From Hyphomonas sp. (GTDB taxonomy: Bacteria > Pseudomonadota > Alphaproteobacteria > Caulobacterales > Hyphomonadaceae), in assembly GCA_017792365.1 (NCBI GenBank), contig CP051229.1, forward strand, positions 1,488,001 to 1,552,000: 64,000 bases of DNA, written 5' to 3'. The notes below the pieces were generated by a model that saw only the letters and a list, made by a program, of their open reading frames with translations, was not told where the DNA came from and ran no database searches. Each line of letters starts with the position of its first letter. Position 1 is the stretch's first letter. The position numbers and the translations under genes were made by a program. Positions 1 through 64,000 of this stretch are shown here, piece by piece.

Positions 1-1744
1 CAGGCGGCCGCAACCCGCCAGATGATGCAGCACGAACGCGCCGAACCCGCCGACCGAACCCTCTTCAATCGTCAGCAGAACCTCGTGGTCCCGCGCCAGC
101 CGCTCGACCAGCTCGGTATCCAGCGGCTTGGCGAAGCGCGCATCGGCGACCGTCGTCGACAGCCCCTGCGCGCCCAGCATGTCCGCCGCCTTCAGGGCCT
201 CCGGCAGGCGCGCGCCGAACGACAGGATCGCAACTGACGTCCCTTCGCGCACAACGCGCCCCTTGCCGATCTCGAGCGGCTGCGGGTCGTCCAGCATCTC
301 CAGCCCAACGCCATTGCCACGCGGATAGCGGAACGCCGAAGGCCGGTCATCGATCAGGTGCGCCGTCGCCACCATGCGCTGCAGCTCGACCTCGTCCGCC
401 GACGCCATCAGCACCATGCCCGGCAGCGCGCCGAGAAACCCGACATCGAACGAACCCGCGTGCGTCGGACCATCCGCGCCGACGAGCCCCGCCCGGTCGA
501 TCGCAAATCGCACCGGCAGGTTCTGGATCGCAACGTCATGCACCACGCTGTCGTAACCGCGCTGCAGGAAGGTCGAATAGATCGCCGCGAACGGCCGCAT
601 GCCATCAGCCGCCAGCGCCGCGGCAAACGTCACCGCATGCTGCTCGGCGATGCCGACGTCGAAACACCGCTTCGGAAACTTCTCGCCGAACTTGTCCAGA
701 CCCGTGCCAGACGGCATCGCGGCGGTGATGCCGACAACGCGCTCATCTTTCTCGGCGATCCGGATCAGCTCATTGGCGAACACGCTGGTGTAGGACGGCG
801 GACCCGCAGCGCCCTTGGCCTGCTCGCCGGTGACGACATTGAACTTCGAGACGCCATGATACTTGTCCGGCGCATTCTCGGCGTGCTCGTAACCCTTGCC
901 CTTCTGCGTCACGACATGGACCAGCACCGGCCCGTTCTCCATGCGCCGCACATTGTCCAGAACCGGGATCAGCGTATCGAGATCGTGCCCGTCGATCGGC
1001 CCGACATAATAAAAAGCCCAGCGCATCGAAGAGATCGCCGCCCGTGGCGAAGCCGCGCGCATAATGCTCGGCCTTCTTCGCCGGCTTCTCCAGACCGATG
1101 GTCCGCGCCACGCTCCGCGCCGCCTTGCGCAAGGAGCGATAGCCCTTTGATGAAACGGTGCGCGAGAGCAGGTGGCTCATGGCGCCAACCGGCGGGGCGA
1201 TCGACATGTCGTTGTCGTTGAGGATCACCACCATGCGCGAATGCATGCCGCCGGCATTGTTCAACGCTTCATAGATCATGCCCGCGCTCAGCGCGCCGTC
1301 GCCAACCACCGAGACGACATGATTGTCCTTGCCCATCAGGTCGCGCGCGACGGCGAACCCGGTCCCCGCCGAAACCGACGTCCCGGCGTGCGCTGCACCG
1401 AACGGATCGTATTCGCTCTCCGCCCGCTTGGTGAAACCGGACAGCCCGTCCTTCTGGCGCAGCGTCCGGATGCGGTCGCGCCGCCCGGTCAGGATCTTGT
1501 GCGGATAGGCCTGGTGCCCGACATCCCAGATCAGGCGGTCATCCGGCGTGTTGAACACGGAATGGATCGCCACGGTCAGCTCGACCACGCCAAGCCCGGC
1601 CCCAAGATGCCCGCCCGTCACCGAAACCGCGCGGATCGTTTCCTCGCGCAGCTCATCGGCGATCTTCTTCAGATCCTCTCGCGATCGCCCGCGCAGGTCC
1701 GCAGGAACTGATATCTGGTCGAGAAGCGGGGTTGAGCTGGTCAT
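1..1744 (-). CDS. dxs: 1-deoxy-D-xylulose-5-phosphate synthase (partial, one frameshift)
   Basis: Condenses pyruvate and glyceraldehyde-3-phosphate to DXP, the first step of the MEP isoprenoid pathway, using thiamine diphosphate in the cytosol. The thiamine-binding segment GDGALSAG lies near residues 148-155, and [11 protein letters not shown], holding the catalytic glutamate, is readable further on. The frame breaks after about residue 243: a run of five A at 1011-1015 has one base more than the frame needs, and the family sequence (YYVG, then [20 protein letters not shown]) continues in the next frame down to base 1. The 3' end lies outside the window; about 577 of the usual 640 residues are present. 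It is last in the xseB-ispA-dxs operon, 31 bp after ispA. Identity is certain; whether the frameshift is real is not. Confidence 0.95.
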
Positions 1745-1775
1745 ATCGCTCTTGTTCTAAGACAAAACAGATTAA

Positions 1776-2681
1776 TTAGTGGCGGCGATTGAGCACAAAG
1801 TCGACCGTTTGCAGCAATGTAGTGGCTCGCACACCGAAGGAAGCGAGGTGCTGCTTCGCCTGTGCGGCGAGATAGCGCACCCGGTCTCGCGCTCCATCCA
1901 CCCCCAGGATCGAAACGAAGTTCACCTTGCCGGCTGCTTCGTCCTTCGCCACGGCCTTGCCCAACTCGGCCTCTTCGCCCTCAACGTCCAGCAGGTCATC
2001 GACAATCTGGAAGGCGAGGCCGAGATCGTTGGTGTAACCCGCAATCGCATGCCGCTCGCTCTCCAGCGCGCCGCCAAGCAGCGCACCGACCTCGCCCGCG
2101 CATGAAATCAGCGCGCCCGTCTTCAGCTTCTGCATCCGGGTCAGAACTTGCAGCGGCTCCTTGTCCCCGGGCGCCGGCGCCATGTCGATCATCTGCCCGC
2201 CAACCATCCCGCGGGCGCCGGATGCGATCGCCAGCCGCTCCACCAGCCGGCACCGCATGATCGCGTCGCGATGCGTCTCGGGCGACGCCATGATCTCGAA
2301 CGCCAGCGATAACAGCGCATCGCCCGCCAGCACCGCCGTCGCCTCGTCGAACGCCCGGTGCACGGTCGGCTGCCCCCGCCGGAAATCATCGTCATCCATG
2401 CACGGCAGGTCGTCATGGATCAGCGAGTAGGCGTGCACGCACTCCACCGCCGCCGCCGCCCGCAGCAACGCCTTCTCCTGCGCACCGAACATGCGCCCGA
2501 CCTCGATCGCGATGAACGGACGAAGCCGCTTGCCCTGGCCCAGCGCCCCATGACGCATCGCGCGCATCAGCTGCGCCTCAGGACCCTCGGCAGGCGGAAT
2601 CAGCTGGTCGAGCGCAACCGTGATCCGGTCGCCGATCTCGTTCAGCCGCTGCAGGAATTTTTCGCTGACCTCAGCGCTCAT
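1776..2681 (-). CDS. ispA: (2E,6E)-farnesyl diphosphate synthase
   Basis: Short-chain polyprenyl synthase that adds isopentenyl diphosphate to dimethylallyl and geranyl diphosphate to make farnesyl diphosphate in the cytosol. The 301 residues match the family length. The first aspartate-rich motif is in LIHDDLPCMDDDDFRRG (around residues 92-108) and the second in FQIVDDLLDVEG (around 228-239); both bind the Mg-diphosphate. The residues before the first motif (HAYSLIHDD) are typical of FPP/GPP synthases of the IspA type. It sits between xseB (51 bp upstream) and dxs (31 bp downstream) on the same strand, the usual alphaproteobacterial isoprenoid operon, so co-transcription is likely. Confidence 0.96.
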   Translation of the reverse strand: MSAEVSEKFLQRLNEIGDRITVALDQLIPPAEGPEAQLMRAMRHGALGQGKRLRPFIAIEVGRMFGAQEKALLRAAAAVECVHAYSLIHDDLPCMDDDDFRRGQPTVHRAFDEATAVLAGDALLSLAFEIMASPETHRDAIMRCRLVERLAIASGARGMVGGQMIDMAPAPGDKEPLQVLTRMQKLKTGALISCAGEVGALLGGALESERHAIAGYTNDLGLAFQIVDDLLDVEGEEAELGKAVAKDEAAGKVNFVSILGVDGARDRVRYLAAQAKQHLASFGVRATTLLQTVDFVLNRRH

Positions 2682-2732
2682 CTGCCGCTTTCATCCTGTT
2701 CGTCATCAATGGGCGAGCAAGCGCACGTCGCG

Positions 2733-2987
2733 CTATTCGGAATCGCCCGGCTCAACGCCCTTGGGGCCATCCGGTCCCAGGACGATCTTCTCGACCTTCA
2801 GCTCGGCTTCCTTGAGCTTCTTCTCGCAATGCGCCTTCAGCTCTGCGCCGCGTTCATAGATGCGAATGGAATCCTCAAGCGGCACATCGCCAGCCTCGAG
2901 CTTGCGCACGATCTGCTCGAGCTGCGCAAGCGCATCCTCGAAACTCATCGACGCCACTTCCTTCGCCTTCGCGGCGCTTTCTGCCAT
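2733..2987 (-). CDS. xseB: Exodeoxyribonuclease VII small subunit
   Basis: Small subunit of the exonuclease VII complex, which degrades single-stranded DNA in both directions together with XseA. The 84-residue protein contains the family core [19 protein letters not shown] followed by PLEDSI and a long helical, charged coiled-coil segment ([19 protein letters not shown]), as expected for this subunit that wraps the large subunit. The C-terminal tail is acidic. It is first in an operon with ispA and dxs; that order is conserved in many Proteobacteria. The large subunit gene is not in this window. Confidence 0.95.
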
Positions 2988-3175
2988 GCCTCATCTCCCT
3001 GGCTAGCGCGCCAGCATAGAAAGCCCGCCGCCTCCTCACAATGCGCAGATGGTCCATATCAACAATCGAGACTCCGGCCCCGCAGCAACGCTGTCCCACC
3101 GGTTTGTCCGCATCCCCGACCAACATAAGACAGTGAATGCCGGGTAGAGCCCGCACGCGTGAAACCAGTCCCCCT

Positions 3176-3284
3176 GACCCCAGCCTGCGCTGGGGACGCG
3201 TGACGACAGTCACGCTTCAAACGGCAAGAAATTCGAAATCGGGAAGCGTCTCGAAGAGACGCGTCCCCAGCGCAGGCTGGGGTC
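3176..3284. repeat. Nested palindromic repeat pair (REP/BIME-like)
   Basis: A 26-nt sequence at 3176-3201 recurs as an exact reverse complement at 3259-3284, with 57 nt between. Each arm is itself a hairpin: CCCCAGC-CTGC-GCTGGGG at 3178-3195 and its mirror at 3265-3282. A third hairpin, GCGTCTC-GAA-GAGACGC, lies at 3246-3262. The element fills the gap between xseB and the convergently placed end of the next gene unit, with no T-tract, so it looks like an extragenic palindromic element rather than a simple terminator. Confidence 0.85.
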
Positions 3285-3346
3285 CAGCACCACCAGGCAA
3301 CCATCCGGCATCGAAAGCCCCAACCTCACCCCCCGAACAAAGCAAC

Positions 3347-3994
3347 CTAACGCCGCTTCTCATAAACCCTGTACGACCAGTAACTGTCCCCGCCATCCCG
3401 GACGCACGTCCAGCCGCGCCGCTCCAGCGGACGCTTCAGCATGCGGTTGAACCAGCCATGCGCGGCCACCACCACCGGATCGCCCTTGTTCGCCGCCTCG
3501 ATCAGAACATCTGCAGCAGCCCCCGCACGCCGGCGCGTTTCCTCCACGGCCTCCTCGCCATGAGCATGGCCCATCAGCCACGACAGCCGCGCCGCCTTGT
3601 TCCAGGTGCGCGGCAGGAACCGAACCGCCGGCGACCAGCGCGGCGGCGGCAAGGGCGCCTCATTGAACACCGGCAGCGAGACGATCTTGCGACCCTTGGC
3701 GATCTTGGCCGCTGTCTCGATGGCCCGCGGCCGCATGCTCGAAAAGAACGTCACCTGCCCCTCGGCCTCGGCCAGCAGCGTCGGCGGAACTTCCTGGCCC
3801 GGCTCCAGCGACCCGGCCTCATACCGCGCCCACCAGTCGCAATACGACTGCCAGTCCAGCCGCGGACCAACATCACGATCAAGCGCGGGCTTGCCGTGCC
3901 TGACCACGATGATCCGTCCGGGCGCCTTGACGCCCTGCGATGAGCTTGCGCGTGTCACCGGCGCATCCATGCCCGCCAATCCGAAGAAACCCAA
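3347..3994 (-). CDS. Histidine phosphatase family protein (phosphoglycerate mutase-like)
   Basis: Member of the histidine phosphatase superfamily, which transfers a phosphoryl group through a histidine in an RHG motif; the substrate cannot be told. The RHG motif is in IIVVRHGKPALDRD near residues 29-42, a second conserved arginine is in SSMRPRAIETA, and the second catalytic histidine is in VVVAAHGWFNRM near the C-terminus. At 215 residues it is within the family range. The start used here (3994) gives an N-terminal tail of about 28 residues; an internal methionine at 3970 is an alternative. It is downstream of, and on the same strand as, the 4.1-6.6 kb genes but separated by 103 bp. Confidence 0.85.
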   Translation of the reverse strand: MGFFGLAGMDAPVTRASSSQGVKAPGRIIVVRHGKPALDRDVGPRLDWQSYCDWWARYEAGSLEPGQEVPPTLLAEAEGQVTFFSSMRPRAIETAAKIAKGRKIVSLPVFNEAPLPPPRWSPAVRFLPRTWNKAARLSWLMGHAHGEEAVEETRRRAGAAADVLIEAANKGDPVVVAAHGWFNRMLKRPLERRGWTCVRDGGDSYWSYRVYEKRR

Positions 3995-4097
3995 CCGCGT
4001 CAGCCGAATGCCCCAGCGTCCCGCCCACTGCTTAGAGCAATCCGCATATCGCTCAAGCCTGTAATCGGTCGCAGATCGCCCCGGTATTTACCTTAGG

Positions 4098-4517
4098 TCA
4101 GGTCGCGAACAGCTGGGCCATGTCGGCGAAGCACTTGAACTCCAGCGCATTGCCCGCCGGATCGAGCAGGAAGAACGTGCCCTGTTCGCCCGGCTGCCCG
4201 GCAAACCGCACATTCGGCTCGATGATGAAATCGACGCCCGCCGCCTCCAGCCGGTCCGCCAGCGCGCGCCAGTCGGCGGGATCCATCACCACGCCGAAAT
4301 GCCGGACCGGCACGTCGTGCCCATCCACCGCATTGGTCTCGGCCCGCCCGCACTCCTCGGGCGCAAAATGCGTCACCAGCTGATGGCCAAAGAAATCGAA
4401 GTCGATCCAGCTCTCCGAGCGCCGCCCGCGCGCGCACCCGATCAGGTCGCCATAGAAGGCTTCCGCCTTCACGAGGTCATCGACCGGGATCGCAAGGTGA
4501 AAAACCGGCCCGGCCAT
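4098..4517 (-). CDS. VOC (glyoxalase/dioxygenase fold) family protein
   Basis: Vicinal oxygen chelate fold protein of about 139 residues with two beta-alpha-beta-beta-beta modules: FHLAIPVDDLVKAEAFYGDLIGC begins the first, and VRHFGVVMDPADWRALADRL the second. The histidine in FHLAI, the glutamate in ALEFK and HFG residues suggest a metal site. The C-terminal TFFLLDPAGNALEFKCF is the standard end of the family. The function may be detoxification or ring cleavage; the substrate is unknown. The ATG at 4517 is preferred over the one at 4535 because it aligns with the family start and leaves an 8-bp gap after lepB instead of an overlap, suggesting translational coupling. Confidence 0.88.
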   Translation of the reverse strand: MAGPVFHLAIPVDDLVKAEAFYGDLIGCARGRRSESWIDFDFFGHQLVTHFAPEECGRAETNAVDGHDVPVRHFGVVMDPADWRALADRLEAAGVDFIIEPNVRFAGQPGEQGTFFLLDPAGNALEFKCFADMAQLFAT

Positions 4518-4524
4518 GCTCCGC

Positions 4525-5403
4525 CTAGAGCCCACGCCACAGGCGCGGCGCGGCGCACTCGGCCCCGGGCGCCTTGCGGCAGCGGTGCAGGGTGAACAGC
4601 ACCGTATCCGCCCGGCCGATCAGATGATCCATCGGCACATAGCCCACCGCCGGATCATCGGTCGGCGCGACCGACGCATTGCGCCAGCCCTCCGCGAACA
4701 TCTCCGCCATGCCCGGATGGCCCGAAGGCGCACGGCTGTCTTCTGAATTGTCGCGGTTGTCGCCCATCATGAACACGTGCCCCTCCGGCACCGTGAAGAT
4801 CGGCGTCCAGTCCAGCCGCTGCGTGTTCGAGAATTCATGGATCAGGTGCGGCTCATCCTCGCCGGGCAGCTGCTCGGAATACTCGATCGCCGTCACCGGC
4901 ATCCGGTCGCGATCGCTCTGCACATACGTCACCCGGCGCACTTCCTCGCGCGGCACTTCATCGCCGTTCAGATACAGCCGCCCGTTGCGCATCTGCACCC
5001 GGTCGCCGGGAAGCCCGATCAGCCGCTTGATCATCACCCGGTTGCTGTTGGGATGCTGGAACACGATCACGTCGCCGCGCTTGGGCTGCGACTTCAGCCA
5101 CCGCTCATCGGGATTGTCCGGATCATCGCCAATGAACCACCTTCCGATCCCGAACGGCGCGGAATTGCGGTCATACCCATACGCAAACTTCGAAACCGCC
5201 ACCCGGTCGCCAACCTGCAGCGCGGGCACCATGCTCTCCGATGGAATCGAGCGCAGCTCATAGACGAAGGTCGAAAACACCAGCCAGAACGGCACGAACA
5301 CGGCGATCGTCAGGCCGGTCTCGCGCACCTCGTGCAGCAGACGCTTCACCCACGTCTTTTCTTCTGCCGCATCAGCGGTTTCCGAAGCGGTTTCACCAGC
5401 CAT
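4525..5403 (-). CDS. lepB: Signal peptidase I
   Basis: Membrane serine protease that cleaves signal peptides from secreted proteins on the periplasmic face of the inner membrane. A hydrophobic anchor (TIAVFVPFWLVFSTFVY, residues about 33-49) precedes the catalytic serine in RSIPSESMVPAL (box B). The catalytic lysine is in NRVMIKRLIGLPGDRV (box D), and GDNRDNSEDSR near the C-terminus is box E. Length 292 aa fits the single-anchor alphaproteobacterial type. The VOC gene follows 8 bp downstream. The partner genes often found with lepB (acpS, rnc, era) are not adjacent here. Confidence 0.95.
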   Translation of the reverse strand: MAGETASETADAAEEKTWVKRLLHEVRETGLTIAVFVPFWLVFSTFVYELRSIPSESMVPALQVGDRVAVSKFAYGYDRNSAPFGIGRWFIGDDPDNPDERWLKSQPKRGDVIVFQHPNSNRVMIKRLIGLPGDRVQMRNGRLYLNGDEVPREEVRRVTYVQSDRDRMPVTAIEYSEQLPGEDEPHLIHEFSNTQRLDWTPIFTVPEGHVFMMGDNRDNSEDSRAPSGHPGMAEMFAEGWRNASVAPTDDPAVGYVPMDHLIGRADTVLFTLHRCRKAPGAECAAPRLWRGL

Positions 5404-5510
5404 CTACCTAATCACCCTGAAACCGCACGCCTGTCTTGCCTTGGAAGACCCGGATTGAAATCGATCGTCCGCCGCCAAAGCGGCAATCAGCTATAACCCG
5501 GGCCAGCCCG

Positions 5511-6563
5511 TCAACCCGCCCGGCTGTAGAGAACTTCATCATTTACCCGACTGGATACCACGTCTCCACGCGCCTTGAGGCAGTTGAGATGGGCAATCGT
5601 CTCTCCCGTCGCCATCCCGATCACGTCCGAACCGATCTTCCGCGCGAACATCGCCCCGAACAGGTCGACCGCACGCTTGGGCTCGTCCAGCCGATCAAGG
5701 ATGCGCCTCATGGCCGTTTCGTGTCCGTCCATCAGCGCCTGCAGCCGTCGATGCACGCCCTTGAACGGCTCGTTATGCGCCGGCAACACCAACACGTCCT
5801 CTGGCAAAAGGTCGCGCAGCTTGGCGCACGAATTCAGCCAGTCCTGCAACGGATTGCCCTCAGGCTCGGTCGGAAACACCGACACGTTCGATGAAATCCG
5901 CGGCAGGATCTGGTCGCCCGAGATGAAGACGTTCAGCTCCTCGCACCACAGGCAGGCGTGATGCGGCGAATGTCCGCTGCCCGTCACCACCTTCCAGGTC
6001 CGACCGCCAATCTCCAGCTCCAGCCCCTCGGACAAACGGCGATAGGAGTCAGGCAATTGCGTCACCGCGCGCCCGAACCCTCCAAACCGCTCAATGTAGC
6101 GATCCAGGTCGTCGCGCCCCCAGCCAGCCGCCCGATAGAAATCGATCCCCGCCTCGGGCGCATCCCGCCCCGTATCCGCCACCAGCATCCGGCAGGAAAT
6201 GTATTCCAGCTGCGTCATCCACAACGGACACTGGAACTTGCGCGTCATCCAGCCCGCCAGCCCGACATGGTCGGGATGCATGTGGGTCACGATCACCCGC
6301 TTCACCGGCCTGCCGCCCAGCTCGCCGTCAAACAGCGTCCGCCAGTGCGCCTTGGTCTCCGGCGTCGGAATGCCGGTGTCGACGATGGTCCAGCCATCGC
6401 CATCCTCCAGCGCCCAGAGGTTGATCCATTTCAGCGAAAACGGCAGCGGCATCCGCACCCAGTGGACGCCCTCGGCCACTTTCAGCGTCACGCCGGGCTC
6501 CGGCGGTTCGGCGAACGGATAATCATATCTCCGCTTGCCGGTCTTGCCTTCAAATCCATCCAT
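5511..6563 (-). CDS. MBL-fold metallo-hydrolase (GloB-like)
   Basis: Metallo-beta-lactamase-fold hydrolase, probably cytosolic. The metal motif is VTHMHPDHVGLAGWM (HxHxDH), followed by a histidine in GSGHSPHHACLW, an aspartate in VFISGDQILPRI and a later histidine in VLVLPAHNEPF. This order matches the glyoxalase II-like/SoxH group. The 350-residue length includes a C-terminal helical domain (LMDGHETAMRRILDRLDEPK, then KARGDVVSSR) seen in lactamase-fold proteins with a winged-helix tail. The start is set at ATG 6563, because the upstream 26 residues look non-coding and would reach the divergent gene at 6625. The substrate is unknown. Confidence 0.88.
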   Translation of the reverse strand: MDGFEGKTGKRRYDYPFAEPPEPGVTLKVAEGVHWVRMPLPFSLKWINLWALEDGDGWTIVDTGIPTPETKAHWRTLFDGELGGRPVKRVIVTHMHPDHVGLAGWMTRKFQCPLWMTQLEYISCRMLVADTGRDAPEAGIDFYRAAGWGRDDLDRYIERFGGFGRAVTQLPDSYRRLSEGLELEIGGRTWKVVTGSGHSPHHACLWCEELNVFISGDQILPRISSNVSVFPTEPEGNPLQDWLNSCAKLRDLLPEDVLVLPAHNEPFKGVHRRLQALMDGHETAMRRILDRLDEPKRAVDLFGAMFARKIGSDVIGMATGETIAHLNCLKARGDVVSSRVNDEVLYSRAG

Positions 6564-6624
6564 CAGGCTTATTCGCCCCACCCAGAGGCCAAGTCCAGCC
6601 CACTCAAGCCGCTCACGCCAGCAG

Positions 6625-6999
6625 ATGCCCTTCGATCCCAAACCGATCTACCAGCTCGTCGACGACATTCCCAAGGGGCAGGTCGCCTCCTACGGCATGA
6701 TCGCCAGCCTGCTCCCGGGCGTCACGGCTCGCATGGTCGGACGCGCCATGTCCCAGCTCGAGACCGGCTCGAAAACGCCCTGGCACCGGATCGTCCAGTC
6801 CGCCGGCACAATCGCCGAACGCCTCTCAGCCGACGTCCAGCGCGAAAAACTCAAGGAAGAGGGCGTCGATTTCAGGAAATCAGGCGCGGTCGACTGGTCC
6901 GCCTGCCGCTGGCAAGGCCCGTCCCAGCGCTGGATCGCCCGCACAGGCGCAGATCCCGAGCGCGTACTGGAAATCCTGGCGACATGGCCCCGACGCTAG
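6625..6999 (+). CDS. atl: Alkyltransferase-like protein (MGMT family, Cys replaced by Trp)
   Basis: Small protein of 124 residues with the DNA-binding domain of O6-alkylguanine-DNA alkyltransferases: IYQLVDDIPKGQVASYGMIA, then GVTARMVGRAMSQL for the arginine finger and recognition helix. The active-site PCHR of true alkyltransferases reads PWHR here (KTPWHRIVQSAG), so it cannot accept alkyl groups. Proteins of this ATL class bind alkylated guanine and hand the lesion to nucleotide excision repair. The ATG at 6625 begins the family sequence (PFDPKPIYQ) and is preferred over the ATG at 6535. Divergent from the MBL gene; uvrC is 29 kb away in the same window. Confidence 0.9.
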   Translation: MPFDPKPIYQLVDDIPKGQVASYGMIASLLPGVTARMVGRAMSQLETGSKTPWHRIVQSAGTIAERLSADVQREKLKEEGVDFRKSGAVDWSACRWQGPSQRWIARTGADPERVLEILATWPRR

Positions 7000-7319
7000 C
7001 CGCGCCGAACCGCGCCTGACGGCCCGGTAAAATCGTTTTGATGTTGCAATCGCAACCAGCGGCTGGACCAGCCGCCATCCCGCCACCTATATCTTCAGGG
7101 CGCTCAAAACCGGGAAGGTCGGCACGATCGCTCCGTCCCGAGACAAGGAAATCCCCTCGCGCGTCGCAGCAGCGGCGTTCGATCCCGCCGGCGCATGGAA
7201 GGCTCTGGAGTTCGCCGGCAGCTCCTGGATGACATGGAACCAACACTTGGCCCGGGCACGGGCTGCAAGTAACCGCCCTACGCCACCCGACCACCGACGT
7301 TTTCAAAGGAAGCCCTAGT
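7000..7319. other. Intergenic region without a convincing gene
   Basis: About 320 bp between the ATL gene and the YceI gene. A plus-strand frame from 7037 to about 7300 has amino-acid composition like a real protein (for example TSRHPATYIFRALKTGK) but begins directly after a TAA stop without a start codon and matches nothing I recognise. It may be the remnant of a gene. A good ribosome-binding sequence, AAAGGAAG, lies at 7306-7313 for the following YceI gene. Confidence 0.5.
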
Positions 7320-7940
7320 ATGCGCCGTACGCTTATCGCACTTGCCGCCGCCTCGGTCCTGGCTGCACCGGCCATCGCCCAGTCGGTCGACGCCCCCGCC
7401 GGCGTCTATGTGAACGACAAGACGCACTCCACCCTGATCTGGAAGATCAAGCACCAGGGCCTCTCGTGGTACACCGCGCGCTTCACCTCGTTCGACGCGG
7501 AGCTCGACTTCGACTCCGCCGACGTCACGAAGTCCTCCCTGCAGGTCACGATCGACCCGATGACCGTCGAAACCGACTACGAGGTCAATCGGCCGGAGGG
7601 CAACGACGCCGACTTCAGCAACGAGATCGCGACCGACGAGCGCTTCTTCAACGCAGGCGCCCATCCCGAAATCACCTTCACCTCCACCGCCATCGAAGCC
7701 ACCGGCGAAGATACGGCGAAAGTGACCGGCGATCTCACCTTCCTCGGCGTTACGAAGCCCGTCACCCTCGACGTCACGCTCAACGGCCATCGCAACGACC
7801 CGCGCCGCCAGAAGCACAAGCTCGGCTTCTCCGCGACCGGCGCGATCATGCGCTCCGAATGGGGCCTTGATGCGCTGATCCCGGCGCAGGGCGACGAGGT
7901 CCGTCTGGAGATCGAAACCGAATTCGTCGAAGCCGGCTGA
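7320..7940 (+). CDS. Periplasmic YceI family protein
   Basis: Lipocalin-like periplasmic protein that binds long polyisoprenoid or amide lipids. A Sec signal peptide (RRTLIALAAASVLAAPAIAQ, cleavage after AIAQ) is followed by the YceI domain: YVNDKTHSTLIWKIKHQGL, TSFDAELDF, then NAGAHPEITFTSTAIE and GDLTFLGVTKPVTLDV near the C-terminus, all family hallmarks. The length of 206 residues is normal. It is 37 bp upstream of a cytochrome b561-YceI fusion gene on the same strand, so the two form an operon of related function, plausibly isoprenoid or quinone handling in the periplasm (inference). Confidence 0.93.
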   Translation: MRRTLIALAAASVLAAPAIAQSVDAPAGVYVNDKTHSTLIWKIKHQGLSWYTARFTSFDAELDFDSADVTKSSLQVTIDPMTVETDYEVNRPEGNDADFSNEIATDERFFNAGAHPEITFTSTAIEATGEDTAKVTGDLTFLGVTKPVTLDVTLNGHRNDPRRQKHKLGFSATGAIMRSEWGLDALIPAQGDEVRLEIETEFVEAG

Positions 7941-7977
7941 ACCGGACAGATCCGGCCAGTCTCCCGAGCGCCATTCC

Positions 7978-9395
7978 ATGTCCGCTGCCGCCCAGCCCCG
8001 CTACACCGCCGTCGCCATTGCGCTTCACTGGCTGATCGCATTGGGCATCATCGGCATGATCGGCCTGGGCTGGTACATGGGCGACCTTGAGGACCGCGCC
8101 CAGCAATACGCGCTGACGCAGCTCCACAAGTCGTTCGGCATCACGATCCTTCTGCTTTCGGTCGCCCGACTGATCTGGCGGCTCGCCAACCCGCCGCCGG
8201 AAGAACCGCCAATGCCGGCATGGCAGGCGATGACGGCGAGGGTGACCCACATCGCCTTCTACGTCCTGATCATCGCCATGCCGCTGACGGGCTGGATCAT
8301 GGTCTCGGCCTCGCCGACCGAAATCCCGACCCGCCTCTTCCAGACCATACCGTGGGCCCACATACCCGGCCTCCCCAACCTGTCTGACGAGGCCAAGGAA
8401 GCCTTCGCCGTCCCGATCGAGTTCACCCACTCCAAAGCTCGCATGGGTCGCCATCGTCCTGCTCGTCATCCACGTCGCCGCCGCGCTCAAGCACCAGTTC
8501 CTCGACAAGGACAACCTGCTGGTCCGCATGATCCCCGGCGTGTTCGGCAGGACTAGCGGCCCGCCCCAGCCTTCACGCGGCTACCTCGCAGCCTTCGGCG
8601 CCGCCCTCATCGTCCTCGTCATCGCCGTCGCCGGCGCGCTGATGGCCGGCTCCAACACCCCGCCGGCCCCGTCCGCTCAGGAATCCGTTGCCGAAACAGC
8701 ACCGGACGCTGCGATCACCGAAACCGCCCCCAGCCGCCGGAATCCGAGGCCGCTGCTGCCGAAAACGCCGGGATCGGCACAGAATTGCCCGCTGAACCGC
8801 TGCCGGAGGCCCAGCCAACGGCCCCAGAACTCGCCCAGCAAGAGAATCCCTCCACGCCCCAGCCCGCCCCCGCGACGCCAGATCCGATCCCGACTGGACC
8901 GTCGACTACGCCAACTCCGAACTGGGTTTCACCGGCGCCTACATGGGCCGCGGATTCGCCGGCAAATTCGAAACATGGACAGCGCAGATCGCCTTCGATC
9001 CGGCCCGCCCGGCAGAAGCGGACATCCGTGTCGAGATCACCATGAACTCCGTCGCCACCGGCGAACCTTTCTACGATGAGAACGTCGTCCTCGGTGACTG
9101 GTTCGATGTCCGCAACCATCCGACTGCCGTCTTCACCGCCGACAGCGCCGCCAGCCTCGGCGACGATCGCTACCGCGCCGCCGGCCAGCTCAGCATCCGG
9201 GAGACCGCCCGACCTCTGGCCCTCGATTTCTCCCTTTCGATCTCCGGCGACACCGCCGAGGTGGAGGGCGAGGCGAAGCTGCAGCGCCTCGACTTCGCCG
9301 TCGGCGCCGACACGCTGACCGAACCGCGCGGCGAGGAGGACTGGGTCGCCGACGAGGTCACGGTCACCATCGACCTCGTCGCCGTCCGAGATTGA
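7978..9395 (+). CDS. Cytochrome b561 domain fused to a C-terminal YceI domain (three frameshifts)
   Basis: The N-terminal part is a four-helix di-haem cytochrome b561: IALHWLIALGIIGMIGLGWY, LHKSFGITILLLSVARLIWR, VTHIAFYVLIIAMPLTGWIM and WVAIVLLVIHVAAALKHQF, each with a haem-ligating histidine. A fifth hydrophobic segment and a proline/glutamate-rich linker lead to a periplasmic YceI domain (ELGFTGAYMGRGFAGKF through VRNHPTAVFTADSA). Three indels split it: an extra A at 8434-8436, a missing C in the run 8727-8731, and a missing C near 8884. With these repaired there is one frame of about 472 residues. Fusions of b561 and YceI are known in Proteobacteria and suggest electron transfer to a quinone-binding periplasmic domain. 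Confidence 0.85.
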
Positions 9396-9570
9396 TTCCG
9401 TCACCGCCGCCGCGCGCTTCGGCGCCTCGATTCAGTGTGACGAGAAAGACGCAGCCTCCCTCGAAATTCACATCGCGCTGCGCGACGCGCCACGCGCGCT
9501 GCGCCTCTCGACGGGCCCGCCTCGCCATGCCAATCCGGATTGCCGACCGATCCTGCCACAGCCGCCGCCG

Positions 9571-10563
9571 ATGACCGACACCCCGCCCAGCCCTCGCTCC
9601 AGACCCGCCCCGATCATCGGCGCCGCGCCTGCCGATCTCGATCGCGCGGCTGACGTCATCCGCGCCGGCGGGCTGGTCGCGGTACCCACCGAAACCGTCT
9701 ACGGCCTCGCCGCCGACGCCACCAATGGGAAGGCCGTCGCCGCCATCTTCGCCGCCAAGCAGAGACCGGAATTCAACCCGCTCATCTCCCACGTGGCGAG
9801 CCTCGAAATGGCCGCCCGCCTCGCCGACATCCCGCCGCTCGCACGGCGCCTCATCGACGCCTTCTGGCCCGGCCCGCTCACCCTCGTCATGCCGCGCGCA
9901 GATGCGTGCCCGGTCAGCGATCTCGTCACCGCCGGCCTTTCCACCATCGCCGTGCGGCAGCCAAGAAACTCAGCAATGACGGGCATTATCGAGCGCACCG
10001 GCCGCCCGCTGGCCGCGCCGTCGGCCAACCCGTCGCAATCGCTTTCACCCACCACCGCAGCGCACGTCGCCGCCTCGCTCGGCGCCGCCATCGACCTCGT
10101 CATCGACGGCGGACAGACAACCCTCGGCATCGAATCCGCCATCGTTGATGTCTCGTCGGAGACCCCGATCCTGCTCCGTCACGGCGCCCTCGCACGCCAC
10201 GAAATCGAGGCCATCACCGGACCGCTGCGCGCCCCCGATTTCGATGCCGCGGTCACCGCGCCGGGCATGATGCGGCGCCATTATGCGCCCCGCGCGCGGC
10301 TCCGTCTCGACGCCCTCGATCATGATCCCGGCGAGGCCTACCTCGCCTTCGGCCAGCCGCCGTCAGGCGTCCGCGCCACGCTCAACCTCTCTGCTGACGG
10401 CGACCTCGCCGAGGCGGCGGCAAACCTCTTCGCGATGCTGCACGAGCTCGACGCGCGTCACGACAGGATCGCCGTCGCGCCGATCCCTCACCGCGATCTC
10501 GGCGAAGGAATCAACGACAGACTCAAACGAGCTGCTGCACCTTTTGAAAAAGATAGTGTATGA
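9571..10563 (+). CDS. tsaC: L-threonylcarbamoyladenylate synthase (Sua5/YrdC type)
   Basis: Makes threonylcarbamoyl-AMP from threonine, bicarbonate and ATP for the universal t6A37 modification of tRNAs reading ANN codons. The YrdC domain spans residues about 25-215, with TETVYGLAADA, IFAAKQRPEFNPL and the APSANPS motif; a C-terminal Sua5 domain follows (MMRRHYAPRARLRLDAL to the end). The 330-residue length identifies the long Sua5 form. The ATG at 9571 gives a proline-rich N-terminal tail before the domain. The stop at 10561-10563 lies about 100 bp before the histone-like gene. Confidence 0.95.
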   Translation: MTDTPPSPRSRPAPIIGAAPADLDRAADVIRAGGLVAVPTETVYGLAADATNGKAVAAIFAAKQRPEFNPLISHVASLEMAARLADIPPLARRLIDAFWPGPLTLVMPRADACPVSDLVTAGLSTIAVRQPRNSAMTGIIERTGRPLAAPSANPSQSLSPTTAAHVAASLGAAIDLVIDGGQTTLGIESAIVDVSSETPILLRHGALARHEIEAITGPLRAPDFDAAVTAPGMMRRHYAPRARLRLDALDHDPGEAYLAFGQPPSGVRATLNLSADGDLAEAAANLFAMLHELDARHDRIAVAPIPHRDLGEGINDRLKRAAAPFEKDSV

Positions 10564-10661
10564 GGGATTCGTTGAGTCGCTTCCTCAGCGGAGTGACAAG
10601 ACACGAATTGGACAACGGCTCATGTGAGCTCGCGTCTGATGGACCATCTAAGGAGACTAGT

Positions 10662-10910
10662 ATGGCCACTGCTAAGAAGAAGCCGGCTGCCAAGAAACCG
10701 GCCGCCAAAAAACCTGCAGTCAAAAAAGCCGCGACGAAAACCGTCGCGAAAAAGCCTGCCGCCAAAAAGACCGCTGCCAAGAAACCGGCAGCTGCGGCGA
10801 AAACGGCAACTGCCAAAAAGACTGCCGCGGCGAAAAAGCCTGCTGCCAAGAAACCGGCGGCGAAGCCTGCAGCGAAGAAAACCGCTGCTCGCAAGACCAC
10901 CAAGAAGTAG
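10662..10910 (+). CDS. Histone H1-like lysine/alanine-rich DNA-binding protein
   Basis: 82-residue, extremely basic protein made almost wholly of Lys, Ala, Pro and Thr, in repeats of the kind KKPAAKKPAAKK and TAAKKPAA. This resembles the C-terminal tails of eukaryotic histone H1 and bacterial AlgP/HupB-tail/Hc proteins, which bind and compact DNA without a folded domain. The ATG at 10662 has a good ribosome-binding site, AAGGAGA at 10650-10656. Codons vary (AAG/AAA, GCC/GCG), so this is not a simple nucleotide repeat. An intrinsic terminator follows at 11024-11062. Exact role unknown; repeats may make this gene length-variable between strains. Confidence 0.8.
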   Translation: MATAKKKPAAKKPAAKKPAVKKAATKTVAKKPAAKKTAAKKPAAAAKTATAKKTAAAKKPAAKKPAAKPAAKKTAARKTTKK

Positions 10911-11306
10911 CAGCACCTCCGCAGCCCGGCGCCTTGCGTGTCCGGGCGTGGCGACGCCCAACGATCGTACCGGTCCGGAAGCGGCCCACAGCGGAACGAG
11001 TTTCAAGTTTAGAGTTCAAGCCTCGCGCTCAACCGGATTGCCGGTTGGGCGCGAACTTTTTTGGGTGCGAGGCGACCGCATTTTGCGCCTCCGGGCCGCG
11101 CGCCGCCGCCGCCGACAGCTCTGAAAACTCAACTGAAGCGCGAAGCAACGGTCTTGCGTGTGAACGCGATGCAACGCACGGCGCGGTTGTTTTGAATTGT
11201 GGATGAGGGTGTGCAAGGCTAGGTTTGCGACGTCCAAAGCCTGCTGAAGACAGGTCTGGACCCACGCCGGGACGCGTCGGGATGGTGGACGAGGGGTCGA
11301 CAAACC
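10911..11306. other. Intergenic region with a terminator; no gene seen
   Basis: About 400 bp between the histone-like gene and the membrane-anchored protein. It contains a 6-bp stem at 10944-10959 (GGGCGT-GGCG-ACGCCC) and the intrinsic terminator at 11024-11062. The remainder up to 11306 is lower in GC and probably holds the promoter of the next gene, but no clear -35/-10 pair could be placed. Confidence 0.6.
11024..11062 (+). terminator. Intrinsic terminator after the histone-like gene
   Basis: A 13-bp stem with one G-U pair: CGCGCTCAACCGG at 11024-11036 pairs with CCGGTTGGGCGCG at 11041-11053 around an ATTG loop. After GAAC, a run of six T follows at 11057-11062. It is about 115 bp past the stop of the preceding plus-strand gene. 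Confidence 0.75.
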
Positions 11307-12366
11307 ATGCTTGAGATTATCGCTGTCATCATCGCCCTGCTGTTGCTGGGGCTCTTCGCCTTCCTCATCTACCGCGCCATGCGCAGCTACGACGCCGGCG
11401 CGCACGCAACCTTCATCACCTCCAAGAACGGCGAGTATTACGGGGCCCTGCGCGCGCCGATCACCCTCTGGGACCCCTCGATCAAGGTCCTGAAGGACCG
11501 CAACGCCCCGGACATGACCTTCATCACCCATGACGCCAGCGGCTCGGACTACTACGAGAAATCGCTCGTCAAGAAGCGCACCGGCGAGATCTCGCTGCGC
11601 GTCCACACCGCCGCCCCGCGCCCCTTCATCTCGCGCACGGTCGAGAACCGCCAGCTCCTCATCAAGACCCGCGTCGCCTTCCAGCTCGACGTCGACCGCA
11701 TCCAGATCCCGACCCAGATGCAGGCCTTCGGCGCCACCCGGCTCGCGCATCGAAAACCTCTTCGACAACGCCATCGGCGAGTACACCAACGAGGAAGTCC
11801 GCGCCAAGCAGGGCGAGATCGAGGATAAGGTCCTCCGCCAGCTTCAGGACATCGAGTATCCGCCAGACCAGACGCATCCGCCCGGCATGCCGCTCGGCAT
11901 CAAGGTCTACGAGGCGACCTTCTCCTACGAAGCCGTCCAGACCCCGGCCGCAGAAGGCGCAGGCCGCGCCGGCGCGATGAGCTACACCGCCGAGGATATC
12001 GACGATCTCGCCGACATGTTCGCCAAGACCGACCCGCAATCGATGGACATGATCCGCTACATGATGGAGCTGCAGACCCGTCAGAACATCGTCGAGGCGC
12101 TCTGCAAGTCCGGCGGCCTCGTCGCCTTCACTGCCCAGGAACTCGGCCTCTCCGAGCGCGTCATCGAACGCGCCCGCAGCGGCGCAAACGTCATGGCCCC
12201 GCAGATCGAAGCCGCGGTCAGGCCATCGGCCAACGGCAACGGCGCGGAAAAGGGCGAGGGTGGATCAGCCTCGACTGGATCAAGCCAGGACGCAGCCGCC
12301 GCCTACTACGCCATGGGCGCCCCAAAAGGCCAGAAGCCGTCACCCAAGCCCAGCGACCAGAGCTAG
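11307..12366 (+). CDS. Membrane-anchored protein, possibly SPFH/band 7-like (one frameshift)
   Basis: One N-terminal membrane segment (IIAVIIALLLLGLFAFLIY) is followed by a soluble domain with beta-rich stretches (GEISLRVHTAAPRPFISRTVENRQLLIKT split over strands) and helices (DNAIGEYTNEEVRAKQGEIE), which resembles SPFH/band 7 membrane scaffold proteins such as stomatins. The C-terminal tail is low-complexity and charged. An extra C in the run 11737-11739 splits the gene after residue about 143; removing it gives TGSRIENLFDNAIGEY without interruption and one protein of about 352 residues. I do not recognise it securely; assignment to the SPFH group rests on overall architecture only. Confidence 0.6.
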
Positions 12367-12442
12367 CCGCTCCTCATCCGCAGGCCTTTTGCTCCACCGC
12401 TCCGGGCGGTAGGGGTTCTGATCACGCCAGCCCGGAGCCTTC

Positions 12443-13453
12443 ATGCAACGCGACCCGTCCACGCCTGCCGGAACCCTCCACCGCCTCACTCTCGAAAGCG
12501 CGCTCCTCAAGGGCAATCTCCTCGGCGACCCCACCGCCCGCCGCATCGACGTCTACGTACCGCACGGCCACGATGGGCAGGGTCTCCCGCTCCTCATCGA
12601 CATCGTCGGCTACACCGCCGGCGGTCCCGCCCACACCAACTGGAAGAATTTCGGCGAGAACGCGCCCGAGCGCCTCGACCGGCTCATCGCCACAGGCGAG
12701 ATGCCGCCCTGCGTGGTCGCCTTCCCGGACTGCTTCACCAAACTCGGCGGCAACCAGTACATCAACTCCACCGCCATGGGCCCGTGGGACGACATCCTCC
12801 GCACCGAGATCGTACCCCTCATCGAAAAGCAGTTCGGCTGCGGCGGTGCGGGCAGGCGCGGCATCTTTGGCAAGAGTTCCGGCGGCTACGGCGCCATCGC
12901 CCACGCCCTGCTTCACCCCGATTTCTGGTCAGCCGCCGCCTGCCATTCCGGCGACATGGCCTTCGAACTGGCCTACCTGCCCGATTTCCCGGGCCTCCTG
13001 CGAAAGCTCGCCAAGGCGGACTTCGACATCGGCAAGTGGATCGACGACTTCCACGCGGCGAAGAAGCTGGACGGCGGCAACCTCCACCACCTGATGGCCC
13101 TCGCCATGTGCGCCACCTACGACCCCGATCCCTCAAAGCCCTACGGCGTGCGTCTGCCGGTCACCACCGACACCTGCGAAATCATCCCCGAACGCTGGGC
13201 GAATTTCGAGAAATGGGACCCCGTCAACATGGCCGACAAGTACGGGGAAGGCCTCAAGCAACTGAAGGCGCTCTACATCGATTGCGGCGACGTCGACCAG
13301 TACAACCTCGTCTATGGCGCGCGCCGCCTCCACGCGAAACTGAACGCCATGGGCGTCCCCCACACCTACGAGGAATTCCCCGACGACCATTCCAGCGTCG
13401 ACTACCGCATGGATATCAGCCTGCCGCTCATGGCGAAGGCGCTGAGCGCCTGA
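12443..13453 (+). CDS. Putative alpha/beta-hydrolase esterase (esterase D-like)
   Basis: Serine esterase of the esterase D/enterochelin-esterase family, 336 residues, cytosolic (no signal peptide). The nucleophile elbow is GIFGKSSGGYGAIAHAL (G-K-S-S-G), preceded by the typical PLLIDIVGYTAGGP strand and VVAFPDCFTKLGGNQYIN. A catalytic histidine is likely in FPDDHSSVDYR near the end, and the acid in YIDCGDVDQYN. The physiological substrate is unknown. It lies 64 bp before map on the same strand. Confidence 0.85.
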   Translation: MQRDPSTPAGTLHRLTLESALLKGNLLGDPTARRIDVYVPHGHDGQGLPLLIDIVGYTAGGPAHTNWKNFGENAPERLDRLIATGEMPPCVVAFPDCFTKLGGNQYINSTAMGPWDDILRTEIVPLIEKQFGCGGAGRRGIFGKSSGGYGAIAHALLHPDFWSAAACHSGDMAFELAYLPDFPGLLRKLAKADFDIGKWIDDFHAAKKLDGGNLHHLMALAMCATYDPDPSKPYGVRLPVTTDTCEIIPERWANFEKWDPVNMADKYGEGLKQLKALYIDCGDVDQYNLVYGARRLHAKLNAMGVPHTYEEFPDDHSSVDYRMDISLPLMAKALSA

Positions 13454-13517
13454 CCGCCCGCCGCTTGCCCGCCACCCACATCCAGCCTACCGCTACGCGC
13501 ACCCGCCGGAGCCGCCC

Positions 13518-14267
13518 ATGACCATCTCACGCGAATACGAACTCGACGCCCTCAAGCGCATTGGACGCATCGTGGCCAGAACCCTGCGCGCCATGCAGGA
13601 AGCCGCCAAACCCGGCATGACCACCCGCGAACTCGACAATATCGGAGCCCGGCTTCTCGATCAGGAAGGCGCCCGCTCAGCGCCCCAGCTCACCTATGAC
13701 TTCCCCGGCGCCACCTGCATCAGCATCTTCCCGGAAATCGCCCACGGCATCCCGGGCGAGCAGGTGATGCGCGAAGGCCAACTCATCAACATCGACGTTT
13801 CGGCCGAAAAGGACGGCTTCTTCGCCGACACCGGCGCGAGCTTCGTGCTGCGCCAGGGCGACGCCAGCCTCGAAAAGCTCTGCCGCGATGGCCGCCGCGC
13901 CCTTGATGTCGGCATTGGCGCCGTCAGATCCGGCGCCCACTTCGGCGCCCCGGGCAATGCGATCCACCGCTTCGCCCGCAAGGGCGGCTACACCCTGATC
14001 CGCAACCTCGCCAGCCACGGCGTCGGCTCCGCCCTCCACGAATACCCGGAATCGATCCCCACTTGGCGCGACCGTTCCGAGCGCCGCCCGATGCGCAACG
14101 GTCAGGTCTTCACGCTGGAGCCATTCCTGTCGACGGGCGCCGACTGGGCGGTCGAAGGCCACGACGAATGGACGCTGCTGGCCAACCGGCCCTGCCCGAC
14201 GGTTCAGTACGAACACACAATGGTGGCGACGCCGTCCGGCGCAGTGATCACGACGCTCGCGGCCTAG
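13518..14267 (+). CDS. map: Type I methionine aminopeptidase
   Basis: Removes the initiator methionine from nascent proteins in the cytosol using two divalent metals. The ligands are visible: Asp in INIDVSAEKDGFF, Asp in FFADTGASF, His in ASHGVGSALHEYP, Glu in FTLEPFLS, and Glu in VQYEHTMVAT. The substrate-side HGIPG histidine is also present. Length 249 fits type I without N-terminal extension. The stop codon overlaps the stop of the convergent sensor kinase gene in the shared tetramer CTAG (14264-14267). Confidence 0.96.
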   Translation: MTISREYELDALKRIGRIVARTLRAMQEAAKPGMTTRELDNIGARLLDQEGARSAPQLTYDFPGATCISIFPEIAHGIPGEQVMREGQLINIDVSAEKDGFFADTGASFVLRQGDASLEKLCRDGRRALDVGIGAVRSGAHFGAPGNAIHRFARKGGYTLIRNLASHGVGSALHEYPESIPTWRDRSERRPMRNGQVFTLEPFLSTGADWAVEGHDEWTLLANRPCPTVQYEHTMVATPSGAVITTLAA

Positions 14268-15370
14268 GCAGGCGCGCCCGAGCCCGCATCCTCGAACGAA
14301 AACATGAAGCGGACGCCGTCATCGTCCTGCGACCACTTCAGCTCGCCGCCCTTCTGCCGGGCTGTCGAACCGACAACGCGCATGCCCAGACCACGGCTCT
14401 TGCCCGGATCAAATCCCTCCGGCAGCGGCTTGCCGTTGTTTGAAATCTCTACCTCGATGATCCCGTCATTGCGCCGCCCGGAGATCTCGATACGGCCCTC
14501 CTGACCCGGCTCGAACCCATGCCGCAGGGCGTTGGTGACGATCTCGTTCACCGCCAGCCCGACGCTCACCGAATCCCGTGCGTTCAACATGATCGTGGGG
14601 CAGGCCACGGTGATCTCGACGACATCGCCACCCTGCGCCATCAGGTCGTCGGCCAGCCGCTGCAGGAAGGCGCACAAATCCACCTCATGCGCCTCGGCCG
14701 CATCGTGCAGCTGCTCATGCACGCGCGTCACCGCCATCACCCGGCTGCGCGCAAGCTCGATCGCCTGCCGCGCCTCCTCGGACTGAACGCTCCGCCCCTG
14801 CAGCGACAGCATCGACCCAATCAGCGACAGCGAGTTCTTCACCCGGTGGTCGATCTCCTTGCCCATCAGCTTGCTGCGCTGCAATTCCCGCTTCAGCGCG
14901 ATCCGCGTCTCCACTTGGCGCGCCAACACCTTCAGCGCCTGCAACTGCTCATCGCTCAGCGTCCGCGCCGACGTATCCAGCACGCAGAGCGTACCGATCG
15001 GTAGGCCGTCATCGATTTCCAGAACCGCGCCCGCGTAAAACCTCACGCTGGTCTCGCCATAGCAAAGCGGATTGTCCTGTGTCCGGCTGTCCGTCAGCGT
15101 GTCGGGGATCACCGTCACCTCCTCGCTGAGGATCGCGTGCGCGCAGATCGCCTGGTCCCGCGGCGTCTCCTTTAGTTCGGTCCCTGCGCTCGCCATGAAC
15201 CATTGCCGCGTCTCGTCCAGCAGGCTGACCAGCGCGATCGGCGCTCCACATATGCTGGCGGCCAGTTCAGCGATATCGGCGAACTCCTTTTCCGCCTCGC
15301 GATCCAGGATCTCGAGGCGCTGGAGTACGGCCAGCCGCTCGGCTTCGCGCGGATGTAGATCAGCCCGCAT
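14264..15370 (-). CDS. GAF-domain sensor histidine kinase (HisKA_2/HWE-like)
   Basis: Cytosolic sensor kinase of 368 residues without membrane segments. A GAF domain covers residues about 20-160 (ASICGAPIALVSLLDETRQW, then GTLCVLDTSAR). The dimerisation and phosphoacceptor region has KEIDHRVKNSLSLIGSML, with the histidine at 175, which is the HisKA_2 type. The ATPase domain has VNEIVTNALRHGF (N box) and SRGLGMRVVGSTARQKGG (G region). Such kinases in alphaproteobacteria often feed the PhyR/EcfG general stress pathway or light/redox sensing, but no partner is nearby. Its stop overlaps that of map. Confidence 0.9.
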   Translation of the reverse strand: MRADLHPREAERLAVLQRLEILDREAEKEFADIAELAASICGAPIALVSLLDETRQWFMASAGTELKETPRDQAICAHAILSEEVTVIPDTLTDSRTQDNPLCYGETSVRFYAGAVLEIDDGLPIGTLCVLDTSARTLSDEQLQALKVLARQVETRIALKRELQRSKLMGKEIDHRVKNSLSLIGSMLSLQGRSVQSEEARQAIELARSRVMAVTRVHEQLHDAAEAHEVDLCAFLQRLADDLMAQGGDVVEITVACPTIMLNARDSVSVGLAVNEIVTNALRHGFEPGQEGRIEISGRRNDGIIEVEISNNGKPLPEGFDPGKSRGLGMRVVGSTARQKGGELKWSQDDDGVRFMFSFEDAGSGAPA

Positions 15371-15440
15371 TCAGGTTCTTTCGCTTGGGCGCCGTCCCCA
15401 GCACCTCCCGTATTCGCGCTTATCGCCGCGCATACGGGCC

Positions 15441-15464
15441 AGAACACTGATTTGGATCAGTTCT
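15441..15464. repeat. Imperfect inverted repeat upstream of the sensor kinase gene
   Basis: AGAACACTGAT-TTGG-ATCAGTTCT, 6-bp perfect core arms (ACTGAT/ATCAGT) extended with one bulge. It lies between the FAD oxidase stop (15476) and the kinase start (15370), both on the minus strand, so it may be an operator for the kinase gene or a weak terminator. No T-tract follows on the minus strand. Confidence 0.4.
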
Positions 15465-15475
15465 CTACGCTTTTG

Positions 15476-16900
15476 TTATATCACGCGACCGGGATTCATG
15501 CAGTTTCGCGGGTCCAGCGCACGTTTGACGGCACGCATCATCTCGATCTCGACTCCCGCCTTCCGCCGCACCAGCTCGTCGCGCTTGAGCTTGCCGATGC
15601 CATGCTCCGCCGAGATCGATCCGCCAAGCTCGACGATCAGATCATGCACGGCCTCTGAAACCGCCTTGCCGTCGCCCTCGACATAGAGGTCGCCGTCAAC
15701 GCCCGGCGGCGGCGTCACGTTGTAGTGGATGTTGCCGTCGCCGACATGGCCAAAGGCGATGATGTCCGCGCCCGGCGCAACCCGCCCGACCAGCTCGCTC
15801 CCGCGCGCGATGAACTCCGCCACCCGCGACACCGGCACCGAAACATCATGCTTCAGCGCCTTGCCGTGATGGCGCTCAGCCTCCGGCACGCTCTCCCGGA
15901 TTTTCCAGATCGCCCGCGCCTGCGCGACGTTTTCGGCGATCACCGCATCCTGCACCACGCCAGCCTCGATGGCCTCGCCCAGAATCGACTCCATCATCGC
16001 CCGCGCCCCGTCCTCCCGCGGCAGCGACAACTCCATCAGGATCCGCCACGGCGCATCGCTGGGCAGCGGGTCGCGCGTGTCCGGCACGTGCTCGACCACA
16101 AGGTCCAGCCCGATCTTCGCGACAATCTCGAACCCGGTCACCGCCCCACCGGACATCGCCTTCGCGCGCTCCAGCAACTTCACCGCATCCGAGGGCGAGG
16201 CGATGGCGCACCATGCGGTCTCCTTCACCGCCGGCTTCGGAAACAGCTTCAGCGTCGCAGCCGTCACGATGCCCAGCGTCCCCTCGGCGCCAATGAACAG
16301 CTGCTTCAGGTCATAGCCCGTATTGTCCTTGCGCAGCCCGCGCAGGCCGTTCCAGATCCGCCCGTCCGGCAGCACCGCCTCAATGCCCAGCACCAGTTCG
16401 CGCATCATCCCGTACTTCAACACGCCGACGCCGCCCGCATTCGTCGAGATCAGTCCGCCGATCGTCGCGACACCTTCAGCCCCAAGCGAAAGCGGAAACA
16501 GCCGCCCGGCATCATCCGCCGCCGCCTGTGCGTTCGTCAGGATCACCCCGGCCTCAAGCGTCATGGAATCGTTCAGCGGGTCGACCTCCCGCACCCGGTT
16601 CATCCGCCGCATCGAGATCAGGACTTCGCCGTAAGGCACCCCGCCATTCACCAGCCCCGAATTTCCGCCCTGCGGCGTGATCGCCAGACCCGCCTCGCCC
16701 GCCAGTTTCACAGCCAGCGCCGTTTCTTCAGTGCTCGCGGGTTTCACCAGGACCGGCGTCTCGCCGACCCACCGCCCGCGCCAGTCAGAGACATGGCCGG
16801 CAATTTCGTTTGCATCCGTCGAAACGCCCTTGTCGCCCAGCGCCGCGCGCAGCTTGGCGACGAATGCCTCGATGTCAGGTGTAGTCTGCGTATCCGCCAT
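15476..16900 (-). CDS. FAD-linked oxidoreductase (D-2-hydroxyacid/glycolate oxidase GlcD-like)
   Basis: 474-residue flavoenzyme of the vanillyl-alcohol-oxidase fold. The FAD-binding domain (residues about 45-225) shows PVLVKPASTEETALAVKL, TPQGGNSGLVNGG and LSLGAEGVATIGGLISTNAGG, which is the flavin-binding loop of GlcD/D-lactate dehydrogenase/D2HGDH proteins. The C-terminal FAD-oxidase domain ends with ISAEHGIGKLKRDEL, where the histidine helps catalysis, and DPRNCMNPGRVI. The likely substrate is a D-2-hydroxyacid such as D-2-hydroxyglutarate or D-lactate; the precise one cannot be read. No glcE/glcF partners are adjacent, favouring the single-subunit group. Confidence 0.88.
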   Translation of the reverse strand: MADTQTTPDIEAFVAKLRAALGDKGVSTDANEIAGHVSDWRGRWVGETPVLVKPASTEETALAVKLAGEAGLAITPQGGNSGLVNGGVPYGEVLISMRRMNRVREVDPLNDSMTLEAGVILTNAQAAADDAGRLFPLSLGAEGVATIGGLISTNAGGVGVLKYGMMRELVLGIEAVLPDGRIWNGLRGLRKDNTGYDLKQLFIGAEGTLGIVTAATLKLFPKPAVKETAWCAIASPSDAVKLLERAKAMSGGAVTGFEIVAKIGLDLVVEHVPDTRDPLPSDAPWRILMELSLPREDGARAMMESILGEAIEAGVVQDAVIAENVAQARAIWKIRESVPEAERHHGKALKHDVSVPVSRVAEFIARGSELVGRVAPGADIIAFGHVGDGNIHYNVTPPPGVDGDLYVEGDGKAVSEAVHDLIVELGGSISAEHGIGKLKRDELVRRKAGVEIEMMRAVKRALDPRNCMNPGRVI

Positions 16901-16924
16901 GCCCGGTGTCCTGTCCTCGCCCGC

Positions 16925-17341
16925 CTATCCTATCAGCTCCGGACGGCAGGTGCGAACGCCGCGAACCAGCGAGGTCGTCACGAACACATCCCCGAAATCA
17001 TTCTCGAAAACGATGCCATTCCCCGTCAGGCGCACCCGGAAGCACTGCCAGCTCGCGTAATCGTCGTCATCGTAGGCGAAGCACGCCTCTCCCCACTCGT
17101 TGACCTCCAGAACCCCATTCTGGACCCCGAACGGCGTTTCGTAGAGCGTCGTCCCCTGCGGATCGATGCACTCCCGCCACGCCATTCCGGCCGACGGCGA
17201 ATACCCGTCCATGTCGATGCCCAGGAGCGCCGCACGCGCCTCATCCTCAGTCAGCCATTGCTCGGCGTCCGGTTTCAGCTGCGCCAGCGCAGGCGCCGAC
17301 CCGACCAACCCCAGCACGATGGCGACAATGACGCCCTTCAT
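16925..17341 (-). CDS. Small secreted protein of unknown function
   Basis: 138 residues beginning with a Sec signal peptide (MKGVIVAIVLGLVGSAPALA, cleavage before QLKPDA). The mature part is acidic, contains paired cysteines (WRECIDPQG, EACFAYDD, WQCFRVR, VRTCRPELIG) and a region DEARAALLGIDMDGYSPSAGMAWRE like many short alphaproteobacterial secreted proteins. The start ATG (17341-17339) shares its A with the stop of the VOC gene upstream (TGATG overlap), so the two are translationally coupled. No family recognised. Confidence 0.8.
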   Translation of the reverse strand: MKGVIVAIVLGLVGSAPALAQLKPDAEQWLTEDEARAALLGIDMDGYSPSAGMAWRECIDPQGTTLYETPFGVQNGVLEVNEWGEACFAYDDDDYASWQCFRVRLTGNGIVFENDFGDVFVTTSLVRGVRTCRPELIG

Positions 17342-17727
17342 CACTTTCCGCGTTGCGAGACCGAAAGGACGTTGCCGTCCGGATCCTTGAACCACGCAAT
17401 CTGCGTCGTCCCGCCGGGCGCAACCCACACCCCGTCCTCGTCCTGTCCCATCTCGTTGTAGTGCTGGAATTTCACGCCCTGGTCCCTCAGGCCCTTCATC
17501 GCAACGCTGATGTCGTCGACCTGGAAGTCCAGCACCGTCCACGGAAACGGCTTGAAGTCAGACACCTTGGACAGGCGCAATTCCGAGTCAGCCAACTTGA
17601 ACACGACCGCGAACTGCGTGTCCTCGACCAGCTCCAGCCCCAGCACCTCGGCATAGAACGTCTTCGAAATATCGCCATCCGTGGTCGGCACGAAAAACGA
17701 AGTTGGCGCTTTGGAGAAATCGGTCAT
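17341..17727 (-). CDS. VOC family protein
   Basis: 128-residue vicinal-oxygen-chelate-fold protein. It shows VPTTDGDISKTFYAEVLGLELVED in the first module and VLDFQVDDISVAMKGLRDQGVKF in the second, ending TQIAWFKDPDGNVLSVSQR, the usual last strand. The substrate is unknown. The ATG at 17727 starts the family sequence (TDFSKAPTSFF) and avoids overlap with the divergent SDR gene at 17795. It is coupled to the secreted protein gene downstream. Confidence 0.88.
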   Translation of the reverse strand: MTDFSKAPTSFFVPTTDGDISKTFYAEVLGLELVEDTQFAVVFKLADSELRLSKVSDFKPFPWTVLDFQVDDISVAMKGLRDQGVKFQHYNEMGQDEDGVWVAPGGTTQIAWFKDPDGNVLSVSQRGK

Positions 17728-17794
17728 AGGTTTGGCCTTCATCCAGAAGCTTTGCCAAGAGCCGCCCACAAAGGCCCCGGGAGAACGAACACAC

Positions 17795-18577
17795 ATGACC
17801 TATAAGCCCTTCGACCTCACCGGCAAGGTAGCCCTCGTCACTGGCGGCAATGGCGGTATCGGCCTCGGCATGGCCGAAGCGCTCGCGCAGGCCGGCGCCA
17901 CGGTTGCAATCTGGGGCACAAATGAAAGCAAGAACCAGAAGGCGCTGGAAGCAATCAGGTCCCACGGCGGCGAAGCCAGGGCCTGGAAGGTCAACGTCGC
18001 CGACGAGACCGAAGTCGCCGACGCCATGAACGAGGTGGTCGCCATGCTCGGCCGCGTCGACACCGTTATCGCCAATGCCGGCGTCTCGGGCGGCGATGGC
18101 CCGATCGGCCAGCACTCCACCGAAGCCTATCGCAAGATCATGTCGGTCAACGTCGACGGCGTCTTCTTCACGCTCCGCGCAGCCGCCAACCACATGGCCG
18201 AGCGCGCCAAGAAGGGCGATCCCGGCGGCTCACTGGTCGCCGTCGCCTCGATGGCCGCCCTTGAAGGCGCCGCCCGCAACTCGGCCTACGGCGCATCCAA
18301 GGCCGCCGTCTGCTCGATGATCCGCGCCGTCGCCGTCGAGTACGCCCGCTACGGCGTCACCGCCAACGCCATCCTGCCCGGCTGGATCGCCACCGACATG
18401 ACCGGCCAGGCGCAGGACAACCAGAAATTCGTCGACAACGTCATCTCGCGCGTCCCCATGCGCCGCTGGGGCGAACCGGAAGACTTCGGCGGCGTCGCCG
18501 TCTACCTCGCCTCATCGGCGTCGCGCTTCCACACCGGCGACAGCTTCCTCATCGACGGCGGCTACTGCGTCTTCTAG
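17795..18577 (+). CDS. SDR family NAD(P)-dependent oxidoreductase
   Basis: Classical short-chain dehydrogenase/reductase of 260 residues. The cofactor motif TGGNGGIG is at 17-24, NAG at 94-96, and the catalytic triad residues are Ser152 (ASMAALEG), Tyr165 and Lys169 (AYGASKAAV). The C-terminal end (RRWGEPEDFGGVAVYLASSAS, then IDGGYCVF) is that of 3-oxoacyl-ACP reductase/glucose dehydrogenase-like members. The start ATG 17795 is preferred over the longer reading. It sits 18 bp before the mscS-like gene. The substrate cannot be told. Confidence 0.92.
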   Translation: MTYKPFDLTGKVALVTGGNGGIGLGMAEALAQAGATVAIWGTNESKNQKALEAIRSHGGEARAWKVNVADETEVADAMNEVVAMLGRVDTVIANAGVSGGDGPIGQHSTEAYRKIMSVNVDGVFFTLRAAANHMAERAKKGDPGGSLVAVASMAALEGAARNSAYGASKAAVCSMIRAVAVEYARYGVTANAILPGWIATDMTGQAQDNQKFVDNVISRVPMRRWGEPEDFGGVAVYLASSASRFHTGDSFLIDGGYCVF

Positions 18578-18595
18578 CCGCCCGGGAGGCGTCGA

Positions 18596-19612
18596 ATGGA
18601 CCCGACTGAAGAAGCCACAGCCCGCGTCGCAGGCCGCTTCGGCGATTTCGTCGACGGCTTCGTGCAGAACTGGCCGGTCTACGCCGCAGCCCTCGCCATC
18701 ATCGTGTTCGCCTGGCTGATCGCCGCGATCGCGGGCCGCATCCGGCTGCCAAGGCGCATCACGCCCAACGCCTTCGTCGCCTCCCTCGTCGCCGGCGCCG
18801 CACGCGCCATCATCCTGCTCATCGGCTTCGTCGTCGCGCTGGATCTCATCGGCGCAACGGCGGTGCTCGGTTCCGTGCTGGGCGCAGCAGGCGTGGTCGG
18901 CATCGCCATCGGCTTCGCCGTCCGCGACGTTCTGGAAAACTACCTCGCCGGCCTGCTCCTCAGCCTCCGCCATCCATTCTCGACAACCGATCTCGTCAGG
19001 ATCGAGGGCCACGAAGGCACCGTCCTCCGCCTAACACCCCGCTCCACCGTGCTCATGGGCCTCGATGGCAACCACATCCGCATCCCCAACTCGACCGTCT
19101 TCAAGGGCGTGATCGTCAACTACACCCGCGAGCCGAAGCGCCGCTTCTGCTTCGAAGTCGGCGTCGATGTCGAATCCGACCTGGTGGAAACCCGCAATGT
19201 CGTGCTGAACGCGCTCGACGGAATAGACGGCGTCCTCGACGACCCCGCTCCGGTCTGCAATGTCGAAACGCTCGGAGACAGCAACGTCGTCCTCTTCGTC
19301 GCCGGCTGGATGGATCAGTCGACACACGATTTCGCCCGCATCCGTTCCGAAGCCATCCGCCTTGTGAAGGAAACGCTCGACGAGGCGCTGATCGCCATGC
19401 CGGAGCCGATCTACAATGTGCGCCTGTCCGGTCCCGGCGCGCCAGCCGCAGTCTCAGACGACGCAGCCGCCAAACCTGCCGACAAGCCCGACCATCGCCC
19501 CCCGCGTCCCGCCGAGGAAACCACGGCCAACACCGAGCGCCTCCGCGTCGCCGAGGAAGCCATGGACGAGGGCGACGCCAACCTCCTCACCGGCTCCGCC
19601 GCCCAGGAATAG
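18596..19612 (+). CDS. Small-conductance mechanosensitive channel (MscS family)
   Basis: Inner-membrane channel that opens under membrane tension to release solutes. Three membrane helices are at about 24-43, 61-80 and 85-115; the last contains the pore-lining glycine/alanine-rich stretch (GAAGVVGIAIGFAVRDVLENYLAG). The beta domain follows with DLVRIEGHEGTVLRL and MGLDGNHIRIPNSTVFKGVIVN, which is the MscS signature. The C-terminal 70 residues are charged, low-complexity and unlike other family members. Length 338 is typical. It follows the SDR gene after 18 bp. Confidence 0.92.
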   Translation: MDPTEEATARVAGRFGDFVDGFVQNWPVYAAALAIIVFAWLIAAIAGRIRLPRRITPNAFVASLVAGAARAIILLIGFVVALDLIGATAVLGSVLGAAGVVGIAIGFAVRDVLENYLAGLLLSLRHPFSTTDLVRIEGHEGTVLRLTPRSTVLMGLDGNHIRIPNSTVFKGVIVNYTREPKRRFCFEVGVDVESDLVETRNVVLNALDGIDGVLDDPAPVCNVETLGDSNVVLFVAGWMDQSTHDFARIRSEAIRLVKETLDEALIAMPEPIYNVRLSGPGAPAAVSDDAAAKPADKPDHRPPRPAEETTANTERLRVAEEAMDEGDANLLTGSAAQE

Positions 19613-19633
19613 GTCTCCCGAACCAGCGCCGCG

Positions 19634-19711
19634 CTAGAAGACCAGCGAACTCGCCGCCAGCGTCAGCAGCAGCGCCAGCAAGGCCACCCGGTCGTAAAAT
19701 CCTGCCATCAT
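19634..19711 (-). CDS. Candidate 25-residue membrane microprotein
   Basis: A short reading frame encodes a single hydrophobic helix: MMAGFYDR followed by VALLALLLTLAASSLVF and a stop. On the minus strand GAGGGAGATGGGACC precedes the ATG, giving a purine-rich ribosome-binding site at good spacing. Such small single-helix proteins often regulate membrane partners or are small toxins. It is too short for firm statistical support; conservation in relatives would decide. Confidence 0.4.
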   Translation of the reverse strand: MMAGFYDRVALLALLLTLAASSLVF

Positions 19712-19936
19712 GGTCCCATCTCCCTCATCGCATCCGGTCGACCAATCTCGACCCGACATGAAGGAGCCTGTCCCACCACCCGTGGCCTCCGTCTGAACGA
19801 CCTGTTGGCCTGCATTCAGAAAACCAGCCCGCGCCGCCCGCCGGGACTCGCACCCCTCGGCGGGCCCTGCTATGTCGGGGCCGCCATGCACCTAAGCAAT
19901 TAGGGCGCGCCTTACCGGTTCAAGGGGACTTTCGCG

Positions 19937-22788
19937 ATGATCCGTTCGACGCTCGCCGCCGCCGCAACCGCTCTGGCGCTCGCCGCCTGCCAGTCAGCCG
20001 GAGACGACAACGAACAGGGCCCCGCACCCGGCGCGCTCGAAATCCCCGCCCTCGAATACACCCAGCGCACCCTCGACAACGGCCTGCGCGTCTACTCCAT
20101 GCCGGATGACACGACCGCCTCGGTCTCCATCCAGTCTGGTACGACGTCGGCTCCAAGGACGACCCGCCGGGGCGTTCCGGCTTCGCCCACCTCTTCGAAC
20201 ACCTGATGTTCAAATCCACGGCCAACATGCCGCCGGAAACCATGGATCGCCTCACCGAGGACGCTGGCGGTTTCAACAACGCCTCCACCTGGAACGACTT
20301 CACCAACTACTACGAGACCGTCCCCGCCAATCATCTCCGCCGCGTCCTCTGGGGCGAAGCCGAACGCATGGGCTCGCTCGTCATCGACGAGGCCAACTTC
20401 ATCTCCGAGCGCGACGTCGTGAAGGAAGAGCTCCGCCAGAACTACCTCGCCAGCCCATACGGCAAGATGTTCGGCCTCTACCTCACCCAGACCGCCTTCA
20501 ACGTGCACCCCTACGGCCGCCCCGGCATCGGCTCGATTGAACAGCTCGACGCCTCGACCATCGAGGATGTCCGCGAATTCCACGCCGCCTACTACCGCCC
20601 CGACAACGCGATCCTCGTCGTCTCAGGGAATTTCAACCAGTCCGACCTCGACAGCTGGGTCGACGAATATTTCGGCCCGCTCACCACCCCGGACCGCGAC
20701 ATCCCGCGCGTCACCGCCGTCGAACCCGAGCGCACCCAAGCGCGCGACTACACCGTCTACGAACCAAACGTCCCGCTTCCCGCCGTCGCCATCTCGTGGC
20801 CCTCGCCCGCCGCCAACGCCGCGCCGGAAGACCTCGCCGCCTTCACCATCATGGATTCCGTCTTCGGCGCCGGCCAGTCATCGCGCCTCTATCAGTCGGT
20901 CGTCTACGACCAGCAGCTCGCCGTCGACGCCTTCACGCTGTTCGAGATCACGCAGCACCCCGGCACTTTCGGCCTCGGCGCCATCGTCTCCGACGGCAAG
21001 GACCCCGCCGAAGCGCTGGCCGCCCTGCGCAACGAGGCGGCCCAGATGCGCGATACGCTCATCACCGAAGCCGAGCTTGAAGAAGCCCGCAACGAGCTGA
21101 TCACCGAATACCTCAGGGGCCGCGAAACCGCCTCAGGCCGCGCCTTCGAGCTCGCCTACAACGTCACCATGTATGGCGATCCCGACGCCGGCGACGCCGA
21201 ACTCGCCGCCCTCCAGTCCGTGACGCCGGAAGACGTCCAGCGCATGGCGCAACAGGTCATGGACGACGGCAAGGCCGTCACGATCACCTACCTGCCAGAG
21301 GAAACACAGGGCGACGCGCCGGAAGATACCATCACCGACAGCCCCAACATCCGGGCGACAGAGATCGAGATCGCCGCCGCCGACATCCCGACCTACACGC
21401 TGGCGCCCGAAGGCGAACGCGAGCTCCCGCCCGCCGAAGGCGCGCCGGTCAGCGCCGAAATTCCGGGCTACCAGGAACAGACGCTTTCCAACGGCCTGCG
21501 CGTGATCGTCGCCGAGAAACCCGGCCTGCCGCTCTTCTCGGCCAACCTCACCATCAAGCGCGGCAGCACAGCCGACCCCGCTGCACTGGCGGGTCTCGCC
21601 GCGATGACCGCAGACGTCGCCACCCGCGGCACCGCCACCCGCTCTGCGACCGACCTCGCCCGCGAGATCGAAAGCCTCGGCGCCTCGCTCACCGCCAGCG
21701 CCGGAACGGACATGACCGACATTTCCGCCGGCGGCCGCTCCGACAAGGCCCCGCAGATCTTCGATCTCATGGCCGACGTGGTCCTCAACCCCGCCTTCGC
21801 CGAAGAAGAGCTCGAGCGCGCCCGCTCCGAAACCCTCGACAACCTCCGCGTCGGCCTGCGCCAGCCCGGCACCGTGGCGGGCTACGCCCTCCGCCGCGCC
21901 CTCTTCGGCGCCGGCGCCTATGGCCGCGTGGAAACCGAAACCACTCTGAACAACATCGCCGTCGCCGACCTCACCGCCTACCGCGAGGCGCACTGGCGTC
22001 CCGACAACGCCGTCCTCGTGATCGCCGGCGATATCTCCGCACAGGAAGGGTTCGACCTCGCAGAAGCAGCGCTCGGCGCATGGGCCAAGCCAGAAGAAGA
22101 CCTGGCGCCGCAGATGTACACCCAGGAAGGCGGCGTCGGCGATCCGCGCGCCATCGCCATCGACATCCCGCAGATCCAGCAAGCCGCCGTGATGATGGGC
22201 GCCTACGGCCCCCCGCGCACCGCCGACGACTTCATCCCGGCGCTGGTCGCCAACAACGTTTTGGGCGGCGGCTACTCCGCGCGCCTCAACGCCGAGATCC
22301 GCATCAAGCGCGGCCTCTCCTACGGCGCCGGCGCCAGCCTGCCCGCCCGCACCGGCACCGCCCCGATCGTCGCCTCCGCCCAGACCCGCAACGACGCCGT
22401 CCCGCAGGTCGTCGACCTGATGACCGCCGAGCTCGAGCGTCTCGGCGCCGAGCCAATCCCGGAAAGCGAACTTGGCGCGCGCAAGGCTGTGCTCGTCGGC
22501 GGCTTTGGCCGCAGCGTCGAAACCACGGCAGGCCTCGCCGCCCAGCTCGGCAACCTCGCCGCCTTCGATCTGCCGCTCGAACGCCTGTCGACCTACGCCG
22601 ACGAAATCCTCGCGGTCACGCCGGACGAAGCAGCCGCAGCTGCGATGAAATACTACGACCCGGCCAAGGCCGTGCTCGTCGTCGCAGGTGACGCAGCCCA
22701 GTTCTGGGCCGACATCCAGCAACGCCGCGCCAACGCCGAACGCTTCGACATCGACGAGGTGAACTTCAATTCCGGATCGCTGAAGTAG
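19937..22788 (+). CDS. M16 family zinc metallopeptidase lipoprotein (pitrilysin-like, one frameshift)
   Basis: Two-repeat insulinase/pitrilysin-type peptidase of about 950 residues. The N-terminus is a lipoprotein signal (LALAAC lipobox, Cys18). The active half has the inverted zinc motif HLFEH at residues 85-89 after frame repair. The second half, from about residue 500 (LSNGLRVIVAEKPGLPLF), has lost HxxEH and reads LAGLAAMTADVATRG, as is usual for the non-catalytic partner half. One G is missing near 20134; adding it turns QSGTTS into QVWYDVGSKDD. Likely periplasmic or outer-membrane-linked peptide degradation. Confidence 0.92.
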
Positions 22789-22886
22789 GCTTGGCCCGGC
22801 GGGCCAGATAGCCCGCAAAATTGCGCCGAACGCCTTGTCTGATGTATCAGATGTGTGGGGATTGCTGAACGCAAAGGGCCACGCAG

Positions 22887-23279
22887 ATGATCAAGCACGG
22901 ATACTTCTACTGGAACGAGCTGATGACGCGCGACGTCCAGCAGACGAAGGACTTCTACTCCGCCGCCCTCGGCTGGACCTTTCAGGACATGCCGATGCCC
23001 GACGGCTCGGTCTACACGCTGATCGTCGATGGCGAGACGAACATCGGCGGCGTCATGAGCATGGCCGACAATCCGCAGTTCGAAGGCGTGCCGGAAGGTT
23101 GGGTCGCCTATATCGCTGTTGACGACGTCGACGCCCGCGTGGCGAAGGCCAAAAAGGCGGGCGGCACGATCGCCCAGCCGCCCTTCGATGTCCCCGGCGT
23201 CGGACGCATCGCAATGATCCAGCAGCCCGGCGGCGCCATGATCGGGTGGATGACCCCGCCCGAGATGACCGCGTCCTGA
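22887..23279 (+). CDS. VOC family protein
   Basis: 130-residue vicinal-oxygen-chelate-fold protein similar to the antibiotic-resistance/27-kDa antigen Cfp30B type: FYWNELMTRDVQQTKDFYSAALGW begins it, NIGGVMSMADNP occurs in the first half, WVAYIAVDDVDARVAKAKKAGG starts the second module, and GRIAMIQQPGGAMIGWM closes it. Single-module-pair proteins of this group are often dimers. No substrate can be read. A separate promoter is likely, as it starts 98 bp after the M16 gene. Confidence 0.88.
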   Translation: MIKHGYFYWNELMTRDVQQTKDFYSAALGWTFQDMPMPDGSVYTLIVDGETNIGGVMSMADNPQFEGVPEGWVAYIAVDDVDARVAKAKKAGGTIAQPPFDVPGVGRIAMIQQPGGAMIGWMTPPEMTAS

Positions 23280-23289
23280 TCGGGAGCCT

Positions 23290-23568
23290 TTAGCCGGCCA
23301 GTCCGGCCGCCCGCGCCGTCACGAACAGCGCGCACACGGCGATGACACAGAACACGCACGCCAGAAGGCCGATTGCGGAGCGTTCCCATCCGCCTTCCAT
23401 TTCGGCTTTCGGATCAAGAAAGAAGCTCGACGCGGCAGGCGCCTTCACGATCCCGCGAAAGAACATCGGCGCCACGCGCCCGGCCAGCCACAGCGATGCG
23501 CTCGCCAGCAGGAGCCCGACAGCAAAGAAGGCGATCGCAGGCAGCAAACCCTCGGCGGCAAAGCTCAT
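23290..23568 (-). CDS. Small membrane protein of unknown function
   Basis: 92 residues with two predicted membrane helices, GLLPAIAFFAVGLLLASASLW near the start and IGLLACVFCVIAVCALFVT near the end. The loop between is basic (AGRVAPMFFRGIVKAP) and acidic (DPKAEMEGG). The start at ATG 23568 (SFAAEGLLPAI) is preferred because the upstream 35 residues look non-coding. It ends 10 bp from the convergent VOC gene. No family recognised. Confidence 0.6.
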   Translation of the reverse strand: MSFAAEGLLPAIAFFAVGLLLASASLWLAGRVAPMFFRGIVKAPAASSFFLDPKAEMEGGWERSAIGLLACVFCVIAVCALFVTARAAGLAG

Positions 23569-23711
23569 CTCGATGCATCCCGGAAAGCAATTGGTCGCGG
23601 GCCAAGGACCATTGTTCGCCTGGATCGTCAAATCCTTGTGGCAGCTTGCTCCCAGAAATCTTTCCGGAGCCACGGAACTATGCGGCGAAACGCAGATTTC
23701 GGCGCCAGGCG

Positions 23712-24107
23712 TCAGCCCGCCTGATGACAGACCGCCTCGATGTTGTGCCCGTCCGGGCCCAGCACGAACGCCCCGTAATAGCCCTCATGATAGTGCGGCC
23801 GCTTGCCGGGTCCGCCATTGTCCAGCCCGCCCGCCGCGATCGCCGCCGCATAGAACGTATCCACCGCCTCCGTGCTCGCGGCCCGGAACGCGACGTGCAC
23901 GCCCTGGTTGGGGGCCGGAGCGTACTGGCCGATCCAGAATTGCGGCTCGCCTCCCTCGCCGGCGCCATAGCCATAGCCCGGATGGCCGCCCGCCTGCTCG
24001 GCAGGCAGCTCCATCACGATACGATAGCCCAGCGGCTTCAGCGCAGCGTCAAAGAACGACTTGGCCTTCGCCACGTCGCCGACCGGCAATATCATGTGAT
24101 CAAGCAT
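23712..24107 (-). CDS. VOC family protein
   Basis: 131 residues starting directly with the family strand LDHMILPVGDVAKAKSFFDAAL. Histidine in LDH, a second in VHVAFRAAS and a glutamate in GHNIEAVCH are at the three metal-ligand positions of glyoxalase-like dioxygenases. HYHEGYYGAFVLGPDGHN is typical of the subgroup often called glyoxalase/bleomycin resistance protein YP_-like lactoylglutathione lyase. Substrate unknown. It lies between a small membrane protein gene and the aminotransferase, on the same strand as both. Confidence 0.9.
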   Translation of the reverse strand: MLDHMILPVGDVAKAKSFFDAALKPLGYRIVMELPAEQAGGHPGYGYGAGEGGEPQFWIGQYAPAPNQGVHVAFRAASTEAVDTFYAAAIAAGGLDNGGPGKRPHYHEGYYGAFVLGPDGHNIEAVCHQAG

Positions 24108-24173
24108 GGAAATCTCCCTTCTCAGAACGCCCGCACCTTCGCACGAGCGCCCTGACAGGGAAGTGTCAGCAGC

Positions 24174-25421
<1,248 letters not shown>

Positions 25422-25512
25422 CTACGCCAACAAGACGCCAACGTGAAGGCGACCGCCCCACCTTATTTGAGATAACGACCGGCGCCTCCCTCACCGGTCC
25501 GCACCGTGCCGT

Positions 25513-25959
25513 TTAGGCCGGGTCCTCGATCACCGTGCGCTCTTCGTACGCAAGACAGCTCTTCTCGACCTCCTGCTGCCGCGTGCGCGCAGCAGTGTCG
25601 CCGCTTAGACCCGCCTGCGCGTCCTCGATCACGTGCGCGGTCTTCTGCTGCAAGTCGGTATTCACCTGCTCGGTCGAGCGATCGCCCTTCACGGTCTCGA
25701 TATGCTCGCGCCAGTGCGCCTGAAGAAAGCCGGCGAACCCGCTCATCATCTCCAGACGCTGCTTCTGCTCGCCCTCGACCTCGCCGCTCTGGCTCGCCGC
25801 CTGCATGATCTGCCCGGACACGCCATGGAACTGGTAGCAGACCAGCGACTGCTCGTAGGGCGCGTTGTCGGCAATCTTGACCTGTACCGACTCTGCCGAA
25901 GCCGGCAGGGCGATGCCGCCGGCCACAACCGCGGCCGCAACCGCGCTTCGAATCAACAT
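25513..25959 (-). CDS. Periplasmic protein of unknown function
   Basis: 148 residues with a clear Sec signal peptide (LIRSAVAAAVVAGGIALPASA, cut before ESVQVK). The mature protein is helical and charged, with two cysteines (LVCYQFH and EKSCLAYEE) that could form a disulphide. It contains repeated glutamine/glutamate-rich stretches (VEGEQKQRLEMM; NTDLQQKTAHVIEDAQ). No family recognised. It has its own transcription unit upstream of the aminotransferase. Confidence 0.75.
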   Translation of the reverse strand: MLIRSAVAAAVVAGGIALPASAESVQVKIADNAPYEQSLVCYQFHGVSGQIMQAASQSGEVEGEQKQRLEMMSGFAGFLQAHWREHIETVKGDRSTEQVNTDLQQKTAHVIEDAQAGLSGDTAARTRQQEVEKSCLAYEERTVIEDPA

Positions 25960-26195
25960 GGGGACGCTTCCTGTTCTGCATCCCGCCCCGAACGCTTTCG
26001 CGCCCTGCCTGCCTCACATTGCCCGAAGCCGCCGTCAAACTACGGAACCGCAATGTTCCGTGATCGCGCCGGACAGCGTGCGTGCCGCTTCGCCCCTGCC
26101 GGCTCGCCCGCCCCATTCCCGCCGCATGAAGTCCCGGCGCCGCCGCGTTTGCCGCTGCATGGTCCAACTGCCACCCCACGTCCCGCATGTTTGTG

Positions 26196-26213
26196 CGTGA
26201 ACGTCTGTTCACG
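26196..26213. repeat. 18-bp palindrome, possible operator
   Basis: CGTGAAC-GTCT-GTTCACG is perfectly symmetrical over 7-bp arms. It contains GAAC-N4-GTTC, the shape of LexA boxes in Gram-positive bacteria, whereas alphaproteobacterial LexA uses a direct repeat, so the regulator is unknown. No gene starts directly downstream. Confidence 0.4.
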
Positions 26214-26461
26214 GGTAAGCCGCAAGCGGTTCCATGGGACGGAACAGATGCAATCGACCAGCACCTTCAGCACCGCCCTCCACCAACGCATTGGCGAGCT
26301 GTACGCCCATGTCCCGCTTCAACCCGCTTCCACCCAGTTTCGGCGCCGCCATCCTTGGACGAGGACGGCTCACGGCAGTCCAGAGGGCTTTCTCCCGGAA
26401 GCCTGCTGCACGTGAAACCGCTCGGTACACTCGTCGGGGACGCAAGGATCCGGCGCCGAAC

Positions 26462-26514
26462 CTCTGCCCGGCCCCACCCCAGGGGGCCGGGCAGAGACCC
26501 TGTCCGGAGGTCTC
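26462..26514. repeat. Strong hairpin plus adjoining inverted repeat
   Basis: A perfect 14-bp stem pairs CTCTGCCCGGCCCC at 26462-26475 with GGGGCCGGGCAGAG at 26483-26496 around a 7-nt loop. A second repeat, GAGACC...GGTCTC, spans 26494-26514 and overlaps it. There is no T-tract, so it is more like an extragenic palindrome than a terminator. Confidence 0.7.
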
Positions 26515-26600
26515 ACCGCCCTTAGCCACACCCTGACCTTCCCGGCATCATTGCCCGCGCCGCGAACAGCCCTATAAGACGCCTTCGATTCAGAGCGTCC

Positions 26601-27461
26601 ATGGCCAGCACCCCTCAAGACAACCGCGACCCCGCGCCGAAGCCGTTCGGCGCCTACGCGCCCGGCGCATGGCGCAAGGCGATCATCGCCTTCACCCGCT
26701 CCATGCCTGAAAGCTATCTCGGTCGCCGCGCCGCCTTCGCCGTGCGCCGCCTCGCCTTCGTGTCGCCCACCCGGCCTCTGGATATCGACATCGAAGGCGT
26801 CCGCTTCCGCCTCACCCGTCGCGGCAACCTTTGCGAAAAGCGGCTGATGTTCACGCCGCAATACTTCGACGCCGAAGAACTTGCGATCGTCCGCCAGCAC
26901 ATCGCTGACCAGAACACCCGCCCCTACATCTTCCTCGACATCGGCTCGAACATCGGCGCCTACGCCCTCTTCGTCGGCTCATGGGCCGGCCCTTCCGCGC
27001 GCGTATACGCGTTCGAGCCCCAGCCCCACATCCACCAGCGCCTGCTCGCCAACCTCTCCTTCAACGACCTGCCCGGCGTATCGCCTCAATCCATCGCGCT
27101 CGCTGACAAGACCGGCGAGATGACCCTGCACATCGACTCGACGAATTCCGGCGAATCCTCGCTCAAGAAGCTCGATGGCCGCGCCACCACCTCCAGCGTC
27201 ACGGTGCCCACGATGACGCTGCTGGACTTCGCGCGACAGGAATCGCTGCCCTACATCTCCGCCATGAAGCTGGATGTCGAAGGCGCCGAGGACCTCATCC
27301 TCTCGCCATTCTTCGCCGATGCGCCGGCCGAACTCCTGCCCGACCTGATGATCGTCGAAAACGCGGATGTCCGCTGGAGCCGCGATATCGTTTCCGAAGC
27401 CCAGTCGCGCGGCTACCGCATCGACCGCAAGACCCGCATGAACCTCGTGCTCAGGCGCTAG
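26601..27461 (+). CDS. FkbM family SAM-dependent methyltransferase
   Basis: 286-residue methyltransferase of the FkbM family, which O-methylates sugars or polyketides. The SAM site is IFLDIGSNIGAYALF (about residues 111-125) followed by VYAFEPQPHIHQRLLANL, the acidic ribose-binding residue being the glutamate of FEP. MKLDVEGAEDLIL is the third family motif. The N-terminal 100 residues are a variable domain. Family members often sit in polysaccharide clusters, but none is next to this gene. Its stop shares CTAG with the stop of the convergent hybrid kinase (27458-27461). Confidence 0.9.
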   Translation: MASTPQDNRDPAPKPFGAYAPGAWRKAIIAFTRSMPESYLGRRAAFAVRRLAFVSPTRPLDIDIEGVRFRLTRRGNLCEKRLMFTPQYFDAEELAIVRQHIADQNTRPYIFLDIGSNIGAYALFVGSWAGPSARVYAFEPQPHIHQRLLANLSFNDLPGVSPQSIALADKTGEMTLHIDSTNSGESSLKKLDGRATTSSVTVPTMTLLDFARQESLPYISAMKLDVEGAEDLILSPFFADAPAELLPDLMIVENADVRWSRDIVSEAQSRGYRIDRKTRMNLVLRR

Positions 27462-29316
27462 GCTGCTGCAGCGCTGGACGCAGCGCCGTCGTCCCCGGCG
27501 TCCTTGGCCAGAAGCCCCGAACTGACCGCCACCGCCCGGATAATCGTGGCGTGAAGCGCCCGCGGATCCAGCGGCTTGGTCAGGAAGTCGGTCATGCCGG
27601 CGTCAATACAGCGGCGACGGTCATCCTCGGTCGCATTCGCCGTCAGCGCCACGATCGGGATGGAAGCGCCACGGCTGCCCATCTTGCGGATCGCACGCGT
27701 CGCCTGCACGCCGTCCATCTCCGGCATCTGCATGTCCATCACGATCACGTCGAACGTATCCTCACGGAAGCGCTCGACAGCCTCGCGGCCATCGCACGCC
27801 ATGACCAGCTCAAAACCCAAGGGACGCAGCAGGGCGCCGATCAGGCGGCGGTTGGCGGCATGATCTTCGGCGACCAGAACCCGGACCTCCTCCGACACTT
27901 CCGGTCGCCATACTGCTCTGTCTCAAGTGCAACCTCTTCGGTCTCCACCAGCGGGAAGGACAGCGTGAACGTTGATCCGGCGCCCGGCTCACTCTCCAGC
28001 TCGATGCGTCCGCCTAGCGCGTCGGCGATCCCCTTGCAGATGGAAAGACCCAGTCCCGTGCCGCCATACTTGCGCGCCGTCGAACTGTCCGCCTGCGCGA
28101 ACGGCCGGAACAGCCGCGCCGCCACTTCGTCCGAGATACCGATGCCGGTATCGCTCACGCTCAACTCGATCGTATCAGCGCCGGACTCATCGCTGCCGGT
28201 CTCGACGATGATCAGAATCTCGCCCATGCGCGTAAACTTCAGCGCGTTCGACAACAGGTTGAACAACACCTGCTGCAACCGCATCGGATCGGCCATCACC
28301 CAAGCCGGTACATCGTCAGAGATCTTCAGTTGCAGCTTCAAGTCCTGATCGCTTGCGCGCGCGTGCCACATAGCATGCATCCGCTCGACCAGCTGGCGAA
28401 TATTCACCGGAATGATCTCTGTCTTCAGCGCCCCGGCCTCGATCTTGGAAACATCGAGCAGGTCGTTCAGCAGCGTCATCAGCATCGTGCCGCTATTGAG
28501 AACGGCGCTGAGATGCTCCGCCTGCTCGCCTTCGAGCTCTGTCCGGCGCAGCAGCTCCGCCGATCCCAGCATCGAGTTCATCGGCGTCCTCAGCTCGTGA
28601 CTGATCACCGCTAGGAACTCGCTCTTCGCCCGCGCCGCCTTCTCGGCCTCCTCGGCCACTTCGTTGGCGCGCCGCCGCGATCTGCGAATCCCCTGCATGT
28701 GCTGGTACATCGCCCGCGCGCCGTAGATCAGCTGCGCGAACGCGATCAGCGTCGCCGTCACCAGCACCGCCCCTGCAGCAATGTTCCCATCCACCATCCA
28801 CAGCGAGGCAAAACATCCGATCGTGAGAACCAGCATGCCTGGCCCGACCATGGCGCCGAACAGAACGCTGGATCCGTGGAACATGCGCAGGTAGTGGACC
28901 GACATCCCGAAATACAGGATCACCGCAAGGATCCGCGATCCGGTATGGAACTCCATGAAGAAGTAAGCGAACAGAACTGCGCGAGTTAGCCCTGTCGCCG
29001 TTGTCACCAATGTTGCGTTGATCTTGTCGGCCCGCGTCAACCGCAGCCGACGCTTCAGGATCCGCAGGTGAACCCGCCCTTCGATCAGCTCGACCAGCAG
29101 GGCGCAGACGGCCCAGACAGCCGCCAGGGCCCACGAAAACGGCGTCTGAATGATCCCGACCGTCATGACGGCCAGCATCACGATAAAGATGATACGACCG
29201 CGGAAGCCTTGCACGCGATAACGCATTGCCGCGCGCCAGCCATCATTGCCCGCCAGCACGTCCTCCAATGGACGCACGCCATTCAGGAAACCCAAAACCA
29301 CATCACCACCAGTCAC
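27458..29316 (-). CDS. Hybrid histidine kinase with C-terminal receiver (one frameshift)
   Basis: Membrane-bound sensor kinase. About six helices lie between residues 42 and 200 (for example FIVMLAVMTVGIIQTPFSWA, MLVLTIGCFASLWMV). A coiled linker precedes the HisKA domain, with phosphoacceptor His240 in FLAVISHELRTPMNSML. The ATPase domain has LLSNALKFT, DTGIGIS and GGTGLGLSICKGI. A receiver domain follows with its phosphorylated aspartate in VIVMDMQMPEMDG and PIVALTANA. One C is missing on the plus strand at 27901-27902; restoring it reads EQYGDREVSEEVRVLVAED, joining kinase and receiver in about 619 residues. Without repair the receiver would need a GTG start at 27898. Confidence 0.88.
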
Positions 29317-29471
29317 AGAACGTTTGTTTTGTTTTCCGGCATCGTTGCAGAATTAAGTTTCCGTACGGTTCACAGTGAAACGCGCATTACAGTCTTACCT
29401 AGCGGCAACTAGCGACCGCTTGCAGCCGCGTCATCGTGATGGGACATTCCGCAGACGGAAAGGAACTCGTC

Positions 29472-30406
29472 ATGCCCGCCGTCCGCCGCGCAGCGCCGAA
29501 GGAAATCTTCACCGAACGTGAATGGTCCGACCTCACCCGGCTGTCGCAATGGCGCGGCCCCGCGCTCGTCGTCTACGGCTGGGCGGTCATCATCGCCGCC
29601 GGCGCGCTGTTCATCGCCTTCCCCAATCCGGCAACCTACATCCTCGCCGTCATGCTGATCGGCGCCCGCCAGCTCGGCTTCGGCATCCTGGAACACGAGG
29701 CCGCCCACGGCACGCTCCATCCCAACGCAAAGCTGAATGACTGGCTGGCCAAATGGTTCTGCTCGGCCCCGATCGGAACCAGCCTCAAGCGCTATCGCCC
29801 CTACCACCTCAAGCACCACAAGTTTACTGAGCAGCCAGAAGACCCCGATCTCGGCCTCTCCGCCCCCTTTCCGATCACCCACGCCTCGCTGCGCCGGAAG
29901 GTCATCCGCGATCTCACCGGCCAGACGATGATCAAGCAGCGCCTCGGCCCGCTCTACCTGCGCCTGATCGGCAAACCGCTCCCGGCGCCAGACGTCGAGG
30001 ACCGCCCGATCCTGCGCTTCTGGATCGTCAACGGCGCAGCCATCGCAGCGCTGACTTCAGCAGGTTACTGGTGGGCATGGCCCGCCCTGTGGCTCGTCCC
30101 GCTCTTCACCTGGTTCCCGCTCGTGGTGCGCATCCGGTCGATGGCCGAACACGCCATGGTCGAGACCGTCGAAGACCCCTTCACGCACGCCCGCACCACC
30201 TACGCAAACCCGCTCGAGCGCCTCTTCATCGCGCCCTACTGGGTCCACTACCATTGCGAGCACCACCTCTTCATGTACGTGCCCTGCTACAATCTCGAAC
30301 GGGCGCACAAGCTCCTCGTCGAAAGGGCTACGCCCCGCGCATGCAGATCACCAACGGCTATCCCGCAGTCCTGCGCCGCTGCGCCAGCAAGCCCGCCCCG
30401 GCCTGA
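29472..30406 (+). CDS. Fatty acid desaturase (one frameshift near the end)
   Basis: Integral membrane di-iron desaturase. Three histidine boxes are present: HEAAHG, HLKHH and HYHCEHHLF. Hydrophobic stretches (VVYGWAVIIAAGALFIAF; GYWWAWPALWLVPLFTWF) fit the four-helix topology. The ATG at 29472 follows AAAGGAACT, a good ribosome-binding site. As written, the frame runs through into the following TetR gene. One A is missing at 30322-30324; restoring it gives VEKGYAPRMQITNGYPAVL and a stop at 30404-30406, the normal family ending. The TetR gene starts 2 bp later, so it likely controls this operon. Confidence 0.9.
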
Positions 30407-30407
30407 C

Positions 30408-31031
30408 ATGACTGCCAGGCCCACCCCAGGCGTCACCACCCGGTCCTACGGGCAGGCCACCCACGACCTCATCATCGAGGCCGCCCGAGACCTCTTCGCC
30501 ACCCAAGGCCTCGAAGCCGTCTCGATGTCCGACATCGCCGTAGCCGCCGGCGTCTCGCGCGCAACGGTGTTCAACCAGTTCGGCGCCAAGCACCACATTA
30601 TCGACGAGATCACCGCCCACACCCTGCGCTCCTATCTCGCCCTGCTCACCGAGGCGCTTGAGGACGAAACCACCTCCACGCCCGACCTCGTCACCGGGCT
30701 CTTCGAGAGGATGACCGACCGTCTCCAGAAGGGCCGCCGCCTCTACAAGGACATCTTCCCCGAAATCCAGAAACTGACCCGCGATCCATCAACCGGCGGC
30801 CAGACCGGCGACCTCCGCCGGCAATGTCAGGACTGCGTCCGCCAGCTCTTCGAACGCGGGCAGGCGCGCGGCGATATCGCCTCCGCAATCTCCGCAGCAA
30901 ACCTCGCAACCGCCTTTGACTCCCTGCTCTACGGCGGGGTCACCCAATGGCTCGCCCGCCCCGGACACCAGTCGCTGGAAGCCATCCTCAACGATCTCCG
31001 CGACCTCTTCCTGCGCGGCATTCGGCCCTGA
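30408..31031 (+). CDS. TetR/AcrR family transcriptional regulator
   Basis: 207 residues, N-terminal DNA-binding domain at about 16-62: YGQATHDLIIEAARDLFATQ, then the helix-turn-helix SMSDIAVAAGVSRATVFNQFG. The ligand-binding C-terminal part is helical and variable. The ATG at 30408 starts 2 bp after the desaturase stop, so it is cotranscribed with and probably represses the desaturase or the divergent/next gene, the TonB-dependent receptor at 31108. An AAGT-CC-ACTT element between those genes might be its operator. Confidence 0.92.
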   Translation: MTARPTPGVTTRSYGQATHDLIIEAARDLFATQGLEAVSMSDIAVAAGVSRATVFNQFGAKHHIIDEITAHTLRSYLALLTEALEDETTSTPDLVTGLFERMTDRLQKGRRLYKDIFPEIQKLTRDPSTGGQTGDLRRQCQDCVRQLFERGQARGDIASAISAANLATAFDSLLYGGVTQWLARPGHQSLEAILNDLRDLFLRGIRP

Positions 31032-31050
31032 CAGCCCCAAACAAAGCCGC

Positions 31051-31090
31051 TTGACAAAATTAGACCCAAGTCCACTTTCGGCCCAATAGG
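31051..31090 (+). promoter_or_regulatory. Likely promoter of the TonB-dependent receptor at 31108
   Basis: A consensus -35 box TTGACA is at 31051-31056. A weak -10 (CAATAG at 31084-31089) would be too far at 27 bp; a better spaced hexamer is not obvious, so only the -35 is secure. An inverted element AAGT-CC-ACTT (31068-31077) lies inside the region, positioned where a TetR repressor could block transcription. Confidence 0.4.
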
Positions 31091-31107
31091 GGTCAGGAGG
31101 ATGTTCG

Positions 31108-33216
31108 GTGAAACGCACATATCGCTTCGGCGCGTCAGCAGCCGCCACGGTCATCGCCGCCTCAATTCTCGCACCGGTCTCAATCGCCCAGCAGACCGCA
31201 GCTGACGCGCCCGGCGCCGAACGCTCCTTCGCCGCGGACTATTTCCGCACCTTCAACCCCGTCACCGCCGAGGACATGGTCCGGCGCATCCCCGGCTTCA
31301 CGCTCGACGATGGCGAGGAACGCCGCGGCTTCGCCAGCGCCTCAGGCAACGTGCTGATCAACGGCGAGCGTCCGTCCTCCAAGGCCCCGATCTCGGAACA
31401 ACTATCCCGCATCTCCGCCACCGAGATCGAACGCATCGACCTCTATTCCGGCAACGCCGAGGGCGCGGCCGCAACCGGCCAGACGCTTTTCGTCGACGTC
31501 AGGCTCAAGCCGCGCTCCAGCAAGCCGACGAACACCTTCGTCCTGCAGGCCAGCCAGCTCGATCCCTCCGACAGCGTCAATCCGCTCGCCGTCCTCACCT
31601 CGTCCTTCCGCGCCGCCAGCGTCGACTGGACGCTCGCCCTTCAGGCCCAGCCATCCCGGCGCGGCCGCGTGGAGTTCGACGAACGCATCACCAACGCCGC
31701 CGGCGCGCTCCTCGAAACCAGCGACGAATTCCTGCAGGGCGATTACTGGGAATACCGCCTCAGTGCGCGCGGCGCCTTCCGCCCCACGGCCCGCGACGCC
31801 GTCAGCTTCAACGGCCAGGTCACGCCATCACGCAATGGCCGCCACACCTTCTCGCAAGCCTACGATCCGCTCGGCGCACTCCTCCGCGTTGAAGATTCCG
31901 AAGTCGAGGGGGACAGCGCCTTCGCCTACGAAGTCGGCGGCGACTGGGAGCGCCGCTTCTCCCCCACCTCATCCTTCAAGCTGATCGGCCTCGCCAGCCA
32001 GTCGACCGACGGCTCGGATGAACAATACCGCACCTTCTTCATTCAGGGCCCGACGCCGGACCGCACCACGCTGATCGACCGCGGCTCGGAGGAAGGCGAA
32101 TACATCGGCCGCGCCGTCTGGTCCTTCCAGCCAGCCCCGCGCCACCAGCTCGAACTCGGCGGCGAACTGGCCTTCAACTACCTCGACAGCGAGCTCGACG
32201 TCGAAGTCCGCACCGGCGGTCTCGTCCTCGACCGCACGCCGCCCGTCGCCAACACCCGCGTCGAAGAACAGCGCGGCGAAATCTTCATTGCCGATACATG
32301 GCGCATCTCCGACGCCTTGCGCCTCGAGAGCGGCCTCACCGTCGAGACATCCACCATCTCGCAATCGGGCGACGCAATTCAGGAACGCGACTTCACCTTC
32401 GCCAAGCCCCGCTTCAACGCCGTCTGGTCCGCCAGCGCCTCGGACGAGTTCCGCCTCCTGATCGAACGCGATGTCGCCCAGCTCGACTTCTCCGAGTTCG
32501 CGACCTCCATCAACAATTTCGACGGCATCACAAATCTCGGAAACCCGAACCTCGAACCCGAACGCACATGGCGCGCCCAGGCCGAATGGCAGCGCCGCTT
32601 CGCCGGCAAGGGCGTCTTCATCGCCACCGTGTTCCACGACGAAGTCGAAGCCGTTCAGGACCAGATCCCGATCCTCACGCCTACCGGCAATTTCGACGGC
32701 CCGGGCAATCTCGGCGACGGCACGCGCACCGGCGTACGCCTTTCAACCACCCTGCCGCTCGACTCGCTCGGCCTCACGGGCGGCGAGCTGCGCATCAACG
32801 GATCAGCGCAGGAAACCGAAGTCACAGACCCCACCACCGGCCTCTCCCGCCAATTCTCGGATGAACCCGACTGGACCTATTCCATCGACTACCAGCAGCC
32901 GGTCCCGTCGCTGAACCTCCGCTTCGGCGCGCTCTACGAGGACGCAGACGACGTCCCGCTCTTCCGTTTCTCCGAACTTCGCAACACCGGCTTCCTCGAT
33001 CCCCACATCGACCTCTTCGTGGAAACCACAGCCATCCGCCCGCTGATCATCCGGTTTACGGTGTCCGACATCCTTCTGCCCGCCGATCGCCGCGAACGCC
33101 GCTTCTTCGCCCCCGACCGCACCAACCCCGCCAACCTCTCCACCATCGAAACCCGCGACGCCTACGGCGCCTACGGCACAAGATCCTACGCCATCAGGGT
33201 CTCAGGAAGGTTCTAG
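31108..33216 (+). CDS. TonB-dependent receptor (plug plus beta-barrel)
   Basis: Outer-membrane receptor of 702 residues with a signal peptide ending at SIAQQ. The plug region is seen in YFRTFNPVTAEDMVRRIPGFTL and in NVLINGERPSSKAPISEQLSRI, which resembles the RIPGF/GERPSSK group of small, carboxypeptidase-like TonB receptors. The barrel has alternating strands and ends in TRSYAIRVSGRF, with terminal phenylalanine as the assembly signal. The start is GTG at 31108, preceded by GGAGG at 31096-31100. The substrate is unknown; neighbouring TetR and desaturase suggest a lipid or hydrophobic ligand (inference). Confidence 0.85.
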   Translation: MKRTYRFGASAAATVIAASILAPVSIAQQTAADAPGAERSFAADYFRTFNPVTAEDMVRRIPGFTLDDGEERRGFASASGNVLINGERPSSKAPISEQLSRISATEIERIDLYSGNAEGAAATGQTLFVDVRLKPRSSKPTNTFVLQASQLDPSDSVNPLAVLTSSFRAASVDWTLALQAQPSRRGRVEFDERITNAAGALLETSDEFLQGDYWEYRLSARGAFRPTARDAVSFNGQVTPSRNGRHTFSQAYDPLGALLRVEDSEVEGDSAFAYEVGGDWERRFSPTSSFKLIGLASQSTDGSDEQYRTFFIQGPTPDRTTLIDRGSEEGEYIGRAVWSFQPAPRHQLELGGELAFNYLDSELDVEVRTGGLVLDRTPPVANTRVEEQRGEIFIADTWRISDALRLESGLTVETSTISQSGDAIQERDFTFAKPRFNAVWSASASDEFRLLIERDVAQLDFSEFATSINNFDGITNLGNPNLEPERTWRAQAEWQRRFAGKGVFIATVFHDEVEAVQDQIPILTPTGNFDGPGNLGDGTRTGVRLSTTLPLDSLGLTGGELRINGSAQETEVTDPTTGLSRQFSDEPDWTYSIDYQQPVPSLNLRFGALYEDADDVPLFRFSELRNTGFLDPHIDLFVETTAIRPLIIRFTVSDILLPADRRERRFFAPDRTNPANLSTIETRDAYGAYGTRSYAIRVSGRF

Positions 33217-33301
33217 CCCTCCGCCCGTCTGCAGGACGAAAGTTGAGACCGCCAGGATCATGAGCTACGTTTCGCGCCAGTTGCTGGGGGGAAACGACTC
33301 C

Positions 33302-33898
33302 ATGAGGGTATTGATCGGTTCTCTGCTCTCGCTGGCTTCACTAGCCGCGAGCGCACCGTCAGCTGCGCAGCAACCTGCAGCCGATATCCAGGTGTATCAG
33401 GACGCGGAGAGCGGCGCGCGAGTCGCGACATCCGTTCAGTTGGCCAGCCCCGAAGTGATTGGCGCTCGCTATGGCAACTCCCCGCGCAATGAGGTGATTG
33501 TCTGGATAGAGGCCCACAAGTTGGGCGCACAGCCAACTGTAGTCGTCCTGACAGGTGAGCGTCTGCAATGGCGATTACCCGACGAGGTCGCGGAAAAAGG
33601 CGAATACGGGCCCTGGGATCCCGACTACCCGGCATATATCGGCTGGCCGTTTCAGGAAGCTGATCTTCAATATCTGGGTGGAGAAATCACCTGCCCGTCG
33701 AACTCGCACTGGTGCCCCCGCATTGACCGTTTCAAGGTCGTCCTGCCTCACGATGTTGTCGCCAACCTGATTGCCCCTAAGGCCCGGAAAAAAATCCGGG
33801 TCAGCATAACGGGCAGCAAAATCACCCAGTGGGAAACGGCAAAGGCTGAACTGGTCGCAACGCTGCAAGCTCTTGGTTCGATCGAGGAGTTCCAGTAG
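33302..33898 (+). CDS. Secreted protein of unknown function
   Basis: 198 residues from the ATG at 33302, preceded by GGGGGG about 10 bp upstream. Signal peptide: RVLIGSLLSLASLAASAPSA. The mature part has a CPSNSHWCP pair of cysteines and a helical C-terminus (WETAKAELVATLQALGS). Codon use is less GC-biased than neighbours. No family recognised. An in-frame ATG at 33260 is an alternative start but would precede the signal peptide with 14 extra residues. Confidence 0.65.
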   Translation: MRVLIGSLLSLASLAASAPSAAQQPAADIQVYQDAESGARVATSVQLASPEVIGARYGNSPRNEVIVWIEAHKLGAQPTVVVLTGERLQWRLPDEVAEKGEYGPWDPDYPAYIGWPFQEADLQYLGGEITCPSNSHWCPRIDRFKVVLPHDVVANLIAPKARKKIRVSITGSKITQWETAKAELVATLQALGSIEEFQ

Positions 33899-33924
33899 CG
33901 CCTGAAGTCGTCTCGCGGTCAGAC

Positions 33925-34335
33925 CTATTCGGCCCGCCGGTACATCTCCAGCACGGACTGTCCCAGCTTCTTCGGCGCCACCGCAGCATAGCTCTGCACC
34001 AGCCAGCTCTTCAGCGTCTCCATCTCGGCGGCGACATCGTCCCCGGCCCCGAACCGCGCCGTGATCCAGCGGTTGTGCCGATACCAGGGCGATCCCTCGA
34101 CCACAAACGGCAGCTCCAGCACCATCTCGTAAGATATCGGCAGCTTCACGGTCATGGCGAACGTGTCCTCCGTCTCCCCTTTCTCGCCGAAGAACCCGAA
34201 GCCCTTCTTCCGCACACGCAGATAGCGGATGCGGTCATCGTCCTTGCCCCAGCCCGGCACGACATCCGTCTCGGGCAGCGACAGGGCGAACGCTGTCAGC
34301 TCCTCCTCAGCGCGCTGATGCGGCGTCTGGCTCAT
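33925..34335 (-). CDS. MmcQ/YjbR family protein
   Basis: 136-residue protein with the family pattern: an N-terminal helix (AEEELTAFALSLPETD), then KGFGFFGEKGETEDTFAMTVKLP and an RHNRWITARF stretch near the middle, ending in a helix bundle with VAPKKLG. Members have a CyaY-like fold and are often annotated as DNA-binding, although the role is not established. It is 32 bp before the PhoX gene stop, on the same strand. Confidence 0.8.
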   Translation of the reverse strand: MSQTPHQRAEEELTAFALSLPETDVVPGWGKDDDRIRYLRVRKKGFGFFGEKGETEDTFAMTVKLPISYEMVLELPFVVEGSPWYRHNRWITARFGAGDDVAAEMETLKSWLVQSYAAVAPKKLGQSVLEMYRRAE

Positions 34336-34367
34336 GCCGCCAGCTTACGCCGCCCGCACTTGGCCCG

Positions 34368-35792
34368 CTACCCGGTCGCCGCCTCATCCGCCTTGCGCGA
34401 CAGTCCCGCCCAGTCGCCGCGTATCGCCAGCGTGATGCCCGGGTTCTGGATGTTCACAAACATCGTCGACCCATCCGGCGAGAAGCACGCCCCGCAAAGC
34501 TCCGACTGGCCCGGCAACGCATTGCGCGCGATCGTGTAGACACTGCCCTTGCGGGTCACGCCGCGCAGGTAGTTATCGCCGTCGCCATCCTCGCACATGA
34601 TGATGTCGCCGCCCGGCGAGGCGACAATGTTGTCGGCATAGTCGAAATGCGATTCGCCCGCGCTCTCGACGAACAGCGACAACTGCCCCGGCCCGCCGCG
34701 CTCATATGGCAGCCCTTCGTTCTCGCTGGGAACATAGCGCCAGATCTGGCCCTTCTTCGCCGCGCCGCCCGACGTGCTGGCGAAATAGATCACCGTGCGC
34801 TGCGCCTCGACCGCAACCGCCATGCCCTCGCCGCGCGCAAAGATCGCAGCGCCCATCGCACGCCCCTGCAACCGGAGGTCATTCCCCGGCGCATGGATAT
34901 CCGCAACCGTCACCCAGTCGACGTCGAACGCCTCTCCAGGCCGCGCCTTCACCACGCGATCGCTCGCATCGGGATGATTGGTGAGGTTCGCCCCCGCCTG
35001 CGCCCGGATCACCAGAGCCTGCAGCCGCCCGCCGCGTCGCAATATGCCCGGCGTGTCCGGAACATAGCGATAGAACAGCCCGTCGCCCTCGTCCTCCGTC
35101 ATGTAGACAATGCCGGTGCTCGCATCGACAGCCGCCGCCTCGTGCACGAACCGCCCCATTCCCACCAGCGGCGCCGGCTCGACGGTGCCGGTCGCATCCG
35201 CCGGCACCTCGAACACATAGCCATGATCCTTGCCCGCCCGCTCCCCGGCGCGCTCGTCCGTCTCCTCGCACGTCAGCCAGCTCCCCCACGGCGTCGGCCC
35301 GCCCGCGCAATTGCGCGACGTGCCGATCAGGCTCATGTGCGACCGCTCCACGCGCCCGCTGCGCAGGTTGACCAGCGCCGTCGTCGTCCCGCCAAGAAAC
35401 GGCTTGTCGCCGCCCCAGTCATGGATGCGCGCCCGGTCAACACCGCCAAGCCGCGCAAAGCCCGGCCCGAATGCGCCGCGCTCCCCGGCTTCGTTCCATT
35501 CCAGCTCGTGATTGCGCACCAGCAGGCAACGGTCCGCATCACCCTCCACCGGAAAACACGCCATGCCGTCATGCGCGCCCGGCTCCAGCAGACCGTCCGA
35601 CATCTCGTCCCCGGTCCGCGACAGCACCGAATAAGAGAACCCATCCGCCAGATCGAGCATCCCGCTCGCATCGGCCACCAGCCCCGTCGCCGGGTTCGTG
35701 CCGCTCACACAGCCGCTAAGCGCCTGAAGCCCCGGCAGCGCCATGCCGATCAGCCCCGCCCGCTGGATGAAATGCCGCCTTGAAACCATCAC
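34368..35792 (-). CDS. PhoX-like (DUF839) secreted phosphatase family protein
   Basis: 474 residues with a Tat-type signal (MVSRRHFIQRAGLIGMALPG), so likely folded before export to the periplasm or anchored. Family traits include LLVRNHELEWNEAG, which supplies metal ligands, a GTSRNCAGGPTPWGSWLTCEET block, FVHEAAAVD and EDEGDGLFYRYVP, all typical of PhoX/DUF839 calcium-iron phosphatases. Whether it hydrolyses phosphomonoesters is not certain, because the DUF839 group is broader than true PhoX. No Pho box was found in the short gap to uvrC (35793-35883). Confidence 0.85.
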   Translation of the reverse strand: MMVSRRHFIQRAGLIGMALPGLQALSGCVSGTNPATGLVADASGMLDLADGFSYSVLSRTGDEMSDGLLEPGAHDGMACFPVEGDADRCLLVRNHELEWNEAGERGAFGPGFARLGGVDRARIHDWGGDKPFLGGTTTALVNLRSGRVERSHMSLIGTSRNCAGGPTPWGSWLTCEETDERAGERAGKDHGYVFEVPADATGTVEPAPLVGMGRFVHEAAAVDASTGIVYMTEDEGDGLFYRYVPDTPGILRRGGRLQALVIRAQAGANLTNHPDASDRVVKARPGEAFDVDWVTVADIHAPGNDLRLQGRAMGAAIFARGEGMAVAVEAQRTVIYFASTSGGAAKKGQIWRYVPSENEGLPYERGGPGQLSLFVESAGESHFDYADNIVASPGGDIIMCEDGDGDNYLRGVTRKGSVYTIARNALPGQSELCGACFSPDGSTMFVNIQNPGITLAIRGDWAGLSRKADEAATG

Positions 35793-35883
35793 CGTCCTCC
35801 CGTTTGTCCTTCAACTCGCCCCTGAACATGTCGCCAGCATGACAGGATTTGAAGCTCCCCCCGCGACAGCCTAACTTCTCCAC

Positions 35884-37950
35884 ATGGATTCGACCGAAAC
35901 CCCAGAAAAACCCGAGGACATCGCGCATGCCGCGACGCCGCTTTCCGGCGTCGACGTCATCCGTGACAACCTCAGGCGCCTGCCGAACAAGCCGGGCGTC
36001 TACCGCATGTTCGACCAGCACCGCGACCTGCTCTACGTCGGCAAGGCCCGCTCCCTGAAGAACCGCGTCGGCTCCTACGCCAAACTCGGCGGCCACACCC
36101 AGCGCATCGCCCGCATGATCTCGCTCACGCGCTCGATGGAATTCGTGGTCACCCAGTCCGAAACCGAGGCCCTTCTTCTCGAAGCCAACCTCATCAAGAA
36201 GCTCAAGCCGCGCTTCAATATCATCCTGCGCGACGACAAATCCTTCCCGCACATCCTCATCCGCGAGGACCACGAAGCCCCGCAGGCGCTAAAACACCGA
36301 GGCGCCCGCAAGAAGAAGGGCCAGTATTTCGGCCCCTTCGCCTCCGCCGGCGCCGTCGACCGCACCCTCGACACGCTGCAGAAGGCCTTCCTCCTGCGCA
36401 CCTGCACCGACAACATCTACGCCACCCGCTCACGCCCCTGCATGCTCCACCAGATGGGCCGCTGCTCCGCGCCCTGCACCGGCCTCGTCTCGCTGGAAGA
36501 TTACGCCGGCCTCGTCGACCAGGCCGCCCGCTTCATGCGCGGGGAAGGCGTCGAGCTGCAGGCCCAGCTCTCGACGGACATGGAACAGGCAGCCGCCGAC
36601 ATGGACTACGAGCGCGCCGCCCGCCTCCGCGATCGCATCCGCGCCCTCTCCGCCGTCCGCGCCTCGCAATCGGTCAACCCCGACAACCTCGTCGAGGCAG
36701 ACGTCTTCGCGATCCACACCGAAGCCGGCCAGTCGTGCGTCCAGGCCTTCTTCTTCCGCGCCGGCCAGAACTGGGGCGCCACCGCCTACTACCCAAAACA
36801 CGACCGCGACGACGAAGCCGCCTCCGTCCTCGCCGCCTTCCTCACCCAGTTCTACGACGACAAGCCGGTCCCCAAACTCATCCTCCTCTCCCACGACATC
36901 GAGGATGCAGCCCTGATGGCAGAAGCGCTAGAACTGCGCGCCGGCCGCAAGGTCGAGATCCGCTCGCCCCAGCGCGGCGAAAAGAAAGGCATCGTCCAGC
37001 AGGCCTCGCTCAACGCCCGCGAAGCCCTTGGCCGCAAGCTCGCCGAGACCCAGTCCCAGCAGAAGATCCTCGCCGCCGTCCAGAAGGTCTTCGACCTGCC
37101 CGAGCCGCCCAAGCGCATCGAGGTCTACGACAACTCCCACATCCAGGGCTCGAACATGGTCGGCGGCATGATCGTCGCCACGCCCGACGGCTACGACAAA
37201 TCCAGCTACCGCAAGTTCAACATCAAGGACGCCGACCTCGAACCCGGCGACGATTACGGCATGATGCGCGAAGTCATGCGCCGCCGCTTCTCACGCCTCC
37301 AGAAGGAGACAGAGGACTTCGCAGCTGAACGACGTACTCCACCCACGCCAGTGGGGGGAGCTGGATCGGCGCAAGGCGCCGAGACGGAGGGGGGAACCCC
37401 TGCGGGCCACCTCCCCCCCTCAGGGATGGATGGAGGACAAGACCAACCTCATCCTGAGCGCGCGCGCAGCGGGCAGTCGAAGGACCGCCCCCCCACCTGG
37501 CCCGACCTCGTCCTCATCGACGGCGGCCTCGGCCAGCTCTCCGCCGTGCGCGAAACCATCGCCGAACTCGGCTACGCCGAAGGCGACCTCAACCTCGTCG
37601 CCATCGCTAAGGGCCCGGACCGCAATGCGGGCAGCGAACAATTCTTCCGCCCCAACCGCGCGCCCTTCCAGCTGCCGCCGCAGGATCCCGCCCTCTACTA
37701 CCTCCAGCGCCTGCGCGACGAAGCCCACCGCTGGGCCATCGGCGCCCACCGCGCCAAGCGCGCCAAACAGGCGACTTCAAATCCGCTGGACGAAATCCCG
37801 GGCGTCGGCGCCTCCCGCAAGAAGGCCCTCCTCCACCGCTTCGGTTCCGCCAAGGCCGTCTCGCGCGCCACCGTCGCCGACCTGCAAACCGCAGAAGGCG
37901 TCAGCCAGGCCCTCGCCCAGCGCATCTACGACCACTTCCAGAAATCCTGA
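35884..37950 (+). CDS. uvrC: UvrABC excinuclease subunit C
   Basis: Makes the dual incisions in nucleotide excision repair. The GIY-YIG nuclease domain is at the start ([20 protein letters not shown]). The UvrB-binding UVR motif is [16 protein letters not shown]. The endonuclease V-like domain begins with [19 protein letters not shown] and includes [15 protein letters not shown]. Helix-hairpin-helix motifs finish it ([21 protein letters not shown]). At 688 residues it is longer than usual: a Pro/Gly-rich linker between [13 protein letters not shown] and [10 protein letters not shown] is encoded by palindromic repeats (37337-37440 and 37449-37485) kept in frame. It is convergent with the SRPBCC gene. 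Confidence 0.95.
37337..37440. repeat. Palindromic repeat element inside uvrC
   Basis: CTCCACCCA pairs with TGGGGGGAG across CGCCAG (37338-37360). A perfect stem TCGGCGC-AAG-GCGCCGA lies at 37366-37382. Outer segments GGAGGGGGG and CACCTCCCCCCCTC at the right edge also pair. The GGATCGGCGC...GCGCCGAGACGGAGG core resembles repeats found between genes in many alphaproteobacterial genomes. Here it is read in frame within uvrC without stop codons. Confidence 0.8.
37449..37485. repeat. Second repeat element inside uvrC
   Basis: CTCATCCTGAGCG at 37449-37461 and CAGTCGAAGGACC at 37475-37487 match the ends of a well-known intergenic palindrome family (CATCCTGAGC ... GTCGAAGGA) common in Caulobacter-like and Sphingomonas-like genomes. 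It directly follows the first element and is also translated within uvrC. Confidence 0.6.
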
Positions 37951-37962
37951 GCGTACGGCCGC

Positions 37963-38466
37963 TCAGGCCGCCACGTCCGCGTCGGCGCCGTACTCGGCGA
38001 GCACCTTCAGGCGTTCGAGGTGCGCATCGACCAGTTCCAGCATCGCCGCACGCTCGCGCTCCACATCCCGCTTGCGCGCGCCCGCACGCACCGAGGCGGT
38101 CTCGCGCATCTCGAGCTTGCACCGGTCCTCGCCCATGGCGATCAGCGCATAATCGCTCCGCGATTCCGTAACCACGGAGTCAGTGTCCTCGCTTTCCAGC
38201 CACGAACGGAACCCGAGCGCCATGTTCGGCGTGACCTGGTCGACCTCGAAATGGTAGATCGAGCCCGGCGCGTTGTCGTGCATGGCGCAGTACCGGCCAA
38301 GGCCAAAGGCGTTCTCACGAAAGCTGTAGCCGGAGATGCGCAGCACATTCATCGGCGAAGCAAAATCGAGCAGGTCGAACACCGCATCAACTGGCGCATC
38401 GATCATGATCGACCGTTCGATCACCATCTCTCTGCCGCGCTGCTTCGCAGCCATCAGCCCTATCAT
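37963..38466 (-). CDS. SRPBCC family (polyketide cyclase/START-like) protein
   Basis: 167 residues with the ligand-pocket fold start VIERSIMIDAPVDAVFDLLDF, then a YHFEVDQVTP strand and SDYALIAMGEDRCKLEMRET, ending in a long helix (ERERAAMLELVDAHLERLKVL). These are the features of SRPBCC/START-like proteins that bind hydrophobic ligands or lipids. The function is unknown. It ends 12 bp from the convergent uvrC. Confidence 0.8.
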   Translation of the reverse strand: MIGLMAAKQRGREMVIERSIMIDAPVDAVFDLLDFASPMNVLRISGYSFRENAFGLGRYCAMHDNAPGSIYHFEVDQVTPNMALGFRSWLESEDTDSVVTESRSDYALIAMGEDRCKLEMRETASVRAGARKRDVERERAAMLELVDAHLERLKVLAEYGADADVAA

Positions 38467-38635
38467 CCTGACGCCCTCCGGCCCTGTCCCCAGCCACCAG
38501 ATAACCCCGGCGGCGGAAAAATCGGCTGAAGCCGACCCATCTAATCGCGCGCGCCGCCTTTACTCCTGCACAAGCAAATCGCACGCCCGACAGCGCCCCT
38601 TCCAACTTGGCGATTAACCAATCTATGGTGCAGCG

Positions 38636-39409
38636 ATGTCGAACGCCCAGAAAGACGCCCGGAAACTTGCCGACCTGATCGGCGCCGCGAGACGCACCAC
38701 TGTCTTCACCGGCGCCGGTATCTCGACCGATAGCGGCATCCCCGACTTCCGCAGTCCGGGCGGCGTGTGGTCGAAGATGCAGCCGATCATGTTCCAGGAT
38801 TTCGTCGCATCACGCGCCGCCCGCCGCGAAGCATGGACGCGTGTATTCAACCGCACCGCCGGCTGGACGGGCGCCAAGCCGAACCCCGGGCATTACGCGC
38901 TCGCCAGCCTCGTCGAAGCCGGCAAGGTCACGGCCATCGTCACCCAGAACGTCGACAACCTGCACCAGGATTCCGGCGTCCCCGATCACAAGGTGATCGA
39001 GCTGCACGGCAACGCCTCCTACGCAAAGTGCCTCGACTGCGAGATCCGCTACGAGATCGAACCGCTGCGCCCGCGCTGGGAAGCGGACGACGACATTACG
39101 TGCGAGGCCTGCGGCGGCCTCATCAAGTCCGCCACCATTTCGTTCGGCCAGGCGATGCCCGAAGACGAGATGAACCGCGCCTCCATCGCCGCTTACGAAT
39201 GCGATCTGATGCTGGTGCTGGGCTCATCGCTCGTCGTCTATCCGGCCGCGTCCATCCCGCTGATCGCCAAGCAGAACGGCGCCGCGCTCGCCATCATAAA
39301 CCGCGAACCGACCGACCAGGACCGCGTCGCCGACCTCGTGCTGAATACCGGCATCGGCCCGGCCATGACCGAGGCGGTCGCGATGCTCAAGTCCATGAAG
39401 ACCGGCTAG
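38636..39409 (+). CDS. cobB: NAD-dependent deacylase, Sir2 family (sirtuin)
   Basis: Removes acetyl or longer acyl groups from protein lysines using NAD. The NAD motif FTGAGIST is at 24-31, TQNVDNLHQ at about 103-111, and the catalytic histidine is His124 in IELHGN. Four zinc cysteines are at 132, 135, 156 and 159 (KCLDC, CEACG). SFGQAMPEDE and VLGSSLVVYPAASIP complete the signature. Length 257 is typical of class II/III-like bacterial sirtuins. Histone-like basic proteins elsewhere in the window are possible substrates but this is only a guess. Confidence 0.93.
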   Translation: MSNAQKDARKLADLIGAARRTTVFTGAGISTDSGIPDFRSPGGVWSKMQPIMFQDFVASRAARREAWTRVFNRTAGWTGAKPNPGHYALASLVEAGKVTAIVTQNVDNLHQDSGVPDHKVIELHGNASYAKCLDCEIRYEIEPLRPRWEADDDITCEACGGLIKSATISFGQAMPEDEMNRASIAAYECDLMLVLGSSLVVYPAASIPLIAKQNGAALAIINREPTDQDRVADLVLNTGIGPAMTEAVAMLKSMKTG

Positions 39410-39881
39410 CCAACGCGTGGGCGCAAGGCGCTCTCCGCCGCCAGTTCGCGGACGACATCCCGGCGCTGCAACCCAGCCAACCATTGCCGCAAGACTACCG
39501 CGCGCGGAACGCCAGCATTCGCCAATGTTCCAGTCTTTTCGACTCAAGACCGAATCCGCCAGGCGATCCCAGCGTTCACTCACCGCAATCCTGGAACACT
39601 GTAACGCTCGGGCGCCGAACGCTTGTGTGCTTAGCGTAAGGACACACAAAAAGTCTGTTCGCGCGCGCGTTAGCATATCGCTACGGCAGCCTTCCGCAGC
39701 GCCTGTCTAACGTTTTTGGTGATTAGAGTTGCGTAATTAGCATTACCGTAGCGTATAACGATAAATGCCCACGCGTCCTTGGTTTCTATAACGCAAAGAA
39801 AACCCTTGTCTGTTGCGTAAAGTTGTCGCGTAATCATCACGAGCGTCATCGGAAGAAAACGTCGCTCCAAGGGAGGATAAT
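39410..39881. other. AT-rich regulatory region upstream of a TonB-dependent receptor
   Basis: About 470 bp with no gene. From about 39700 the composition changes from GC-rich to AT-rich. The hexamer GCGTAA occurs at 39731, 39815 and 39828, with GCGTAT at 39751 and the reverse form AACGC near 39790. This clustering suggests several binding sites for a regulator of the receptor gene at 39882. A long 5' leader is possible. Confidence 0.5.
39727..39836 (+). promoter_or_regulatory. Cluster of GCGTAA motifs
   Basis: Four or five copies of the GCGTAA/GCGTAT motif lie within 110 bp, and the last, CGCGTAATCA at 39827-39836, recurs exactly at 42848-42857, upstream of the paralogous receptor gene. Shared spacing to the receptor starts was not conserved (46 versus 179 bp). 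Confidence 0.4.
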
Positions 39882-42595
39882 ATGAAATACGGACTCACGC
39901 GCTGCGCGTCAGCGCTTGCGCTGGCTGTCGGGATTTCGAGCTGGGCGGCAGCCACGGCTCAGGAGTCCGACGCCATCCAGACCAGCGGCCCGCAGGAATC
40001 GGGCGGCCCACAGGGCAGCCGCGAAGTCGTTGTCGTTACCGCCAGCAAACGCGAAGAAACAGTTCAGGATCTGGCGGTCGCCGTTACCGCGATCACCAGC
40101 CAGGCGCGCGACGAGCTCGGCCTGACGACCGTTCAGGACTACACGAACTTTGCGCCGGGCCTTGACTACTCGGCGTCCAACGACCGGCTCGGCATGCGCG
40201 GCATCTCTCGCGCAACGAACAACTTCGGCATCCGCTCCGGTATCTCGAACTATGTCGATGGCGTTTATTTCTCCTCCGCCATCCCCGCCAGCCGCGAGTC
40301 CATCTTCACCGAACGCGTCGAGGTCGTTCGCGGCCCGCAGGGCACGCTCTACGGTCGTGACTCCATCGGCGGCGCGCTCAACGTTATTTCCAAACGCCCC
40401 ACCGAAGAATTCGAAGGCCAGTTCAACATCGGCGTGGAGTCCCGCGAGGGTCGCCGCATGGAGCTGACCATGGCAGGCCCCATCAACGACAACCTGCGCT
40501 ACCGCGTCGGCGGCTCGCGCACGATCGTCGACGAGGGCTACCTGACCAACGTGTCCGGACTGGAAACCGAAGGCGGCCGCAACGACGGATACTACCTGGA
40601 AGGCCAACTCGAAGGTAACCTGTTTGGCGACCGCTTCGAATGGTGGACGCGCCTCGGCTCGCTGCAATGGGAGCGCAAGGGTCTTCCCGGCGGCCGGACG
40701 AGCGGCGACGGCCAAAGCCCGTACGACACCCGCTACGCGCCTCCAGGGTCAATCGCGCCGAACATGTACTTCGCGTTCGCGCCCGGCGTCGGCAACACCA
40801 ACATCATGCAGACCGGCGACGTGCGAAACAACTTTGCGATCGACGATCCGCGCCTGTTCAACACGGACAAGACGCACGTCGCGTTCCTGAAACCGACAAC
40901 GGAGGGCGTGTTCGAAGCGGTCTGGCACGCCGACCAGTTCGACATCAAATACCTCGGCGGCTACGTCCACTATAACTACAACTTGCAGCTCGAGAATGAT
41001 GGATCGCCTGTCCAGTCATTCTTCAACCCGCTGCTTGGGACTGTCGCGTCGGCACGTGAGGCCGACTACAACGAGAACCGCGGCTGGTACTCGAACGAGA
41101 TCAACATCGTCTCCACCGGCGATGGCCCGTTCAACTGGATCCTGGGTCTCTATCAGTACGAGGAAGATTACACCCAGCCGGTCTATTCATTCACGACATC
41201 CGGTCCGAACCTGCCATACTTCTCGGGCGCGACCGGCACTGGCATCGCTCCCCCGATGGCGGTCGGGCGCAACACGCAGTCGCAGCCGCCTCAGGCGATT
41301 TCACTGCAGACCATCACCAGCAACGTCGGCCTCAACCAGGCCTACGGCGCATTCATGCAGGGCGATTATCAGTTCAACGATCAGTGGAAACTGACGGCTG
41401 GCATCCGCTACTCGGAAGACCGCGCAAAAACCACCGAATACGGTCGCCTGATGTGCCCGAACTTCTGCGCACCCGGCCTCAACGTCGACCTCACCCGGGC
41501 GATCTGGAGCGGCGTCACGACCGATCCCTCGACCGGCCTCCCGGTGCCGACACCAGGCGTGCAATTCACGACGCCGACCAATCCGGCCGGCACGTACATC
41601 GATCCGGTCTCCGGACATCAGGTGCGCCTGATGAAGGACGTGTGGGATGAAATCACCGGCACGCTGGGTCTGGACTACACGCCAGACGCAGACACGCTGA
41701 TCTACGGTAAGTGGACCCGCGGCTTCAAACCCGGCGGCTTCGGCGCAGCATCGGTCGGCACCAACTTCAGCCCGCGCGGGTCGACGAAGAGATCCTCGAC
41801 TCCTACGAGCTTGGTTTCAAACGCACGTGGTACCCGAACGACACCTACCTCACGACGAACGTCGTGCTCTTCTACTACGACTACGAAGGGTACCAGGTGC
41901 CGAACACGGTCGTGCCGCCTGTCGGTCCGGCGTTCAGCGCCTTCGTCAACCTGCCGAAGGTCGAAAGCTTGGGTCTGGAGATCGAGAACGTCTGGGAAGC
42001 CACAGACAATCTCAGCTTCATCCTGAACTACGCCTATCTCGATCCCGAGATCAAAGAGAGCCCGGCGCTGGTCAACTCGATTGACCCCTTCCAGAACGAC
42101 GCCGAAGCGCAGCCGCTGGCTGGCGGCGGCGAGACGCTCGCGGGATACATCCTGCCCAACACGCCTAAGAACAAGGCGGCCTTCAACGCCCGCTATCGCT
42201 TCGACCTGGAAGGCGGCGGCACCATCACGCCGTCTGTCAGCTACTTCTGGCAGGACATCGCCTACACATCGATCTTCAACCGCTTCTACAACAAGGTCCC
42301 GTCATGGGATCAGGTCGATGCGCGCCTCACCTACCGGAGCGCGGATGGCACCTGGACGCTGATCGGCTTCGTCCGCAACGTCTTCGACGAAAGGCAGTTC
42401 GACAGCGCCACGGCCGGTCTGCGCCGCGGCAACAACCAGAACGTCGTCACCCAGGCTTGCGGCACCTCGCCGGCCACAACGGTCGACCACTCTGGCGCCA
42501 ACTTCCTCGGGTCGCTGGCGCAGAACTGCTACACGACGAACGTCACCCTCCGTCCGCCAAGGACGTTCGGCGCCGAGCTTCAGTTCCGGTTCTAA
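39882..42595 (+). CDS. TonB-dependent receptor (paralogue 1, one frameshift)
   Basis: Outer-membrane receptor of about 904 residues after frame repair. Signal peptide to AATAQ; a plug domain starts at VVVTASKREETVQDLAVAVTA and shows ERVEVVRGPQGTLYGRDSIGGALNVISKRP, which is the usual plug signature; the barrel ends RTFGAELQFRF with terminal Phe. A base is missing at 41771-41774 (CCC should be CCCC): the repaired sequence reads GTNFSPARVDEEILDSYELG. The ribosome-binding site is GGGAGG ahead of the ATG. It is the upstream member of a receptor pair; the second at 43036 shares the first residues (TRFTRCASALAL) and the terminator. Confidence 0.9.
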
Positions 42596-42623
42596 CCGGC
42601 GAAGCCTCAGCACAAGAATTGGT

Positions 42624-42650
42624 CAGCCCGCGCCATCCCGGCGCGGGCTG
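42624..42650 (+). terminator. Terminator hairpin after receptor paralogue 1
   Basis: CAGCCCGCGCC at 42624-42634 pairs with GGCGCGGGCTG at 42640-42650 across ATCCC, an 11-bp stem, followed by ATTGCTGTCC with a weak T content. The same 27-nt hairpin occurs at 45750-45776 after the second receptor. Confidence 0.65.
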
Positions 42651-43035
42651 ATTGCTGTCCGGCTTCGCCCGCTCGTTGAATGACGTATCCACTGCGCGCC
42701 CCAGTGCGGTAGCCGTCAACGGACCAGAATCACCATTACAGCTGCCGGCGCACGAAACCCGCCCGGCGCCCCCGATCGCGTCCATTCCGGCTGCGAAGGT
42801 GCTTTAAGTTACCCGTGCGACAACTTGTCTTGAAATCGAGCTGACGCCGCGTAATCAGTGGTTTACGGCCGATTTCGCTGCGTCACATTTACGTTAGTGC
42901 AGCTTTCCAGCAACAATCCGACTGCTCGGTCTCTTTTAGCCGGTTCCGGGCCTTGTCACGCTGGGTGGGATGAGCGGATAAGGCGGCAGGTTCATGAGAG
43001 CGTCAACTCCTCACGCGCTCCTTGGGAGGAAAAAT
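42651..43035. other. Intergenic region between the paired receptors
   Basis: About 385 bp without a gene. It holds the CGCGTAATCA box (42848-42857) shared with the upstream region of the first receptor. TTGGGAGG at 43022-43029 is the ribosome-binding site of the second receptor. Confidence 0.5.
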
Positions 43036-45723
43036 ATGCAAACTCGATTCACGCGCTGCGCGTCCGCGCTAGCGCTCGTTCTTGGTACAACCGGATGGGC
43101 AGGCGCCACGGCTTTCGCCCAGGAAGCAGACCAGGCCCAGACCAGCGGCCCGCAGGAAAGCACCGGTCCGCAGGCTGGCGGCAGCCGCGAAGTGGTCGTC
43201 GTCACCGCAAACAAGCGCGAAGAATAAGTTCAGGACATCGCCGTCGCCGTTACGGCAGTTACCGCGCAGGACAAGCAGGAACTCGGGATCATCTCGATCA
43301 CCGACCTGACCAACGTCACGCCGGGCCTCTCCTACACGCCGGGTAACGAGCGCGTCACGCTCCGCGGCATCGGCCGTCTGTCGAACTCGTTCGGCGCTGA
43401 CCCGGGCGTCGCCAACTACAACGACGGCATCTACACGCCGTTCGCCACGCTGGCCGGCAAGGATCCCATCTTCATCGAACGCGTCGAGGTTCTGCGCGGC
43501 CCGCAAGGCACGCTCTACGGCCGTAACGCCATCGGCGGCGCGATCAACACGATCTCCAAGCGTCCGTCTGATGACTTCACCGCTGAAGTCGTCGTCGGCG
43601 CCGGCAACTACGACTACCGCAAGTTCGGTGCGGCGCTCTCGGGCCCGATCACCGACACGCTGCGCTACCGCGCTGTCGGCTTCCAGGAAACCCGCGAAGG
43701 CGTCGACTACAACTTCGGCACCAACGAAGACATGGGCTGGGAAGTTGACGACTACTTCCTCGAACTGCAGTTCGAAGGCGAGATCGGCGACCGCTTCAGC
43801 TGGTGGCTCAAGGGCACCGACGCCGGCTACGACAAGGCCGGCCCTCCGGGCGGCGAAACGTCAAGCTTCAACAACCAGCCCTACGAAACCGAAAATCCGG
43901 CGCGCTGGTTCTCTGTCGGCGGCCTGGCGCCGAACCCGGCCTGGGGCTTCACGGCTGACCCCGCGATCCGCAACGTCACCCAGCTCGGCAACCTGCAGGT
44001 CAACCCATTCGCGGAAGCCGGCCTGCGCGCCTTCAACACCAACGAGTTCAGCCGCGCCCAGCTGAAGGAGTACGATGAGTACATCTTCGAAGGCGTCTAC
44101 GAATTCGACACGTTCGACTTCAAATACATCGGCGGCTACACCTATTACGATTACCAGCTGCCGGGCGAAGGCGACAACACGCCGATCACGTCGGTCACCT
44201 ACTCCGCCGTCACGCCGCAAACCGGCGCCGCGGTTCCGGCCTGCGCCGGCACGGTGAACCTGCCGGTCTCGGTCCTGCCGCCCGCAGCCGCCGGCTGCGC
44301 CGCGCTGGCAGGCACCAAGACGATCTTCCCGAACATCACCAACTACTACGGTGAGAGCCGCTCGCTGTTCTCGAACGAGATCAACCTGATCTCGACGACG
44401 GATTCGCCGCTGCAGTGGCTGTTCGGTCTGTATCAGTACCAGGACAACCAGCGTCAGCCCGGCGGTCCAGTACCTGAACGATGATCCGATCGCTGACTTC
44501 TACCGGATACCTCGGCTGGCGCGAACGTCATTGCCAACCCGAACCGGTACTACCAGTTCTTCCAGAACACGAGCCTGCAGCACGCTTATGGCGTGTACGG
44601 CCAGCTCGACTACGCGCTCAACGACCAGTGGAAAGTCACCGGCGGCCTGCGCTATTCCAAGGACGTCAAAGAGTCCAAGGAAGAAGGCTTCCTGGCCTGC
44701 TACATCGTCTGCCGCGCCCTTGGCGTCCCGGCCGACTACTGGAACTACACGCAGACCAACTACGGCTCCGTGGTCAACAGCGACCCTAACGCCTACTTCG
44801 ACGATCGCGGCTTCGCCGTTCGTCGTCTGGAAGGCGACTGGGATGCGACGACCGGTACGCTCGGCCTCGAATACTCCCCGACGGTCGACACGCTGGTCTT
44901 CGGTAAGTACTCGCGCGGCTACAAGTCTGGCGGTTTCAACAACCTCGGCTTCGTGCCCAGCCCGTACACCGACTCTGAGTTCGTCGACGCCTTCGAACTC
45001 GGCTGGAAGCAGGAATGGTACGACATCGGTCTGACGACCAACATGGCGGCGTTCTTCTACAACTACCAAGACGCACAGGCTCCGCTTCAGGTCGAGTCGG
45101 GTCAGAACCCGGACGGTACGCCGATCTTCTCGACGCTGTTCGTGAACCTGCCCGAAGTTGAAACCCTCGGCTTCGAGCTGGAATCCAACTGGAACCCGGT
45201 CGGCGAGCTGAACATCGGCTTCACCTACGCCTACCTGCGTCCGGAAATCACGGATGACGGCGGCGCTCGTTATGTCGACACCGACCGTGACAACCGTCGC
45301 GTCGGCGGCGTCCTGATCGATCCGCAGCGCGAGACGCGTCTCCAGGGCAACCTGCTGCCGCAATCCCCGGAGCACCGCGTGTCGGCAAACGTTCGCTATG
45401 AATTCCTCTACGAGGATGGATCGCGACTGGTCCCGACGCTCAGCTACTCGTGGCGCGATGAGTTCTTCGACAACGTGTTCAACAACGAGTTCGGCGTCAT
45501 CCCGGCCTACGACAACCTCGACGGTCGTCTGAACTGGTACTCCAGCGAGGGCCGCTTCCAGGTCACCGGCTGGGTCCGGAACATTCTGGACGAAGACCAG
45601 CTCACAGCGCTCGGCTCGAACTACAACCAGTCGCGCGCCAACGCTGGCCAACCGGCGCGGTTCAACACCTTCAGCTACTCGCTGCCGCGTACCTACGGCG
45701 TCGACCTGATCTTCCGCTACTAG
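43036..45723 (+). CDS. TonB-dependent receptor (paralogue 2; internal TAA and two indels)
   Basis: Outer-membrane receptor of about 895 codons. Signal peptide to ATAFAQ, plug start VVVTANKREE and, further on, ERVEVLRGPQGTLYGRNAIGGAINTISKRP; the barrel ends TYGVDLIFRY. A TAA at 43225-43227 interrupts the frame exactly where paralogue 1 has threonine (EETVQD versus EE-stop-VQD), and the frame continues unbroken afterwards. Two compensating indels occur further on: an extra G at 44464-44465 and a missing C near 44510. The repaired local sequence is VQYLNDDPIADFYRIPSAGANVIA. It may be a decaying duplicate or the product of sequence errors. Confidence 0.85.
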
Positions 45724-45749
45724 TCGACAGCGGTATCGCTAATCTGCAT

Positions 45750-45786
45750 CAGCCCGCGCCATCCCGGCGCGGGCTGACTGCTTTTT
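45750..45786 (+). terminator. Intrinsic terminator after receptor paralogue 2
   Basis: CAGCCCGCGCC at 45750-45760 pairs with GGCGCGGGCTG at 45766-45776 across ATCCC; ACTGCTTTTT follows, giving a T-tract at 45782-45786. The stem and loop are identical to the hairpin after paralogue 1. Confidence 0.8.
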
Positions 45787-45869
45787 GGGGCCCTGCCCGC
45801 CACATTCAGCACGCATTCAGCCGCCATCTGCGATAACCTGTACCTACCCGGAATCGCACGAAGGACGTC

Positions 45870-46469
45870 ATGCTGCGCAGGTCTCTCGCCATCGCAACCA
45901 TCCTGCTCGCGCCGCTCGCCGCGCCCGCGGCCGCAGAACAGGACCGCTCGCTCTCCGCCCTCTCAGGCCACGACTACGCCAGTGCCGTCGCCTCGCGCTT
46001 CATGTCCCAGCAGACGCGGCTCGGGACAGACTTCATCGCCCGCACCTTCGCCTCCAGCCTGCAGCGCTCGCGCGACAACGCCCGCGCCAACGCCCTCCCC
46101 ATCCCCGAAGATATCCGCGAAGGGCTCGCCGGATACTATCCGGCCGAACTGCTCGACACCGTGCGCTACACGGTCGGCGACTTCACGCCCGACGGCCTCG
46201 CCGGCTTCGCCATCCGGAACGGCAACGCCGCCGCCGTCACCCTCATCGACACGATCGTCTTCTCCGACGAGCAGCACGTGAACAACCTCGCCCTCTGGGC
46301 CCACGAGATCCACCACGTCCACCAGTACGCGGAATGGGGCCTCGACGGCTTCGCCCAGCGCTACGCTTTCTCATGGAACATGGTCGAGGAGGACGCCCGC
46401 ACCCGCACCGAAGATTTCGTCGGCTGGTACAAGGCGCAACGTGGCGGCGGATACGCCAGCGCCGAGTAG
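45870..46469 (+). CDS. Secreted protein with a zincin-like HExxH motif (DUF4157-like)
   Basis: 199 residues with a Sec signal peptide (LRRSLAIATILLAPLAAPAAA). The middle is helical; near residue 145 a metal motif stands out: LWAHEIHHVHQYAEWGLDGFAQRY. HEIHH is an HExxH zinc-binding core of zincins and VHQY is typical of the DUF4157 family, in which HELTHVVQQ is found. The remaining residues after it (EEDARTRTEDFVGW) resemble the third ligand region. It may be a periplasmic peptidase or an inactive relative. Regulation unknown; it has 83 bp to the preceding terminator. Confidence 0.7.
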   Translation: MLRRSLAIATILLAPLAAPAAAEQDRSLSALSGHDYASAVASRFMSQQTRLGTDFIARTFASSLQRSRDNARANALPIPEDIREGLAGYYPAELLDTVRYTVGDFTPDGLAGFAIRNGNAAAVTLIDTIVFSDEQHVNNLALWAHEIHHVHQYAEWGLDGFAQRYAFSWNMVEEDARTRTEDFVGWYKAQRGGGYASAE

Positions 46470-46502
46470 GCCCAGCCCAGCCCTACGCGCGTTCGCGCGC
46501 CG

Positions 46503-47503
46503 CTACTCCGCCCTGAATTCCGCTTGCCGCGCCGCCTTCAGTATATTCTCCAGCGAATAATTGCCTTCGTGGCATTCGTGCGAATACATCCGCTCATCCG
46601 TCCGTGTCAGCGAATACTCGCCCAGCCACTCCTCCGCGTAGACCGCCGGGTCGATCACAGTGAACTGATACAACAGCTCGTCGGTCGTCACGCGGGTATA
46701 GCGCTCAACGACCGTCGCCTCGGCGCTAACGATGAACCGGGGAAATGGCCGAATGCGATCCTCCTCAGGTAAGCCGATTGTCTCGATCACCAGCGTGTCT
46801 TCCTCCCAGCGCGCAATCGAATCCCCGCCGGCTGATGCTGGTCCGAGAACGGAATGACCCGCGCCTCATCGCCATACTCTGTGTGGATCACGACATGCTC
46901 GGGCGTCTGCACAAAGCGCACGAAGTTCAGCCCGGCCGTGCCGGTGTTGGGCGCCAGGCCGCCTTGCGCGATGCACCTTTCCGCCAGCGGTCGATCTTCC
47001 GGATTGTCCATCGGACGCTCCATCGGATCGATCTCGCTCACTTCCTTGCGCGCCGCTGGCGTATAGGGCAGGCGTCCATCCGCCGGCAACACTACCATGC
47101 GCGAACGCCGCTGCCCGCGCACAATCGGCAACCCGTCCTTGGTGTCGGCAACCAGCTCTTCCGCTTCGGGATCGATCGTGAACGCTGTCCACTTTCGCAT
47201 GCCCGCCACCATCATCGCGATCATCTCTGCGGCTTTTTCGTCGCTGATAACAAGCGTGTCGGCCATCCCGCTTTCTTCAAGCATCGGGAAAAAGTCGCTC
47301 GTCCAGACCACACCCTGAAAATCCGGACGACCGTCGGCTGTGCGCGGTACGTCCAGATCCGCCTGCAGCGACGTCGGCGTGTAAACCGCCGCAGCCTGGG
47401 GAGCGCTCGTCGCCTGCTCTTCGGCGACGGCGCCCACAGATACGGCGAGCCAGATTGCGACTGAGAGCCCCAAAGGCGCACGGGGGAGAAAGCGTACGTT
47501 CAT
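46503..47503 (-). CDS. Secreted protein of unknown function (one frameshift)
   Basis: A signal peptide (FLPRAPLGLSVAIWLAVSVGAVA) precedes PRTADGRPDFQGVVWTSDF, then a region ending EARVIPFSDQHQPAG; the last part contains WEEDTLVIETIG, similar to a WEGDTLVVET block seen in a widespread family of secreted proteins of unknown function. The gene is split: four C at 46823-46826 should be five. Inserting one restores QPAGDSIARWEEDTLVIETI and links the N-terminal 238-residue piece to the C-terminal 95-residue piece. Divergently placed beside the AraC regulator gene. Confidence 0.75.
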
Positions 47504-47586
47504 GGCAGGTGTTCCTTGCTCATTTATTGGTTAGCAAAGCAGACCAGAAGTGGAACCGCCGCGAAATGTCCTTTGGGGTCATGCAG

Positions 47587-48645
47587 ATGACAGATGCAAC
47601 ACCCACCGCTCCCCAGCCCGGCCCAACCGTCGGAGCGGGTTTTGCACGAGGATTTCTCGAGTTTGCCGTCGCCAGTGGGGCGAATCGGCAGTCCCTCCTC
47701 GCCCGGGCCAGCCTCACGGAAGAGGATTTCGCCGAGCCGGATAGTCGTATCCCTGCCAGAAGCTATGTTGCGCTGATGATGGCCGCCAAGGAACTCACTG
47801 GCGATCCGGCGCTGGCGCTGCACTTCGGACAGAAGGTCGAGATCTCGAAGGTTTCCATCGCCGGCGCTGCAAGTCGGCTGGCCGACACGTTCGAGCAGGG
47901 TATCATCCAACTCAACCGATATGTGCGACTGATCATCGAAGCCGACGCGCCGGGCCGCGGCGAACGTTTCGTGATCGAGAACCATGACGACGGAACCTGG
48001 TTCATCGACAACCGGCTGAACGCAAACACCTTTCCGGAACTCACCGAGTCCGCCTTCGCGCAATTCTGCTGCCATTCAGGCCGCTCGGAGCATCCGCAAG
48101 GCAACCAGCTGATCAGGGCCGCCCACGTCACCCACGACAAGCCGCACTACTGGGAAGAATATGAACGCGTCCTCGGCGTTCCGGTGGTCTTCAGAAGTCG
48201 CCACAACGCGCTGCTCCTCGACCCGACATGGCGCAGCTACACATTCAAGGGCCCCGACCCCGAGGTCCGGGAAATGTTACGCGAGCACGCCGACCGCCAG
48301 CTCGCACAACTCGACAGCGCTCAATCCGAAACCCGACGCGTGCAGGCCGCGCTTCTGCCGACCCTGCACCAGGGCGAAGCCACCGCTGAGCAGATCGCAA
48401 AGACGCTCGGCGTCAGCCGCAAGACTCTCTACCGGCATCTCAAGACGGAAGGCACAACCTACGCCAACGTCCTCGACGACCTCAGGGCGCGTCTCTCCCG
48501 GCATTACCTCAATGAGCGCCGAATGTCGGTGAACGAAGCCGCCTACATGCTCGGTTTCACCGACGCCAGCGCCTTTTCACGCGCCCACATGCGCTGGACC
48601 GGCCAGCGCCCCGGCAGCCTCAGAGCTTCCAAGCTGGGAACCTGA
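47587..48645 (+). CDS. AraC family transcriptional regulator
   Basis: 352-residue regulator. The N-terminal part (residues about 20-220) matches the arabinose-binding-like domain of the OruR/ArgR-like AraC group: FLEFAVASGANRQSLLARASL and ARSYVALMMAAKEL. The C-terminal helix-turn-helix pair is at about 265-345 with ATAEQIAKTLGVSRKTLYRHLK and MSVNEAAYMLGFTDASAFSRAHMRWTGQRP. The ATG at 47587 is chosen because GGGG sits 8 bases upstream; ATGs at 47566 and 47581 are alternatives. Its divergent start with the secreted protein gene suggests it regulates that gene. Confidence 0.88.
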   Translation: MTDATPTAPQPGPTVGAGFARGFLEFAVASGANRQSLLARASLTEEDFAEPDSRIPARSYVALMMAAKELTGDPALALHFGQKVEISKVSIAGAASRLADTFEQGIIQLNRYVRLIIEADAPGRGERFVIENHDDGTWFIDNRLNANTFPELTESAFAQFCCHSGRSEHPQGNQLIRAAHVTHDKPHYWEEYERVLGVPVVFRSRHNALLLDPTWRSYTFKGPDPEVREMLREHADRQLAQLDSAQSETRRVQAALLPTLHQGEATAEQIAKTLGVSRKTLYRHLKTEGTTYANVLDDLRARLSRHYLNERRMSVNEAAYMLGFTDASAFSRAHMRWTGQRPGSLRASKLGT

Positions 48646-48854
48646 CGACGGCGCCGCTCTCCTGCCCCTCAACATGGCCGGGATCGCCAGCCACCGTCCG
48701 GAACTGGCCCATACCGGCCTTTCAGATTCGGTTCGCATCCTCAAGATTGGGCCGAATCACTCGAGTGGGGCAGAGCACAAGGTTTGCGTTCGAACACCTG
48801 GCAATCAATGCTGCGACGCTTGAGCCCAACGCGCACCAAAGATCAGAGACCCAC

Positions 48855-50075
48855 ATGACAGACCAGGCTTTCGACATCATCGTTTACGGCGCGACGAGCT
48901 TTGTGGGGCAGATCATGACCCGTTACATGCACGAGCAATTTGGTGATGGATCGATCAGATGGGCCATCGCCGGGCGTTCGCAAACCAAACTGAACAAGCT
49001 CAGCGAGGACACCGGCTTGTCGGGCATCGAAATCCTCGTCGCCGACGCCAGTGACGAAGCAGCCCTACAGGCAATGTGCTCACGAACGAAAGTCGTGGTT
49101 TCTACCGTGGGGCCATACGCGCTTTACGGCGACACGCTGGTAAAGGTCTGCGCGACGTCTGGAACCCACTATTGCGACCTTACAGGCGAGCCACAATGGA
49201 TTCGGAGAATGCACGAATGCCATGAACACGCCGCTAGGCAGAGCGGCGCACGGATCGTTCACTGTTGCGGGTTTGACTCGATCCCGTCGGATCTCGGCGT
49301 CCACTTTCTTCAACAGCACGCAGCGAAACAGTTCGGTCAAACGTGCAACAGGATCGACATGCGGGTGACGAAGCTCAAGGGTGGCGCGTCTGGCGGGACG
49401 ATCGCCAGCATGATCAACCTAGTGAAGGAGGCGTCGGGCGATGCAGAGCTGCGCCGGCAATTGAACGACCCTTACAGCCTGTGCCCGCCAGACCATGAGT
49501 TTTCGGCCCGCCAGCACGATGTGCAAATGGCCTATGACGAGCAATACAGGAGTTGGATTGCGCCCTTCGTCATGGCCGCCATCAACGCGCGTGTCGTGCA
49601 TCGTTCCAATGCATTGAGCAACAACAGCTATGGTACCGACTTTCTGTATGAGGAAGCGATGGCGTTTGGCGCGGGCGGCGCCGGAAAACGCGCCGCGCGA
49701 GTGATTAGCTGGGGCATGGGAGGTCTGATGCTCGGTCTCGCTGTCCCACCCACGCGGTGGTTGCTGGAGAATCATATCCTCCCCAAGCCGGGACAGGGGC
49801 CGAGCGAACAACAGCAGCTCAATGGCGAGTATGAATTCGTGTTCTTGGGAAAAACACCGGACGGCGACAAGATCAGATGTCGGGTAACAGGCGATCGCGA
49901 CCCTGGCTATGGCTCCACAGCCAAGATGCTGGCGCAGGCCGCTGCGTGTCTCGCCAAGGACATTCCCGAAAATACGGTAGGTGGATTTTGGACGCCGGCG
50001 ACGATCATGGGCGACAAATTGATCAACAGGCTGCAGGCCCATGCCGGACTTACGTTTGAAATTCAGGCAGCCTGA
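48855..50075 (+). CDS. Saccharopine-dehydrogenase-like reductase (trans-acting enoyl reductase type)
   Basis: 406 residues with an NAD(P)-binding Rossmann start: FDIIVYGATSFVGQIMTRYM, and WAIAGRSQTKLNKL. Then VVSTVGPYALYGDTLVKVC and GTHYCDLTGEPQWIRRM, followed by HCCGFDSIPSDLGVHFL, match the family that includes mycobacterial Rv2953 and eukaryotic SCCPDH. The enzyme probably reduces a double bond in a lipid or polyketide. Codon use is distinctly less GC-biased than the neighbours (ACG, GTT, AAT are frequent), suggesting a different origin. The ATG at 48855 starts the Rossmann region directly. Confidence 0.8.
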   Translation: MTDQAFDIIVYGATSFVGQIMTRYMHEQFGDGSIRWAIAGRSQTKLNKLSEDTGLSGIEILVADASDEAALQAMCSRTKVVVSTVGPYALYGDTLVKVCATSGTHYCDLTGEPQWIRRMHECHEHAARQSGARIVHCCGFDSIPSDLGVHFLQQHAAKQFGQTCNRIDMRVTKLKGGASGGTIASMINLVKEASGDAELRRQLNDPYSLCPPDHEFSARQHDVQMAYDEQYRSWIAPFVMAAINARVVHRSNALSNNSYGTDFLYEEAMAFGAGGAGKRAARVISWGMGGLMLGLAVPPTRWLLENHILPKPGQGPSEQQQLNGEYEFVFLGKTPDGDKIRCRVTGDRDPGYGSTAKMLAQAAACLAKDIPENTVGGFWTPATIMGDKLINRLQAHAGLTFEIQAA

Positions 50076-50179
50076 ATTCTGAGGGCGGGGCCGCACTGGC
50101 TGGCCGAACGTCTTTTATCGGCGATTTCCAGCGCCTCCATGCCTCCAACCCCACTGACTGCAATTCCCCCGCACCCGCC

Positions 50180-50665
50180 TCACAGCTTCCGGAAATACCG
50201 CGCCACCGGCCAGCGCTCGAAGCCCACCGCCTCGTAGCTCGCGCGCGATGGCGCATGGCCGGGATCGCCGCCCGTCTCCACCATCGCCATCGCCATCCCC
50301 TGCTCGCGCATGAAATCGAACCCCGCATCCATCAGCGCCCGGCCAATCCCGCGCCGCTGATGATCCGGATCAACCGCCACGATGTAGATCTCGCCCATCG
50401 AGTCTTCCGGATGGATGCGCACGCCGACAAAGCCGATCACCGCCGCGCCTTCGACAGCGACCCACGTCGAGACAGTCTCGTCCTTCAACAGGTTCGCGAC
50501 ATCATCCGTCTGCCGCGCCTCCCATCCTTCCGGATAGAAGGCGTCATAGACATAGGCAGGCACAGCCGCGCGCATCTTCGGAAACACCGGTCCCCACGCC
50601 CGCATCGACAGCGCGATCACCGCATCTTCCTGGTCAGCCTCGTATCGCCGGATCTCGTACGACAT
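50180..50665 (-). CDS. GNAT family N-acetyltransferase
   Basis: 161 residues. The acetyl-CoA-binding signature is IYIVAVDPDHQRRGIGRALMDAG (R-G-I-G-R-A), with strands VAVEGAAVIGFVGVRI before and AMAMVETGGD after it. Substrate unknown. It is 19 bp downstream of the DUF885 gene on the same strand, suggesting coexpression. Confidence 0.88.
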   Translation of the reverse strand: MSYEIRRYEADQEDAVIALSMRAWGPVFPKMRAAVPAYVYDAFYPEGWEARQTDDVANLLKDETVSTWVAVEGAAVIGFVGVRIHPEDSMGEIYIVAVDPDHQRRGIGRALMDAGFDFMREQGMAMAMVETGGDPGHAPSRASYEAVGFERWPVARYFRKL

Positions 50666-50684
50666 CCACTTGCCCCGCGCCGCC

Positions 50685-52523
50685 CTAGGGCTGCGCCGCC
50701 TTCACCTCTGCGATCCACCCCTCGACCCGCTCGGTCAGGATCGGCAGCGGCACCGCGCCGCCGCCCAGCACCACGTCATGGAAACCGGCATAGGTGAAAT
50801 CATCGCCCAGCTCCGCCTGAGCCTGTGCGCGCAGATCGAGAATGTGGTTCATCCCGATCTTGTAGGTCGTCGCCTGCGCCGGGTTCACCAGATACCGCCG
50901 CATCTCCGAACGCACCGAAGGCTCCGGCCGCGGCGAGTTCTCCAACGCGTACTCAACGCCCTGCTGCTCGCTCCAGCCCTTCGCGTGCAGCCCGGTGTCC
51001 ACCACGAGCCGCACGGCCCGCCAGATCTCCCCCGACAGCCGGCCGAAGTCAGAATACGGATCGCCATACCCGCCCATCTCCTTGCCAAGATACTCGGCGT
51101 AAAGCGCCCAGCCCTCGGTATAGGCCGTGTAGGAATATTGCCCCCGGAAGTTCGGCAGTCCCTCCATCTCCTGCGCGATCGAACGCTGCATGTGATGCCC
51201 CGGCAGCCCCTCGTGGTAGGCGAGGTTCTCAAGCCGGAATACCGACGCGGCGCGCATGTCGATCAGGTGCGCATAGAAGATCCCCGGCCGCGACCCGTCA
51301 GGCGATCCGGTCATGTAGTGCGCCGCGCCACCCGGCTCCTCCCGAAACGCTTCGACACGACGAACCTGCAGCGCCGCACGCGGCAGCATGCCGAAATATT
51401 CGGGCAGGCGCTCCTCAACCACGCTTAGGTGCTCGCGCGCCAGCCGCAGATATTCCTCGCGGCCCTCATCGGTGCTGGGCAGGAAGAACTGGTCATCCGT
51501 CCGCATGAACTCGAAGAATTCCTGCAGCGTCCCGTCAAAGCCCACCGTCTGCTTGATCTGCTCCATTTCCGCCTGGATACGGGCGACCTCCGCAAGGCCC
51601 AGCTCGTGGATCTCATCGGCCGTCATGTCGGTCGTCGTCTGGTTCTCCAGCCGCCAGTTGTAATAGGCCTCGCCGTCCGGCAGGTGCCACGCCCCGCGCG
51701 CATCCTCGGTCGTGTTCACGATGTCGGCTTCCAGCCACGCAATCAGCCGCTCGTATGCCGGATACATGTCATCCGTCATCGCGCGCGCCGCCCGCTCGGC
51801 CAGCGCGGCGGCCTCGGTCTCATCGGCAGCGCCCGCCTCGACCAGCGCCTGCGTATTGTCCAGCACGTTCTCATACAGCGGCGACGGCGCGCCGCCATCG
51901 AATGGCGCGCCAGACGTCACCCGCTGCGCCTCGCTCAGCGTCTGCTCATAGGCAAACCGCGGCATCCGCACGCCATCATCCGTCGCAGCCTTCGCCCGCA
52001 CCAGGTATTCATCGATCACCCGGCCGATCTCGGAAATGCGCGCGACATAGGCATCCATGTCCGCAACATCGTCGACCTCATGGAAGTTGATCATGAAGTT
52101 CGGCAGGCCCGTATGCGGGCCGCCGCGCGCGAAGATGTACTGGTGACGCCGCCACGGCCGCGCCGCCTGCTCGCGCTCCAGCTCCAGTTCCCAGATGTCG
52201 TAGGATGTCTTCGCGACGTCGTTCAGCTTGTCGTAGTCGAACTGCGCCTTCATCGCCTCGACGCTCTCGCGCCGCCAGGCCAGATCGGCGTCCAGCGCCG
52301 CCTCGGTCACATCGCTGAGCTCATCCTGACGATCGTCCCGCCCCAGCCGCGTCAGCCATTCCGGCGACCGCAACAGCTCCTCCTCGAACTCCCCGTCGAG
52401 ATACCCCGTCAGCGCAGCGCTCTCCGCAGCAATCTGATCCGCATCCGGGGCGCCTCCCCCCTGATCTCCGCCCCCACAAGCCGCCAGCGCCAGACAAACG
52501 CCGCCAAACAGAACTGCACGCAT
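50685..52523 (-). CDS. DUF885 family lipoprotein (predicted metallopeptidase-like)
   Basis: 612 residues. The start at 52523 gives a lipoprotein signal (MRAVLFGGVCLALAACGGG; lipobox LAAC). The mature protein is mainly helical and shows YHEGLPGHHMQRSIAQE, the HExxPGHH-type motif of the DUF885 family, with a downstream glutamate (YTEGWALYAEYLG), together forming a probable zinc site like M3/M2 peptidases. Members are carboxypeptidase-like in places, but the activity here is not proved. Likely in the periplasmic side of the outer or inner membrane. Confidence 0.85.
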   Translation of the reverse strand: MRAVLFGGVCLALAACGGGDQGGGAPDADQIAAESAALTGYLDGEFEEELLRSPEWLTRLGRDDRQDELSDVTEAALDADLAWRRESVEAMKAQFDYDKLNDVAKTSYDIWELELEREQAARPWRRHQYIFARGGPHTGLPNFMINFHEVDDVADMDAYVARISEIGRVIDEYLVRAKAATDDGVRMPRFAYEQTLSEAQRVTSGAPFDGGAPSPLYENVLDNTQALVEAGAADETEAAALAERAARAMTDDMYPAYERLIAWLEADIVNTTEDARGAWHLPDGEAYYNWRLENQTTTDMTADEIHELGLAEVARIQAEMEQIKQTVGFDGTLQEFFEFMRTDDQFFLPSTDEGREEYLRLAREHLSVVEERLPEYFGMLPRAALQVRRVEAFREEPGGAAHYMTGSPDGSRPGIFYAHLIDMRAASVFRLENLAYHEGLPGHHMQRSIAQEMEGLPNFRGQYSYTAYTEGWALYAEYLGKEMGGYGDPYSDFGRLSGEIWRAVRLVVDTGLHAKGWSEQQGVEYALENSPRPEPSVRSEMRRYLVNPAQATTYKIGMNHILDLRAQAQAELGDDFTYAGFHDVVLGGGAVPLPILTERVEGWIAEVKAAQP

Positions 52524-52655
52524 GCAAGCCTCCGAACCGGATTCCGAACCAGACATCCGGGATACCGCAGCCGGGCGCAACGAACCACCCGTCAATGAAA
52601 GAGTTGGGCGCGATCCTTGCCCTGAAACGCGTCCCCGCCGGTCATATTTCCGCGA

Positions 52656-53504
52656 CTAGCTGGCCCGCGCCCGCACATCCCACGTCGCCGCCATATACCG
52701 CACCACATCGCCATGCACGTATTCGGCAAACGCCTCGCGCAGGTCCGCGACCACCTTCTCCTGCGTCCCCTTGTCCATGTCGGGAAATGCCTGGCCCAGC
52801 GGCCCGCGCGTCGTGAAGAACGGAATGAGCTCCGCCGCCGGCATCTCGCAATCAAAATCCATCGGCGCCAGCTCCACCTCGCGCCAGCCCGCTTCGCCCA
52901 GCACACGCCGGATACGCGCCTCCACCGCCAGCCCGAACTGCCCCGGCGCCTCCGGATCGAACTTCGGCATGTCCGGCACATAATCCCGCGCCACGCGCCC
53001 CGCCACCGTCATGAACGCATTGTCCCTTGGATGCCGCCACGTGAACACCCGCATCCGCCCGTCCTTGCGCATCGCCCCGCGCATGTTGGCGAACGCCGCA
53101 ACCGGATCGCCAAAGAACATCACCCCGAAGCGCGACACCAGCATGTCGAACATCTCCGGCTCGAACGCATGCGTCTCGGCGTCCGCCAGCACGAACTCCG
53201 CGCCATAGCCGCCCTCTCTCGCATTCTCCTGCGCCGACGCGATCATCGGCGCCGACACATCCACGCCCAGAACGCGCCCGTCCGCGCCCAGCGCCCGCGC
53301 AATCTCGATCGCCGCCGCCCCCGTCCCGCACCCCACATCCAGAACGCTGCGCGCCCCCTCCTCGACCACGCTCCACGCCAGCGCATCGACGATCGGCTGG
53401 TACATCTCGTCGAACAGCACCTGCTTCTCGACCCAGCTCGTCCCCGCCGGCCCGTTCCAGAACGCCCGCATATCGGCGCCCGCATCGCTCGCTGAATCGC
53501 TCAT
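52656..53504 (-). CDS. Class I SAM-dependent methyltransferase
   Basis: 282 residues. The SAM loop is SVLDVGCGTGAAAIEIARAL, followed by VLGVDVSAPMIASAQ and FDMLVSRFGVMFFGDPVAAF (post motif). RVFTWRHPRDNAFM is seen in members of the group active on ubiquinone-like or small aromatic substrates. The substrate is unknown. The start ATG 53504 is set at MSDSASDAG because longer readings add a non-family N-terminus. Divergent from the acyl-CoA dehydrogenase gene. Confidence 0.85.
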   Translation of the reverse strand: MSDSASDAGADMRAFWNGPAGTSWVEKQVLFDEMYQPIVDALAWSVVEEGARSVLDVGCGTGAAAIEIARALGADGRVLGVDVSAPMIASAQENAREGGYGAEFVLADAETHAFEPEMFDMLVSRFGVMFFGDPVAAFANMRGAMRKDGRMRVFTWRHPRDNAFMTVAGRVARDYVPDMPKFDPEAPGQFGLAVEARIRRVLGEAGWREVELAPMDFDCEMPAAELIPFFTTRGPLGQAFPDMDKGTQEKVVADLREAFAEYVHGDVVRYMAATWDVRARAS

Positions 53505-53633
53505 CCCGCTCTCTCCTCCGATGCGCCGCGCCACGCTCTTCCCATCAACCAGCCGACAGTCCATCTTCAGCGCCGAAACGACAAGACCGCACACACTGCC
53601 TCAGACACCACGCGGCTTCGGGAGAACGGCCCC

Positions 53634-54800
53634 ATGCATTTCCAGCTCGATGAAGACCACCGCATGATCCAGGACCTCGTCCGCAAGTTCGTGGACGAGA
53701 ACCTGAAGCCGCTCGAACCCAAGGTCCTCGAACGCGACGCTGCCGGCGAAGGCGCCTACCTCACCGAGGACGAAAAAGCCGCCATCGATGCGCGCTCACA
53801 GGAACTCGGCCTCTGGGGCCTCGACGCGCCCGAAGACGTCGGCGGCTCGGATCTCCCCTTCGTCGCCATGATCGGCGTCAACATCGAGATCGGGAAGACC
53901 TGCACGCCCTATTACATCCCGCCCGACAGCCCCAACCTCCGCATGCTGATGGCCACCGTCAACGACGACCAGCGCGAACGCTACCTCGCCCCCTACGTCC
54001 AGGGCGGCACGATCTCCGCCATCGGCATCTCCGAGCCCGGCGCCGGCGCTGACCCCGCCGCCATGACCACCCGCGCAATCAGAGACGGCGACGACTGGGT
54101 CATCAACGGCCGCAAGATCTGGATCTCCCGCGCCCCGCAGGCCGACTTCACCATCCTCATGGCCGTCACGGATAAAGAGAAGGGAGCCCGAGGCGGCATG
54201 TCCGCCTTCCTCGTCGACAAGGGCACGCCCGGCTTCAACATCACCCGCAAGATCCCGATGATCGGCGGCCAGGCCACCTACGAGATCGCGCTGGAAGACT
54301 GCCGCGTCCCCCACGCCAACCTCTTGGGCGAAGAAGGCAAGGGCTTTGCGCCGATGCAGGTGCGCCTCTCCACCCGCCGCATGCAGATGGCGTCATGGTG
54401 CATCGGCGCAGCTATGCGCGCGCTCGACATGATGCTCGACTACGCCCCCCAGCGCTCCACCTTCGGCGCGCCCCTCTCCGAACGCCAGACCGTCCAGAAC
54501 TGGATCGCCGACGCCTACACCCGCATCCGCGCCGCCACGCTGATGACCTACGAAACCGCCTGGAAGCTCGACAACAACATGGACGTCCGCACCGACATCT
54601 CGATGATCAAGGCCTACGCCACCGAGATGGCCTACGACATCCTCGACAACGCCATGCAGCTCTACGGCGCCATGGGCATGACCAAGGAACTCCCCCTCCA
54701 CCTCATGCAATCCCACATCCGAACCCAACGCATCTACGACGGCCCAACCGAGATCCATAACTGGGTCGTCGCGCGGAACCTGTTGGGGTTGAAGCGGTAG
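53634..54800 (+). CDS. Acyl-CoA dehydrogenase family protein
   Basis: 388-residue flavoenzyme. It has an N-terminal helical domain (QDLVRKFVDENLKPLEPKVLERD), the middle beta domain (ISAIGISEPGAGADPAAMTTRA and WVINGRKIWISRA, the flavin and substrate-binding strands) and the C-terminal helix domain (QRSTFGAPLSERQTVQNWIADAY, and QLYGAMGMTKELPL). The end YDGPTEIHNWVVARNLLGLKR is typical. The substrate is likely an acyl-CoA of branched or unusual type; the catalytic glutamate position is not certain. GGGAGAACG precedes the ATG. Confidence 0.92.
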   Translation: MHFQLDEDHRMIQDLVRKFVDENLKPLEPKVLERDAAGEGAYLTEDEKAAIDARSQELGLWGLDAPEDVGGSDLPFVAMIGVNIEIGKTCTPYYIPPDSPNLRMLMATVNDDQRERYLAPYVQGGTISAIGISEPGAGADPAAMTTRAIRDGDDWVINGRKIWISRAPQADFTILMAVTDKEKGARGGMSAFLVDKGTPGFNITRKIPMIGGQATYEIALEDCRVPHANLLGEEGKGFAPMQVRLSTRRMQMASWCIGAAMRALDMMLDYAPQRSTFGAPLSERQTVQNWIADAYTRIRAATLMTYETAWKLDNNMDVRTDISMIKAYATEMAYDILDNAMQLYGAMGMTKELPLHLMQSHIRTQRIYDGPTEIHNWVVARNLLGLKR

Positions 54801-54881
54801 ATCGAATTGAGTCGCCCGAGCGTTGACATGTGCGTGCACCACCCCAATTAATCACGCACCGGGGGATTCTATGGGCGGTTG

Positions 54882-55547
54882 ATGGGCGAGAAGACTTTAA
54901 AGCAGCAGAATCAGGTCGGGCTCGGGCTTGTGCTGCTCGCGAATGTTCTATTGTTCTATGGTTTGTCCCATGCGGTCTGGGTTCTGGAACTCAACTGGAG
55001 CCAGGTTGGACAAGGATGGTCAAATCTTCTTCCGATAGGTTTCGCTGCGATCGCGGTCGCAATTCTCAACGCGCAGATTGACGCCGATACCAAGGCGCGT
55101 CTCGTTTTCATGAGGTGGCAACACCCACTTCCGGGCAGCCAAGCATTTACGAAACTCGGTCACAGCGACCCAAGGGTCGATATGCAAGCGCTCCATCAAC
55201 GCTTGGGTGATTTGCCAACCGAACCAAACGACCAGAACCGGCTTTGGTATCGACTATACAAGGAAACTTCAAGCGAGCCGGCTGTCCTCGATGCTCACAA
55301 GGAATACCTCTTCGCGCGCGATTACTACGTGCTGGCCATCGGCATAGTTATCGCCTTCGGAGCCGCATCATTCTGGCTGATCGAGTCGACCTCAATCCGT
55401 GTCGGATATGTTCTAGGCCTGATAGCGCAAGTTGCGCTGACTGGCCAAGCAGCCAGAACAAACGGACGTCGCTTGGTATGCTCGGTATTGGCGCTCAGCG
55501 TTCCGCTGCTCGGAATGTCCGCTAGCAATGGGGGAAACTCAAAATGA
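54882..55547 (+). CDS. Multi-pass membrane protein of an accessory two-gene operon
   Basis: 221 residues with hydrophobic segments at about 13-32 and 47-64, a soluble middle of about 85 residues (RLVFMRWQHPLPGSQAFTKL; RVDMQALHQRLGDLP; NDQNRLWYRLYKE) and two or three more segments from 149 on (YYVLAIGIVIAFGAASFWLI). The RW-x-x-PLPG and QNRLWYRLYK patterns recall membrane proteins found in proteobacterial accessory islands. The downstream MBL gene starts inside its last codons (ATGA at 55544-55547), so both proteins are probably made together. Base composition is lower in GC than the surrounding chromosome. Function unknown. Confidence 0.7.
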   Translation: MGEKTLKQQNQVGLGLVLLANVLLFYGLSHAVWVLELNWSQVGQGWSNLLPIGFAAIAVAILNAQIDADTKARLVFMRWQHPLPGSQAFTKLGHSDPRVDMQALHQRLGDLPTEPNDQNRLWYRLYKETSSEPAVLDAHKEYLFARDYYVLAIGIVIAFGAASFWLIESTSIRVGYVLGLIAQVALTGQAARTNGRRLVCSVLALSVPLLGMSASNGGNSK

Positions 55548-56347
55548 GGGTTCACGTTTTCAATGTGGAACACGGTGCCTGCGCTTGGATCCAAGCGGAA
55601 GGCAGAAACGTTCTCGTGGATTGTGGTCACAATTCCACTCGCCAATGGTATCCGGGAACTTATCTCAAGCGCGCCGGATTATCTTCGATCGATGCTTTAT
55701 TTATAACAAACTACGATGAGGATCACGTAAGCGGCATAATAAACCTTTTTGATCACGTCCACGTCCCAAGAGTATTCCGAAATATGTCCGTGTCGCCAAG
55801 AGAAATTCGGACGCTGAAGTCAGAAGACGGCATGGGGCGAGGTATTGAGTTTCTAGTCGATACTCTAGACTCTTGGTCAGGGGAGTGCGGCTTCGGCGAC
55901 ATAGGCTTCCATACGGTGGGCATTGAAACTTTTTTCAACTCGCCGCGTGAGTTTAATGATGAAAACAACTTGAGTTTGGCTACCTACTTTGATCTCTCTG
56001 GGGTAGGATTTCTGTTTACTGGGGATTTGGAGATAAGGGGCTGGGAGAAGCTACTTGAGCGTCCTAGCTTTCGCGAGATGTTGGCCAAGGTCGACGTCTT
56101 CTTCGCCTCACATCACGGCAGAGAGAGCGGCTGCTGCGCGGACGTTTTCCAGTATTGCAGGCCGACATTCACAGTGATTTCCGACAAAGCCAAAGGCTAT
56201 CAAACTCAAGAAACGACCGATTGGTATCGAGCACGCACATTGGGGGGCTTCTTCAATGGAGTCGAAAGGAGAGTCCTAACAACGCGCCGAGACAGGAGCT
56301 TTTATTTCGACATCTACAACGGCGAGTACAATGTAGTTGGGTTCTAG
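55544..56347 (+). CDS. ComEC/Rec2-like MBL-fold hydrolase with altered metal motif
   Basis: 267-residue metallo-beta-lactamase-fold protein of the ComEC catalytic type: MRVHVFNVEHGACAWIQAEG starts it; SIDALFITNYDEDHVSG is the metal motif region, in which the usual SHxDxDH reads TNYDEDH (first His replaced by Asn). GVGFLFTGDLEIRG supplies the aspartate, and VFFASHHGRESGC the later histidines. It has no membrane segment, so ComEC-like nuclease or phosphodiesterase chemistry in the cytosol is plausible. The start overlaps the membrane gene by ATGA. Low-GC, codon use unlike neighbours. Confidence 0.8.
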   Translation: MRVHVFNVEHGACAWIQAEGRNVLVDCGHNSTRQWYPGTYLKRAGLSSIDALFITNYDEDHVSGIINLFDHVHVPRVFRNMSVSPREIRTLKSEDGMGRGIEFLVDTLDSWSGECGFGDIGFHTVGIETFFNSPREFNDENNLSLATYFDLSGVGFLFTGDLEIRGWEKLLERPSFREMLAKVDVFFASHHGRESGCCADVFQYCRPTFTVISDKAKGYQTQETTDWYRARTLGGFFNGVERRVLTTRRDRSFYFDIYNGEYNVVGF

Positions 56348-56437
56348 AATAACCGAGAAGCTATACCCACCTCTCACCACATCGCACAAATTCCTAGACG
56401 TGACGCCCTCGAAGCGCCCGGCCAGAGAATCAAAAAT

Positions 56438-56526
56438 GACCGAGCCGGGCGTCAGTTTGGTTTCCGGCGGCTCACGCGCGGGCGGCTCAACATCCCATGC
56501 GGGGCTCAACGGCATCTCCGGCCATA
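56438..56526. repeat. Imperfect direct repeat, copy 1
   Basis: Begins GACCGAGCCGGG and ends ATCTCCGGCCATA; matched by 56749-56837 with equal distance (82 bp) between the two end blocks. The shared inner block is GTTTCCGGCGGCT. Confidence 0.65.
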
Positions 56527-56539
56527 GCCCTCCCCCTTT

Positions 56540-56653
56540 CCCCGCTCATCCCGGCGCAAGCCGGGATCCAGTCCAGAGGATAGAGCCGGGCGCAGCCCGC
56601 CAAAACGTAGCGTGTTCTCCCATGGATTCCGGCGTTCGCCGGAATGAGCGGGG
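56540..56653. repeat. Composite extragenic palindrome
   Basis: The outer arms CCCCGCTCATCCCGGC (56540-56555) and GCCGGAATGAGCGGGG (56638-56653) pair with one mismatch. Each side contains its own hairpin: ATCCCGGC-GCAA-GCCGGGAT on the left and ATTCCGGCG-TTCGCCGGAAT on the right. This is the layout of paired REP elements. Confidence 0.8.
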
Positions 56654-56748
56654 CGGGGTTCGTGCGGGATAACCCAAAAACTATCCCACACCTCCCCGCC
56701 CGCCGCATACTACCCAGACCTCACACCCACGAAGGGCGGGACCGGACC

Positions 56749-56837
56749 GACCGAGCCGGGTGAGGCGGGTTTCCGGCGGCTGTGCGGGGCGGGGTAACGT
56801 CCCCCCAATGCACGGCTGAACGGCGTCTCCGGCCATA
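56749..56837. repeat. Imperfect direct repeat, copy 2
   Basis: Second copy of the element at 56438-56526, with the same boundary sequences and spacing but several internal differences. Confidence 0.65.
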
Positions 56838-57055
56838 ACCTGCCCTGGCTGCCCGAGAGGGACAGCCTACGCCGCAGGCTGGGAAAGTGGTCCCATAGGA
56901 GTGAGAGCAAGGCGAAAAAAGACCCGGCGGGGCGCGGTTTCGCGTCCACAGCAAACGCCGAGTAAACGGCACGACGGACAAGCAGCGCCCCGCGCCCTTC
57001 CTTGTTTACGGATTGATTCACGTCCTCGGGCTTCGCCCGTGGACGATCAAACCGT

Positions 57056-57118
57056 GGTTCATGAACGGCCGGCTCGATCGCGTGAGGACCAAGTCCGAAC
57101 GCGTGAATCGAACCGCCA
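57056..57118. repeat. 63-bp direct repeat, copy 1
   Basis: Starts GGTTCATGAACGGCCGGC and ends GAACCGCCA; differs from copy 2 at five of 63 positions. Confidence 0.85.
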
Positions 57119-57192
57119 GATAGAAATGTACCTCCACGTCTTCGGGTGATGGAGTTACGTGCGCATGCCCGGCCGCGACAGGCCCGGAACCC

Positions 57193-57255
57193 GGTTCATG
57201 AACGGCCGGCTCGATCGCATGAGGACAAGGTCCGAATGCGTGAACCGAACCGCCA
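57193..57255. repeat. 63-bp direct repeat, copy 2
   Basis: Second copy 137 bp after the first. Both contain TTCATGAA, a perfect 8-bp palindrome. Confidence 0.85.
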
Positions 57256-57339
57256 ACCTGAAAGAGCCCCCGCCCTTAACCCCGCGCGCCCGAGCGTGTA
57301 GGACGGCCCTTGCGAACAACAACTGTCCAAGAGCCTTCC

Positions 57340-58017
57340 ATGAAATACGACGAAGTCGTCCGCTCCCGCCGCTCGACACGCGGCTACAAGAAGGATCCCG
57401 TCCCAAGGAAGCTGATCGAGGAAATCCTCGAACTGGCGATGCGCGCGCCCTCGTCGATGAACACCCAGCCGTGGAATTTCTACATCATCACCGGCGAGCC
57501 GCTCGACCGCATCCGCAAGGGCAATACCGAGCGCATGGTCGCCGGCGTCCCGCAATCGCGCGAATTCCGCACCGGCCAGCCCTTTGCGGGAATCCACCGC
57601 GAACGCCAGGTCGAGGTCGCCAAGCAGCTCTTCGGCGCCATGGGCATCGAACGCGACAACAAGGAAAAGCGCCAGGACTGGGTGCTGCGCGGCTTCCGCC
57701 AGTTCGACGCCCCGGTCTGCGTCATCGTCACCTACGACAAGGAGCTGGCCGACAGCGACGACACCGCCTTCGATTGCGGCGCCGTCACCACAGCCCTCGT
57801 CAACGCCGCCTGGTCGCGCGGCCTTGGCTGCGTCATCAACTCCCAAGGCATCATGCAATCGCCCGTCGTCCGCGAGCACGCAGGCATCGCCGACGATCAG
57901 GTCATTATGAAAGCCATCGCGCTCGGCTGGCCCGACGACGACTTCCCGGCCAACGCCGTCGTCTCCAACCGCAAATCCGTCGAGGAAGCCGCAACCTTCG
58001 TCGGCTTCGACGACTAG
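57340..58017 (+). CDS. Nitroreductase family protein
   Basis: 225-residue FMN enzyme. The FMN phosphate-binding start is RSRRSTRGYKKDPVP with EEILELAMRAPSSMNTQPWNFYIITG after it, the family hallmark (Ser/Asn-rich loop). The C-terminal part has RGLGCVINSQGIM and IALGWPDDDFPANAV. Members reduce nitroaromatics, quinones or flavins with NAD(P)H. The ATG at 57340 starts the family sequence. The next gene starts 35 bp downstream. Confidence 0.93.
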   Translation: MKYDEVVRSRRSTRGYKKDPVPRKLIEEILELAMRAPSSMNTQPWNFYIITGEPLDRIRKGNTERMVAGVPQSREFRTGQPFAGIHRERQVEVAKQLFGAMGIERDNKEKRQDWVLRGFRQFDAPVCVIVTYDKELADSDDTAFDCGAVTTALVNAAWSRGLGCVINSQGIMQSPVVREHAGIADDQVIMKAIALGWPDDDFPANAVVSNRKSVEEAATFVGFDD

Positions 58018-58051
58018 ACGGGGCGACAGGCAAAGCCCGGGAGGCGCCAAC

Positions 58052-58942
58052 ATAGTCCGAACAACCGCCTGCTTCCCGGCCGCCGCCGCCCTCCTCGCCG
58101 CCGCCTGCGCCACGCCCGGCCCGCAGCCCCAACCCGAATCCGCCGTCACGATCCCACTCGGCGATTATCTGGGCGTCCTCAACACGATCGACGTCACCGT
58201 CGCCGGCGAGGCGTCAAGGATGATCCTCGACACCGGCGGCGGCGTCACCGCCATCACCCCCGACCTCGCCCAGCGCATCGGCTGTCAGCCCTGGGGCCAG
58301 CTCACCGGCTTCCAGGCCACCGGCGCCCAGCTCAGCGGCCAACGCTGCAGCAATGTCGACCTGTCGCTCGGCGCGGCGTCGCCGGGCGCAACGCCCCTCA
58401 CAACTCAGGACGTCGGCGTCTTCGATCTCTCCGCCCTGCTGCCGCCGCAGGGCCCGCGCATCGACGGTCTCTTCAGCCTCGACGCCCTCGCGCACACGCC
58501 CTTCACGCTCGACCTCGCCGCCGCCCGCCTGACGCTGGAAACACCCGACAGCCTCGGCGCCCGCACAACCGGCGCAACCGAGATCCCCATCCGCCTCACC
58601 CGCCAGGCCGGCGGCGCCAGCCTCACCGTCATGGCCGCCATCCCCACGCCTTCCGGCGACCTCTGGATGCAACTCGACGCCGGCAGCGACGCCGCCCTCC
58701 AGCTCGCCCCATCGTCCGCCCGCGCGCTCGGCCTCGACCCCGACCAGCCCCCGGCGACGATACAGCTCATCCTCGCAGCCCGCGCCGGAGAGGTCATTTC
58801 GGAAAGCACCGCCGTGACCATCCGCGACCTCATCATCGACGGCAATATCGGCATCCCCGTCCTGCGCCGGTGGGTGATGACCTTCGACCTCGCCAGCGAA
58901 CGCCTGTGGATAGTCCAGTCCGCTGCGCCGCAGGCCGAATAG
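58052..58942 (+). CDS. Aspartyl protease family lipoprotein (non-canonical ATA start)
   Basis: 296 residues if read from ATA at 58052, the position that follows GGGAGG by 7 bp; the first canonical ATG in frame is at 58220, within the catalytic motif. From 58052 the protein has a signal-like hydrophobic stretch (CFPAAAALLAAACATPG) with a likely lipobox cysteine, then AVTIPLGDYLGVLNTIDVTV. The active-site aspartates are in MILDTGGGVTAI and, in the second half, MQLDAGSDAALQLA (DAG in place of DTG). Two motif copies are like pepsin-type retropepsin-related proteins. ATA may be a changed ATG. Confidence 0.75.
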   Translation: MVRTTACFPAAAALLAAACATPGPQPQPESAVTIPLGDYLGVLNTIDVTVAGEASRMILDTGGGVTAITPDLAQRIGCQPWGQLTGFQATGAQLSGQRCSNVDLSLGAASPGATPLTTQDVGVFDLSALLPPQGPRIDGLFSLDALAHTPFTLDLAAARLTLETPDSLGARTTGATEIPIRLTRQAGGASLTVMAAIPTPSGDLWMQLDAGSDAALQLAPSSARALGLDPDQPPATIQLILAARAGEVISESTAVTIRDLIIDGNIGIPVLRRWVMTFDLASERLWIVQSAAPQAE

Positions 58943-58996
58943 GCCGCACCGGAATTCGCAGCCGCACTGCCTCCCTCGCCACCGCCCAAACGAAAA

Positions 58997-59033
58997 CGGC
59001 CCGGTCGTGAGACCGGGCCGCTTCCGTGTTTTT
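58997..59033. terminator. Bidirectional intrinsic terminator
   Basis: CGGCCCGGTC at 58997-59006 pairs with GACCGGGCCG at 59011-59020 around GTGA. Plus strand: CTTCCGTGTTTTT follows. Minus strand: TTTTCGTTT follows. It lies between the convergent aspartyl protease and copper-protein genes and can end both. Confidence 0.85.
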
Positions 59034-59050
59034 GGCTTGAGAGCCGGGGA

Positions 59051-61072
59051 TTATTCCCCCGCGCTCGGCTCTTCCGAACCGCGGCGGCTCTGGCTCTGCA
59101 GCATCTTCATGATCGGAACGAATTCCTGCGCGTCGATGCCGCCGTCCTTGTTCACATCGCCAAGGGCGAATTGCGGAGCAAGGCGTGCGAACGGACCGCG
59201 CAATTCCTCGACCTGAACCTTCTCGTCGAGGTTGTCGTCCATCATGCCGATCAGGCGCCCTTCAAGCATCTGCTCGGTGTAGTTCACCGGGTTGTCGACG
59301 GTCTCATCCTTCCAGCGGTAACGCAGCGAGGTGTAGAACATTTCCTCGAACGATTGGTCGCCCCAGGTCACTTCCTCGCTCGGGTCCGGGTTGGCCGGGT
59401 TCCGCGCGGAGTTGTCGTAGATGTAGGTCGCGATCAGCTTCGAACCCGCCGGGATGTCGATCGGCTCTTCGAACTCGTACATGCGCTGCCAGTTGAAGTC
59501 ATAGAAGGGCACGTTGAGGATCACCTCAGGCTCTTCGCCGGGCTTCTGCAGTTCCAGCTTGGAATACGTGCCGCGATAGTGCGCGTGCACGACAGCGGTG
59601 TGCAGGATCGCATCCGCCGGGAACTGGAAGTAGGCCACTTCCTTGTGGTTGCCGTCATGCGGCGGCAGCGTGATGAACTGGTCAACCAGCGCGGTTTCGC
59701 GCATGCGCAGTTCCGGCAGCTCGTCCTCGTCATAGAAGTAGAGGCCGATCTTCTCAGCCGACACCACTTCCTTGCCGAACGGCGTGTAGTGCATCTGGTA
59801 GCCCCAGTTGCCGCCGGGCGGGACGTAGACGCCGATATTCTCCGGCTGAACAACCGATTCCATGCCGACCGTGTAGCCGCCGACCGTGCCGCCGAGAGCT
59901 TCCATGCTGTCGCCGAACGTCGTGCCTTCCGGCAGCAGACCAGACAGGATGTGGTGGACGGCCTGGCGCTGCGAGACTTTCGCAGTCGAGGCTTTCACCC
60001 ACTTGCCCTCGGTCAGGGGGTTGGGAACCATCGGATATTGGTAATCGACGACGCCGGAAGCCGGCACCGTGTATTCCGGGATCTCGACGATCAGGTCCGG
60101 CTCGCCCAGCGGCCATTCCGGCGCCACGCGACGCTCGGCCGCCAGCGGGTCGGCGCCTTCGCCGCGCGGTGCGCCAGCTTCGATCCAGTTGATCAGGGTC
60201 TTGGCCTGCTCTTCCGTCAAGCTCGCATCATCCTTGAATGTGCCAACATGCGGGTCCGCATCCCACGGCGGCATGCGGTCGGTGCGGATCGATTCGCGGA
60301 TCATCGGGGCGAAGCCCTTCACCACTTCATAGCGGTCCATCGCGAACGGCGCGATCGAGCCTTCCTGGTGGCAGGTGACGCACTTGGCTTCGAGGATCGG
60401 AGCGACCTCTTCAGCGTACGAAATATTGGCGTGGGCGACTTTGGCCGCGGCGGTGCGGTCCGGGAACGCAATCGACGTCCCTTTCGCGGCGACCGTCTCA
60501 ACCGAAACCGGCTGGCCGGCGATCACCGCGTCGATGGCGTCAGCGGCGTACGAAGCGCCCTTCGGCTTCTTGCCTTCCGCCAGCGTGCGGTTGAGCGCGC
60601 CGTGGTACACGACTTCCCAGTTTTTCGGATTGACAACAAAGACTTGCGAGGTCGACGTCACGCCAAGATGGCCGCTGACCAGCTGCATGTCGTCCATCAG
60701 GACCGGCATGCTCAGGCCAAGCTTCTCGGCTTCGGCGGCGACCGCGTCGCGGTTGTCCTTGCCGGTGGCGTTGATCATCATGAATTCAACGCCCTTGTCG
60801 GCATAGGCCGCTTTCAGGGCTTCGATTTCCGGTGCGAATTTCTGCATGTCCGACGCGCCGAGCGCGTGGGTAGCAAACACGATCGCTGAGGCGTCTTTCA
60901 GACGGTACAGTTCATGGGCGCGGCCTTCCGCGTCCACGAGGCGGAAGTTGTCGGCGCGCTCGGCCACAACGACCGAGTTGTCGTTGGCCTTGGCCACCGC
61001 CGTGTGAATGCCGATACCGGAGACCGCCAACACAAGCCCAATCCCCGTCGCAGTCGCGAAACGTCTCATCAT
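59051..61072 (-). CDS. Redoxin/cytochrome c/copper monooxygenase-like protein with EF-hand
   Basis: 673-residue periplasmic protein with signal peptide (VLAVSGIGIHTAVA). Residues about 35-190 resemble a thioredoxin-like redoxin, but the CxxC cysteines are absent (ATHALGASDMQKFAP). A cytochrome c haem site CVTCH is at 231-235 with an axial Met in DRMPPW (267). Then comes a peptidylglycine monooxygenase-like part: His373-His374 (AVHHILSG), His428 (GYQMHYTPFG), His496/His498 (VVHAHYRG) and Met531 (NWQRMYEF) sit where the two copper sites of PHM have ligands. An EF-hand (DVNKDGGIDAQEF) ends it. Probably electrons pass from haem to copper; the substrate is unknown. Confidence 0.85.
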   Translation of the reverse strand: MMRRFATATGIGLVLAVSGIGIHTAVAKANDNSVVVAERADNFRLVDAEGRAHELYRLKDASAIVFATHALGASDMQKFAPEIEALKAAYADKGVEFMMINATGKDNRDAVAAEAEKLGLSMPVLMDDMQLVSGHLGVTSTSQVFVVNPKNWEVVYHGALNRTLAEGKKPKGASYAADAIDAVIAGQPVSVETVAAKGTSIAFPDRTAAAKVAHANISYAEEVAPILEAKCVTCHQEGSIAPFAMDRYEVVKGFAPMIRESIRTDRMPPWDADPHVGTFKDDASLTEEQAKTLINWIEAGAPRGEGADPLAAERRVAPEWPLGEPDLIVEIPEYTVPASGVVDYQYPMVPNPLTEGKWVKASTAKVSQRQAVHHILSGLLPEGTTFGDSMEALGGTVGGYTVGMESVVQPENIGVYVPPGGNWGYQMHYTPFGKEVVSAEKIGLYFYDEDELPELRMRETALVDQFITLPPHDGNHKEVAYFQFPADAILHTAVVHAHYRGTYSKLELQKPGEEPEVILNVPFYDFNWQRMYEFEEPIDIPAGSKLIATYIYDNSARNPANPDPSEEVTWGDQSFEEMFYTSLRYRWKDETVDNPVNYTEQMLEGRLIGMMDDNLDEKVQVEELRGPFARLAPQFALGDVNKDGGIDAQEFVPIMKMLQSQSRRGSEEPSAGE

Positions 61073-61186
61073 CTAAGAATCCCTGGTTCAGATAAGCGTG
61101 ACGCTGTCTAGCACGGGGCGACAATCTTGACGATACACGATTTTGTGCCCTTGCCGCGAAGGCAAGGACGCGACGTCCGCCGGCGC

Positions 61187-61558
61187 TTACTCCCCGGAAC
61201 GGTGCTCGCGCTGGCCGGAATTATGGTGAATCTGCAGGTTGAAGAAGATGCCCTTGGCGATGGGCAGCAGCCACAGCGTCGCCCCGATGGCCAGCGCCAT
61301 CGTCACCGCCAGTCCGACGACCTTCAGCGTCATCGACACATCCGCGATCGGCAGCAGGAACATGAACGGCGCAAACACGATCAGGATGAAGAACCCCACG
61401 AAGAAGGCCGGCCCGTCCGCCGTGTCCGCAATCGTGAAGTCCTGCCCGCAATGATCGCAGCTGTCCTTGAACGTCAGATAGCGCCCAAACAGCCGCCCCT
61501 CGCCACACGTTCCGCAGCGTCCACGCAGTCCGGAGGAGACCGGTTCACCCTGCGCCAT
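61187..61558 (-). CDS. DUF983 family zinc-ribbon membrane protein
   Basis: 123 residues. The N-terminal zinc ribbon has CGTCGEGRLFGRYLTF and CDHCGQDF, four cysteines in two CxxC pairs. Two hydrophobic helices follow (GPAFFVGFFILIVFAPFMFL and LKVVGLAVTMALAIGATLWL). DUF983 proteins are found near cytochrome oxidase assembly genes in many Alphaproteobacteria, but here the neighbour is the haem/copper protein gene. The start at ATG 61558 follows AGGAGG by 6 bp on the minus strand; the ATG at 61573 would be less well placed. Confidence 0.88.
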   Translation of the reverse strand: MAQGEPVSSGLRGRCGTCGEGRLFGRYLTFKDSCDHCGQDFTIADTADGPAFFVGFFILIVFAPFMFLLPIADVSMTLKVVGLAVTMALAIGATLWLLPIAKGIFFNLQIHHNSGQREHRSGE

Positions 61559-61742
61559 GTAAGCCTCCTGCATTCAGCTCGCGCGCAGGCTCCCACCCGC
61601 CCTAGCGCCCCGCAAGCTGACGAAGCCGCGCAGGCCAGCATGTCGCATCCGCGCGATCCCCGATGCCCGCCCCAGCTTGACCCAGCGTCGACTTGCCCGG
61701 GAGATCGACCGCGTTATCGTCCCGCAACGGGAGGACGAAATC

Positions 61743-62383
61743 ATGAAACTCACATACCTGCTCGCTCCGGCGCTGATTGCGCTCGCCGCCTGCGCCGAAC
61801 CCGAAGCCGCGCCCGCGCCTGAACCGCAGCCTGACCCGCAGGAGACCGCAACCGCCCCTGCAGAAGCGGCAGCGCCCCACGCGCCGACCATCACCCAGCT
61901 CGGCGGCGACCTCCCGACCCCATTCCCCGGCCACGACATGGCGACCCTGATCGGCCCGGACGACACCGCCGCCAGCGTCGCGTTCATAGAATTCGTCGTG
62001 CCGGCCAAATCGCCCGCCGCCCCGCCGCACACCCACGCCGATGAAGACGAATACTTCTCGTGCTCGAGGGCGAACTCACCTTCCTCAACGGCGACGAGAC
62101 CATCACGGCAGGTCCCGGCACCCTCGCCGCCATGACGCGCGGCAACCGCCACGCCTTCTGGAACAATTCCGACGCCCCCGCCCGCGGCCTGCTGGCCGTC
62201 GCACCAGGCGACTTCGCATCCTTCTTCGACCAGGTCGTGATGGAGATCCGCGCCCAGAACGCCGCCGACCCGGCAGCCATTGGCGGCATCGTCGCGGCCG
62301 AAGCGGCCAAGCACAACGTCATCGTCGACATGTCCCAGCTCCCGCCCGAGCTGGCCGCGCTGATGGGCCCGCCGCCGCAATAG
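61743..62383 (+). CDS. Cupin-domain lipoprotein (one frameshift)
   Basis: About 213 residues after repair. Lipoprotein signal MKLTYLLAPALIALAAC (LAAC lipobox), a Pro/Ala/Glu-rich linker, then a cupin: PPHTHADEDEYFFVLEGEL holds the H-x-H-x4-E metal motif, and NRHAFWNN has the last histidine. A missing T near 62058 (TTCTCG should read TTCTTCG) breaks the frame in the middle of motif 1; repair gives FFVLEGELTFLNGDE. The C-terminal part is helical. Role unknown, perhaps binding a small carboxylic ligand at the membrane. Confidence 0.85.
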
Positions 62384-62428
62384 CCGCGCGCCCGCGCCGT
62401 GCTAGTCTCCGCCCCGGAGGAGACGCAC

Positions 62429-62824
62429 ATGACGATCTTCGGCGCCCCGACACCGATCCTGCGCAGCTTCGATGAAGCAAAGGCGCGGGAATTCTATGTC
62501 GACTTCCTCGGCTTCGAGGTGACGTTCGAACATCGCTTCGAGCCGGACCTGCCCCTCTACATGGGCCTCCGGCTCGGCGGGACCGAACTCCACCTCTCCG
62601 AGCATCACGGCGACTGCTCCCCCGGCGCGCGCATCCGCATCGAAACCACCGGGCTGGAGGCTTTCGCCGCCACCCTGCGCGCACGAACCTACGCCAACGC
62701 CCGCCCCGGCTGCCCAGAGCGCCAGCCATGGGGCGAACTCGACCTCACGATCGCCGACCCGTTCGGCAACCGCCTTACCTTCTACGAGCCCATTGAACCC
62801 GCCCCGCCCGAGACAGCCGCATGA
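62429..62824 (+). CDS. Glyoxalase superfamily protein
   Basis: 131 residues in the glyoxalase/Ble-like group: SFDEAKAREFYVDFLGFEVTFEH at the start, LPLYMGLRLGGTELHLSEHHGD in the middle and DLTIADPFGNRLTFYEP at the end, where the glutamate is a metal-ligand type residue. The ATG at 62429 follows GGAGGAG at 62416-62422. Its stop overlaps the crotonase start (ATGA at 62821-62824), so the two are translationally coupled. It may act on small toxic compounds; substrate unknown. Confidence 0.88.
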   Translation: MTIFGAPTPILRSFDEAKAREFYVDFLGFEVTFEHRFEPDLPLYMGLRLGGTELHLSEHHGDCSPGARIRIETTGLEAFAATLRARTYANARPGCPERQPWGELDLTIADPFGNRLTFYEPIEPAPPETAA

Positions 62825-63606
62825 CCGAATCCAGCATCACCCTCGTGAAGGCCGACCACATCGCGACGCTCACCATCGACAGACCGCCGGTCAACGCGAT
62901 GAGCGTCGACCTCGCCCGCGAACTGGCGGACGCGCTCGAAAGCATCGACGCCGACAGCGAAACCCGCGCCATCGTCCTCCGCGCCAAGGGCAAGGCCTTC
63001 TGCGCCGGCGCCGATCTCTCCAAACGAGCGGATGAAATCGGCATTCAAGCCAAGGAAGACGAACCCAAAGGCAATCCGCTCTACGACGAAGCCGTCCGCC
63101 TCTACACGACGAAGAAACCGATCGTCGCCGCCATCCACGGCCCGGCCGTCGGCGCCGGCCTCGGCCTCGCGCTCGTCGCCGACTTCCGCATCGCCTCGCC
63201 CTCGGCGCGCTTCGTCGCCAACTTCACCGCGCTCGGCTTCCATCCCGGCTTCGGCCTCACCCACACCCTGCCGCGTCTCATCGGCCAGCAGCGCGCCGCG
63301 CTGATGTTCCTCACCTCGCGCCGCATCAAGGGCGACGAATCCGTCGAATGGGGCCTCGCCGACGAAGTCGTCTACGACGACCTCGTCCAGGACCGCGCCC
63401 ACGAACTCGCCGCCGAGATCGCCGAAAACGCCCCGCTCGCGCTGATGTCCACCCGCGCCACCCTCCGCACCGACCTCGCCAACGCGGTGCGCGCAGCGAC
63501 CAACCACGAATTCACCGAACAACAACAACTCATGAAAACCAACGACTTCGCCGAAGGCGTAAAAGCCGTCGCCGAACGAAGACCGGGCAGGTTCACGGGC
63601 AGCTGA
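62821..63606 (+). CDS. Enoyl-CoA hydratase/isomerase (crotonase) family protein
   Basis: 261 residues with the crotonase oxyanion hole CAGADLSKRADE and GPAVGAGLGLALVADFRIASPSA. The glutamate usually found in PE[IV].LG at the next strand reads FVANFTALGFHPG, so one catalytic glutamate of enoyl-CoA hydratases is absent; it may be an isomerase or another crotonase-superfamily enzyme. TSRRIKGDESVEWGLADEVV is a normal C-terminal helix region. Coupled with the glyoxalase gene. Confidence 0.85.
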   Translation: MTESSITLVKADHIATLTIDRPPVNAMSVDLARELADALESIDADSETRAIVLRAKGKAFCAGADLSKRADEIGIQAKEDEPKGNPLYDEAVRLYTTKKPIVAAIHGPAVGAGLGLALVADFRIASPSARFVANFTALGFHPGFGLTHTLPRLIGQQRAALMFLTSRRIKGDESVEWGLADEVVYDDLVQDRAHELAAEIAENAPLALMSTRATLRTDLANAVRAATNHEFTEQQQLMKTNDFAEGVKAVAERRPGRFTGS

Positions 63607-63750
63607 CCGCCGCCTGCAGATCGCCGCAAGCGGACATTCAATGCCTCTGGGTCAACCTTTCTCATTCGGCGGGCGCGGTCCGTTCCAGGTTTGTCAGCAC
63701 GCAATGATGTGATTAACTGACCCCACGGACGAAAATCGGGGAGAACGGAC

Positions 63751-64000
63751 GTGACCGATTTCATTCGGTACGCCGCGTTCATTAGCTATTCGAGCGCGGA
63801 CTCCCAATTCGCAAGACGCCTTCACAAAGCGCTTGAAGGCTATGTCCTTCCCCGAAAGCTTGGGAGGTTTCATCTTGTTGGTGGCGGCAAACCTAACCGA
63901 GTTTATCCCGTATTCCGCGATCGCGAGGAGCTGAGCGCCGGCGATCTGGGCAAACGCATTGAATCCGCGCTGAGATCAAGCTTCGCACTGATTGTCGTGT
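63751..64000 (+). CDS. TIR-domain protein (partial, runs off the window)
   Basis: An open frame begins at GTG 63751, after GGGGAGAAC and an in-frame TGA at 63718-63720, which bounds the start, and reaches the window end (83 codons). The translation is a TIR domain: RYAAFISYSSADSQFARRLHKALE (box 1, FISYS...D), then VYPVFRDREELSAGDLG (box 2 region) and KRIESALRSSFALIVV. The NADase catalytic glutamate of bacterial TIR proteins would lie just past the edge. Such proteins, often with a C-terminal WD40/TPR or other sensor domain, belong to defence or signalling systems. Lower GC than its neighbours. Confidence 0.85.
   Translation, partial: MTDFIRYAAFISYSSADSQFARRLHKALEGYVLPRKLGRFHLVGGGKPNRVYPVFRDREELSAGDLGKRIESALRSSFALIVV

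Follow-up and report, generated by a model that had tools for sequence, protein, structure and literature searches.

A PDC-M48B-family metallo-beta-lactamase-fold protein and an unannotated membrane partner in Hyphomonas sp. as a candidate mobile anti-phage cassette

What are two small, overlapping genes of unusually low GC content doing between the housekeeping genes of a Hyphomonas sp.? The 64,000-nucleotide stretch of DNA analyzed here (the window) comes from a one-contig genome of 3.40 Mb in which each of the two genes is present as a single copy. They encode a multi-pass membrane protein (M) and a metallo-beta-lactamase-fold protein (MBL), and their features, in window coordinates, are as follows.

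54882-55547, + strand: M, 221 residues, with two transmembrane (TM) helices, a cytosolic helical domain and two further TM helices; the proposed effector.
55083..55277, + strand: residues 68-132 of M, its conserved cytosolic domain, LVFxRxxxPLPGxxAF...DxRxDxxxL...QNxxWYxLY.
55530..55535, + strand: GGGGGA, a ribosome-binding-like site for MBL within the 3' end of M, read from the sequence.
55544..55547, + strand: the four-base ATGA overlap of M and MBL, read from the sequence.
55544-56347, + strand: MBL, a 267-residue metallo-beta-lactamase-fold protein of the PDC-M48B family (PDLC04674).
55709..55726, + strand: MBL N56-x-D58-x-D60-H61, in place of the ComEC H-x-D-x-D-H; invariant in 33 of 33 homologues and aligned to 9ic4.
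56111..56122, + strand: MBL H190-H191-G192-R193, in place of the ComEC HHGS; invariant in 33 of 33 homologues and aligned to 9ic4.

The initial annotation had described a two-gene unit overlapping by ATGA, lower in GC than its surroundings and apparently inserted as cargo. The overlap at 55544..55547 is as described, and its −3 spacing recurs in many homologous pairs. M starts with ATG, a TTG lies directly upstream at 54879, and no sigma-70 promoter was found upstream of the gene. The low GC was likewise borne out: among the genes inside the window M (0.54) and MBL (0.49) have the lowest values, every other called gene being at 0.58 or above, and their third-position GC of 0.60 and 0.56 compares with 0.90 and 0.86 for two neighbors, the flanking acyl-CoA dehydrogenase (ACAD) and nitroreductase-like genes, both housekeeping genes as read from their sequences. 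About 1 kb of downstream repeats had been taken as a further mark of insertion. The repeats are real, with palindromic and 63-bp repeated units in the intergenic region 56494-57255, but this DNA matches 20 places across the Hyphomonas sp. genome; it is a dispersed intergenic repeat, therefore uninformative on an insertion boundary, and was rejected as the ends of an element. No tRNA was found within the window as an insertion site. The search for an empty site recovered the ACAD gene in 12 other genomes, always without the window's immediate neighbors, and no boundary can therefore be drawn. The low GC fits a recent gain, and so does a very patchy distribution among relatives: PDC-M48B, weak hits included, occurs in 4 of 200 relatives and in 7 of 385 genomes from the class, and M in 3 of 397 other genomes of the phylum.

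The MBL belongs to a named family, contrary to the earlier statement that no similar named system was known. It matches the PADLOC model PDC-M48B (PDLC04674) over residues 1-252 with an E-value of 2.5e-69 and Pfam Lactamase_B at 3e-8, hits to Avs1a, LmuA and the 6A-MBL enzyme being weak and at superfamily level, and larger relatives of the locus carry 6A-MBL genes. The AlphaFold2 model (pLDDT 92) is most similar to the MBL domain of ComEC (9ic4; TM 0.74, E 8.6e-15) and next to the phosphorylcholine esterase Pce (TM 0.66-0.67). Motif order and the NN-S and HHG motifs are also common to the window MBL and the ComEC domain. However, the window protein is free-standing, without competence or OB domains, and lacks the HxDxDH and HHGS of a ComEC-type nuclease: N56 takes the place of ComEC H598 and R193 that of S728, both invariant in the 33 aligned homologues. 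In ComEC, H598, D602, H603 and D700 are required for nuclease activity; the H598A domain is virtually inactive, D600A carries an approximately fivefold cost and S728A lowers the rate approximately threefold (PMC12455585). The window MBL retains ComEC D600, D602, H603 and D700 as D58, D60, H61 and D161, the last of these kept in 32 of 33 homologues. With two experimentally tested ComEC residues replaced family-wide, the earlier description as a ComEC-like enzyme holds for the fold but is unlikely to extend to a simple ComEC-like nuclease. The altered site suggests changed chemistry or a binding role, and the strict signature NxDxDH plus HHGR predicts lost or changed nuclease activity. Within our set of homologous loci (numbered with the prefix L), a histidine at the N56 position is retained only in divergent relatives, for example L011, L012, L013, L096 and L110. 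Apparent I/V-x-D-x-D-H variants were discarded; they appear to be an N-terminal IHDVDH stretch caught by the pattern, and L047, L080 and L101 carry N.

M has the soluble middle domain between helix pairs that had been read from its sequence. Both hydropathy and an AlphaFold2 model built from 25 sequences (mean pLDDT 85) give two N-terminal helices, approximately 65 conserved cytosolic residues modeled as short helices and two C-terminal helices. In an alignment of 25 homologues, P84, G85, A88, F89, D96, R98 and Q118 of the cytosolic domain are invariant, as are R146 and D147 just ahead of TM3. With the window sequence alone, a scan of genome contigs found no relatives; the family surfaced through MBL neighborhoods and tblastn of plasmids, its members have the cytosolic signature in common, and M is 37-40% identical to partners of MBL homologues. 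Searches with M returned nothing from Pfam, PADLOC or NCBIfam at E 1 or better and nothing from PHROGs at E 0.001. A fold search of the PDB and viral models gave nothing under E 0.001, and the best VIA-align match, Z 8.9 to helices of Cse1, is within the chance range for helical bundles. In profile comparisons M showed no relation to the PDC-M48A, Csx27-like or other four-helix partners of MBL homologues (probability ≤8%), with an hhalign probability of 1.3% for the PDC-M48A family and only 8% for the Csx27-like partners; the last two types are related to each other (96%). The proposed resemblance to SLATT/4TM effectors appears to be one of architecture: Pfam gave no match at E 1 or better, a threshold that a distant relation may escape. 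Identification of M as SLATT, Csx27 or PDC-M48A has no sequence support from Pfam, PADLOC and the profile comparisons.

Homologues of both genes co-occur, as the initial annotation's reading of them as a pair implies, and this was checked both ways. A census assembled 80 MBL homologues from species genomes, and a blind rule looked within 200 bp for a small multi-helix gene encoded on the same strand. Such a gene was found for 50 of the 80 homologues and for 3 of 188 control genes from the same loci; the association exceeds chance. On closer reading, a membrane-acting partner adjoins or lies very near the MBL in 76 of the 80 loci and is absent from four, counts that include near-duplicates and probably misassigned MAG contigs and so do not represent independent events. 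The 76 partners comprise 30 of the M type, 31 of a second four-helix cluster, six of the PDC-M48A type, two of a third small type, one other and six patatins, a few of them on the opposite strand or behind a second MBL-fold gene. In the reverse census, M alone was the query against plasmids, viral contigs and randomly chosen genomes of the phylum; each of the 17 loci it recovered holds an MBL-fold gene, encoding a PDC-M48B protein, a 6A-MBL enzyme or both. The contigs of L078 and L069, labeled Bifidobacterium and Thermoflexus, hold typically proteobacterial versions of the locus and are likely mis-binned MAG contigs.

The partner varies among close relatives of the MBL. In a tree of 84 MBLs, the window protein is sister to that of L035 (Henriciella), to which it is 57% identical (support 100/99), and the L035 partner is of the PDC-M48A type. 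L036, whose partner is also PDC-M48A-like (3e-61 for the type shared by L035 and L036), is sister to the viral-contig locus L140, whose partner is M (99/94). Across the tree the M label changes at least 10 times on supported branches. Supported branches with mixed partners indicate that the membrane partner has been repeatedly replaced around a conserved MBL. At L061, L070, L086 and L088, the membrane protein's place beside the MBL is taken by a patatin-like phospholipase without TM helices. As far as sequence comparison can establish it, then, an MBL-fold protein and a membrane-acting partner are encoded in one operon in which the partner has been exchanged repeatedly.

The pair also travels. 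Conjugative plasmids carry M with MBL, or MBL with a different partner, and three viral contigs have M with MBL, beside a Zot-like gene, tail genes and the gene for a major head protein, respectively. The first of these, a filamentous-phage-like contig (L140 5890-7452; IMGVR_UViG_2737471629_000002), has MBL and M directly after the Zot-like gene, with proteins 46% and 37% identical to those of the window. On a tailed-phage contig (L138 1-2461; IMGVR_UViG_2636416104_000004), three genes encode M, a second MBL-fold protein with weak likeness to PDC-M48B and the PDC-M48B MBL itself. On the Rahnella aquatilis plasmid CP042360, IS4-family transposase genes separate M from MBL (L010 8846-8950, L025 1860-2438) and 35 residues of M remain beside MBL. 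Homologous loci also adjoin type I restriction-modification, Hachiman, DISARM-like and DUF1156 anti-phage genes, in a scan of neighbor families for which genes were picked by size, not randomly, and in which several hits fall under curated cut-offs. The earlier proposal of a cargo-like, co-transferred pair gains support from these plasmid, prophage and defense-gene settings, and the predicted clustering with defense genes was found beside restriction-modification, Hachiman, DISARM-like and 6A-MBL genes. Co-occurrence, partner exchange, active-site change and mobility are thereby shown at the level of sequence.

Two named systems come closest. PDC-M48, itself a candidate, predicted phage-defense system, has the same two-gene layout and includes the window MBL as a PDC-M48B member; L035 and L036, near relatives of the window locus, have a PDC-M48A-type partner in M's role, but the A component was not found here, and PADLOC gave no match for M at E 1 or better. 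The pair would operate in the manner of PDC-M48, as a variant whose membrane partner differs: a PDC-M48B MBL joined to a membrane partner outside existing models, and so a variant of a known candidate kind. The second system, 6A-MBL, consists of an E2-E1-JAB cap2_3 protein and an MBL enzyme, both named anti-phage by NCBIfam, and its genes match operon type 6a as described by Iyer et al. 2006 (PMC1779556), with Polaromonas naphthalenivorans among the genomes listed for it. These genes directly adjoin M and the PDC-M48B MBL in about half of the M-type loci, that of Polaromonas naphthalenivorans included; an E2-E1-JAB gene lies near 16 of the 30, usually together with a canonical MBL gene, and adjacent proteins score 690 and 556 bits against NF058523 (cut-off 320) and 402 and 420 bits against NF058524 (cut-off 220). 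The window MBL reaches only 25.6 bits against NF058524 and is not that enzyme. No E2-E1-JAB protein (NF058523) is encoded beside the window pair, the best score in the genome being 55.8 bits against the cut-off of 320, so that the version in the window is the minimal one of two genes. Since one defining component of each system was tested and not found, the pair is a full member of neither PDC-M48 nor 6A-MBL; neither name was found in the open-access papers searched. Other comparisons are more distant. Some alternative MBL partners are weakly like Csx27/tm_4, the accessory membrane proteins of type VI-B CRISPR systems (E 5e-4 to 7e-7), but M itself has no such match and no Cas13 was seen nearby. 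SLATT/4TM proteins resemble M in architecture, with no resemblance in sequence at the Pfam threshold used. CBASS differs in its CD-NTase, which is not in the window operon, a two-gene unit with ACAD and nitroreductase-like neighbors.

A constant soluble protein, interchangeable membrane partners, mobile carriage and an optional ubiquitin-like module together have the anatomy of an abortive defense cassette. The initial annotation's idea of a phage-defense pair, with a membrane effector and an MBL, is the best reading, and we put an even chance on its specific form, a PDC-M48-like anti-phage cassette, minimal and horizontally mobile, in which the MBL controls an exchangeable membrane effector. 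Our best-supported guess is that the MBL senses or controls a ligand and that M acts on the membrane. As the constant component, the MBL would use a metal site one histidine short to bind, or slowly process, a ligand, nucleotide or nucleic acid, that infection causes to appear or to be depleted. M would be kept inactive through its conserved cytosolic domain by the MBL or by the MBL-controlled ligand; upon infection it would be released or assemble, damage the inner membrane and thereby stop phage production. Where the loci are larger, E2-E1 would carry out ubiquitin-like conjugation and JAB the removal, as one more level of control. What we infer is the sensing, the control and the membrane damage. 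Against the defense reading, the Hyphomonas sp. neighbors are housekeeping genes around a site whose empty form could not be demonstrated, no fold of known function matches that of M, and PDC-M48 is itself a candidate system.

A defense cassette has two main rivals, a nuclease that blocks entry and an addiction unit. M and MBL could together form a split ComEC, with M as anchor or channel and the MBL as an active inner-membrane nuclease that cuts incoming phage or plasmid DNA, providing superinfection exclusion on prophages and plasmids. The nearest fold is indeed that of the ComEC MBL domain, most metal ligands are retained (D58, D60, H61, D161, H190 and H191), and the pair sits on viral contigs, as do many entry-exclusion genes. 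We nevertheless consider this explanation unlikely, given the invariant N56 and R193 at positions aligned with H598 and S728, where substitution in ComEC leaves the domain virtually inactive or about threefold slower (PMC12455585), and given that a patatin phospholipase without TM helices is a poor fit for the role of a channel or anchor. As a toxin-antitoxin-style unit, M would be a membrane toxin neutralized by the MBL, with retention of the plasmid or island as the main benefit and phage defense secondary or absent. Two small overlapping genes on plasmids and phages, with a membrane-active partner nearly always beside one conserved soluble protein, are what such a unit would look like, but the antitoxin would have to neutralize four-helix proteins of no detectable relation as well as a patatin enzyme. 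Moreover, chromosomal single copies exist, the window's included, and the PADLOC and NCBIfam associations point toward defense; addiction is, in our assessment, quite unlikely.

A role unrelated to phages, in which the MBL, in the manner of Pce, would be a phosphodiesterase for a lipid head group and M its membrane partner, draws on the second-ranked fold match (TM 0.66-0.67) and on the lipase nature of the patatin partners. Envelope or lipid housekeeping is nonetheless highly improbable for genes with the very patchy distribution given above and with mobile elements and defense genes as their settings.

M represents a family of membrane proteins that defense-finding databases currently miss. 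A broader version of the cassette reading, which we hold tentatively and think rather doubtful, is that a catalytically altered MBL serves as the constant sensor of abortive cassettes into which at least four classes of membrane-acting effector with no detectable relation in sequence, a phospholipase included, have been swapped, with E2-E1-JAB control in half of the M-type loci. In that case M would be the founding example of an unannotated family of membrane effectors. MBL-fold proteins recur in defense systems (Avs1a, LmuA, RTasMBL, 6A-MBL and PDC-M48B), and this family offers a direct test case in which a single conserved MBL is combined with any of several interchangeable membrane effectors and, optionally, with a ubiquitin-like module.

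Some homologous loci have a more elaborate layout. At L044 and L046 (800-12756), an MBL and a four-helix gene are flanked by a DrmD-like helicase and an AAA_14/DUF4143 gene on one side and by a DUF1156 anti-phage-like methyltransferase on the other, the surrounding families having been scanned for L044 only.
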